35,843 nt of DNA. Origin: a virus. The stretch is taken from positions 1-35,843 of IMG/VR virus record IMGVR_UViG_3300029309_000126. One strand, 5' to 3'. The translations under genes and the position numbers were made by a program. Shown here in pieces: positions 1 through 35,843 of this stretch. The notes below the pieces were generated by a model. The model made no database searches. It was given only the letters and a program-made list of their open reading frames with translations, and was not told the DNA's origin. Position 1 is the first letter of the stretch. Every line of letters starts with the position of its first letter.

Positions 1-205
1 CCTTTGTCTGTGTCAAGAGGGCGCGGAGACCTGCAGTAGTGACAGCTTTGGCGCGGAACATCTCGCCACTGCCGTCGCACTGTTCACACTCCCCCATCAC
101 GCCGACAAGATCACCGCCACGGATGGGGTCGGGCCTAGCCTCTTCGTACTCGACGACGCCCCCTCCGCCACAGTCCCAGCATTTACAGCGTTCTACCTTT
201 GCCAT
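1..205 (-). CDS. DnaJ-type zinc-finger small protein, 3' end outside window
   Basis: The reading frame opens with ATG at 205 and runs off the left edge after 68 residues. It carries two CxxCxGxG-like knuckles, C9-W-D-C12 followed by four glycines and C40-E-Q-C43-D-G-S-G, with an extra Cys at residue 7. This is the zinc-binding pattern of the DnaJ central domain, used there for protein or nucleic-acid contacts. There is no J domain in the visible part. The start overlaps the stop of the upstream gene by one base, which suggests translational coupling. The same type of finger is inserted in the DNA polymerase of this phage. The function is not known; a metal-binding accessory protein is the safe statement. 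Confidence 0.75.
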   Translation of the reverse strand, partial: MAKVERCKCWDCGGGGVVEYEEARPDPIRGGDLVGVMGECEQCDGSGEMFRAKAVTTAGLRALLTQTK

Positions 206-345
206 CAACCGAACCTTTCAATAACACCGGCGACAGCGTGGTAGGCTATCCATACCAAAGAACCCCACATACACGCCAGCAACAACATCTCTACGCCGTC
301 GTGCGTGAGGTAGTAGTCCCGCGCCTTAAGCCAGTATTTTATCAT
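205..345 (-). CDS. 46-aa putative single-pass membrane protein
   Basis: A short frame starts at ATG 345, inside the 3' end of the upstream gene (20-nt overlap), and ends in TGA sharing a base with the next ATG. The N-terminal third is polar and basic (MIKYWLKARDYY). A hydrophobic stretch of about 20 residues follows (EMLLLACMWGSLVWIAYH), consistent with one membrane helix, and the C-terminus is short. I do not recognise a family. The tight overlaps with both neighbours support a real gene. Confidence 0.6.
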   Translation of the reverse strand: MIKYWLKARDYYLTHDGVEMLLLACMWGSLVWIAYHAVAGVIERFG

Positions 346-535
346 GTCTGTGCCTTTCAATTGTCGCATCGTACAATTCAGCTACACGTTGTGCTTCCTT
401 GTCTGCCTTTTCAGAAGATACATTGAAAGCCTTACAAACTTTCATGCCGCTACCGCCTTTGTCCCAGCGAATCAAGTCAACATTGTATCCGTTGCTACAG
501 TAATGTGATGTTACTCGCACCACAAAATTACTCAT
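326..535 (-). CDS. 69-aa hypothetical protein
   Basis: The start is placed at ATG 535 because a strong ribosome-binding site (GGAGG) lies just upstream on the minus strand; the frame is open further upstream, but that part reads as shadow of the neighbour. The first half (MSNFVVRVTSHYCSNGYNVD) looks like beta strands. The second half (SSEKADKEAQRVAELYDATI) is a charged amphipathic helix. No family is recognised. It overlaps the upstream membrane-protein gene by 8 nt. Confidence 0.6.
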   Translation of the reverse strand: MSNFVVRVTSHYCSNGYNVDLIRWDKGGSGMKVCKAFNVSSEKADKEAQRVAELYDATIERHRHDKILA

Positions 536-809
536 GTTCACCTCCATTACCTCTGCCCAGCCCACCAAAATACTGAGGCTTACGCTTGGCGGTCTCAAAC
601 ACACCCAACGTGATAAAGATGCCAGCCAACAAGATTGCGTGAACAAGCGCACTGATACCAAACACGACAATCGATCCCAGCCACGATGAAAAAATTATAC
701 ACCACATCCACGCAAGAACTTGCATGATCATGTGTCGAGTATTGAGGTCGGGAATGTTGGACAGAGGGTTCTTTGCGCTGTCCATCACCAGTTGATACAG
801 TCTAGTCAT
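528..809 (-). CDS. 93-aa membrane protein with two predicted helices
   Basis: After a polar N-terminus of about 25 residues come two adjacent hydrophobic segments, roughly residues 28-48 (IMQVLAWMWCIIFSSWLG) and 51-72 (GISALVHAILLAGIFITLG). A basic and glycine-rich tail follows. The size and topology resemble phage holins or other small inner-membrane proteins. It sits in the early-type gene run, not beside the lysozyme, so a superinfection or host-takeover role is as likely as lysis. The start ATG overlaps the stop of the 48-aa gene. Confidence 0.6.
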   Translation of the reverse strand: MTRLYQLVMDSAKNPLSNIPDLNTRHMIMQVLAWMWCIIFSSWLGSIVVFGISALVHAILLAGIFITLGVFETAKRKPQYFGGLGRGNGGEHE

Positions 810-948
810 AGTCTGTCTCCCAGCGTTTCTTTGCCAAGTCTACGGCAGCAAGATGTAAGTCTTCTTCTTTGTAGCTGTACGGATCGCCCGAGACAAAGAA
901 GGGTCGTAGCTCCTCTATTGCCTCGTCGTACAAGCGCTCAAGGGTCAT
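802..948 (-). CDS. 48-aa acidic hypothetical protein
   Basis: A complete small frame runs from ATG 948 to TAG 802-804, and its end overlaps the next gene's start by 8 nt. The product is rich in Glu, Asp and aromatic residues (MTLERLYDEAIEELRPFF, then SYKEEDLHLAAVDLAKKRW) and probably forms two short helices. It fills an otherwise empty interval in a tightly packed operon, which is the main support. No family is recognised. Confidence 0.55.
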   Translation of the reverse strand: MTLERLYDEAIEELRPFFVSGDPYSYKEEDLHLAAVDLAKKRWETDYD

Positions 949-961
949 CTCGTTCTGATGA

Positions 962-1201
962 TTACTCACTCTTCAACTCCGCATCCTCTGCGTACACCCA
1001 GTCAGCATACCACACACTACTGCCATCCTCGTTTTTCCGTGGCTGGAAGTTGCCAATCTGATGCAATATACAAACCGTCTCCTCCATGTCACGTATTTGC
1101 GATAGAGTTATATCCCGACAGTCATCGATATAGCTAATGATGTTACGCAGTTTGTTGTGTGCATCGAGCATGTCTTTTCTTTGCTTCGCTGTAATTTCCA
1201 T
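962..1201 (-). CDS. 79-aa hypothetical, helical
   Basis: The product begins MEITAKQRKDMLDAHNKLRN and is largely helical, with heptad-like spacing over the first 50 residues; the C-terminus is acidic and aromatic. The ribosome-binding site AGGAG and about 29 nt around it are nearly identical to the initiation region of the LexA-like gene just upstream. No family is recognised. It lies 11 nt downstream of the LexA-like gene and is probably cotranscribed with it. Confidence 0.6.
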   Translation of the reverse strand: MEITAKQRKDMLDAHNKLRNIISYIDDCRDITLSQIRDMEETVCILHQIGNFQPRKNEDGSSVWYADWVYAEDAELKSE

Positions 1202-1227
1202 GTGCCGATCTCCTATGCGCTGGCGTT
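1199..1227. repeat. 29-nt direct repeat, copy A (start region of the 79-aa gene)
   Basis: This 29-nt segment matches 1453-1481 at 27 of 29 positions. On the minus strand it holds the last codons of the LexA-like gene (Asn-Ala-Ser-Ala-stop), an AGGAG ribosome-binding site and the ATG of the 79-aa gene. Confidence 0.85.
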
Positions 1228-1455
1228 GTTACGATCCCATACTAATCTGATAGTTCTTTTACGATTTGGGATACGATTAATGTATCCTCTGTCTTCAAGA
1301 CCTACGACAAGTCTGTGTATGCCGGATTTAGAAGCTAAACCCAAAGCCTCTCGCATTTCGTCAAAAGACGGAGACACTTCCCCTTCGCTACGGCGTTCTC
1401 GCAAAAAGTTAAGAAGCTCTTTCTGTTTCTTTGTAAGCCCATACCTGTTTACCAT
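1213..1455 (-). CDS. LexA-type winged-helix DNA-binding protein without protease domain
   Basis: The 80-aa product matches the N-terminal DNA-binding domain of LexA. Residues 6-20 ([15 protein letters not shown]) form the first helix. S29-P-S-F precedes the helix-turn-helix, the recognition helix is around residues 42-53 ([12 protein letters not shown]), and the wing is G57-Y-I to R67. The S24-family autoprotease half of LexA is absent, so RecA-triggered self-cleavage is not expected. It probably binds an operator in phage or host DNA as a repressor. A terminator and a putative promoter lie just upstream, suggesting its own transcription unit. Confidence 0.8.
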
Positions 1456-1481
1456 GTGCCAATCTCCTATGTGCTGGCGTT
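1453..1481. repeat. 29-nt direct repeat, copy B (start region of the LexA-like gene)
   Basis: This is the second copy of the segment at 1199-1227, differing at two positions. On the minus strand it contains AGGAG and the ATG of the LexA-like gene. Upstream in frame it reads as a decayed LexA-like C-terminus (VW...NRNAST-stop against VW...RNNASA-stop), so it appears to be a gene-duplication relic. Confidence 0.8.
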
Positions 1482-1492
1482 TCGATTAGTTA

Positions 1493-1521
1493 TCCATACG
1501 GGTATTAAAACAGTGAGTCAA
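1493..1521 (-). promoter_or_regulatory. Putative sigma70-like promoter for the LexA-like gene
   Basis: On the minus strand TTGACT (-35, at 1516-1521) is followed by a 17-nt spacer and TATGGA (-10, at 1493-1498). The -35 box matches at five of six positions but the -10 box at only three. Its support is position: directly after a terminator and before an isolated regulator gene. Confidence 0.4.
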
Positions 1522-1524
1522 TAC

Positions 1525-1559
1525 AAAAAGAGAACAGGGCCAGCATTTCTGCCAGCCCT
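1525..1559 (-). terminator. Rho-independent terminator (leftward)
   Basis: On the minus strand a 10-bp stem (AGGGCTGGCA / TGCTGGCCCT, with two G-U wobbles) closes a GAAA tetraloop and is followed within a few bases by a T-rich tract. On the plus strand the two wobbles become mismatches, so the structure is built for leftward transcripts. It ends the unit containing the ribbon-helix-helix regulator. Confidence 0.75.
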
Positions 1560-1582
1560 GCCCAACTTCAACCACTAAAGAG

Positions 1583-1625
1583 TACCGTACGAGGAAAAGG
1601 AACCGTTAGGAAACCTCGTACGGTA
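1583..1625. repeat. Perfect 12-bp inverted repeat spanning a gene end
   Basis: TACCGTACGAGG (1583-1594) and its exact reverse complement (1614-1625) flank a 19-nt loop. The right arm lies in the last codons of the 89-aa gene and the left arm beyond its stop. There is no T-tract directly after it. It could be an RNA stem that protects the 3' end, or an operator. Confidence 0.8.
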
Positions 1626-1875
1626 TACACAGCTTTAGCACCGTCGTTCTGTGCTTGTCAAGCCATCTTTTGCACTCGGCTTCACTTCTTCCGACAAACA
1701 ATGCAACCCAGCGTGCGTAGTCCACGCACTGCTTCGACTTGACTGCGTTTCGGTTTGTCTCCCCGATCCTTACAGATGAAACCGGAGCGACGACTTCGTG
1801 TCGGTTATCATTCGATACAACGTACGGCATGAGGTCATTACCCTTGCGATCCTTCGGTAGTTTAATTCGTCTCAC
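1606..1875 (-). CDS. 89-aa hypothetical protein
   Basis: The start is taken as GTG 1875, because AGGAG lies 7 nt upstream and no ATG is placed well. The N-terminus is basic (RRIKLPKDRKG). A beta-like middle (VVAPVSSVRIGETNR) is followed by a helical part with two cysteines and a C-terminal strand ending LKLCIPYEVS. I do not recognise the family. It overlaps the upstream gene by 14 nt and is followed by the inverted repeat and the terminator. Confidence 0.6.
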   Translation of the reverse strand: MRRIKLPKDRKGNDLMPYVVSNDNRHEVVAPVSSVRIGETNRNAVKSKQCVDYARWVALFVGRSEAECKRWLDKHRTTVLKLCIPYEVS

Positions 1876-2062
1876 TTGTTAGCTCCTCCACCCTTATGCA
1901 CAAGGCTTCCTTGTTTATAGGCATCTCGTCCCAGAATTCTTGTGTCGATGCGACGTAACACTCTGCTATCGTGTCGTACGATCCGATACGTTCAAAATCA
2001 AAGTCTTCGCCGTTATATGCTGTCACTAGCAAGAGGACCCACACCACCTTCGTAGTCATCAT
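1862..2062 (-). CDS. 66-aa hypothetical with hydrophobic N-terminus
   Basis: The product opens with a short hydrophobic segment (VVWVLLLVTAY) and then becomes acidic, with paired cysteines (AECYVAS and EALCIRVEEL). The segment is short for a membrane helix and could instead be a buried strand of a small alpha/beta fold. Two ATG codons lie in tandem behind GGAGG, and the outer one is used here. It overlaps the regulator gene by 50 nt, an unusually long overlap for this region. The layout resembles the 62-aa gene at 32578-32766. Confidence 0.6.
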   Translation of the reverse strand: MMTTKVVWVLLLVTAYNGEDFDFERIGSYDTIAECYVASTQEFWDEMPINKEALCIRVEELTSETN

Positions 2063-2240
2063 CGTCGAGTGCCTCCAAGTAAATCTCTATACCCTCACGG
2101 ATCAAGTCACCAACAGATACCTGTGTGATACTCTTGGCGTGTAATCGTTCGGCATGTTTAGCTAGTTTGTCGTACATAGATACAGAGATGAGCAAATTGT
2201 ACGTTTTGGTAGGCTCATCAATCTTCGGTGGTCTTGGCAT
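2013..2240 (-). CDS. Ribbon-helix-helix transcriptional regulator
   Basis: The 75-aa product has the outline of an Arc/CopG-type regulator: a single N-terminal strand (residues 13-20, TYNLLISV), helix A (about 22-34, MYDKLAKHAERLH), a short turn, and helix B (about 43-57, GDLIREGIEIYLEAL). An acidic tail follows. Such proteins bind operators as dimers through the paired strands. It lies next to the divergent control region at 2359-2449 that separates the early and replication blocks. Autorepression at the palindrome there is a plausible inference. Start ATG 2240 is preceded by AGAGG. Confidence 0.7.
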   Translation of the reverse strand: MPRPPKIDEPTKTYNLLISVSMYDKLAKHAERLHAKSITQVSVGDLIREGIEIYLEALDDDDYEGGVGPLASDSI

Positions 2241-2358
2241 CGCGTACCTCTTTTGTCAATCGTTTGTCTTCTTTGATCTTACGTTTGTCAGGTACAACCC
2301 GCTTACCATACTTGGGTAATTCTTTAGCTATAGGGTTTATCTTATTGATTTTTTTCAT
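2218..2358 (-). CDS. 46-aa basic protein, first gene of the leftward early unit
   Basis: A complete frame runs from ATG 2358 to TGA 2218-2220, overlapping the regulator's start by 23 nt; the regulator's ribosome-binding site lies inside it. The product is strongly basic (MKKINKINPIAKELPKYGKR, then VVPDKRKIKEDKR). Short Lys/Arg-rich proteins of this kind are common in marine phages, but I cannot name a function; nucleic-acid binding is a guess. A good promoter lies just upstream. Confidence 0.6.
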   Translation of the reverse strand: MKKINKINPIAKELPKYGKRVVPDKRKIKEDKRLTKEVRDAKTTED

Positions 2359-2365
2359 AATAGAT

Positions 2366-2381
2366 ATGCCCTAAAGGGTAT
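2366..2381. promoter_or_regulatory. Candidate operator palindrome
   Basis: ATGCCCTAAAGGGTAT is an imperfect 16-bp palindrome, with CCCT and AGGG arms around AA. It lies just downstream of the expected start site of the leftward promoter, beside a ribbon-helix-helix gene. Binding is inferred from position and symmetry only. Confidence 0.4.
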
Positions 2382-2391
2382 GGTAATAAGG

Positions 2392-2420
2392 AGGATAGAT
2401 AGCGTAGCTAACCCTGTCAA
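2392..2420 (-). promoter_or_regulatory. Sigma70-like promoter, leftward early unit
   Basis: On the minus strand there is a consensus TTGACA (2415-2420), a 17-nt spacer and TATCCT (2392-2397, four of six). It drives towards the 46-aa and ribbon-helix-helix genes. This implies that host RNA polymerase reads the early unit. A comparably convincing rightward promoter for the primase was not found between 2241 and 2449. Confidence 0.65.
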
Positions 2421-2449
2421 GATATTTTTTATGGTTGACGAGGTTATCG

Positions 2450-3274
2450 ATGCCGGTTACTTTCATCGCCATGAAATCACCAGCGTGGCTAAAAACGTAC
2501 GTCGAGGGACTCGACATCGTACCGAATACCAAGTACCGCTCCGACTGTCCAGTGTGTGCCAAGAAGAACACCTTCTCGGTTGTGGACAACGGGTTGCAGC
2601 GGATGTGGTTCTGCTTTCATGCGGACTGCAACGTGTCCGGTCGTACCGGTGTTACCCTTTCTCGTACGTCAGCGTCAACCGTGTTCGAGCGGTCGGCGGC
2701 TGCGGCACCGCCTCCCCGTACTAATAACACTTACGAGATACCTGACACGTTCGTCAGCGTGTCTCGTCGTGTCGAGGCGGAGTCGTACCTCCGCAGGGTC
2801 GGAGCGTACGATGCGTACCTGTCAGGGGCAGCGGACATACGGTACGACGTACGGATGAATCGCGTGGTGTTTCTCGTAAAAGAAAATAAAAAAGTCGTGG
2901 ACGCGGCAGGACGGAGTTTAGATGGACGTGGACCCAAATGGTATCGTTACAATAGCAGTAAATACCCTTTTGTATGTGGCTCACATACTGCCGGGATTGT
3001 TGTCGAAGATTGTGCTAGTGCTTGCACTTGTAGTTCTGTGGCGGCGGGTGTAGCTTTGCTCGGAACTAATCTTCTTACGGAACACATCGAAGTATTGAAA
3101 CAATATGAGCGTGTGTTCGTCGCCTTAGACAAAGACGCTACCGACAAGGCGATCACTATGGTACGAACGCTCCACTCGCACGTGCCGACACGCTTGATGG
3201 TGTTACACACAGACTTGAAGAACATGGAAAAGGACGAACGGAATGACTTCTTACGATCCCATATCAATCGATAA
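2450..3274 (+). CDS. DNA primase (zinc ribbon plus Toprim, T7 gp4 N-half type)
   Basis: The 274-aa product has an N-terminal zinc ribbon, C33-P-V-C36 and C55-F-H-A-D-C60, for template recognition. A Toprim-like catalytic core follows, with the conserved Glu in VVED (E186) and the DxD motif in ALDKDA (D227, D229). It should make RNA primers for the phage fork, working with the helicase encoded next. T7 fuses primase and helicase; here they are two genes overlapping by 32 nt. Start ATG 2450 is chosen because GAGG lies 6 nt upstream; ATG 2471 is an alternative. Confidence 0.85.
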   Translation: MPVTFIAMKSPAWLKTYVEGLDIVPNTKYRSDCPVCAKKNTFSVVDNGLQRMWFCFHADCNVSGRTGVTLSRTSASTVFERSAAAAPPPRTNNTYEIPDTFVSVSRRVEAESYLRRVGAYDAYLSGAADIRYDVRMNRVVFLVKENKKVVDAAGRSLDGRGPKWYRYNSSKYPFVCGSHTAGIVVEDCASACTCSSVAAGVALLGTNLLTEHIEVLKQYERVFVALDKDATDKAITMVRTLHSHVPTRLMVLHTDLKNMEKDERNDFLRSHINR

Positions 3275-4472
3275 ACAGGTACTCGGGTTCGTACTCGATA
3301 ACGACTTCTTCACGAAGGTGTCGAACATCGTGACACGAGACATGTTTACCGGAGAGATGCGCGATGTATTCGACGTAATTTCATACGCGCACACGCAGTA
3401 TGGTACGTCTGTGAACGTACGTGAACTCGGTGCGTTGTTCAACGACCGCAACCCTGCGATGCCGGACTCGACGCGCGAGAAGGCACAGGAGTTGATTGCC
3501 GAACTCGAAGTGGGTACGCCCGACAAGCACGACCTCTACCTCGACTTGGTCAACAACTTCTGGCTGCGTGACCGTGCGCGTCAGATCGGGGAGAAGGCTA
3601 TCGAAATCTTCACGGGTGAAAGCGAAGACTTTGGTGGCTTGCGTCAATTAATTGACGTTGTAGAGGATGGTCGGATTTCTGACAAGACCACGTATCGGAT
3701 TGTTGACACTGACTTTGACACGCTCTTGGAAGACAATACAGGGGAGCCTGACTTTCCTTTTGAGTTCGACCTGATTCGGGAACACGTGCCCGGCTTGGAT
3801 CGGGGTAACTTGGGTATATTGTTTGCGCGTCCGGAAGTGGGTAAGACCACATTCTGTTCGTTCCTTGCCGCTTCGTACATACGACAGGGGTTCAAGGTTG
3901 TTTACTGGGCGAACGAGGAACCGGCAGAAAAGATCATGCTGCGTATCATACAGTCGTTCTTTGGTAAGTCGAAAGACGAGATGGTGTCGGATAAGGCACA
4001 CCTAATGATGCGGTACGTGTCCGAGATCAAGCCGCACTTGACGATCATCGACGCCATTGGTACTTCTGTTGAAGAAGCAAACGACTACGCCAAGCTCAAT
4101 AGCCCTGATGTGATGTTCATGGATCAGCTAGATAAGTTTCGTATCGGCGGCGAGTACAATCGGGGCGACGAGCGCCTCAAGGAGACTTACGTGCTTGCGC
4201 GTGAGATTGCCAAGCGTAACCGCTGTCTCGTGTGGGCCGTTAGTCAGGCTAGCTACGAGGCGCACGACCGTCAGTTTATCGACTACTCTATGCTCGACAA
4301 CTCTCGTACCGGAAAGGCTGGCGAGGCCGATATCATCATCGGCATCGGCAAGACCGGGGCGAGTGACGTGACAAATACGGTACGCCACATCTGTATCTCG
4401 AAGAACAAGATCAATGGTTATCACGACATGATCAACGCAAACATCGACGTGCAGCGCGGGTTGTACTATTGA
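3243..4472 (+). CDS. Replicative DNA helicase, DnaB/RecA-fold
   Basis: The 409-aa product has a helical N-terminal part like DnaB (residues 1-150) and a RecA-fold C-terminal domain. The P-loop is ARPEVGKTT (195-203, K201). An acidic NEE pair lies at 224-226, Walker B ends in MFMD (D294), the sensor glutamine is in SQAS (Q335), and a basic SKN is at 386-388. The first P-loop residue is Ala rather than the usual Gly. It should form a hexamer that unwinds DNA 5'-3' ahead of the polymerase. The start lies inside the primase gene and the stop overlaps the exonuclease start (TGATG), so the three are probably coupled. Confidence 0.9.
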   Translation: MTSYDPISIDKQVLGFVLDNDFFTKVSNIVTRDMFTGEMRDVFDVISYAHTQYGTSVNVRELGALFNDRNPAMPDSTREKAQELIAELEVGTPDKHDLYLDLVNNFWLRDRARQIGEKAIEIFTGESEDFGGLRQLIDVVEDGRISDKTTYRIVDTDFDTLLEDNTGEPDFPFEFDLIREHVPGLDRGNLGILFARPEVGKTTFCSFLAASYIRQGFKVVYWANEEPAEKIMLRIIQSFFGKSKDEMVSDKAHLMMRYVSEIKPHLTIIDAIGTSVEEANDYAKLNSPDVMFMDQLDKFRIGGEYNRGDERLKETYVLAREIAKRNRCLVWAVSQASYEAHDRQFIDYSMLDNSRTGKAGEADIIIGIGKTGASDVTNTVRHICISKNKINGYHDMINANIDVQRGLYY

Positions 4473-5053
4473 TGAACGTACTCACTTTCGATGTAGAGAC
4501 GACGCACGTGGAGAAGCCGGGCGGGGGCTACACACCTCTGCCTTACTTTGGTAATCGCTTGGTGTCTATTGGCTACAAGTGGCTAGTTAGTAGCGTGGAC
4601 TACGACTGCTACTATCATTCGACACAGCCGCCGACTTCAAATGCGTTCACAAAATTTCAAGCCGCCTTAAACCACGCTGACGTACTCGTAGGTCAGAATA
4701 TCAAGTTTGACTTGCAGTGGATACGTGAGTGTGGTTTCACTTACGATGGAGATATCTATGATACGATGGTTGCTGAATACATTCTTTCGAAGGCAAGGCG
4801 TTGGCCTCTCGGACTTGCTGCTCTTGCAAGGAAGTATGGTGTCACCCAAAAAGAGACTGACCTTATTGCGCCGTATCTCACGGCGGGTAAGACCTTCTAC
4901 GACATACCGTGGGAGATCGTACGAGAGTATGGAATAGCCGACGTAAAGGCTACGGAAGAGATCACACTGAAACAGCTAGACGCCTTTGGCGTAACATTCG
5001 AGGAGTTGTTCGATGGAAAAGGGACTCGTACCCACACTGAAGCTGTCGCTTGA
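4472..5053 (+). CDS. 3'-5' proofreading exonuclease (DnaQ/RNase H fold), separate from polymerase
   Basis: The 193-aa product carries the three exonuclease motifs of family A polymerases: Exo I FDVET (D7, E9), Exo II GQNIKFD (N76, D80) with DTMVAEY at 97-103, and Exo III YGIAD (Y153, D157). It is the proofreading domain encoded on its own, just before the polymerase. ATG 4472 overlaps the helicase stop. The last 41 nt overlap the polymerase gene in another frame. The polymerase has its own AGGAG and ATG there, so two polypeptides that associate are more likely than a frameshift fusion. Confidence 0.88.
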   Translation: MNVLTFDVETTHVEKPGGGYTPLPYFGNRLVSIGYKWLVSSVDYDCYYHSTQPPTSNAFTKFQAALNHADVLVGQNIKFDLQWIRECGFTYDGDIYDTMVAEYILSKARRWPLGLAALARKYGVTQKETDLIAPYLTAGKTFYDIPWEIVREYGIADVKATEEITLKQLDAFGVTFEELFDGKGTRTHTEAVA

Positions 5054-6554
5054 GATGACGGACGTACTCGCTCGTACCGAGCAGGTAGGTTTGAAGATCA
5101 ACATGGATACGCTCGATGAGATCGAGCAGATGTATACAGAAGAGCTAGAGACCTTAGAAGTGCGGCTCAACGAGCTAGCGTGTGAGGCTATGGGTGACAC
5201 ACCTATCAGCCTGACCAGCCCCGACGACCGGTCGATGCTTCTCTATTCCCGCAAGGTCAAAGATAAGAAGGCTTGGTCGCGTACGTTCAACTTGGGCATG
5301 GAGCAACGTGGCGCAACGATGAAGCCGAAGCAACGTACCCGCTTCTCACAGCGCGAGTTCAATCAGACCGTGCGCCGCATGACCGATATCGTGTACAAGA
5401 CACGTGCCGAGACGTGTCCTGCGTGTAAGGGTCACGGACGTACCCGTGTCGTAAGGAAGGATGGTACGCTCGGCAAAGCAGTGCGTGTGTGCCGCAAGTG
5501 TGATGGCAAGGGTGTACTCTACATGCCAACAGGCGAGGTTGCCGGGTTCAAGATGTCACCACGCGACTCGTACGACGTAGCTTCTGCAGGGTTTCGTACG
5601 GATAAGGATACACTCGACGTACGTTCGTCCGAGTTGTCGGGTGACGCACACGAATTTGTAAACGGATACGTCCGCTTCAACGCCTTGCGTACGTACCTCA
5701 ATACTTTCGTAGAAGGAATCAAGAACAATGTGGACGGACAAGGTTTCATCCATCCAGAATTCATGCAGTGTGTTACGGCGACGGGTCGCCTTTCGAGCCG
5801 CAATCCTAACTTTCAAAATATGCCACGTGGAAATACCTTCGCTATACGGAAGGTTGTCGAGAGCCGCTTTGAGGGTGGCTTCATCATTGAGGGAGATTAC
5901 TCGCAGCTAGAGTTTCGGGTTGCCGGATTCCTCGCCAAAGATGCACAGGCGTACATAGATGTGAAGGACGGGACGGACGTACACAACTACACGGCGTCCG
6001 TCATTGGCTGCACACGACAAGAGGCGAAGGCACACACCTTCAAGCCTCTCTACGGGGGCACAACCGGCACAGAAGCTCAACAACGCTACTACAGAGCCTT
6101 TAAGCAAAAGTACGAGGGGGTAACCCGGTGGCACGACGACCTGCAGCGTATGGCCGTTGAACGGCGAGCAATCGCACTTCCGTCTGGGCGCGAGTATGCT
6201 TTCCCTGATGCACGGTGGACGAAGTACGGCACGGCTACGCACCGCACATCTATCTGTAACTACCCGGTGCAGGGGTTTGCTACAGCTGACCTCTTGCCTA
6301 TCGCTCTCGTCGCCTTAGAGAGGGTAGTACGTGACTCCGGGATACGCAGCGTGATCTGCAATACCGTACACGACTCTATCGTCATGGATGTACACCCCGA
6401 TGAAAAAGATATCTGTATAGACATGATGAAACACGCTATGTTGAGTTTACCTTTTGAAACTGTTCGACGTTACGGTGTCACGTACGACATGCCCGTCGGT
6501 ATAGAAATCAAAGCAGGTAAAAATTGGCTTGACTTACATGAAGTAGAACTGTAA
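5013..6554 (+). CDS. polA: Family A DNA polymerase with inserted DnaJ-type zinc finger
   Basis: The 513-aa product holds the polymerase domain only. Motif A is EGDYSQLE (293-300, D295). The O-helix motif B is R335-x3-K339-x3-F343-x3-Y347-G, giving Phe at the position equivalent to E. coli Pol I residue 762. Motif C is VHDS (H453, D454). Between the thumb-like N-terminus and the palm lie two CxxCxGxG knuckles, C135-PA-C138 and C160-RK-C163. This DnaJ-like insertion is known from the polymerase of phage HMO-2011 and relatives. It replicates the phage genome with the exonuclease encoded upstream. AGGAG lies 8 nt before ATG 5013. Confidence 0.92.
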   Translation: MEKGLVPTLKLSLEMTDVLARTEQVGLKINMDTLDEIEQMYTEELETLEVRLNELACEAMGDTPISLTSPDDRSMLLYSRKVKDKKAWSRTFNLGMEQRGATMKPKQRTRFSQREFNQTVRRMTDIVYKTRAETCPACKGHGRTRVVRKDGTLGKAVRVCRKCDGKGVLYMPTGEVAGFKMSPRDSYDVASAGFRTDKDTLDVRSSELSGDAHEFVNGYVRFNALRTYLNTFVEGIKNNVDGQGFIHPEFMQCVTATGRLSSRNPNFQNMPRGNTFAIRKVVESRFEGGFIIEGDYSQLEFRVAGFLAKDAQAYIDVKDGTDVHNYTASVIGCTRQEAKAHTFKPLYGGTTGTEAQQRYYRAFKQKYEGVTRWHDDLQRMAVERRAIALPSGREYAFPDARWTKYGTATHRTSICNYPVQGFATADLLPIALVALERVVRDSGIRSVICNTVHDSIVMDVHPDEKDICIDMMKHAMLSLPFETVRRYGVTYDMPVGIEIKAGKNWLDLHEVEL

Positions 6555-6596
6555 GATGGCCGTTACTGACTATCCAATCGTAAAGGAGTAAAGGAT

Positions 6597-7463
6597 ATGG
6601 ATGGGACACAAATCCAAGAAATGTACAGCGAGATGGACGCTCTCGTTGCTGCGTTGCAGAACGACAATACCGAAGAGCTAAAGAAGCTCACCGGTCAGGG
6701 AGACGGCGGCGGTGACCGTGTCGGACTCCCGCGTCTCGGCATCAACTACGATCAGGAAAATGACGACGGTAATCCGCTCACGCGAGGCCACTGGAAGATT
6801 TTCGTGGACGGTGAGTTCTTGTACGCACCGGAAGTGAAGATTCAGAGCTTGATGCGTATGTTCGAGTATTCTATGTGGGATGCCGAAGCTAACGAAGGAC
6901 GTGGTGGTTTCTCGTGTAAGTCTGTGCAGAAGCCGTCCTTTGGTGGTACGTTCCCCGACACAGAGGGTGGCAACAAGTGTGGTCGCCTCACTCGTGACGA
7001 GGAAGAGAAGCTAAATGATCAAGACCCGGCTTACCTCAAAAGCCGTGCCGTGATCTGTAATCAGGTCATTTACGGTACGATTAGCGGCACCTTTAAGACC
7101 GGCGCTGGTAAAGAGGTAAAGGTCGTAAAGAAGCCTATGATCGCTTACTTCAAGAAGTCTGGCTTTAAGCCGATTGCTGACTTCATCGGCGGTCTCGGTC
7201 GGCAGGACAAGGTAATGGCTCACTGCGAGATTACCCTTCGCACGCACAAGAACAAGAAGGGCAGCGTGACGTACTGGACTCCAGTACCCACTTTGTCTGG
7301 CACTGTTGGCTTGTCAGAAGATGACAAGCATCTTGTCGTGAAGTTCGATCAGACAATTCGCGCACACAACGATTCCGTGTTGCAAGAATTTAAAGAGGCG
7401 CAGAAGCTCCTGCTGTCAGAGGATGACTCTGACTTGGCATCAGACTTCGCGAATGCTTCTTAG
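6597..7463 (+). CDS. Putative single-stranded DNA-binding protein
   Basis: The 288-aa product begins after a 42-nt spacer with an AAAGGAG-type site. It has a short helical N-terminus, a Gly/Asp-rich linker (residues 34-40), a beta-rich core with many Lys and aromatic residues, and an acidic tail (SEDDSDLASDF). An acidic tail and a position between polymerase and nuclease fit a phage ssDNA-binding protein such as T7 gp2.5, but no OB-fold signature is clear to me. A conserved replication-associated protein of unknown role is the alternative. Confidence 0.5.
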   Translation: MDGTQIQEMYSEMDALVAALQNDNTEELKKLTGQGDGGGDRVGLPRLGINYDQENDDGNPLTRGHWKIFVDGEFLYAPEVKIQSLMRMFEYSMWDAEANEGRGGFSCKSVQKPSFGGTFPDTEGGNKCGRLTRDEEEKLNDQDPAYLKSRAVICNQVIYGTISGTFKTGAGKEVKVVKKPMIAYFKKSGFKPIADFIGGLGRQDKVMAHCEITLRTHKNKKGSVTYWTPVPTLSGTVGLSEDDKHLVVKFDQTIRAHNDSVLQEFKEAQKLLLSEDDSDLASDFANAS

Positions 7464-8340
7464 TATCCAAGACTATATGAGTCGGGCGATTCGGGGGGAT
7501 GTAAAAGTCTCCCCGGAAAACCTTGAACTATTTGTTAAAGAATCTCGTGAGGCCATCGAAAAACAATTCGGTGGTCGCAAGCGTGAATACCGTATTCGTA
7601 TGTCCGGCTTGGGCAAGCCCCTGTGTCAGCAAGTCTTGGACAAACACGGCGTCGAGGAGTCGATGCAATACAACAGCATCGCACGTTTTGCGTTCGGTGA
7701 CTTGACTGAGGCGTTGCTCATGCTCGTCATGCGCGAGGCCGGTATCGACATTGTGGATTTCCAGAAAGAGGTTGCCCTAGAGATTGAGGGCGTCGTCGTA
7801 AAAGGTACGCTCGACGTTATCATACGTGGCGACGATGGCAAGGAGCGCGTCTGGGATATCAAGTCTGCAAGCGACTGGGCATACAAGCATAAGTTCACTG
7901 GTGCTGGCGGCTACGAACACATCAAGGATGATGATCCGTTCGGATACGTCATGCAGGGTCACTTGTACGGTGCCGCCACAGGCTTGGACTTTGGTGGCTG
8001 GATCGTCATCAACAAGTCGAGTGGTGAGGTTGCTATCGTTGAGGCGTACGACTGGACAGGTGATGATCGTATCGCGTACACGGTAGAGGCTGCACAGCGC
8101 GTCAACTTCCTTGCCGATCCCAACGTGAAGCCGTTCAAGCCATACCCTGATGAGTACGAAACGTACAAGCGGAAGGGTGAGGTACTCCGCACTGGAAACA
8201 AAGTCTTGCCAAAAGAGTGCGGCCTCTGTGGATTTCGTGGTCACTGTTGGCCTAATGCTATTCTCCACGAGCGGGTAACGTCACAAGCCAAGTCTCCTCC
8301 GAAGGTATGGTATACACGGCTCAAGACAAAGGAGCTATGA
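7453..8340 (+). CDS. Cas4/RecB-like PD-(D/E)XK exonuclease with 4Fe-4S cysteines
   Basis: The 295-aa product has the RecB-nuclease motif set: GDLTE (G82, D83, E86), GTLD (D121), WDIKSA (D135, K137) and Q168-x3-Y172. One Cys before the core (C58) and three after it (C256-x2-C259-x5-C265) match the iron-sulfur cluster layout of Cas4 and AddB. It probably acts as a ssDNA exonuclease in recombination or end processing with the neighbouring ssDNA-binding protein. There is no CRISPR array, so the Cas4 likeness is structural only. ATG 7453 overlaps the previous gene by 11 nt; an in-frame ATG at 7423 is an alternative. Confidence 0.82.
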   Translation: MLLSIQDYMSRAIRGDVKVSPENLELFVKESREAIEKQFGGRKREYRIRMSGLGKPLCQQVLDKHGVEESMQYNSIARFAFGDLTEALLMLVMREAGIDIVDFQKEVALEIEGVVVKGTLDVIIRGDDGKERVWDIKSASDWAYKHKFTGAGGYEHIKDDDPFGYVMQGHLYGAATGLDFGGWIVINKSSGEVAIVEAYDWTGDDRIAYTVEAAQRVNFLADPNVKPFKPYPDEYETYKRKGEVLRTGNKVLPKECGLCGFRGHCWPNAILHERVTSQAKSPPKVWYTRLKTKEL

Positions 8341-8341
8341 T

Positions 8342-8722
8342 GTGCCTTATGTTTTCATTCGGGACTACGATCTCGAACTTTTAGAACTCAATAAAGATAT
8401 GCACCACGTGTACATCGAGTCACACGGGGGTGTGGGCGGTGAACGAAAGACTGTCTTTCTCAGGCAGCACGGGCGTGGGTTGCCTCTTACATTGCGTAAT
8501 AATTTCAGTGACTTAGGTGCGCTATCATCCGATACGGAAAAGCGCGACATCACAACCGTCGAGGCGGAGATCGGAAAGATCAGTCGCCTCGCAAACTCCG
8601 GAGCTAATATATGCGTCCCACTGACTCGCTTGACAAACGAATTCTCGCCTTTGGAACGTCTGTCCCCAAGACTGGCAGGGTATCTGCTAAAAAGGCTAGC
8701 GTCCGTCGGAATGCGTCTATGA
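8342..8722 (+). CDS. 126-aa hypothetical protein
   Basis: It starts with GTG at 8342, one base after the nuclease gene, with AGGAG in the nuclease's last codons. The N-terminal half looks beta-rich (MPYVFIRDYDLELLELNK, HVYIESHGG). The C-terminal half is helical with several Leu/Arg (RLSPRLAGYLLKRLASVGMRL). I recognise no domain. Its stop overlaps the start of endonuclease I (ATGA). Its position suggests a replication or recombination accessory role. Confidence 0.6.
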   Translation: MPYVFIRDYDLELLELNKDMHHVYIESHGGVGGERKTVFLRQHGRGLPLTLRNNFSDLGALSSDTEKRDITTVEAEIGKISRLANSGANICVPLTRLTNEFSPLERLSPRLAGYLLKRLASVGMRL

Positions 8723-9108
8723 AGCAAAGCTCGGCCATGAAGGCCGGATTCCGCTCAACATTTGAACTCAACATAGCCCGTTCTCTTTCTGAAAAAGGTG
8801 TAGGTTACGAATATGAGTCAACAAAGTTGACCTATATTCCTAAACCACGAACGTACACACCAGACTTTTACATTCCGGAGACGAACATCTATGTTGAGGC
8901 AAAGGGGCACTTAGATAAGGGAGACCGTATCAAGATGTTGCTTGTAAAGGAGCAGCACCCCGACCTCGACATACGCTTCGTCTTCTTACGCGCGAACAAC
9001 AAGATTTACAAAGGCTCGAAAACTACCTATGCTGACTGGGCTACCAAGCACAAGTTCGAGTGGGCAGAGGGTTCGATCCCAGAGGAGTGGTGTAAACATG
9101 GACGATAG
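8719..9108 (+). CDS. Endonuclease I, Holliday junction resolvase (T7 gp3 family)
   Basis: The 129-aa product matches phage T7 endonuclease I in length and active site: E16 in RSTFE, D49 in YTPDF, and E60-x-K62 in VEAKG. The spacings agree with T7 E20, D55, E65 and K67. The tail W-A-T-K-H-K-F-E-W-A is also typical. It resolves branched replication intermediates before packaging and may help degrade host DNA. The start is taken as ATG 8719, overlapping the previous stop. The frame is open back to ATG 8611, but that stretch overlaps the neighbouring gene and is not needed for the fold. Confidence 0.88.
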   Translation: MKQSSAMKAGFRSTFELNIARSLSEKGVGYEYESTKLTYIPKPRTYTPDFYIPETNIYVEAKGHLDKGDRIKMLLVKEQHPDLDIRFVFLRANNKIYKGSKTTYADWATKHKFEWAEGSIPEEWCKHGR

Positions 9109-9445
9109 AGATATGGAAGGAATGCTAGAGAAGGCTAGTTTGCTGTCCGAGCGGTGGTACTTGGTCTTCCGGCAAGGAGACACTGACGATCACGTGATAA
9201 TGACGGCGTATGACACATCTACAGATGACGAGGATGATGAGTACATCCCGGCAGGCTCGGTCATCCTTTCCGGACTTGTTGAACTCATGGAATCAGACTT
9301 CGAGCGTGTTATGCAAGCTGGTCTCGCTCGTTTAAAGTTTGAAGCTACACAAGAGGCTATGATCGAGGAAACTAACAATGAGCCAAGCGTCAAACACGAT
9401 CCGGAAACAAACATCGTCAAGGTTAGCTTTGGGAAGACACAGTAG
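9098..9445 (+). CDS. 115-aa acidic hypothetical protein
   Basis: ATG 9098 has AGAGGAG about 10 nt upstream and lies inside the endonuclease gene's end. The product is acidic, with a D/E-run (STDDEDDEYI), helical segments (residues 1-20 and about 60-90) and a short C-terminal strand (NIVKVSFGK). No family is recognised. The next gene starts directly after its stop. Confidence 0.6.
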   Translation: MDDRDMEGMLEKASLLSERWYLVFRQGDTDDHVIMTAYDTSTDDEDDEYIPAGSVILSGLVELMESDFERVMQAGLARLKFEATQEAMIEETNNEPSVKHDPETNIVKVSFGKTQ

Positions 9446-9727
9446 ATGAGGCACGAAGCATACATGCGGATGCGAGAAGAATTAGAACAGGCAGGGAAAG
9501 AGGCGTACGGCAACGTGGATATGGTCAATAGTCCGCCGCACTACAATCAGGCAGGGGTTGAGTGCATCGATGCCATACGCGCTGCCACAGACGAAGGCTA
9601 TGAGTATTACCTGCAAGGAAACATCATTAAGTACCTGTGGCGTTATCGTTACAAGAACGGCGCTCAAGACCTAAAAAAGGCACAGTGGTACTTGGAAAAA
9701 CTTATTGAGGAGATTACAGATGAATAA
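9446..9727 (+). CDS. DUF3310 family protein
   Basis: The 93-aa product carries the DUF3310 signature: VNSPPHYNQ (about residues 27-35), G-x-ECIDAI, then the helix GNIIKYLWRY and an Asp-Leu-Lys-Lys-Ala-x-W-Y-L ending. Members are common in phages next to nucleotide-metabolism genes and are sometimes annotated as nucleotide kinases; the biochemical role is not established. Here it precedes ribonucleotide reductase, whose start overlaps it by 8 nt. Confidence 0.85.
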   Translation: MRHEAYMRMREELEQAGKEAYGNVDMVNSPPHYNQAGVECIDAIRAATDEGYEYYLQGNIIKYLWRYRYKNGAQDLKKAQWYLEKLIEEITDE

Positions 9728-11660
9728 CATGTTGCCTACATCTTATCAGCAGTTCATCCACAAGTCCCGCTATGCACGTTGGCTTGACGATGAACAGCGC
9801 CGAGAGAACTGGGACGAAACTGTAGAACGCTATCTGCAGTTTATGATCGATCACGTCAAAGAGAAGCACGACTTTGACATAGAACACTTGTGTCCCGGTG
9901 ATGTAGGCAAACTACGTCAGGCCATACTTAATCAGGATATCATGCCGTCTATGCGTGCTATGATGACTGCCGGTCCCGCTCTTGCACGCGACAACATCTG
10001 CGGATACAACTGTAGCTACATCCCTGTTGACAGCCCTCGTGCGTTTGACGAGTGCATGTACATATTGATGTGTGGCACAGGCGTGGGCTTCTCTGTCGAG
10101 CGCGAGAATGTAGACAAGCTTCCGGTAATCAGTGACGGTATGCAGCCTACAGACACTGTGATCAAGGTAGATGATTCCAAGCCCGGGTGGGCTAAAGCAC
10201 TGCGCGAATTGATTGCACTACTATATGCAGGCCACATCCCGAAGTGGGACTTGTCTGCTATACGCCCGTCTGGTGCGCGTTTGAAGACAATGGGCGGTCG
10301 TGCTTCTGGCCCGGGTCCACTCGAAGATTTGTTTAACTTTGCTGTGCAACTATTTGTAAAAGCACAAGGTCGTCGCTTGTTCCCTATTGAGTGTCACGAC
10401 TTGATGTGCAAGGTGGGCGAGGTCGTTGTGGTAGGCGGCGTACGTCGTTCAGCTTTGATTAGTTTGTCGAACCTGAACGACGATCAGATGGCACACGCCA
10501 AGTCTGGTGCGTGGTGGGAGAACGAGGGCCAGCGTGCGCTGGCTAATAATTCTGTTGCCTACAAGGGCAAGCCAGAGATGGGCACATTTATGCGCGAGTG
10601 GTTGGCTCTGTACGACTCCAAGTCCGGAGAGCGTGGCATTTTTAATCGTGACGCTGCCGACAAACAGGTTGCCCGTAATGAACGTCGTGAGACGGGACAC
10701 ATGTGGGGCACCAACCCATGCAGTGAGATCATCCTGCGTCCCTACCAGTTTTGCAACTTGTCAGAGGTGGTTGTCCGTGACTACGACACACTGGAAGACC
10801 TGAAAGAAAAGGTCCATCTTGCGACTATCTTGGGTACGCTGCAGTCCACTCTTACTGACTTCAAGTATTTGAGGAAGATATGGAAGACCAACACAGAAGA
10901 AGAACGATTGTTGGGCGTATCCTTGACTGGTATCATGGATCATCACGTTTTATCAAAGAACGTCGATTCCGCTCGTTGGCTCGAAGAGATGAAGCGCGTG
11001 GCCGTAGACACAAACTGGGACTTGGCAACAAACGGACTTGGTATTCCACAGTCGGCTGCTATCACCTGTGTAAAGCCGTCGGGTACTGTGTCGCAACTGG
11101 TGGACGCTGCAAGCGGCATTCACGCTAGACACAGTAAATACTACATACGCACGGTTCGCGGAGACAACAAAGACCCGCTGACACAGTTCCTTAAAGAACA
11201 GGGCGTGTACAACGAGCCTGACGTGATGAAACCGGATAACACGACTGTGTTTTCTTTTGCAATGGAGTCGCCTGACAGGGCGGTTACTCGCAATGATTTG
11301 ACGGCTATTGAACAGCTAGAGCTTTGGAAGACGTACGCTGTTCACTGGTGCGAACACAAGCCGTCTGTGACCATCACGGTCAAAGAGGACGAGTGGATGG
11401 ACGTGGGCGCGTGGGTGTACGAGAACTTTGACGTGGCGTCGGGCGTGTCGTTCCTGCCGCACAGTGATCACACCTATCAGCAGGCACCCTACCAAGACAT
11501 CGAACGCGAAGATTATTTGGAGTGGCAACAAGCGTACGGCTACCTCAACATTGACTGGCAGGCGTTGTCCGAATATGAGCGAGAAGACAATACGTCAGGC
11601 TCTCGCGAGTTGGCCTGCACGGCTGGAGTGTGTGAAGTTGTCGATCTGAATGCGGCATGA
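9720..11660 (+). CDS. nrdJ: Class II (adenosylcobalamin-dependent) ribonucleotide reductase
   Basis: The 646-aa product resembles the monomeric B12-dependent reductase of Lactobacillus leichmannii. NPCSE at 332-336 holds the thiyl-radical Cys (C334) with Asn332 and Glu336. The redox partner C345 is 11 residues on, as in C408/C419 of that enzyme, and the other partner should be C94 or C98. The C-terminal shuttle pair C633-x4-C638 matches C731/C736. It makes deoxynucleotides from host ribonucleotides without oxygen, but needs host cobalamin. At 646 residues it is shorter than the 739-residue reference. ATG 9720 has GAGGAG 6-7 nt upstream. Confidence 0.9.
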   Translation: MNNMLPTSYQQFIHKSRYARWLDDEQRRENWDETVERYLQFMIDHVKEKHDFDIEHLCPGDVGKLRQAILNQDIMPSMRAMMTAGPALARDNICGYNCSYIPVDSPRAFDECMYILMCGTGVGFSVERENVDKLPVISDGMQPTDTVIKVDDSKPGWAKALRELIALLYAGHIPKWDLSAIRPSGARLKTMGGRASGPGPLEDLFNFAVQLFVKAQGRRLFPIECHDLMCKVGEVVVVGGVRRSALISLSNLNDDQMAHAKSGAWWENEGQRALANNSVAYKGKPEMGTFMREWLALYDSKSGERGIFNRDAADKQVARNERRETGHMWGTNPCSEIILRPYQFCNLSEVVVRDYDTLEDLKEKVHLATILGTLQSTLTDFKYLRKIWKTNTEEERLLGVSLTGIMDHHVLSKNVDSARWLEEMKRVAVDTNWDLATNGLGIPQSAAITCVKPSGTVSQLVDAASGIHARHSKYYIRTVRGDNKDPLTQFLKEQGVYNEPDVMKPDNTTVFSFAMESPDRAVTRNDLTAIEQLELWKTYAVHWCEHKPSVTITVKEDEWMDVGAWVYENFDVASGVSFLPHSDHTYQQAPYQDIEREDYLEWQQAYGYLNIDWQALSEYEREDNTSGSRELACTAGVCEVVDLNAA

Positions 11661-11785
11661 CAGACGGGGGAGATATGCCGACGTGGTGGCAGTGGTGGCT
11701 TATCGGAGCTATCACTGTCAACACTGCAATTAATCTAGTTGTGTTCTTTAAACATAGGTTCAAGAATGACAGACAAAAAAAGTAA
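11657..11785 (+). CDS. 42-aa single-pass membrane protein
   Basis: ATG 11657 overlaps the reductase stop (ATGA). The product has a Trp-rich entry (PTWWQWW) into one hydrophobic helix (LIGAITVNTAINLVVFF) and a basic tail (KHRFKNDRQKK), giving N-out/C-in topology by the positive-inside rule. A second in-frame ATG at 11675 has a GGGGGAG site right before it. No family is recognised. Confidence 0.55.
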   Translation: MTDGGDMPTWWQWWLIGAITVNTAINLVVFFKHRFKNDRQKK

Positions 11786-11897
11786 ACCTCCGATATGGAA
11801 GCAGGGAAAGGGGTGGATTCAGTACGATCCTCCCCGGAACCATCCGTGCTACGAAGAGTGGAGAAAGATCATTGATCGAAGTAAAGATAACGCCTGA
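11766..11897 (+). CDS. 43-aa hypothetical protein
   Basis: This small frame overlaps the membrane-protein gene by 20 nt and the downstream nuclease gene by 26 nt. The product is basic and aromatic (KPPIWKQGKGWIQYDPP, then CYEEWRKIID). No family is recognised; it is supported only by its fit in the overlapping gene run. Confidence 0.45.
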   Translation: MTDKKSKPPIWKQGKGWIQYDPPRNHPCYEEWRKIIDRSKDNA

Positions 11898-12375
11898 ATT
11901 AATCGGACGCGCAAAAAAGAAAACTGCTACTGTAGGCGTCCTACAGGGCAGTATCACGGGCAGTGCTAGTCATGTGGTGGGTGCTATAGGCGAACTCATT
12001 GTAGCCGATCTCACGGGGGCTACAGAGGCGAATACGCACGACTACGATCTTGTCCTAGACGGTAGGCGTATCGACGTAAAGACTAAGCGGTGTAACACGC
12101 CTCCCAAAACGCACTACGATTGTTCGGTAGCCGCACACGGATCGAAGCAAGACTGCGACTCGTACGTTTTCGTACGCATCAAAATCGACGGCACACGTGC
12201 GTGGGTCTTAGGTGAAATAGATAAGCGTGACTTCTATAAAAATGCCACGCACCACCGCCGGGGGGATGTTGATCCGGATAACGGATTTGTGTTCAAGGCG
12301 GATTGCTACAACCTTGCAATTAGCGAGTTACAAGACATTGAAACCCAAAGCACAACTATTCAAGCTCGAAGCTAA
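11872..12375 (+). CDS. PD-(D/E)XK-fold nuclease-like protein
   Basis: The 167-aa product has a minimal restriction-endonuclease-like core: helix with E41 (GAIGELIVADL), D59 in YDLVLDG, and DVKTK with D68 and K70. This fits the E...D...D-x-K pattern of the superfamily. Two later Cys lie at YDCS and QDCDS. The start must be TTG 11872, preceded by GGAG; no suitable ATG exists. It could be a nicking or repair enzyme, or degrade host DNA; the sequence does not say which. It is the third nuclease of this fold type in the block, with the Cas4-like and endonuclease I proteins. Confidence 0.65.
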   Translation: MIEVKITPELIGRAKKKTATVGVLQGSITGSASHVVGAIGELIVADLTGATEANTHDYDLVLDGRRIDVKTKRCNTPPKTHYDCSVAAHGSKQDCDSYVFVRIKIDGTRAWVLGEIDKRDFYKNATHHRRGDVDPDNGFVFKADCYNLAISELQDIETQSTTIQARS

Positions 12376-12553
12376 CCTACTCACTAATGGCAGCGTCGAG
12401 TTACTTTATGATTCCGTACGTCCGGAAGATTTCGAGCGTACAATGAATAAAGAGATGCCGGAGTACGAAGGTTCACACTCGGTAGCATCCCTTCTTCGTT
12501 ATCTTCGTACCGTAGCCGATGAGGCTATGCAGAAGTCTTCTACTTACCTCTAG
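12338..12553 (+). CDS. Small hypothetical protein ending the replication block (about 71 aa)
   Basis: The part from LKPKAQLFKLEANLL to the end, including LLYDSVRPEDFERTMNKEM and a C-terminal helix, reads as one coherent small protein. The frame is open back to ATG 12227, but the upstream residues look like shadow of the nuclease gene. TTG 12338 is taken as the start with a weak site; ATG 12442 would give 36 aa. The last 14 nt overlap the end of the convergent virion gene. Confidence 0.5.
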   Translation: MKPKAQLFKLEANLLTNGSVELLYDSVRPEDFERTMNKEMPEYEGSHSVASLLRYLRTVADEAMQKSSTYL

Positions 12554-12836
12554 CTCCTGCGATACGATCTGCGGCTGTGGGATTCGGATTATTATCAATC
12601 CCAGCTTTGACACTGAGCATACCAAACTTGGTAGCTTTGTCACCCGCCGCCATCATCATGCGAGGCTGCTGCTGCTTCATAGACATGTTCTGTTGCATAG
12701 GTGTCGCAGACATCATGCCACCCCCGTAAGCCTTCTTGCGGGGTTTTTTCTTTTGTGCCGTACCGCCGTACATCATCGGCTTGCGCTTTGACATACCGCC
12801 GTACATCATGGCCTTACGCTGGCCGTTGTTGTACAT
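12540..12836 (-). CDS. Basic Met/Gly-rich repeat protein, last gene of virion block
   Basis: The 98-aa product starts at ATG 12836, with GGAG 9 nt upstream; GTG 12842 is an alternative. It has a repeated KxMMYGG unit (RKAMMYGG, RKPMMYGG) and KKAYGGGMM, with many Lys, Met and Gln. A more ordinary C-terminus follows (GDKATKFGMLSVKAGID). Low-complexity Met/Lys proteins of this style recur in marine phages; the role is unknown. It may be a small virion component ejected with the internal proteins encoded upstream. It is the distal gene of a long leftward operon. Confidence 0.65.
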   Translation of the reverse strand: MYNNGQRKAMMYGGMSKRKPMMYGGTAQKKKPRKKAYGGGMMSATPMQQNMSMKQQQPRMMMAAGDKATKFGMLSVKAGIDNNPNPTAADRIAGARGK

Positions 12837-12838
12837 TT

Positions 12839-15800
12839 TCACTGTTCTGTCTCCTTTTGACGTTGAATCATAGCTGCCTCGATGGCATCTTCTGGAATGT
12901 ATTCTGAAAGTTTCTGACCACTCCGAATAGTTTCGCGGAGGGCAAGAGACCTGATGAGCGTAGAAAACGTACGCACGTCGTCGTCCGTCACGAGTGCCGG
13001 GTCTTGCAGTAACAAGGACATGATACGTGACCCATCCTCTGACTGAGAAGCAATTTCGAATGCGGATACCTTTTGCTCCTCCATCAAGCGGAATGCAAAT
13101 TCTGCACCGACATATGTCGGGCTAACCATGCCTCGTGCAATGTTGAATGCACGGCTAATCATTTCATTCGGTGATATGCCTCGAATTCCACCCGGCGAGT
13201 ACTTGGCTAGACCTGTGCCAGATGAAATGAGCATCATCTCCGCCATGTCTTCCATAAAGGTGATGTGCTTTTCCGTGAGAAATTCCCCTAAAATGGCACG
13301 GGTGTTTTTGTCACTCAAGTCGTACGAAAGCTGCTGGGCGTTACTCAAAGTTTCTATCTGTCTTTTCGTGCCATCTAAGGCGGTGTAAGTAAATTCTTGT
13401 ACGGGTGCTACTTCAGCGCGACGTAGCATACCGTTAGTAACCATGTATACCATGCCCTGTTTAAATACTTCTTGCGCTTCAGTATCGGTGATCTCACCGT
13501 CGCTAGCCTTGAGACCGGCAATGAAAGTGTCTCGAAGATCATCCACCATGCCGGGTGCATAGCCGATAACATATTTCTCGTAAAATTGCAGAGGATCAGT
13601 GACGCCAGCAGCTTGTTCTAAATTTCGTACTGCCCGCTGACCGAGTTCGATAAACGTACGCGCTTCGTCAGCCAAGTCTCCAGTATCCGCGTTTACGAAA
13701 CGGCGGAAGTCATCAAGCTGCTCACGCACACCCTTGTCTTTTTGTACGAGCTTCATAATGTCATTTTCTTCGGAGATGAGTTTTTCTGCATCGAACCACT
13801 GACGAGTTTCATACGTGTCAGGGCCGGTCTTCACCTTGATACTAAAATACTTATTTAAGTCCCGTGCCCGGTCTATACGTTCAAAATCGTACGAACCGCC
13901 TGTAGGAGAACCCGCGATACCCAAGCTACCCAGCTTTGTTTTGTTGACAGCATTCGTACGAACCTGATCACCCCACGATACGTAGATGGCGTTCGAAAGC
14001 ATCTTCTGGATGTTCTCGAAGTCTTGCTCACTATTGCCCTCTATGGTGAGGTCGTAAACCCACTCGCCTCTGTTGTTTACAGTCATACGACCATCAGACC
14101 AAAAGCGATTAAAGTCTTCCATCTCTAGGCCGAGAGCCGCTCTGCTATCTGTTTCATTTACACCAGAAAGAATCTTTCCTACTTGCTGACCGATAGGGTC
14201 GTGCCATGTGTGCGGAAGCTCACCCGCGTCGTACCTTTTAAAATACCCCTCTCCGACGCTTTCGAACTCTGGCTTACGTTGCGCGTTTGCAATGCGATTC
14301 CCTAGAGAGCCTCGCGACTCGGTAGGATCGAATATGATCTGCTTGTACTTACTACGTGCGTTTAGCATCTCGGTAGCAACTCGCGGATTTGCCATGATAG
14401 CGTCTTCAATAGCATCGCGGGTTTTACTATACGGACGTGCTGAATCATCGTCCGGCATAGCCCTAGCCTTGTTACGCATGTGTCGAGATAGTTCATCTGC
14501 CTCGAATGGCGTAGCGAGGAAGGGTGCGAAGGTCAAACCTTCATCACTTTGCTTCGTAGAGAAGTGAAGCGCAATCTCGATAAACGAGGGGTTCGGGCCG
14601 AGATAGTCTTCGTTTGCTACGAGACGTGTAGGATCAGTAGGATCACGTAGCTCTGCTGTGGATACGCGTAGGAGTAGTTCCTCCATATCGTCAGCGTCTA
14701 AGTCCATGCCCTCCGTGAGTCCGCGATATGCAGCATCATCGAGTGCCTTAAAAGCAAAACGACCGCTGCGGCTACGAAGGAAGTCAGAGTCGCTACCAAA
14801 GTATGTACGATAGTCACTGCCTTTAGTTAGACCCATACGCTCTAAGAGGTTAGTGACTGCAGGGGTGAGGTCTACTTTTTCATCCCCCATAGCTTGATCC
14901 GCTTCTGCATACACAGCCTTACCCAAACGACGTACTTTTGCATCACGTACGTCCGACATGAGTTCGGCGATGCGCCCCATAGCCACACGATACTCATCCG
15001 TACCGCGAAGTTTTTCTACTGCGTCGATACGTACTTGTAGGGCATTGTCCATGTCGAGCATATTCTTTACGAGAATTTCTCGCTCGGCTGCAATGTTACC
15101 GAGAGCGTTCGGAGTGAGCTTAGTCTCTAGTTCAACGAGTCGATCAAAGGTATCACCCTCGATAGCGGCGGTAGGGTCTTTCAGCACCTGTTCTTTGTAA
15201 TCGTTGAGAACGCGCATGTATTCGCGGCGACGTTCTGCTAGCATCACTGTCTGCCCGTCTGCCGCATCTTGGAAGCCGTTGAGGAACATTTCCAAGTACG
15301 CTCGATCCGACGGGTCTACTCCCGTGCTTTCTTCTACGAGTGTGCGAAGTCGGTTGATGCCGAGTTGTGACATCTGCAGATATTGTTCGGCTTGAAGTTG
15401 CTTGTCTACAGCTTGAAGTACGCCTTTCATATTTCCCTTTGCCGCCTTGATAGCGTTTTGCTCCATAACCTGTAGAGGAGCCAAGCCACTTGCGTGTGCA
15501 AAGGAAAGAGTGAAAGCATTTTGTGCCTGATTAAATATCGCTTCTTGTGATGCGAGTTCTTTTATCGCTGCCTGATCTCCATTCGCTGCAGCCGCACGAA
15601 GCTCGTCTGACGGCTCGAAATTTTTCAAGATTCTGCCGCGAATATCGTTGTAGTTCTGAATGGCGGAGAATACTTTTTCTCTACCCTCCGGGGTCAAGTT
15701 ACTCATCATACGAGCCGCTTGTTGAAACGAACGAGTTTCTTGCGGTGTCAGGGTACGACCGATAGCTTCTCCGATATCGTCAAACGTACGATCTACGAGG

Positions 15801-17476
15801 AACGAGCGGGGAGCGAGACGAATATCTTCGAGAAATCTTCCGAATCCCGTGAGGGGTTCATCGAGCGTGGTGAAACTGCCTGCTAATTTTAGGCCAGACT
15901 TACTTAGCTTCAAAGCCGGACGACCTACAAATGCGGTGGCAAGGGCACCTATGGCTCCTGCTGTATCTTCGTCCATATTTATCATAGGACCGAGATATTG
16001 ATACGCAACTGCTTGACCCGCACTAATAAACGCTTCGTCAGAGAGTAGGGTAGCCATGAACGGACTGTTGGTATACATGGCACCACGATTAACTGCGGTC
16101 AGGCGGTTTTCCATGTTGCCTCGACGGGTACGAGCTTGCTCAAGAGTCAGTTCTATTCCATCCTTTGTTCCGTCGTCGATCCGAATAATCTCACTGTCTG
16201 TTGTCTTCGCCTTCTCTGCTCTGTTAATAGCGAGATCATATTGTGTGATATTTTTGTCGAGCTTACGTACGGCCTCTGCGTGGGCACGATCTTCGAGAGC
16301 GTTTCCGATTGCTCCCTTGTAGCCGACCTTACGAGAAAAGAACCCACCAATGTTGGCTTGAAATTTACGAAAACTTTTACCCCATGCAGTTTTTCTATCT
16401 GCAATCTCGATGAGACGGATAGCATCAACAGGATCGAGTGCGCCGTATTTATTAGGATTTTTTGCTACTTCGTCAGCGAGAACATCTGCTTGCCTCTTTC
16501 CTTTTGCGAGGGTCATCGATCCGATCTTCGCCGAAACAAGCGAGTTAGGTGCAAAGAACGAAAGAATCTTTTCACCTAAAGAGAGTTCTTTAAACCCGTA
16601 GTCGAGAAGAGCATCTCCCGCCGCATCGTTGATAATCGGAGTTACGAGCCTCGTGCCATCACGTAGGGTAGGTTCGTACACGGAATCATACGCCTCTTGC
16701 CCATATCGTTCGATGTACAACTCTTTGAGACGTTCATTCGTACGTTTTGCGAAGGATGTGTTGAAGCCCATGTTAGAGAAAAATACACGATTGTTTACTA
16801 AACCTTCCTGTACTTCTGGCGCAATTTTTTGCCACTGCTCTGGGATGCTAGTGTTTTCCATGATTGCACGGGCTGTTGCTAGTGCGGCTTTACGGCTATA
16901 TGTTTTAAATACATCGTAGCCTCCGAAGAAAGCATCTTTTCCGAAGTCTTCTGCTTGACGTACAAACTCTGTAAAGAAATCTCCACTACGAAATTCTGCG
17001 TTTAACAATTCTTGTGCGCGAGGATCGATAACGTGATTTTTTATGGCGTCGTTTAGGCGTATGCGATTCTCGGAGTATTCTTTGAACTCTTGCTGTTCTG
17101 ATGATATCATACCTAAAACGCGCGACTCATCTCCGAGTTCTTCAGGCACATTCGGAACACGTTGACCTGTTTCAGAAATCTTTGTTCCCGGTATGTTGGC
17201 TTGCATCAGCGAGGGTATTTGCGTGCGATTGTATGTGTCGATCTGCTGTGCGATTTTTGTCATCGCGTTGCTATCACCGGCATTTGCTTGATCGACAAGA
17301 GACGGGCGTACTTCTGCAGAACCTATAGTCGTCACATTACCCGAAAGAACGTCTTCGATGTCTATCATCGGATCAGTAGGCGGCTTCATGGCCTCTGCTT
17401 CGATAGCTTTTCGTACAGGCTCCGAAGCTTGCGGAAATGCGACGTTCGCTTGAGGAATCAACGGTTGTTCAGCCAT
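12839..17476 (-). CDS. Very large internal virion (ejection) protein, 1545 aa
   Basis: This is the largest gene of the window. The product is helical and charged throughout, with a moderately hydrophobic patch near residues 481-520 that includes GAIGALATAFVGRP. It has no signal peptide and no recognised enzyme motif. Giant proteins at the end of the tail and core gene run in podoviruses are usually internal core proteins ejected into the cell, as T7 gp15 and gp16 are. I assign the role from size, composition and position, not from a domain. It overlaps the 767-aa gene by one base (TAATG). Confidence 0.6.
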   Translation of the reverse strand: MAEQPLIPQANVAFPQASEPVRKAIEAEAMKPPTDPMIDIEDVLSGNVTTIGSAEVRPSLVDQANAGDSNAMTKIAQQIDTYNRTQIPSLMQANIPGTKISETGQRVPNVPEELGDESRVLGMISSEQQEFKEYSENRIRLNDAIKNHVIDPRAQELLNAEFRSGDFFTEFVRQAEDFGKDAFFGGYDVFKTYSRKAALATARAIMENTSIPEQWQKIAPEVQEGLVNNRVFFSNMGFNTSFAKRTNERLKELYIERYGQEAYDSVYEPTLRDGTRLVTPIINDAAGDALLDYGFKELSLGEKILSFFAPNSLVSAKIGSMTLAKGKRQADVLADEVAKNPNKYGALDPVDAIRLIEIADRKTAWGKSFRKFQANIGGFFSRKVGYKGAIGNALEDRAHAEAVRKLDKNITQYDLAINRAEKAKTTDSEIIRIDDGTKDGIELTLEQARTRRGNMENRLTAVNRGAMYTNSPFMATLLSDEAFISAGQAVAYQYLGPMINMDEDTAGAIGALATAFVGRPALKLSKSGLKLAGSFTTLDEPLTGFGRFLEDIRLAPRSFLVDRTFDDIGEAIGRTLTPQETRSFQQAARMMSNLTPEGREKVFSAIQNYNDIRGRILKNFEPSDELRAAAANGDQAAIKELASQEAIFNQAQNAFTLSFAHASGLAPLQVMEQNAIKAAKGNMKGVLQAVDKQLQAEQYLQMSQLGINRLRTLVEESTGVDPSDRAYLEMFLNGFQDAADGQTVMLAERRREYMRVLNDYKEQVLKDPTAAIEGDTFDRLVELETKLTPNALGNIAAEREILVKNMLDMDNALQVRIDAVEKLRGTDEYRVAMGRIAELMSDVRDAKVRRLGKAVYAEADQAMGDEKVDLTPAVTNLLERMGLTKGSDYRTYFGSDSDFLRSRSGRFAFKALDDAAYRGLTEGMDLDADDMEELLLRVSTAELRDPTDPTRLVANEDYLGPNPSFIEIALHFSTKQSDEGLTFAPFLATPFEADELSRHMRNKARAMPDDDSARPYSKTRDAIEDAIMANPRVATEMLNARSKYKQIIFDPTESRGSLGNRIANAQRKPEFESVGEGYFKRYDAGELPHTWHDPIGQQVGKILSGVNETDSRAALGLEMEDFNRFWSDGRMTVNNRGEWVYDLTIEGNSEQDFENIQKMLSNAIYVSWGDQVRTNAVNKTKLGSLGIAGSPTGGSYDFERIDRARDLNKYFSIKVKTGPDTYETRQWFDAEKLISEENDIMKLVQKDKGVREQLDDFRRFVNADTGDLADEARTFIELGQRAVRNLEQAAGVTDPLQFYEKYVIGYAPGMVDDLRDTFIAGLKASDGEITDTEAQEVFKQGMVYMVTNGMLRRAEVAPVQEFTYTALDGTKRQIETLSNAQQLSYDLSDKNTRAILGEFLTEKHITFMEDMAEMMLISSGTGLAKYSPGGIRGISPNEMISRAFNIARGMVSPTYVGAEFAFRLMEEQKVSAFEIASQSEDGSRIMSLLLQDPALVTDDDVRTFSTLIRSLALRETIRSGQKLSEYIPEDAIEAAMIQRQKETEQ

Positions 17477-19779
17477 TAGTTGTTACCTTCGAGTTCTCTA
17501 ATTCTTTCGTATCTACCGTCTACTACGCGGTACTTTCCGGGAAGCTGTTTGCCTGTGCCCGTGTCTTTGAGTATAAATCCGGCGATGTTGTTTCCGCCTA
17601 TCGCCTCGAACATTTGGCCTTCCATCGGACCGAGTTCAGGCTGCGAGGCAGCAGCAGGGCTGGGAGCAGCATCAGCATTAACATCGGCAGCAGCAGTTGA
17701 GTTGTCAGGTTGCAGAACAGTCACTGATTGCGATCCACCGCCGGTCTTAGTGACGTTTGCGCTACCGAAATCTCCGGCGGCAATAGTGTCGTCCCCTACA
17801 GACGGACCATCCGGCTTTTGCTTGCGTGTGGGCTTTCCCCCGTACAGTGTATAGGTGCCATCTTTTTCTTTTGTAAAGTATCCATCTCGTTGATTTCCCT
17901 TTGTCGGATCGGGATTATCGTAGAGAAGATAGAGAGGCAATCCGTCTTCAGTCACGATGCTACGTGACTCTTCACCATATTTGAAGTTGGCGAGAGAACC
18001 CCCGTCACCCCTCTCAGAAAGAGCCTTATTGGTTACGTAGTCGTATGCGATAGCCGCGTCGATGACTGCCCTGTTGAAACGGGTGAGTTCACCCTCGCCA
18101 CGACCGTAGCGTACGAGGATATCGAGTTGAGCAGCTTGGTTTGCAAACTCTTCGCGTACGATAGCGAGTTTTGCAAGAACTTGTTCAGCCGTATCGAAAT
18201 CGCCGCCGAGACGCTCAAGCTGCTGGAGTATGTCTTGGTTCGAAAGACGACCAGAAGGATCGGCTGCACGAGCCATCTTAAACGCGAGGGCGATACGCAG
18301 CGACTGAGACTGTGCAAACAGTAAGCCTTGACCAGTTGCTTCACCGCGCTTTCGTGCGTCATTGACAAGACTCTGAAAAGCCTTAAAGTCAGCCTCACCG
18401 AGACCGTCGAGTGCTTCCTCTGAAACGCCTAAGTCTCGGATAGCACTGCGAGTGATATCACCTGCGATGCGGAATATCTGCTTGAACTTGTCGTATGCAA
18501 CGGCATCGCCTTGCGCCGCTCTAAGTTCTGCTAGCTGATCGATCTGCTCTATAACGCTGGCGTTTGCCCGTTGATCTTTTAAAAGAGTATCGAAGCTCTT
18601 TGTCTTATAAACAGCCTTACCGTAGTGCATCTTCAAAACGTACTCGGACTTACTTGTTTTAGCAAAGTTTACTACCTCGTACGGGCTACTTCCTCCCGTT
18701 GACATGCCGCTTTGTGGACTCCACATGTGAGGTACGAGCATAAACACACCGTTTTCAAACGTACCGGTAGCGTTGTGTTCCTCTAGCTGTGAGTACACAG
18801 ATTCGTAGTTATCGAGAGTGTAGAGAGATTTTTGAGGTTGCAAACCTGCAATGTCAGGAATATCCCCTGCGTTTATGGCGCTTGCAAAATACGTAACTTT
18901 TAATTCCGGCTCCTTTCCGGGAAGGCTCACGGCATCTTCCCACTCCCCAAACACTCCTTCCGGACTAGGTGAACTCAAGAATTTGCCCGTGTGATCGTAG
19001 GCCATAGCCTGACCGTCAGTGTTCAAGATGATCGGTCCGTACTCTTTCGAACCGTCACCTAAGTCAACGCTCCACGCACCGACTGCCTGTTCACCACCCG
19101 GCATACCCTTTATGACTTGAGTGGCTGCTGCAGTATCCGTGATCGAAGGTACACCGATACTCCGACCGAGCTTACGCCAGTCATCCATCCACGAATATTC
19201 TTTTGCGTTCCAGTTGATCACGAGACGTTCGTCTTTAGGAACTTTCGCATTCTCAGCCATAATAGCAAGACGACCGTTGTTGATACGTCCGTCGAGTTGC
19301 TTGTATGCTTCTGGATCAGTAATCAGCTTAACCATACTCGCTTCGTTTTGGAGGAGAGGCTCAATCTGAGAAAATACGGTACGAGCAGAGTTACCACTGC
19401 CCGAAAAGTCATCGTTGTAAAAGTTGATGCGCGTATCACCGCTGCCGACGAACCACTTCGGATCGATTGTATCTTCAGGCTTTGCAGTGGTCTGAAGCGA
19501 ATTGAGCATGTCCATCGTGTCTTCTTCGGTGATGGCATCGGCTCTTTTCGTGCCGAAGGGATCAACACCACCCTGCAGATTCTCTCGACCTTTAGCGATA
19601 TACTCTTTTATAGCTTGGACATTTGTATTGTCAAAATCATCGGTGAGACCCGCCGCTACGATTGCGCCCTCCAACTTATCGAGACGTTCTCTTGCAGTTG
19701 TATCCTCTTGGAGACGCATACCTATGTTTTGCGTAAAACCTTTCACGAGTCCTGATGCGAGTGCGTAGCCGATACCCAT
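17476..19779 (-). CDS. Internal virion protein, 767 aa
   Basis: The N-terminus is Gly/Ala-rich (MGIGYALASGLVKGFTQNIG) and followed by a charged helical segment. The middle mixes beta segments with helices (for example around residues 400-560, with many Ala, Gln and Glu). Near residue 700 there is a Pro/Ala/Asp linker. No catalytic motif is recognised. Its place between a coiled-coil virion protein and the 1545-aa protein suggests a second component of the ejection apparatus. Confidence 0.5.
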   Translation of the reverse strand: MGIGYALASGLVKGFTQNIGMRLQEDTTARERLDKLEGAIVAAGLTDDFDNTNVQAIKEYIAKGRENLQGGVDPFGTKRADAITEEDTMDMLNSLQTTAKPEDTIDPKWFVGSGDTRINFYNDDFSGSGNSARTVFSQIEPLLQNEASMVKLITDPEAYKQLDGRINNGRLAIMAENAKVPKDERLVINWNAKEYSWMDDWRKLGRSIGVPSITDTAAATQVIKGMPGGEQAVGAWSVDLGDGSKEYGPIILNTDGQAMAYDHTGKFLSSPSPEGVFGEWEDAVSLPGKEPELKVTYFASAINAGDIPDIAGLQPQKSLYTLDNYESVYSQLEEHNATGTFENGVFMLVPHMWSPQSGMSTGGSSPYEVVNFAKTSKSEYVLKMHYGKAVYKTKSFDTLLKDQRANASVIEQIDQLAELRAAQGDAVAYDKFKQIFRIAGDITRSAIRDLGVSEEALDGLGEADFKAFQSLVNDARKRGEATGQGLLFAQSQSLRIALAFKMARAADPSGRLSNQDILQQLERLGGDFDTAEQVLAKLAIVREEFANQAAQLDILVRYGRGEGELTRFNRAVIDAAIAYDYVTNKALSERGDGGSLANFKYGEESRSIVTEDGLPLYLLYDNPDPTKGNQRDGYFTKEKDGTYTLYGGKPTRKQKPDGPSVGDDTIAAGDFGSANVTKTGGGSQSVTVLQPDNSTAAADVNADAAPSPAAASQPELGPMEGQMFEAIGGNNIAGFILKDTGTGKQLPGKYRVVDGRYERIRELEGNN

Positions 19780-19782
19780 CTC

Positions 19783-20340
19783 TTACGATTCCTTCTTCTT
19801 CTTCTTCATCGTCATAAAGTTTTCCTCACGAGGAGGTTGAGGCGCACGTCCCTGTCGAACACCCTCATTGATCGTTTCACTGACGTATGCGAACATAGCC
19901 GGGTTGTTATCGCGCATCATCGAGAAGAACGTCGCGTCATCCATCTCGTCTTCGGTCAAGGCGTCGTCGTTTTCGAAGAGACGGTAAGGTACGCCCTCAT
20001 CCTCTGCGACGGACGCGATGTACATAGCCAGCGGCCCCTTGATCAGCAAGCCCACGTCCGGAGAGAAGCCACCCTCTTGGAACGCTTGGAAAAGGTACCC
20101 CTCGACGAGTGCCTCGACAGACGCACCCACCATGAGGAGTTTCATCATTTCTTCGCGTACGTGCGGCACTTCTAAGGAATCGACTGCCTCACGGAGTATG
20201 ACCTCCGGATCGGCGGCTTCTTGTGGCTTTCCCCACGGCCAACGCTCGTTGTCGAGTGTCAAGCCGAAACCGGGAGGAGCCATAGCAAACTGATCTTTTG
20301 CTTCGATTGTTCCGCGTTCTGGTACGATTTCTTCAGCCAT
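19783..20340 (-). CDS. 185-aa acidic virion-block protein
   Basis: The product is acidic until its end, where it turns basic (TMKKKKKES). Helical segments predominate (ILREAVDSLEVPHVREEMMKL; GASVEALVEGYLFQAF). One moderately hydrophobic part, GLLIKGPLAMYIASVA, is too short and mixed for a sure membrane helix. No family is recognised; it is probably a minor virion or assembly protein given its neighbours. It is separated from the next gene by 3 nt. Confidence 0.55.
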   Translation of the reverse strand: MAEEIVPERGTIEAKDQFAMAPPGFGLTLDNERWPWGKPQEAADPEVILREAVDSLEVPHVREEMMKLLMVGASVEALVEGYLFQAFQEGGFSPDVGLLIKGPLAMYIASVAEDEGVPYRLFENDDALTEDEMDDATFFSMMRDNNPAMFAYVSETINEGVRQGRAPQPPREENFMTMKKKKKES

Positions 20341-20341
20341 G

Positions 20342-20770
20342 TTATACTACCTTGATATCGCCGGGTTGCTTTGTGGCAAGGGTCTTACGTCCCTGTGGTG
20401 TGGTTGCACGGACTACGTACTTCGCAGAGAAGTCTCGCATCTGCTGGTTCGAGCTTTCGGTGAACATCTTATTTATTGCGGAAGTGAGACGAGGATCAGA
20501 TTGTACGATTCTTTGAATGGGGTCCATCTTGGGAGTGGTGGTAGCTTGCCGCGAACCCGCAGCGAGTTCTCCTGCTGTACGGGGACGTGCCATCTCTGGG
20601 GCTGAAAACGGCTGCACACCTTGCATACCGCTCTTACCCTTTATCGCCCCGGATGCAACGAGAAAGGATTCGCCTAGATTCATACTGCCCTCACCGCTAG
20701 TTTTTTGTGTGCCACCGCCGCCAAACATCATGGCTCCTGCTAATGCAATCAGTCCAGTTTTAAGATTCAT
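20342..20770 (-). CDS. 142-aa virion-block protein with hydrophobic N-terminus
   Basis: The first 20 residues (MNLKTGLIALAGAMMFGGGG) look like a signal or membrane-inserting segment. The rest is polar and Pro/Thr/Gln-rich with basic patches. It could be a membrane-interacting minor virion protein; no family is recognised. It is separated from the neighbouring genes by 1-2 nt. Confidence 0.5.
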   Translation of the reverse strand: MNLKTGLIALAGAMMFGGGGTQKTSGEGSMNLGESFLVASGAIKGKSGMQGVQPFSAPEMARPRTAGELAAGSRQATTTPKMDPIQRIVQSDPRLTSAINKMFTESSNQQMRDFSAKYVVRATTPQGRKTLATKQPGDIKVV

Positions 20771-20772
20771 AA

Positions 20773-22119
20773 CTATTTCCTATTCGCGTACCACAAAGCC
20801 AACCAGTTGCCGATACCGGCAGCAAGCTGATCTTTCTGTTGTTGATTATACAGGGCTTTAGAGTTAGCAAACTCCATAGCCATTATACCTATCTCGTGCT
20901 GTCTTTGCAAGTACGATTCAGTTTTCTGGAAGTTCCACGCCGCGTTGTCGCGGTACTTCTGCCACAAGTTGTTCAAGGCATTCTGGCTAGCATTGAAAAC
21001 GAATTGGGCGTTGAGACGGTTTGTTTCGTTTTGGATAGCAGTGTCAGCAGTATTGACCTGTCTGCGCCACTGTACGTTTGACTGATCTACTGCGTACTGC
21101 ATGTTCACGTTGAATTTCTCGCGATTATCACGCATCGCAGTGTTGAACTGCGACTGTGCGTTTAGTTCGCCCGCGTTGAACTGTTCGACAGCAGCACGTC
21201 TGTTTGCGTTTGCCGTCTCGACTTGCGAAGTTAGTTCCGCAAAGAACTCTTCGACTTGTAACTCGTTCTTGGCGTTGAACTGCTGACGAGCATTCTCCTC
21301 TGCCGCATCCTTAAAGATAGCTTGCGTGAGGGCGTTGTATGATATGGTTGCCGCCTGTTGCCGTGCGTCGAGGTTCTTAGTTTCGGTAGAAAGGAGAAGC
21401 TGCGCGTTTACCACCGCACCCTGTAAGCGGGCGGAGAGGTTAGCCTTGTCCATTGCCGCAACAACCGCCGCATTCTGAAGGGCGGTCTTCTGGCGATTGT
21501 CCAAGTTCTTTAGCTGGATGTTTGCGTACTTCTGCGCGTCTGCTGCTGCGATAGGTACGCCCGACTCCATGACCGCTTGCGTTATAGCGGCCCCTGCCAT
21601 AGATGATGCACCCAGACCCCGAGCCTGCATAACACCGGCAATTTTCCGTGCGTTTGGCGCGGCCCACGGGGGAAGGGGTTTACCCTCTTCGATACTGCCT
21701 AGTAATTCTCCTAACTGGTATTGAACAGTGGCACGCTCGTCGAGTTCTTCGGTAGCAGCTTGCGCTTGAGAACCCGCAGAAACCGTACCCTGAATCTGTG
21801 ATATATCGATTTGAGGTGCAGCCCCGATTTGTGCAGCTTCCATCTGCGTAATATCCGGCGCAATCTGTTGCGTACTGTCATACGTGCCGAGACCCGGCGT
21901 GGGTGCAGCGGGCAACCCTACATCGAGACCTGTCGTCGGAGCAGTAGTTACTGATGCAGTTACATCCCCTTGAAGCTGTGGTGCCGTTTGCATCTCCCCC
22001 GATTTAACCACCGGACGTACCGGAACAATTTGTGGAACCCCGTCCATCTGCCCGGATGCTTGTGCATTGATCTGATCTAGCATCGTTTGATCGTCAGATA
22101 TTTTGTTAGGTTCTGCCAT
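20773..22119 (-). CDS. Coiled-coil, Gln/Asn/Ala-rich internal virion protein, 448 aa
   Basis: Residues 1-130 are Pro/Gln/Thr-rich and probably disordered. From about residue 170 to the end the chain is one long run of amphipathic helix with abundant Ala, Gln, Asn and regularly spaced aromatic residues (QFNAGELNAQSQFNTAMRDN is typical). That composition is like internal core or ejection proteins of podoviruses. No enzyme motif is seen. It lies directly upstream of the two larger presumed ejection proteins. Confidence 0.55.
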   Translation of the reverse strand: MAEPNKISDDQTMLDQINAQASGQMDGVPQIVPVRPVVKSGEMQTAPQLQGDVTASVTTAPTTGLDVGLPAAPTPGLGTYDSTQQIAPDITQMEAAQIGAAPQIDISQIQGTVSAGSQAQAATEELDERATVQYQLGELLGSIEEGKPLPPWAAPNARKIAGVMQARGLGASSMAGAAITQAVMESGVPIAAADAQKYANIQLKNLDNRQKTALQNAAVVAAMDKANLSARLQGAVVNAQLLLSTETKNLDARQQAATISYNALTQAIFKDAAEENARQQFNAKNELQVEEFFAELTSQVETANANRRAAVEQFNAGELNAQSQFNTAMRDNREKFNVNMQYAVDQSNVQWRRQVNTADTAIQNETNRLNAQFVFNASQNALNNLWQKYRDNAAWNFQKTESYLQRQHEIGIMAMEFANSKALYNQQQKDQLAAGIGNWLALWYANRK

Positions 22120-22121
22120 GA

Positions 22122-22328
22122 TTATCTAAATCCCATAAATACAGAGACGACCATAGCTACGACTAGGATCGTGCTTCCCATGATCATCGCTTCTAAGCGC
22201 CACATACGTTTGTCAAGTGACTCTAGTTTCTCTTGCACGTTGGCGTACCGGATAGCACATTCTTTTTCATGCGCCTCTAGCTCCATCTGTGTTTTGAGTA
22301 CAGGTTCCATTGTCTGTTCTAACTTCAT
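22122..22328 (-). CDS. 68-aa coiled-coil plus C-terminal membrane helix (XhlA-like)
   Basis: An amphipathic helix containing HEKECAIRYANVQEKLESL spans roughly residues 1-47, and one hydrophobic helix (IMGSTILVVAMVVSVFM) closes the protein. This layout is like the haemolysin XhlA family of phage and prophage membrane proteins linked to lysis. It stands apart from the holin-lysozyme genes, amid tail genes, so a membrane-anchoring role in DNA entry is another option. Its start overlaps the previous stop by 4 nt. Confidence 0.55.
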   Translation of the reverse strand: MKLEQTMEPVLKTQMELEAHEKECAIRYANVQEKLESLDKRMWRLEAMIMGSTILVVAMVVSVFMGFR

Positions 22329-23041
22329 CCTGCAGGACTTCCGGGAGCGTTAAAAATGTCAATGTTAACTGTGCCACTGGTGGGCACGTTGGTGTTAGCG
22401 TTTCCTGTAACCACTGGATGTGACCAAGACCACGAATTTGACGATGAGTTGTTTACGCTTTTCACTTCACCATTAGTAAAGCTGCTATCGCTTCCCCACG
22501 GCGAAGACGTAAGGTTTAGCGTTTGCCCGGTATTGTTGGTGAGCGTCATGTCATAGACGCGAGTGAGGCGGGTGTATGTGGCAGAACCGGCCTGCGGGTC
22601 ACCGCTACCTTGTTCGATTTGTATGGTAGCGCCGTCGGTTACGGTGAAGTTTACTGTTTGGCCCTCTCCCACAGTGCCGAGTTGGACGCCATTTTGTTTT
22701 ACTTTGTAGTTACCAGTCTCTCCACTCGCCACAAAAACCGTGAGAGTTGTGGTGCTGCCGCCAGCCGTACCAGTGTCAATTGTGAAGCTGGTGCCTGCCG
22801 GTGAGCTAAAACTAACATTTATAGTGGAGGATGTACTGTCATTAGCCACCACCGCAGCCACGCTTCCGCTGGTCGCACTGGTCGTGCCGCTATCAGAATT
22901 GGCGGCAACTATAGTGCTGGTACTCGGCACCTCTGATCCGCCCCGATAATATTCGCTGATGCTAATCGGATTAGAACCGCCGTAGAACGTCTGAATCTCA
23001 CTGAATGAGATTGCATTTCCTGCGCCGCCGTTAACACCCAT
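22325..23041 (-). CDS. Tail/fibre-associated beta protein, 238 aa
   Basis: The N-terminus holds SFSEIQTFYGGSNPISISEY followed by YRGG, a pattern seen at the start of small phage tail or appendage proteins. The rest is Thr/Ser/Gly/Asn-rich with alternating strands. Several carbohydrate-binding-like beta-sandwich stretches are suggested (ATYTRLTRVYDMTLTNNTGQ). The Ig-like or fibre-tip role is inferred from composition and position beside the fibre gene. Confidence 0.5.
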   Translation of the reverse strand: MGVNGGAGNAISFSEIQTFYGGSNPISISEYYRGGSEVPSTSTIVAANSDSGTTSATSGSVAAVVANDSTSSTINVSFSSPAGTSFTIDTGTAGGSTTTLTVFVASGETGNYKVKQNGVQLGTVGEGQTVNFTVTDGATIQIEQGSGDPQAGSATYTRLTRVYDMTLTNNTGQTLNLTSSPWGSDSSFTNGEVKSVNNSSSNSWSWSHPVVTGNANTNVPTSGTVNIDIFNAPGSPAG

Positions 23042-23043
23042 CT

Positions 23044-24801
23044 TTACGATCCATCATAGCTAGACAAGTCAGCAAAAGCTGTGATGTCGTTTGTTACTTT
23101 CAAATGCCCGGACGTAGTCAGCAACATCTTTGCGTCACCGTTGTGCCGGAACACAAGCTCGTCCGAAGACGTGACTACAACGGTCCAGTCACTGCTGGCA
23201 CCAATCTGAATAGCAACATCTGTGCCGGTGTCACTGCTATTGACGTTTGTTGCAATGAGCTTGCTGCTTTCGATGTCGGCAACAAGCGTGCCTTTTGTAA
23301 TACTAAGGTTGCCGGTATCTGCACCCGTAAAGGTGCCGGTGCCCATTGTAAACTTGTCTTCGCTTTCATCGAAACCGATAAAGGCGTTGTTGGCGCTGCC
23401 GCGCTCGATGACGATACCAGCGTCATTCGAGGGTGATCCACTCGTACCGTTAGCCAGTTCGATTAGGCTGTCCGATACAACGGTGTTTGTTGTAGCTACG
23501 GTAGTAGTGGTGCCGTTGACCGTCAAGTCACCACCGACAGTCAAATCGTCTACGACGTTGACTACGCCGGAGCCTTTACCGTCTAGCTTTAGATCGATGT
23601 TGGTGTCGTCACCGGATGCTTGGATGAGGGGATGCCCACCTGTTGCAGCATTGGCGATTGTGATCTCGTTGACCGCACTGCCTGTCTCCGTGAACTTGAT
23701 AATTTCGAGAGTGCCGTCGCCAATTGCGTTGCCGTTAACGTCGAGCATACCGCCAAGCTGGGGAGAACCGTCCCCTACCAAATCGGTAGTAACTGCAGCA
23801 GTCTGCGTATCAACGTATGCTTTAATTGACTGCTGTGTCGCGAGATGATTCGCGCTATTAGAAGACATGTTGTCTTCGTCTTTAATAGACGTGCCGCTTA
23901 TCGTGTCATTTAAAACAGCGGAAGTTAGTGTCTTGTTGGTAAGAGTTTGGGCAGCACTCGTACCTACAATCTCCTGATCACCTCCGGCAGGTAAGGTCAA
24001 GGTGTTTGTGACGCCTGCAGAGTGCGGCTGTGGCTGCACAGTTTGAGCGTGTGCGTTGCTCGCCTCGCAGTAGAACTTAACTTGCGAACGCGAACCCGTC
24101 CCGGTGCGAATGTCAACTAAGCCATCCGACACGCTGACGCCACCAGACGATCCATCGCCGTCTATATTTACCTTGCCATCGCCATTCGGCACTATACCTA
24201 TGTTGCCGTCGCTGTTTGTAGAAGTAATCGAGTTACCGTTGATGTTTATATTGTCAACATCTAAATCAGTGTCAATTACAACCGTACCCGTACCATTCGG
24301 GGAAATGGTGATGTCACCATTGGTATTTGTTGAAGTGATGGCACCGCCGTTGATATTGATGTCATCAACATCAAGATCACCAGTGATGTTAGCAGCACCC
24401 GTTATAGTCAGAGTGGCGGTGTCGATGGTCACGGCTGTCGATGCGTCGATATCAACAGTCGGCGCAACCATCTCTAGCTCTGTGTCTGCGTCGATGTCTA
24501 ACTTGCCGTCTGCACTAGACAGAATCTTCAGGCCGCTGTCCCGGAACTGAATGAACTTGTCTGTCGCAACAGTTATGTCTGTAGTGGTTGCGAGGGTGCT
24601 TCCTGATTGAGTAGTTTCTTGCGAGGGACCGAGTTTACTTATGGGTGCGCCGTCTCCTGTCGTAGAGCCGTCGTGTGTGTGACCGGACGATACGTCGAAC
24701 GCAGACTCGATAGCATTAAATTCACCGTCGAGAGGCGCAGCGTTGATCACGTTGCCGTCCGCAATCTGGTTCGTCGTGTCGTTACGAGTGTAGCCTGCCA
24801 T
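23044..24801 (-). CDS. Tail fibre-like protein with internal repeats, 585 aa
   Basis: The N-terminus (GEFNAIESAFDVSSGHTHDG) is typical of phage fibre and structural proteins. Residues 140-215 contain two imperfect repeats of the type D-x-ININGxxITSTN followed by GxIxIxPNGxGxVxID. The remainder is Thr/Ser/Gly/Asp-rich beta structure. SANHLATQQSIKAYVDTQ, about residue 320, is a common trimeric fibre element. It probably contributes to host contact. There is no C-terminal intramolecular chaperone that I can recognise. Confidence 0.65.
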   Translation of the reverse strand: MAGYTRNDTTNQIADGNVINAAPLDGEFNAIESAFDVSSGHTHDGSTTGDGAPISKLGPSQETTQSGSTLATTTDITVATDKFIQFRDSGLKILSSADGKLDIDADTELEMVAPTVDIDASTAVTIDTATLTITGAANITGDLDVDDININGGAITSTNTNGDITISPNGTGTVVIDTDLDVDNININGNSITSTNSDGNIGIVPNGDGKVNIDGDGSSGGVSVSDGLVDIRTGTGSRSQVKFYCEASNAHAQTVQPQPHSAGVTNTLTLPAGGDQEIVGTSAAQTLTNKTLTSAVLNDTISGTSIKDEDNMSSNSANHLATQQSIKAYVDTQTAAVTTDLVGDGSPQLGGMLDVNGNAIGDGTLEIIKFTETGSAVNEITIANAATGGHPLIQASGDDTNIDLKLDGKGSGVVNVVDDLTVGGDLTVNGTTTTVATTNTVVSDSLIELANGTSGSPSNDAGIVIERGSANNAFIGFDESEDKFTMGTGTFTGADTGNLSITKGTLVADIESSKLIATNVNSSDTGTDVAIQIGASSDWTVVVTSSDELVFRHNGDAKMLLTTSGHLKVTNDITAFADLSSYDGS

Positions 24802-24807
24802 CGTTGA

Positions 24808-26361
24808 TTACCTTCTTCCGTATTGTCCGTACTCTATCACTGCCGCATCGAGAGAGAACGGTGGGCCGGTGCCGCTCGACTCGAATTGTAGAGACACAGT
24901 GAATCCGGAGCCTTGTGTTTGTGTGTCGAATATAGACTGGAGAGATTCTCCGCTGTAAGTAGACGTTCCAAATATCGCTGCAGGATCGCCAAAAGTAGCG
25001 ATACCCGCAGAACTAGACGTGTTGTTTAGGCTGATCGTCGCCGGTTCAACAACCCCTGTTTCGCTAAGATCGTACTTCATGTTAAAGTCGAGGTTGACCG
25101 TGCCCTGCGGATCAGTGTAAATCGTAGCACGATACACGCTCTTGCGTGTTCGCGGGTCTGAAATAGGGAAGTAAGGAGTCGAGAAACTAGCTGTGATGTT
25201 CGAGCCATCAAAGCTATTGCCAGACTCCATTTGATATACGTACCCGTCATCGTTTGCAAAAATCACAGTCTCTGCTTTGCCTGTGTATGTCGAGTCTGCA
25301 ACGTACGCTTTTATTCCCGTCGTTTCGGCCCAGTTTAGTCCCGTGCCCTGTTCGCCCTGTATTTGGGTGCCTATGATGCCTTTCGATGCTGCCGCTGTCG
25401 TTGTCGATGCAAATCCAAAGATACGATACTGGGACTTTTCTCTAATCGTTACGGATGAAAAAGAAGTGTTACCAGATGTGAGAGCAACGATTTCTTTTTG
25501 TATCGGCTTAGTTACTGACGCCAAGTTAAAGTCTTCGTTACGTTCTGTTCCTGCAACCGTACGCAAGCCGTCTGGACCTAAGAATATAACGTCGCCGGAT
25601 ATCTCCTGTGCCGTATCATTTACAACGCAACCTATGTTGTCTGTGATAGGCTGCATCTGAAAGTCTGCAATGCTGCTGCCTACGATCCGAGAGATGCGAT
25701 CTTCGGAGAAGACGATAAGTTGTTCACGGAAAACTATTAAATCAGTTATAGTGCTGCCTACGTTGATTATACCACCGCCGGAAGCTGCTGTAAAGTCATC
25801 ATCTTCAAACGGCGCAGAAAAGATAAGGTTCTCGCCTTTTGCAGCAAAGATATGTTCCTTGAATTCTACTGCGTGCGTGGCACCCTGTAAATCTGACGGT
25901 CCAGAAAGTTGCGACAAATCAGAGGCAGTTATACCCGCAAGTATCAAGGGGTAACCTATGCCATCAACAATAAAGAGCTTGTCGTTGCCATCAAAGTTAT
26001 ACTTGCAGAAACGTACGCGTGTAGCACTCGCACCAAGTGTTAGAGATGTTGACAGGTCTGTCCACGCTCCTGATCCGGATGCGCCTGCAAAAAGTTTAGG
26101 ATTAGTGCCGGATTGATCACGTGCAGCTATAACTCTGTTTCGAAAGAATATTATCCCCAGTACATTGTTTTGTCCGGTAACAACATTCGAATTAAATTTA
26201 GTGAATCCTTCTACACGTCGGTAGCCGCCTTCTGTGGACGGTTCGAAGTTGATAAGGTTACGTGCAGAACCCGGAGCGGCACTCCCGTGCTGCAAGGGAC
26301 TGAGGTTACTGATAAGACCCCCGCGAAACTCGATGGGGTACGTCTGCCAACGATCAGGCAT
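24808..26361 (-). CDS. Tail nozzle / stabilisation protein (T7 gp12 or P22 gp10 role)
   Basis: The 517-aa product begins RGGLISNLSPLQHGSAAPGS with ARNLINFEPS, the entry typical of podovirus tail-tubular B or phage stabilisation proteins. Repeated strand-rich blades follow (LFIVDGIGYPLIL, HIFAAKGENLIFS, LIVFSEDRISRIVG, VIFLGPDGLRTV), consistent with a beta-propeller nozzle. It lies directly after the tail-tube adaptor gene, as in T7-like and HMO-2011-like phages. Confidence 0.75.
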   Translation of the reverse strand: MPDRWQTYPIEFRGGLISNLSPLQHGSAAPGSARNLINFEPSTEGGYRRVEGFTKFNSNVVTGQNNVLGIIFFRNRVIAARDQSGTNPKLFAGASGSGAWTDLSTSLTLGASATRVRFCKYNFDGNDKLFIVDGIGYPLILAGITASDLSQLSGPSDLQGATHAVEFKEHIFAAKGENLIFSAPFEDDDFTAASGGGIINVGSTITDLIVFREQLIVFSEDRISRIVGSSIADFQMQPITDNIGCVVNDTAQEISGDVIFLGPDGLRTVAGTERNEDFNLASVTKPIQKEIVALTSGNTSFSSVTIREKSQYRIFGFASTTTAAASKGIIGTQIQGEQGTGLNWAETTGIKAYVADSTYTGKAETVIFANDDGYVYQMESGNSFDGSNITASFSTPYFPISDPRTRKSVYRATIYTDPQGTVNLDFNMKYDLSETGVVEPATISLNNTSSSAGIATFGDPAAIFGTSTYSGESLQSIFDTQTQGSGFTVSLQFESSGTGPPFSLDAAVIEYGQYGRR

Positions 26362-26362
26362 G

Positions 26363-27043
26363 TTAGGTTGCCCTTACATAATAGTTTTCGTTTACAAGTA
26401 TCTTACGCATGTTCTTCATGCCTTCATCGAACTTGTTTTTCGATATCGAAGCCATCTCCATGTTGTCGCGGAACATGTAACAGTAGTACATGGCACCGTC
26501 TACGATCACGTGCTTGTACGGCTCCGGTATCATAGGCACGTCATCGTGCAGAGATAGATTTACAGGATGTAAGAAATATTCGTACTCGACTGTGTACGCT
26601 TTGTCAGGCATAGGTATGATGCCAAAGTAACCATCCTGTGACCGAAATACAAACTCGGGCACACCACCCTTTGTAACGTCTGTCTCGTCTTCTTGATCTA
26701 TAAAACGATCAACATATTCTACGTATGTAATCTTACGTAACTTACGCGCTCTGCCTAAGTCGAGACTTGTGTCACGCTTCACTCGGAACGTATCAAAGTC
26801 TACATACTTAGCTTCGTCCGCGAACGAGTAGCGAGTTTCCCCGGCAACCAGCGTGATCTCGTCAGAGTTGTGGTTGTAAGGCCAGTAAAGATAGTACTGA
26901 TTGATGTCGTGGATAGAAGAGTTCACCGCATCCTTTATCGTGCCGTGAAACCCTTTTGCGGTAGCAAAGTTGGTAGTTGTTAGTTCTACCTCGTTTAAGC
27001 GTCTGCCAACCTCGTTGACGATATCGAGATAATTGTACGGCAT
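26363..27043 (-). CDS. Tail tubular protein A / head-tail adaptor (T7 gp11 role)
   Basis: The 226-aa product opens with NYLDIVNEVGRRLNEVELT and then AVNSSIHDINQ, the helical N-terminus of podovirus gatekeeper proteins. A beta part follows (VAGETRYSF; YFGIIPMPDKAYTVEYEYF) and then a C-terminal helical region. It should form the ring between portal and nozzle. Gene order adaptor-nozzle supports this. Confidence 0.75.
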   Translation of the reverse strand: MPYNYLDIVNEVGRRLNEVELTTTNFATAKGFHGTIKDAVNSSIHDINQYYLYWPYNHNSDEITLVAGETRYSFADEAKYVDFDTFRVKRDTSLDLGRARKLRKITYVEYVDRFIDQEDETDVTKGGVPEFVFRSQDGYFGIIPMPDKAYTVEYEYFLHPVNLSLHDDVPMIPEPYKHVIVDGAMYYCYMFRDNMEMASISKNKFDEGMKNMRKILVNENYYVRAT

Positions 27044-27390
27044 CAGCTACGCTCCCTCACTCGCAAGTTAATTACTCGTTTCGTAACAATAGCAGCACTG
27101 GTTTTAGACGATGTGCTTGTCGTGATCTCACACACAAGTTTGTTATCTGTGTTTGCGGTTCCACCTGATAGCACAATAGTTGCAGTCGTAGTTGTGTTCG
27201 AAATGCTGTTTACAGTCATGCCATTAAACGTATCTGAAGCAGATAAGCTACTCGACTCTGTGCCGTTCGCTTGTATGAAACGCCACGCAACAGAGGCTAT
27301 GGTTACACTATCAAGATCGAGGTATCGAGACCAGTCTACAGTGTAGTCTAGCCGTTCGTCCGGGTCTTTGTCAGGCCAACGTAATGACAT
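27043..27390 (-). CDS. 115-aa beta-sandwich structural protein
   Basis: The N-terminus LRWPDKDPDERLDYTVDWS is a recognisable opening of small phage structural proteins. The rest alternates Thr/Ser-rich strands (TTTTATIVLSGG; KLVCEITTSTSSK), consistent with an Ig-like or fibre-base domain. It overlaps the tail-tube gene by one base (TAATG type). The exact virion position is not known. Confidence 0.6.
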   Translation of the reverse strand: MSLRWPDKDPDERLDYTVDWSRYLDLDSVTIASVAWRFIQANGTESSSLSASDTFNGMTVNSISNTTTTATIVLSGGTANTDNKLVCEITTSTSSKTSAAIVTKRVINLRVRERS

Positions 27391-27391
27391 G

Positions 27392-28549
27392 TTATGCTAC
27401 CTTTACTAATCTTTTTTGCGGCTGGGCTACAGATATCACCCGTATCTTTTCTTTACGGATAGAAACAGTGCGCTGCGTATCTTGAAGAATGTATACTATA
27501 CGATCTGACGGTTCACGGATTGCCACTTCTCGTGCAGGCTCTTGACTGACAAGCACAGCACGGCCCCGTTCATACAGCGCCGGATCGAAACGGAAGGAAA
27601 GAAATCCGTCCGCAACTACTGTCGCTGCACCGGATACGGCCCCGACGCCTTTTTTTGTAAGTGTGCCTGCGCCGGATACTGTTGCCGTGCCGGTTATACC
27701 GGATGTAACATCCGCGACTAAGTCACCAGAAGAACTTACTGAAGAGGTTGCAGAACTCGTTCCGGATACATCCGCAAGCAAGTTTCCGGCTGCTGTTACG
27801 GATGCTGGCCCAGAGGCTGAACCCGCTCCGGTAAAGACAAATCCCCCCGTTGCAGTAGCACTACCCGCACCGCTAACAGATGCTTCTCCATCTAAAGTGA
27901 GTTCTGGCGTTGCAGATACAGATGCTGTGCCGGTGATGCTCGCTGATGCGCCTGAAATAACACCTGCGGTCGAACCGATAGCACTTGCGGTTCCTGTGAC
28001 ACTTGCCGCGCCTTTTCCTTCAAACGTAACGGATGCAGATGTAGAGCCTGTACCGGTGATGCTTGCTGATGCGCTTGAAATAACACCTGTGGTCGAACCG
28101 ATAGCACTTGCGGTTCCTGCGACACTTGCTGCGCCTTTTCCTTCAAACGTAACGGATGCAGATGTAGAGCCTGTACCGGTGATACTGCCTGTTCCGGGAT
28201 GAACTCGCGCTCCAGAAGCAGTTACGGAGCCTGTGCCGGTGATACTGCCTGTTCCGGGATGAACTCGCACTCCAGAAGCAGTTACAGAGCCTGTGCCAGT
28301 GACGCTTGCTGACGCTAGTTGAGTTTGTACCCCAGTTGCAGACACAGAGCCTGTGCCGGTAATAGATGCTTGTCCGTCTCCGGAAAGTGCTGCCGCTGCA
28401 GTAACAGAAGCAGAACCTGACACAGAAGCCGCACCGGTATGTTCTGTTCCTGCTGCACCACCAGAGGAAAAGTTTGCGTCAACAAAACCGAGTCCAGAAA
28501 CAGTGAGGGTATCGTAAAACCCTATTGCACCTACTCTCGGTAAAGCCAT
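27392..28549 (-). CDS. Gly/Ser/Ala/Thr repeat protein, 385 aa
   Basis: After a short N-terminus (PRVGAIGFYDTLTVSGLGF) residues 38-300 are built of imperfect units of the type ASITGTGSxSAS followed by a variable 6-25-residue spacer. The C-terminal 75 residues are different, charged and mixed (FDPALYERGRAVLVSQEPAR, then REPSDRIVYILQ). The repeats suggest a long beta-solenoid or stalk, with the C-terminal part as an anchor or tip. Parts of the array repeat almost exactly at DNA level. It sits beside the tail-spike candidate, so a stalk for the receptor-binding apparatus is plausible. Confidence 0.65.
   Translation of the reverse strand: MALPRVGAIGFYDTLTVSGLGFVDANFSSGGAAGTEHTGAASVSGSASVTAAAALSGDGQASITGTGSVSATGVQTQLASASVTGTGSVTASGVRVHPGTGSITGTGSVTASGARVHPGTGSITGTGSTSASVTFEGKGAASVAGTASAIGSTTGVISSASASITGTGSTSASVTFEGKGAASVTGTASAIGSTAGVISGASASITGTASVSATPELTLDGEASVSGAGSATATGGFVFTGAGSASGPASVTAAGNLLADVSGTSSATSSVSSSGDLVADVTSGITGTATVSGAGTLTKKGVGAVSGAATVVADGFLSFRFDPALYERGRAVLVSQEPAREVAIREPSDRIVYILQDTQRTVSIRKEKIRVISVAQPQKRLVKVA
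27930..28295. repeat. In-frame tandem repeats: two 123-nt units then two 60-nt units
   Basis: Landmark CCGGTG recurs at 27930, 28053 and 28176 (period 123 nt, 41 codons). Near-identical landmarks follow at 28236 and 28296 (period 60 nt, 20 codons). Units differ by few bases and keep frame in the 385-aa gene, so they are recent duplications that can change stalk length. Confidence 0.8.
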
Positions 28550-28550
28550 C

Positions 28551-30686
28551 TTAGTACGTCTCTATGTCAGCGGAAACTATGTAGTATTTTTGAATGTTAG
28601 TATTCGAAGCAAAGTCGAGACGAATACCTAAACACACGCTAGTAATATCTTCTTGACCACTGGTCGGCACATTACTTAAATTTAAAGTAACTGTTGTGGG
28701 TGAGCTAGGGTCACCTCCTGCAGATACGGTTGTAGCTGATGAGCTATACACGCGAAAATTACCTGTTTGAGTGGTATCCCTGTGCCACGCTCGTAAAAGA
28801 ATAGACCCTGCCGCAGAATTACTACTTCCATCTGCATAAGCTACAACAACTTTTGCTCTTAAATCGTCCGATCCGGCAGTGTAGCTCGGAACAGCGAGAT
28901 CGAGAGGTATCCACGACTGTGTAGATGAGTTGCCGGTCGTTGTTCCACACCACTGTCCGACCAGAACATCTGTACTGCTAACAGTGTCGTTGTACATAAG
29001 CGAAGGAAAATGTGTCCCCGCAGTGTATGGATCACCTATCAAAGATATAGGTTTTCCATCGTAATCATTATGTTCTGCAGATGCGACTAAAAATTGCGGA
29101 GCAGCAGTTGAGCTTAAAGCACTATTTACGTTAACACCGACATTGTGAGCAGTAGTCCTGTAGTTACTACCGCCGAGAATAAATTTTCCAAAAGATGTGT
29201 AATTTATCGGATCAAAAAATCCGGCGCGAGTCAACTTGGGGTCATACCAGTTCTGTGACGCGTTGATTGTTTTTGTTGAATTAAAAAGAGCAAGGCTGCT
29301 TGAAGTAGAAGTTTCCACACCTCCCATTACTGGACCTATATAGTCGCCGTATGTTCCTACGCCGGGTACAACAGACGCTAGAGGAGCTATTCCGGGATTC
29401 TTCAAACCGGATTCGTAGGTGACTGTTCCTCCGAGATTATCTAAAACAATATCGTAACTGTCGGTGCCGCTCGATGACAGCGCACAGTAAACACTATTCT
29501 GTAAATAAGTAACGGAATTACCTGAAAGGGTAGGTAGATAGCTGGCTGTATATCTCAAAAGTTTCTGTGTACCCGAAGCTGAAGAGTCATTGTAGGCTTT
29601 AGCATACATATTTCCGAATTTATGTGCGTGGTTACTGTAACTTCTCAGAAAGTTAGGGTAGCACCGACCAGATATAAAATTTTTAAACGTAGTTGTAGCT
29701 CCAGAACCTGAAGTACTCGACGGAAAAAGTCTTATGTAATCATCGTAACCCTCTGTCCCCCCAGTAATCATAGGAAAGACACACGTATCTCCAGAGTAAC
29801 CCCCATAATACCAATTACTTATGTAAAAAAAGTTAAGTGCGAATACGGGAAATACGTGGTCTGTAGCCTCGCCCCTAGAATCACTTTCGTTAAATTCCAC
29901 ATACAATCCCTGATAACTAGCTGCGCCGGGATGTTCAGCTTGGCAAAAAATAAGGCGCTCACAGTCGTATTTTATTTTGGTTGTACTAGAAGAATTTATG
30001 TAAAAATATCTAAAATTTGTAGAGCCATACACTTCAAAAATGCTGTAACCATTTTGTTCTGTTTCGCTTGTCCATCCTGCGGACAAAGTAACTTTTACAG
30101 AAATATTAAAAGAATAGTGGTGGCTGGAGCTATAACTTATAATATTAGCGTATTCATCCTTTACTCTAAAAAGCTCAATTCCAGTACTGCCTGCGGAATT
30201 GTGACCCATCTGCTCACGTATAACAGGATAGATAAAAGAGTGAAGAAGGGTTCGTACTAAGTTACTATCACTATGTTCATTACCCGCAAAAAATAGGGGG
30301 TGACTCCAATTAGGAAGATAGCTAGCTATGTCACTATTTTGAAAAGCAAATAAATTAGAGGTAGTGTCACTAGCCGTGCCGTCAAAAGTGCTATTACCAG
30401 TTACAGGTTTTAAATCGCTTGTGTTACGAGCATAGCCAAGACTGCCGTCCCCATAGACATTTCCTTCACTACCAAAAAGCGTACCGAAGGCAATGCCTTT
30501 CATTCGTAATTCATCACCGTTAGAAAAACTAGTACCATTTATTGAACTTACAGAACTATTACTGGTACTTATGAAATCGTTAAGAGAAAAGGGCGCAGCA
30601 TATGAGCCGTCCTTAGTAGAGGTATCAGTCGTACCTGCACCCTGCGTGGTAGCCTCTAAAAAAGGGTCTATCCAGTAAGTAGCCAT
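28551..30686 (-). CDS. Tail spike / receptor-binding protein candidate, 711 aa
   Basis: The product is very rich in Ser, Thr, Tyr, Asn and Gly and almost free of Lys clusters. It has long beta-rich stretches and no recognised enzyme motif. The N-terminus (ATYWIDPFLEATTQGAGTTD, then SYAAPFS) is like the entry of marine phage spike or fibre proteins with parallel beta-helices. The DNA is clearly more AT-rich than its neighbours; for example 30001-30060 has 16 G/C of 60. That points to separate acquisition. The receptor-binding role is inferred from composition, length and neighbours. Confidence 0.6.
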   Translation of the reverse strand: MATYWIDPFLEATTQGAGTTDTSTKDGSYAAPFSLNDFISTSNSSVSSINGTSFSNGDELRMKGIAFGTLFGSEGNVYGDGSLGYARNTSDLKPVTGNSTFDGTASDTTSNLFAFQNSDIASYLPNWSHPLFFAGNEHSDSNLVRTLLHSFIYPVIREQMGHNSAGSTGIELFRVKDEYANIISYSSSHHYSFNISVKVTLSAGWTSETEQNGYSIFEVYGSTNFRYFYINSSSTTKIKYDCERLIFCQAEHPGAASYQGLYVEFNESDSRGEATDHVFPVFALNFFYISNWYYGGYSGDTCVFPMITGGTEGYDDYIRLFPSSTSGSGATTTFKNFISGRCYPNFLRSYSNHAHKFGNMYAKAYNDSSASGTQKLLRYTASYLPTLSGNSVTYLQNSVYCALSSSGTDSYDIVLDNLGGTVTYESGLKNPGIAPLASVVPGVGTYGDYIGPVMGGVETSTSSSLALFNSTKTINASQNWYDPKLTRAGFFDPINYTSFGKFILGGSNYRTTAHNVGVNVNSALSSTAAPQFLVASAEHNDYDGKPISLIGDPYTAGTHFPSLMYNDTVSSTDVLVGQWCGTTTGNSSTQSWIPLDLAVPSYTAGSDDLRAKVVVAYADGSSNSAAGSILLRAWHRDTTQTGNFRVYSSSATTVSAGGDPSSPTTVTLNLSNVPTSGQEDITSVCLGIRLDFASNTNIQKYYIVSADIETY

Positions 30687-30868
30687 TACCTAGACGCAAC
30701 CCACTCTTGAAATTTTACTTCACACGCATCATTCACAGAATTAAGGCTCCACCCCGTAATGTCTTCTAGTACCGCTACATCTTCTTTTCCCTCTTCGTCG
30801 TAACAACGAATTTTTACGAGGGGAAGCACAACTGATAGGACTTCATAGTACGCATTCGATTCCGACAT
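30686..30868 (-). CDS. 60-aa hypothetical protein
   Basis: The small acidic product (YYEVLSVVLPLVKIRCYDEE, then VAVLEDITGWSLN) looks like a compact beta unit with a C-terminal helix. Its stop shares a base with the spike start. It may be an assembly factor or minor tail part of the spike locus; no family is recognised. Confidence 0.5.
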   Translation of the reverse strand: MSESNAYYEVLSVVLPLVKIRCYDEEGKEDVAVLEDITGWSLNSVNDACEVKFQEWVASR

Positions 30869-30873
30869 GAAAT

Positions 30874-31266
30874 CTACGCCTCTGTAATGGTGATTGAATC
30901 CGCAGCGAAGGTGATTGAATCTCCGTCAGCAATAGTCTTAGATGCTGTCAGTGCGCCGTGATACAACAAATTTCCACCGCTAGAAGCATCGAATATTCCG
31001 AAATGCGTTACTGTACCGAATGAACCACCACTAGCAGTAAACGTCTCGGAAGAGCTATTAGTAGTGCTTCCATTCGTAGCATGTGCCGCATTAAAAGTTA
31101 TTGCCTGACGACCATAACCGTTACCAGATACCTCTGCACCAGTGCCTGCGTCTGTAGGGTCCGCTGTGTGAAGAGATAAGTGTACGGAAGTTGGTGCCCA
31201 GTCAGCCGTGTCCGTGAGAACGTAATCTAGAATTTTCTTTTCTAGATAATCAGATTTTGCAGACAT
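30874..31266 (-). CDS. Tail fibre / appendage protein, 130 aa
   Basis: The product starts with SDYLEKKILDYVL, followed by VHLSLHTADPTDAGTGAEVS and GNGYGRQAITF. Later come GTVTHFGIFDASSGGNLLYH and GALT. This pattern is widespread among siphovirus and podovirus minor tail proteins (mycobacteriophage gp80-like). It is beta-rich and probably sits at the tail tip or base of fibres. A 15-nt spacer separates it from the upstream gene. Confidence 0.65.
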   Translation of the reverse strand: MSAKSDYLEKKILDYVLTDTADWAPTSVHLSLHTADPTDAGTGAEVSGNGYGRQAITFNAAHATNGSTTNSSSETFTASGGSFGTVTHFGIFDASSGGNLLYHGALTASKTIADGDSITFAADSITITEA

Positions 31267-31281
31267 AGTTTACTCCCTTGT

Positions 31282-31623
31282 TTATGTCTTATTAGGATCG
31301 TACCGCTCTTCAACAGAGACGGTTACAAGTATAGTGTTAGAGGTTGTTGCCGTAGCTTTAACAACATCTCCCGCATCTAAAAATAGTGGAGTATTCATAT
31401 CCACTAATGCTACGGAAGAGTTAGACGATATAGCACGTGCCTCGAATATGTTTGTTGTAACCCCTCCGGCTACTCTCTGTATAAGTATGTTTCGATTAGC
31501 CGAATCCGTATTAGATAAAATAATAGCCTGAACCACAGACGAGTGATTAGCAGGCACCGTGTATATCGTCGTCTGGCTCGTAGTGGTCAGGTCAACTGAC
31601 TTTGTAACAAGTTTAGTAGCCAC
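31282..31623 (-). CDS. 113-aa beta-rich structural protein
   Basis: GTG 31623 is read as the start, overlapping the previous stop (TAGTG). The product is a small beta-sandwich-like chain (SQTTIYTVPANHSSVVQAII, NILIQRVAGG, VKATATTSNTILVTVSVEE). It is similar in style to small decoration or fibre-associated proteins of marine phages. Role not established. Confidence 0.55.
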   Translation of the reverse strand: MATKLVTKSVDLTTTSQTTIYTVPANHSSVVQAIILSNTDSANRNILIQRVAGGVTTNIFEARAISSNSSVALVDMNTPLFLDAGDVVKATATTSNTILVTVSVEERYDPNKT

Positions 31624-31883
31624 TAGCGAACCCTTCTGTATGCACGTGTCTTCTTCGCTATCTTTTTAGGCTGCTTCGCCACCTGTTTACCGGCCTTCGT
31701 CGCTTTACGCTTTGCGCGAGTCGTAGCAGCGTATTCCTTCGCAGAGAGCGCCTTAATAGCTTTTTCCGGTAGATATCTCTCCCCGGTAGCTTTCGGACCT
31801 TGTGTGGACGGCTTCCCACTGCGTGTACGCCACTTCTGCTTAGTCCAAGCTGTCAAAGAGCGTTGGCTCTTCTTCTTCGGCAT
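31623..31883 (-). CDS. 86-aa basic protein, DUF5872-like
   Basis: The product contains SLTAWTKQKWRTRSGKPST and then GERYLPEKAIKALSAKEYAA with TTRAKRKATKAGKQ. This conserved pattern is found in phages and large viruses, and I recall it as DUF5872. It is strongly basic, ending PKKIAKKTRAYRRVR, and probably contacts nucleic acid. It overlaps the 83-aa gene by 44 nt. The family name is from memory. Confidence 0.6.
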   Translation of the reverse strand: MPKKKSQRSLTAWTKQKWRTRSGKPSTQGPKATGERYLPEKAIKALSAKEYAATTRAKRKATKAGKQVAKQPKKIAKKTRAYRRVR

Positions 31884-32091
31884 CTGCCATCTCCATCGTT
31901 AAAGTAGCGAGGGCGGCCAGTTTGTCTTGCGCGCTGCCCCATTTTGAAAGCGCCTGATCCATTTCTTGCAAAAGACCCGGATGTTCACCGATGCCAGCAG
32001 GACGATCAAAGTAAACTTGGAATACAAACTCTGCATCTGCCATCTCCGCTAAGTACTTGTGTCGCAAGGCTTCTATTGCTAATTTGTGCAT
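31840..32091 (-). CDS. 83-aa hypothetical, first gene after an internal promoter
   Basis: The product is helical and acidic (HKLAIEALRHKYLAEMADAE, VYFDRPAGIGEHPGLL, then a second helix and an acidic tail). I have the impression of a conserved marine phage family but no assigned function. AGGAG lies in a good place upstream, behind the promoter at 32112-32140. Confidence 0.55.
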   Translation of the reverse strand: MHKLAIEALRHKYLAEMADAEFVFQVYFDRPAGIGEHPGLLQEMDQALSKWGSAQDKLAALATLTMEMADAEEEEPTLFDSLD

Positions 32092-32111
32092 AATAACTCC
32101 TGACTATACAC

Positions 32112-32140
32112 ATTGTACCACAAATACATAAAATTTACAA
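32112..32140 (-). promoter_or_regulatory. Sigma70-like promoter inside virion block
   Basis: On the minus strand TTGTAA (32135-32140), a 17-nt AT-rich spacer and TACAAT (32112-32117, five of six) lie in the 55-nt gap 32092-32146, one of the few gaps in this block. It would drive the tail genes to the left, separately from the lysis genes. Confidence 0.6.
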
Positions 32141-32146
32141 GAAAAA

Positions 32147-32578
32147 TCATAGTTTGCCCTGCATGTGTAAGATCAACAATATGCCAGCAGCAAAGACACT
32201 GGCTAACACAATCAAGACAAATGTTATGATAGCCACTTCGACATGATGTTTGTGTTTTCGTATCCGCTCTTCTTCTGCCTCTCTCCGAGCAACCCGCGCC
32301 TTCGCTTGAAAGCGTTGCCAGTCGCCCCACAGTCCGGGGCGGCCAGCATAGATCATTATCTGTTTCAGTTGTTCTTCTTGTTCGCGTATCTGTTCGAGAG
32401 CCATAAACTCTTCGAGATCAGAGCCACCACCCTTTTTCTGTGCTTTTCTCTGTAGTTGTTCTTTTGCTCCTACAAAATTGGCAATCGCCTTACCAGCACT
32501 GGCAATCTCCTTGCCGTTCTGGACAGCACTCTTGATCACAGCAAAGGCGGCGTTTGCGGCAGCGAGTTCGGCAAGCAT
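32147..32578 (-). CDS. 143-aa coiled-coil protein with C-terminal membrane helix
   Basis: The N-terminus is Ala-rich (LAELAAANAAFAVIKSAV). The middle is a charged helix (EQEEQLKQIMIYAGRPGLWG, then RVARREAEEERIRKHKHH). The C-terminus is one strong membrane helix (VAIITFVLIVLASVFAAGIL). It probably anchors in the inner membrane with the bulk in the cytoplasm. It neighbours the lysis genes and could be a lysis accessory, but this is only position-based. Confidence 0.55.
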   Translation of the reverse strand: MLAELAAANAAFAVIKSAVQNGKEIASAGKAIANFVGAKEQLQRKAQKKGGGSDLEEFMALEQIREQEEQLKQIMIYAGRPGLWGDWQRFQAKARVARREAEEERIRKHKHHVEVAIITFVLIVLASVFAAGILLILHMQGKL

Positions 32579-32766
32579 TAGTAGACTCGTACTTTATCAT
32601 TTACTAGTTTCGGTAGGCAGTACGCCGTAACCGTTCGACCTTGTTCGTGTAGCTTTTGTGCGTACCACTTGCACTCTCGTAGGTCGCGAAAGTACAAATC
32701 GTTGCTGACCAGACGCTTATCATCCCCCAGCCCAAGAAAGACAAACAGGAGAAAGGCGTGCTGCAT
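32578..32766 (-). CDS. 62-aa hypothetical with hydrophobic N-terminus and two cysteines
   Basis: The product opens with HAFLLFVFLG, a short hydrophobic segment, followed by an aromatic and charged part with REC and AYCLP. It may be a small alpha/beta fold or an exported peptide; conserved small proteins like it recur in marine phages. It resembles the 66-aa gene at 1862-2062 in layout. The stop shares a base with the next start. Confidence 0.55.
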   Translation of the reverse strand: MQHAFLLFVFLGLGDDKRLVSNDLYFRDLRECKWYAQKLHEQGRTVTAYCLPKLVNDKVRVY

Positions 32767-32975
32767 TAGTCTCTGTAACCGCCCCCTGCTTTTTTGTAAG
32801 CTGCCGCAAGCATCTGGGCTTTACGCGCCGACCACTGACCCGGGCGTCCGCCCTTGCCACCGGCCTTGATGCGATTGAAAAGACGCTTTCTCATTGCAGG
32901 CTTGGTGTAGTTGCCAGCCTCGTTGACGCGGCTCTTGGTCTTTTTCTTAGGCTTGGATGGTTTGCGAGGGGCCAT
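32766..32975 (-). CDS. 69-aa basic protein with conserved SARKAQ motif
   Basis: The start is placed at ATG 32975, which overlaps the lysozyme stop (TGATG). The product begins APRKPSKPKKKTKSRVNEAG, continues GNYTKPAMRKRLFNRIKAGG and ends GQWSARKAQMLAAAYKKAGG. This arrangement recurs in many aquatic phages and is strongly basic. Function unknown; DNA binding in the virion is a guess. Confidence 0.65.
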   Translation of the reverse strand: MAPRKPSKPKKKTKSRVNEAGNYTKPAMRKRLFNRIKAGGKGGRPGQWSARKAQMLAAAYKKAGGGYRD

Positions 32976-33490
32976 CAGAACTCTCCCCTCTTCATGGCGT
33001 CCGAGAGCTTTGTCGCCCGGGATTTTACTTGCCGCGCCCAACGCGAATCGAGCATCTCAAGGGATGCGGTGTCGAAGTTGCCTGCCTCGATAGCAGCCCA
33101 CATCTTCTTGAATTTGCAGAGGCGTGGCACGCCCATATTGAATGCCATGTCCATCACAATCAGTTGCCGTACTGCGTCGAGGTCGTACACACAAGGCTTG
33201 GCCCGTGTCAGTTCGTTCTCTACGATTGCAATGTCATTGGTAGCGAGGTAATACGCATCCGCTTCTGTTATGCCGTGTTCGTAAACCGCATCTATGGAGG
33301 GAATATCCATGTAATCAAGTTCTTCTTTACTAATCCCCCGACCTTCTAAATTGCGCCCGATACCTATGGTGTCGATGCCGAGAGTGTCTTTGTATACAGT
33401 AAGAACCAAGCCTTCGTGCTGTCTCACCTTCTCTACAAATGTATTTAGGTCGTACTTCATTCCGCGTTTTATGTTATTTGCATTCATCAT
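32975..33490 (-). CDS. Endolysin, T4-type lysozyme (GH24)
   Basis: The 171-aa product has the GH24 catalytic triad with T4 spacing: E26 in RQHEG, D35 in YKD, T41 in GIDTIGIG (E-x8-D-x5-T). A conserved DMAFNMG element lies in the middle. There is no clear signal peptide, so export through a holin is expected. The genes just upstream encode two small membrane proteins, forming a lysis cassette. It cleaves peptidoglycan at the end of infection. Confidence 0.9.
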   Translation of the reverse strand: MMNANNIKRGMKYDLNTFVEKVRQHEGLVLTVYKDTLGIDTIGIGRNLEGRGISKEELDYMDIPSIDAVYEHGITEADAYYLATNDIAIVENELTRAKPCVYDLDAVRQLIVMDMAFNMGVPRLCKFKKMWAAIEAGNFDTASLEMLDSRWARQVKSRATKLSDAMKRGEF

Positions 33491-33696
33491 TCTTTTGCCT
33501 CATGTCCCATCCACACCGCAAACGCACCTGTCATGGCTCCCGTCACCACACTTACAAGTGCTGCCTGTTGGCTTGTCGGGTCTGGTATCGCCATGAACCA
33601 CTCCACTACGCGCCACGCTGAGATCGACATCCCCAACATCATCAAACGGGGGAGTATCCTCCACCGTAGTATTCTTTCCATAGTGACTTCGGCCAT
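33487..33696 (-). CDS. Small membrane protein, holin candidate, 69 aa
   Basis: Two hydrophobic segments follow a basic N-terminus (ILRWRILPRLMML): MLGMSISAWRVVEWFMA and ALVSVVTGAMTGAFAVWMG. The gene overlaps the lysozyme start by 4 nt. Size, topology and position fit a class II holin or antiholin. It is separated by 2 nt from the second membrane protein upstream. Confidence 0.65.
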   Translation of the reverse strand: MAEVTMERILRWRILPRLMMLGMSISAWRVVEWFMAIPDPTSQQAALVSVVTGAMTGAFAVWMGHEAKE

Positions 33697-33698
33697 GC

Positions 33699-34082
33699 TT
33701 ACCTCTTTCCAAAGAACTTAGTAGCGCTACGAACGCCAAATGAGGCAGCAACGATAATCCCCAGAGAATATTGATACCATTGCGGCATAGCTTCGAGTTG
33801 TGCAAATCCATTAGCTACTACTCCTTCCATGCCCGGTATAAACGCAAGAATCAGTGGCACTGAAAACAAAATAACCAGCCACTCGTCTTTCCACGATGAC
33901 TGGCTTCCACGTGCCATTTCTAAATCCCACTCAAGTTCCCCCGTGGCTTTCTTTTCCATGATGGTCGCTTCAGCTTTCGCTCGTGCGACTCTGGCCCCTG
34001 TTTCGGCCTTTGTTTTCTCGACCTTACCCTCTAGCCATGTACCAGCTAAATTGGCTATCGGGCCGATCAGCGCAGTTAGCAT
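33699..34082 (-). CDS. Holin of the gene-transfer-agent 3TM type
   Basis: The 127-aa product starts at ATG 34082 behind GAGG; GTG 34088 is an alternative. It has an N-terminal amphipathic part (LTALIGPIANLAGTWLEG), a charged helix, then SWKDEWLVILFSVPLILAFI and a second hydrophobic segment (WYQYSLGIIVAASFGV). This order with the SxKDE entry is typical of the 3TM holins linked to gene-transfer-agent release (PF11351, from memory). It should open the membrane for the endolysin. Confidence 0.7.
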   Translation of the reverse strand: MLTALIGPIANLAGTWLEGKVEKTKAETGARVARAKAEATIMEKKATGELEWDLEMARGSQSSWKDEWLVILFSVPLILAFIPGMEGVVANGFAQLEAMPQWYQYSLGIIVAASFGVRSATKFFGKR

Positions 34083-34360
34083 TTCCACCTCTTCCGCGCC
34101 TGTCTAAGGCGGCTATTCGGATTCTTTGCAGCCTTCGGAAACTTTTTCATCTGTCCAGCAGAACGCGCACAGAACGACTTACGCCGCTTGGCATCCTTGC
34201 TTCCGGGTTTGACTTTGCCAGTGACTGCAGTCTTCAGTTTAGAACCGGGGTTCTTACGGCGATACGCAGCCACTCCGGCTTTAGTCATACCAGCCCCTGC
34301 TTTCGTTGGCCGAAAGTTCTTTTTGTTACGGGCGGGCATGTTGTCGGCTTTGCGTGCCAC
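34076..34360 (-). CDS. 94-aa basic protein, DUF6321-like
   Basis: The product contains GAGMTKAGVAAYRRKNPGSK, then GKVKPGSKDAKRRKSFCARS and a C-terminus ending SRLRQARKRWKC. The repeating A-G-V-A-A-Y-R-R and S-F-C-A-R-S-A-G elements recur in many aquatic phages, and I recall the family as DUF6321. It is extremely basic. GTG 34360 overlaps the previous stop (TAGTG); ATG 34339 is an alternative. Binding of packaged DNA is plausible but unproven. Confidence 0.7.
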   Translation of the reverse strand: MARKADNMPARNKKNFRPTKAGAGMTKAGVAAYRRKNPGSKLKTAVTGKVKPGSKDAKRRKSFCARSAGQMKKFPKAAKNPNSRLRQARKRWKC

Positions 34361-34491
34361 TACCGTTTTCCTTTATGTCCTAAAACCTTTTGAAGAGATT
34401 TAGCTTGTCCAGAGTGTGCCTTAACAGCCTTTTTTAAGCCTTTTACGACTTTCTTCACTCGGGTTTTATTTCTACGTGTGAGATGGGGCAT
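34360..34491 (-). CDS. 43-aa very basic protein
   Basis: A complete frame runs from ATG 34491 to TAG 34360-34362. About a third of the residues are Lys or Arg (HLTRRNKTRVKKVVKGLKKA). A histone-tail-like amphipathic helix is likely. The start shares a base with the previous stop (TAATG). Not recognised as a named family. Confidence 0.6.
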   Translation of the reverse strand: MPHLTRRNKTRVKKVVKGLKKAVKAHSGQAKSLQKVLGHKGKR

Positions 34492-34640
34492 TACCTTTTC
34501 CTTGAAGTTTGTGCAGCACGCCTGAAGTTGCCGGAAGTTGGTGCGCCCTTGCTACCCGGCTTACGCATCTTCTCGCCGCTACCGGCTTTGATGCGACGTT
34601 TCTTGGCTGCAATGTTGGCATATAGTCCGCGACGTGCCAT
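34491..34640 (-). CDS. 49-aa conserved basic phage protein
   Basis: The product reads ARRGLYANIAAKKRRIKAGS, then GEKMRKPGSKGAPTSGNF and a basic end. The GLYANI...KAGSGEKMRKPGSKGAPT pattern is common in marine phages, including cyanophages, next to structural genes. It is short and cationic, without hydrophobic parts. Function is unknown. Confidence 0.65.
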   Translation of the reverse strand: MARRGLYANIAAKKRRIKAGSGEKMRKPGSKGAPTSGNFRRAAQTSRKR

Positions 34641-34644
34641 CTGA

Positions 34645-34926
34645 CTACGCCTTTACGAGCTTGTAGCCCTTTTTCTTGGCAGCAGCACGGATCGATGCAA
34701 GGGTCATTGCACCACCACGTTTAGTCCCCTTTGCCTTGCCACCGTTTTTCATCGCCATTCTAGCGCCGCCACGCTTACCGCCTTTAGCCATGCCTTTAGC
34801 TTTCATAGCCTTACCGCCGTTACGCATGATTCTGCGACCGCCGCGCATACCGCCCTTTGCCATACCTTTAGCTTTGGTCTTGCCGCCGCGCTTCATGCCT
34901 TTACTCTTCTTCGTCATCTTCTTCAT
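34645..34926 (-). CDS. 93-aa Lys/Gly/Met repeat protein, protamine-like
   Basis: ATG 34926 has GGAGAG just upstream and overlaps the 229-aa gene by 26 nt. The first 75 residues are repeats of KAKGMAKGG and RGG with almost no acidic residues. The C-terminus (LASIRAAAKKKGYKLVKA) looks like a short helix. The composition is that of DNA-condensing proteins such as protamines. It lies just downstream of the presumed capsid and 229-aa genes, so it may be packaged. Confidence 0.65.
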   Translation of the reverse strand: MKKMTKKSKGMKRGGKTKAKGMAKGGMRGGRRIMRNGGKAMKAKGMAKGGKRGGARMAMKNGGKAKGTKRGGAMTLASIRAAAKKKGYKLVKA

Positions 34927-35590
34927 AATCGCTCTCCGCATAGAGGTTGTCGAATACCCGTGCCGTGTCACTTACATAGTTCGGGTCTTGTTTCGAGTGG
35001 TGGACCCACTGACTAGGAGTGAAATCCGGTGGGCCATCGCCCGTTACAAACCACGCTGGGTTCGTTACTCGCACTCTGTTGTTTGGTAGGGCAACAATGT
35101 TACCTGTCCAGCTACCAGCATCCATGAGTTCGAGTACGTGACTCTGTTTGTGTTGCGCTGGATCGTCCGCTACTTCAGTGTCTGTGTAATCAACAGTGAA
35201 GTAGTATTTAGCCGGATAAAATTCACCGTCTATCTTTGCCAACCATGGGCAGGGTGTACCTCTGTTGAGTACAAATACTGAGTGATGATGTGACTGACAG
35301 TCCCACGGCTGTGCCAAATAAGTAGGAATAGGTTCAGGCCATTCATCGAAGGGTGTATCTCCTACTAGGGCTGTGAGGGGCATACGTGCCCACATCGCTC
35401 CGCCGTGTACGTTTTCTTCTTCATCGCATCCCGTAAATAAGACTTGGAATGACAGGGTACGCATAGGCAGGGTAGTTACCCCAATCACCATTGCGTGTAA
35501 AAATTCACCGTGATATCTGTCGTGACCTGTAGTGTATTCTCTCCGCACCCACGCTTTGAAGTACGGAATATTACTTGTGATGTAATTCAT
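34901..35590 (-). CDS. 229-aa protein of unknown function next to the capsid locus
   Basis: The product is rich in aromatic, His, Pro and acidic residues (YFKAWVRREYTTGHDRYHG, PTYLAQPWDCQSHHHSVFVL, ITNPAWFVTGDG-like C-terminal part) and ends in an acidic run (SDYEEDDEEE). Mixed beta structure is likely. Such proteins sit beside capsid genes in some marine phages. I cannot name a function. It has its own promoter and a structured leader. Confidence 0.55.
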   Translation of the reverse strand: MNYITSNIPYFKAWVRREYTTGHDRYHGEFLHAMVIGVTTLPMRTLSFQVLFTGCDEEENVHGGAMWARMPLTALVGDTPFDEWPEPIPTYLAQPWDCQSHHHSVFVLNRGTPCPWLAKIDGEFYPAKYYFTVDYTDTEVADDPAQHKQSHVLELMDAGSWTGNIVALPNNRVRVTNPAWFVTGDGPPDFTPSQWVHHSKQDPNYVSDTARVFDNLYAESDYEEDDEEE

Positions 35591-35632
35591 CAGGAACGCT
35601 CCTATGGGATTTACCCCGGCAAGGGGTTCCTG

Positions 35633-35661
35633 CTTGTATCATGTAATTAAAGAAGTGTCAA
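35633..35661 (-). promoter_or_regulatory. Sigma70-like promoter overlapping the terminator
   Basis: On the minus strand TTGACA (35656-35661), a 17-nt spacer and TACAAG (35633-35638, four of six) point to the 229-aa gene. The -35 box is the outer part of the terminator's 3' arm. This gives the downstream cationic and lysis genes a start independent of the capsid transcript. Confidence 0.55.
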
Positions 35662-35684
35662 GGGGGCAAGACGCCCCCCTGACA
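35656..35684 (-). terminator. Rho-independent terminator after the capsid-side gene
   Basis: On the minus strand a 12-bp GC-rich stem (TGTCAGGGGGGC / GCCCCCTTGACA, one G-U wobble) with a 5-nt loop follows the stop codon at 35692 by 7 nt and is followed by CTTCTTTAATT. On the plus strand the wobble becomes an A-C mismatch, so leftward use is favoured. Confidence 0.75.
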
Positions 35685-35691
35685 TGTTTTA

Positions 35692-35843
35692 TTACGTTCC
35701 AGTCGAAACGGTAGCAGACTCAACAGGATTCTGCGACACGTCGCACAGGACGGCGTGTACACGGAAGCGCAGTGCAGTCGTACCGGATGATCCGGCGTCA
35801 AGCACAGTCACCTGAACAGAGTCAGCAGAAGTGACCATGTTGT
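35692..35843 (-). CDS. C-terminal end of a structural protein, possibly major capsid
   Basis: Only the last 50 codons are inside the window, ending SQNPVESATVSTGT and the stop TAA at 35692-35694. The visible part alternates strands with small residues (SVQVTVLDAGSSGTTALRFR). A strong terminator directly follows, as is usual for highly expressed capsid genes. Capsid identity is inferred from position only. The start is outside the window. Confidence 0.45.
   Translation of the reverse strand, partial: NMVTSADSVQVTVLDAGSSGTTALRFRVHAVLCDVSQNPVESATVSTGT

Follow-up and report, generated by a model that had tools for sequence, protein, structure and literature searches.

What do four consecutive, tiny and strongly cationic proteins contribute to a marine phage? 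The question is raised by a 35,843-bp linear virus record from IMG/VR, referred to here as the window. By sequence similarity, the contig is an HMO-2011-like marine podovirus: its putative holin is 82% identical to an HMO-2011 protein, and the 69- and 86-aa proteins also match HMO-2011-like podoviruses. No terminase, portal or capsid gene was recognised in the window, and the contig is therefore probably partial.

The genes of interest are located on the minus strand, where the end of an unknown gene is followed by an acidic 229-aa protein (34901..35590) and then by P0001 (93 aa, with Met/Lys/Gly-rich repeats; 34645..34926), P0002 (49 aa; 34491..34640), P0003 (43 aa; 34360..34491) and P0004 (94 aa, GTG start; 34076..34360). 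Next come the putative holin (129 aa, so read by eye and matching PHROG 2524, for which no function is given; 33699..34088), a small lysis-region protein (69 aa, membrane-like by eye, PHROG 10198, also with no function given; 33487..33696) and a phage lysozyme of 171 aa supported by Pfam (PF00959; 32975..33490). The series continues with the basic P0005 (69 aa; 32766..32975), three small ORFs and the basic P0006 (86 aa; 31623..31883). The genes are tightly packed, with overlaps of 1 nt between P0002 and P0003, 1 nt between P0003 and P0004 and 13 nt between P0004 and the putative holin. A preliminary description had placed the block between capsid-side and lysis genes; the lysis side stands, but no capsid gene was recognised and the 229-aa protein immediately upstream matches a PHROG labelled 'ferredoxin'. 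This acidic protein carries an Asp/Glu run at its C-terminus, its gene overlaps the beginning of P0001, the most basic one, and the two adjoin in 11 loci.

Among the 40 window ORFs for which composition was computed, P0001-P0004 have the highest pI (12.0), with 33-35% Lys+Arg, 0-2% Asp+Glu and a summed net charge of +92. The coordinates, lengths and charge given for these four in the preliminary description were all right. Its three further basic proteins fared unevenly: P0005 (30% Lys+Arg) and P0006 (34%) qualify, but the next highest value is 19%, shared by one plus-strand ORF and the third protein, P0007, which is thus much less basic. To examine selection, we calculated Nei-Gojobori dN/dS ratios per gene against the six closest relatives shown. 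The values were 0.01-0.03 for P0004 (3 defined, 3 saturated), 0.04-0.21 for P0002 (6 relatives), 0.10-0.29 for P0001 (5 defined) and 0.19 and 0.23 for P0003 (4 saturated). With ratios far below 1 wherever defined and at their minimum in P0004, the four cationic ORFs are genuine genes.

Two of the four belong to families that were already named but lack an assigned function. P0004 is a member of Pfam DUF6321 (PF19846; 51.4 bits against a curated cut-off of 28.5), and P0002 matches PHROG 16028, the 'GLYANI' family, over its full length (E 7e-24, with residues 1-48 aligned to positions 1-48 of 50). P0005 and P0006 match PHROGs 17747 and 14910, so that the set, previously thought undescribed, has two of its four members and two of the other three in Pfam or PHROGs, all in families without function. 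Pfam gave no family for P0001, P0002, P0003, P0005, P0006 or P0007 at E up to 1; PHROGs gave none for P0001 and P0007 and only one weak match for P0003, and a search of the phage collection with P0003 was likewise empty at E up to 1. The idea that modules resembling P0006 correspond to 'DUF5872' was dropped: Pfam returned no such match, and the name occurs in the virus gene table of one paper. In the open-licence PMC papers searched, a restriction that makes absence weak evidence, DUF6321 was not named, and a wider search of titles and abstracts of such papers did not find the protein set.

DUF6321 was found in 209 phage records of one collection with P0004 as query and in at least 509 with a cyanophage query, the carriers being mostly cyanophages and pelagiphages. 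For the neighbourhood analysis we scanned with P0004 and with P0002, retaining the best 80 of about 600 matches each, so the sample of loci leans to close relatives. P0004 was present in 103 loci of this sample, and in 9 of the P0004-bearing loci (7 contigs) the P0001 and P0002 genes are adjacent. The P0003 slot varies: it is closed up in L091, holds a different ORF in L010 and, in L011, L021, L024 and L061, is filled by a basic protein of 59 aa. A DUF6321 gene lies within 1.5 kb in 36 of the 76 loci found by P0002 alone; none was detected in the examined parts of HMO-2011 and CRP-13. The four-gene block, whose recurrence in other aquatic phages had been proposed as a check, thus recurs but is variable in make-up.

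Position alone could suggest a role in lysis. Disruptin-like proteins are membrane-active cationic peptides in lysis cassettes, and the block stands directly before the putative holin and the lysozyme; P0004 is followed by the putative holin within 60 nt in 18 of the 103 loci (16 contigs, as L089/L021 and L090/L011 share contigs). In T7-like and T4-like phages, however, the same families are found beside genes for the head and for packaging. Homologues of P0002 and P0004 are located between the scaffold and capsid genes in the T7-like HTVC031P and between the capsid and tail tube genes in the T7-like P-SCSP1d, and all eight T4-like cyanophages examined encode a protein of ~300-500 aa with a C-terminal DUF6321 domain, named T4-GC119 in the Sullivan records, whose gene is flanked by those of the small and the large terminase. 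We therefore regard envelope disruption by cationic peptides as a very unlikely function of the block, although P0001 and P0003 may act in this way.

P0004 stands alone, whereas most T4-like members of DUF6321 in our data form the ends of long proteins. Two further scans added 160 loci, giving 339 sequences at that stage; DUF6321 was found in 294 ORFs and ended at most 3 residues from the C-terminus in 268 of the 291 with a known 3' end. We then searched 913 T4-like ORFs of more than 140 aa with profiles built from podovirus sequences only, without iteration; none of 1826 decoys scored below 0.01. P0004 matched 129 of these ORFs, the 59-aa neighbour of its relatives 81, P0002 7 and P0003 7, all seven of the last also containing DUF6321. 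P0005 and P0006 matched none of the 913, and P0001 had a single match of low complexity. Stronger links of P0006 and P0003 to modules in an iterated search were set aside in favour of the non-iterated result, since iteration can drift.

Profile-to-profile comparison gave 100% for P0004, 99% for P0002, 98% for the 59-aa protein, 71% for P0003, 22% for P0006 and 1% or less for other pairs, values to be read with the caution that the patterns by which modules were gathered already favour the motif in part and that the HxxQ set included a few unrelated segments. With default options, P0003 rose to 95% and P0006 to 74%. Individual proteins reproduce the order of the window genes: a 346-aa protein in L315 has a PHROG 16028 module (E 1.6e-18) followed by DUF6321, an S-CAM7 protein combines a weaker PHROG 16028-like start (E 0.0024) with DUF6321 at its end, and the profile of PHROG 11180, for which no function is given, aligns a P0002-like part and then a DUF6321 part. 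At the level of sequence, P0002 thus matches modules of T4-like long proteins; P0003 does so less securely, its weaker match being to a helical module, and P0006 shows at most a weak match. P0001, P0005 and P0006 share just charge and neighbourhood with the group of P0002-P0004. In three further loci (L271:3491-4444, L274:1328-4645 and L278:2654-5170), long proteins carry an internal DUF6321 domain and repeated 'QGVAE'-like linkers, the one in L278 with an HELVH stretch near its end.

The usual position of DUF6321 as the last module of these long proteins, nearly always right after a Glu, is to our knowledge a new observation. Of 117 distinct T4-like fusions, 111 have a Glu 2-4 residues ahead of the Trp of the module, compared to 17.6% in equal upstream windows; the remaining 6 have it 5-7 residues ahead. 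It is present in all members of 61 of the 66 upstream-sequence clusters. Two positions before it, 76 of the 111 fusions have V, L, I, F or M, 13 have Q and 12 have T. Other modules also follow a Glu, namely KNxPTNP (7/7; control 0.18) and CWxGY (69/82; control 0.31), with a weaker tendency for LRDWF (31/57; 0.21), GLWNI (3/5; 0.20) and DACYxKVK (36/74; 0.38). The prohead protease of T4, gp21, cleaves after L/I-x-E according to the available text of a T4 review (PMC9026906), and the DUF6321 junctions resemble such sites in sequence. Of the 16 T4-like records queried, most of which are fragments, 6 contained the prohead protease (PF03420) and 5 contained gp23, and inspection by eye of the gp23 N-terminal part in five contigs located an L-x-E at roughly residue 50-60.

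A second T4-type feature was seen in the short T4-like versions, of which 12 of 40 start with a strict T4-type leader, as opposed to 1 of 87 long versions and 32 of 2116 background ORFs. Against a stricter background of plus-strand ORFs of at least 90 aa, 30 of 500 had leaders, 23 of which by our own count belong to one neighbouring gene family. Members of this family (MKSFKQFLSES..., about 102-115 aa) directly follow the gene for the long modular protein in L309:4249-4596, L270:4261-4590 and similar T4-like loci. Leaders of the short versions, such as MKTFKEFQE, MKKFNEFINE and MKRFKQYISE, resemble the N-terminus MKTYQEFIAE of T4 ipII and ipIII, in which positions 4 and 7 are important for targeting and 8 and 10 for cutting (PMC9026906, available text). 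The leader is absent from the window proteins and, under the strict pattern, from all 95 podovirus N-terminal parts; P0004 has no Glu ahead of its domain, and a hydrophobic-x-E triplet occurs in 11 of the 95. In the open-licence PMC literature, 'capsid targeting sequence' combined with cyanophage retrieved only the T4 review. One further leader, MKTFSEFITE, begins a 169-aa protein (L263:1085-1594) and is followed by a YHGT-type stretch that looks ADP-ribosyltransferase-like by eye; T4 Alt is a packed ADP-ribosyltransferase.

We also looked for relatives among reported virion proteins. The S-CREM2 gene for ORF137 (108049-109521) ends in DUF6321, and its product is listed in Table 3 of the virion proteome with 4 unique peptides (PMC10665884, available text); as coverage is 4.1%, the DUF6321 part may itself be unseen. 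The adjoining ORF136 has a T4-like leader at its start and 8 peptides in the same table. For S-SM1, 41 virion proteins were detected according to the text available (PMC3037559), and the Syn19 record contains 28 genes, T4-GC119 among them, whose note reads 'similar to Synechococcus phage S-SM1 protein'. These 28 include all 10 proteins named as detected in S-SM1 in that text and no polymerase, helicase or terminase genes, from which we infer that the note marks virion detection; the S-SM1 case rests on these record notes. In S-SCSM1, for which 45 virion proteins are reported in the text available, a DUF6321 protein is named 'Virion protein', by name only. S-SZBM1_192, with leader and DUF6321, is not named among the 30 proteins identified in S-SZBM1 in the available part of the report (PMC9146016). 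The corresponding parts of the P-SCSP1u cryo-EM paper mention neither such a protein nor mass spectrometry, and those of a paper on HMO-2011-type phages (PMC9038755) mention no mass spectrometry.

These data bear on the alternative that the proteins are nucleic-acid binders acting inside the infected cell, in host shut-off or in the handling of DNA before packaging, and reach virions only as contaminants. The strongly basic composition, the low peptide coverage in S-CREM2 and the unnamed S-SZBM1 protein, as far as those sources are available, would all suit such binders, as would Ma-LMM01, where a stand-alone DUF6321 gene (L005:5947-6210) on the strand opposite to its neighbours is located near helicase and clamp-loader genes and not near head genes. 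The T4-type leaders, the protease-like junctions and the head or terminase neighbours in other lineages speak against an intracellular role, which we consider fairly unlikely. The earlier suggestion of a DNA-associated role in the virion gains indirect support for the P0004 and P0002 families from virion proteomics of a long homologue, T4-type leaders, protease-like junctions and head-gene neighbours.

Virion proteins could also do no more than neutralise or condense the packaged DNA by their charge, the option named first in the preliminary description. With a pI of 12 and a net charge of +92 for the four, about 300 copies of each, as for the T4 internal proteins in the sources available, would supply some 27,600 charges, or ~1/4 of the phosphates of a 55-kb genome. 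Such a function would demand less than what is seen in DUF6321, where G24, L42, R59, C64, R66, W92 and C94 are invariant over 32 sequences and dN/dS is 0.01-0.03, and we find charge alone a quite unlikely basis for the set. An AlphaFold2 model of P0004 built from 27 sequences (mean pLDDT 82.8, pTM 0.64) predicts four helices. Taken with the invariant Cys and Trp and a dN/dS near 0.02, this fairly confident fold suggests that P0004 has a specific partner. The model matched no solved fold in the PDB, with one match at E 8.5 and none at Z 2 or more; of the BFVD ranks 1-23, 16 were named DUF6321, one 'Virion protein' and one 'AAA domain', and five were unnamed. PDB sequence searches gave a designed helical protein for P0004 (best E 0.039) and nothing for P0002, the DUF6321 alignment or the P-SCSP1d homologue of P0002. 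Protamine-like condensers are low-complexity Lys/Arg chains without a conserved fold; the label given earlier fits the repeat protein P0001 by eye, but not P0004, and neutralisation by charge suits P0001 better.

On balance, we hold it slightly more probable than improbable that P0002 and P0004, and probably P0003, are stand-alone counterparts of T4-type internal head modules, packed with the DNA and probably ejected. Since the relatives of P0002 and P0004, and probably of P0003, are pieces of long proteins apparently packed in heads, P0002-P0004 probably travel with the viral DNA. In T4-like phages, the modules are either joined in long modular proteins or carried by short ones that begin with a T4-like targeting leader. 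This leader would direct them to the prohead core; there, cleavage by the prohead protease behind x-x-E, where modules meet, would release small basic proteins that stay with the DNA. This podovirus instead encodes the modules in separate, closely spaced leaderless genes, whose products would enter the head by binding to scaffold or DNA. Once inside, they would lie on the genome and probably be ejected with it, either to help pack the DNA or to act on a host target that is conserved; roles such as DNA condensation or countering host defence may be envisaged. Counted against head cargo are the lysis-gene neighbours in the window, the leaderless podovirus versions, the unnamed S-SZBM1_192 and the lack of matches for P0005 and P0006.

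The T4 internal proteins IPI, IPII and IPIII are, like the window proteins, small and basic; both binding to DNA at low salt and ejection are described for them (PMC9026906, available text). The leader and the x-x-E site are common to them and to T4-like relatives of P0004, whereas the podovirus proteins are leaderless; P0002-P0004 fall outside the T4 class because they lack the leader and cut-site features. Most likely, by analogy, P0002, P0004 and probably P0003 work like T4 internal proteins without belonging to that class. The T4 proteins, as described in the text available, are not widely conserved, in contrast to DUF6321. Head proteins of phiKZ and SPN3US, in the sources available, are packed and cleaved behind a short motif whose last residue is Glu, some of them remaining with DNA; these are giant myoviruses, unlike the window podovirus, and the likeness would lie in the cut motif. 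The polyvalent proteins of phages and plasmids are multidomain and thought to be packed and injected, but carry mostly enzyme domains; in the available text no such basic modules are named and a paucity in cyanobacteria is noted (PMC5512222).

A broader proposal, to which we give a little less than even credence, is that unrelated aquatic phages share a kit of small cationic head-cargo modules, made in T4-like phages as polyproteins that the prohead protease cuts open and in T7- and HMO-2011-like podoviruses as rows of separate tiny genes, of which the window would be a podovirus version. Should DUF6321 prove to be head cargo, a large group of marine phage genes now labelled 'hypothetical' would acquire a role open to testing. 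Podoviruses unrelated to T4 would then encode equivalents of T4-type internal proteins, and the long modular proteins would supply a list of candidates for delivery into ocean bacteria when they are infected.

The mildly basic P0007 (98 aa; 12540..12836, minus strand) lies distant from the block and is without family, and it is probably unrelated to it. Two larger proteins of the window were also recorded: a 1545-aa protein at 12839-17476, for which the phage collection gave no match at E 1e-5, and a 385-aa protein at 27392-28549 in which repeated 'SITGTGS'-like units can be discerned by eye.
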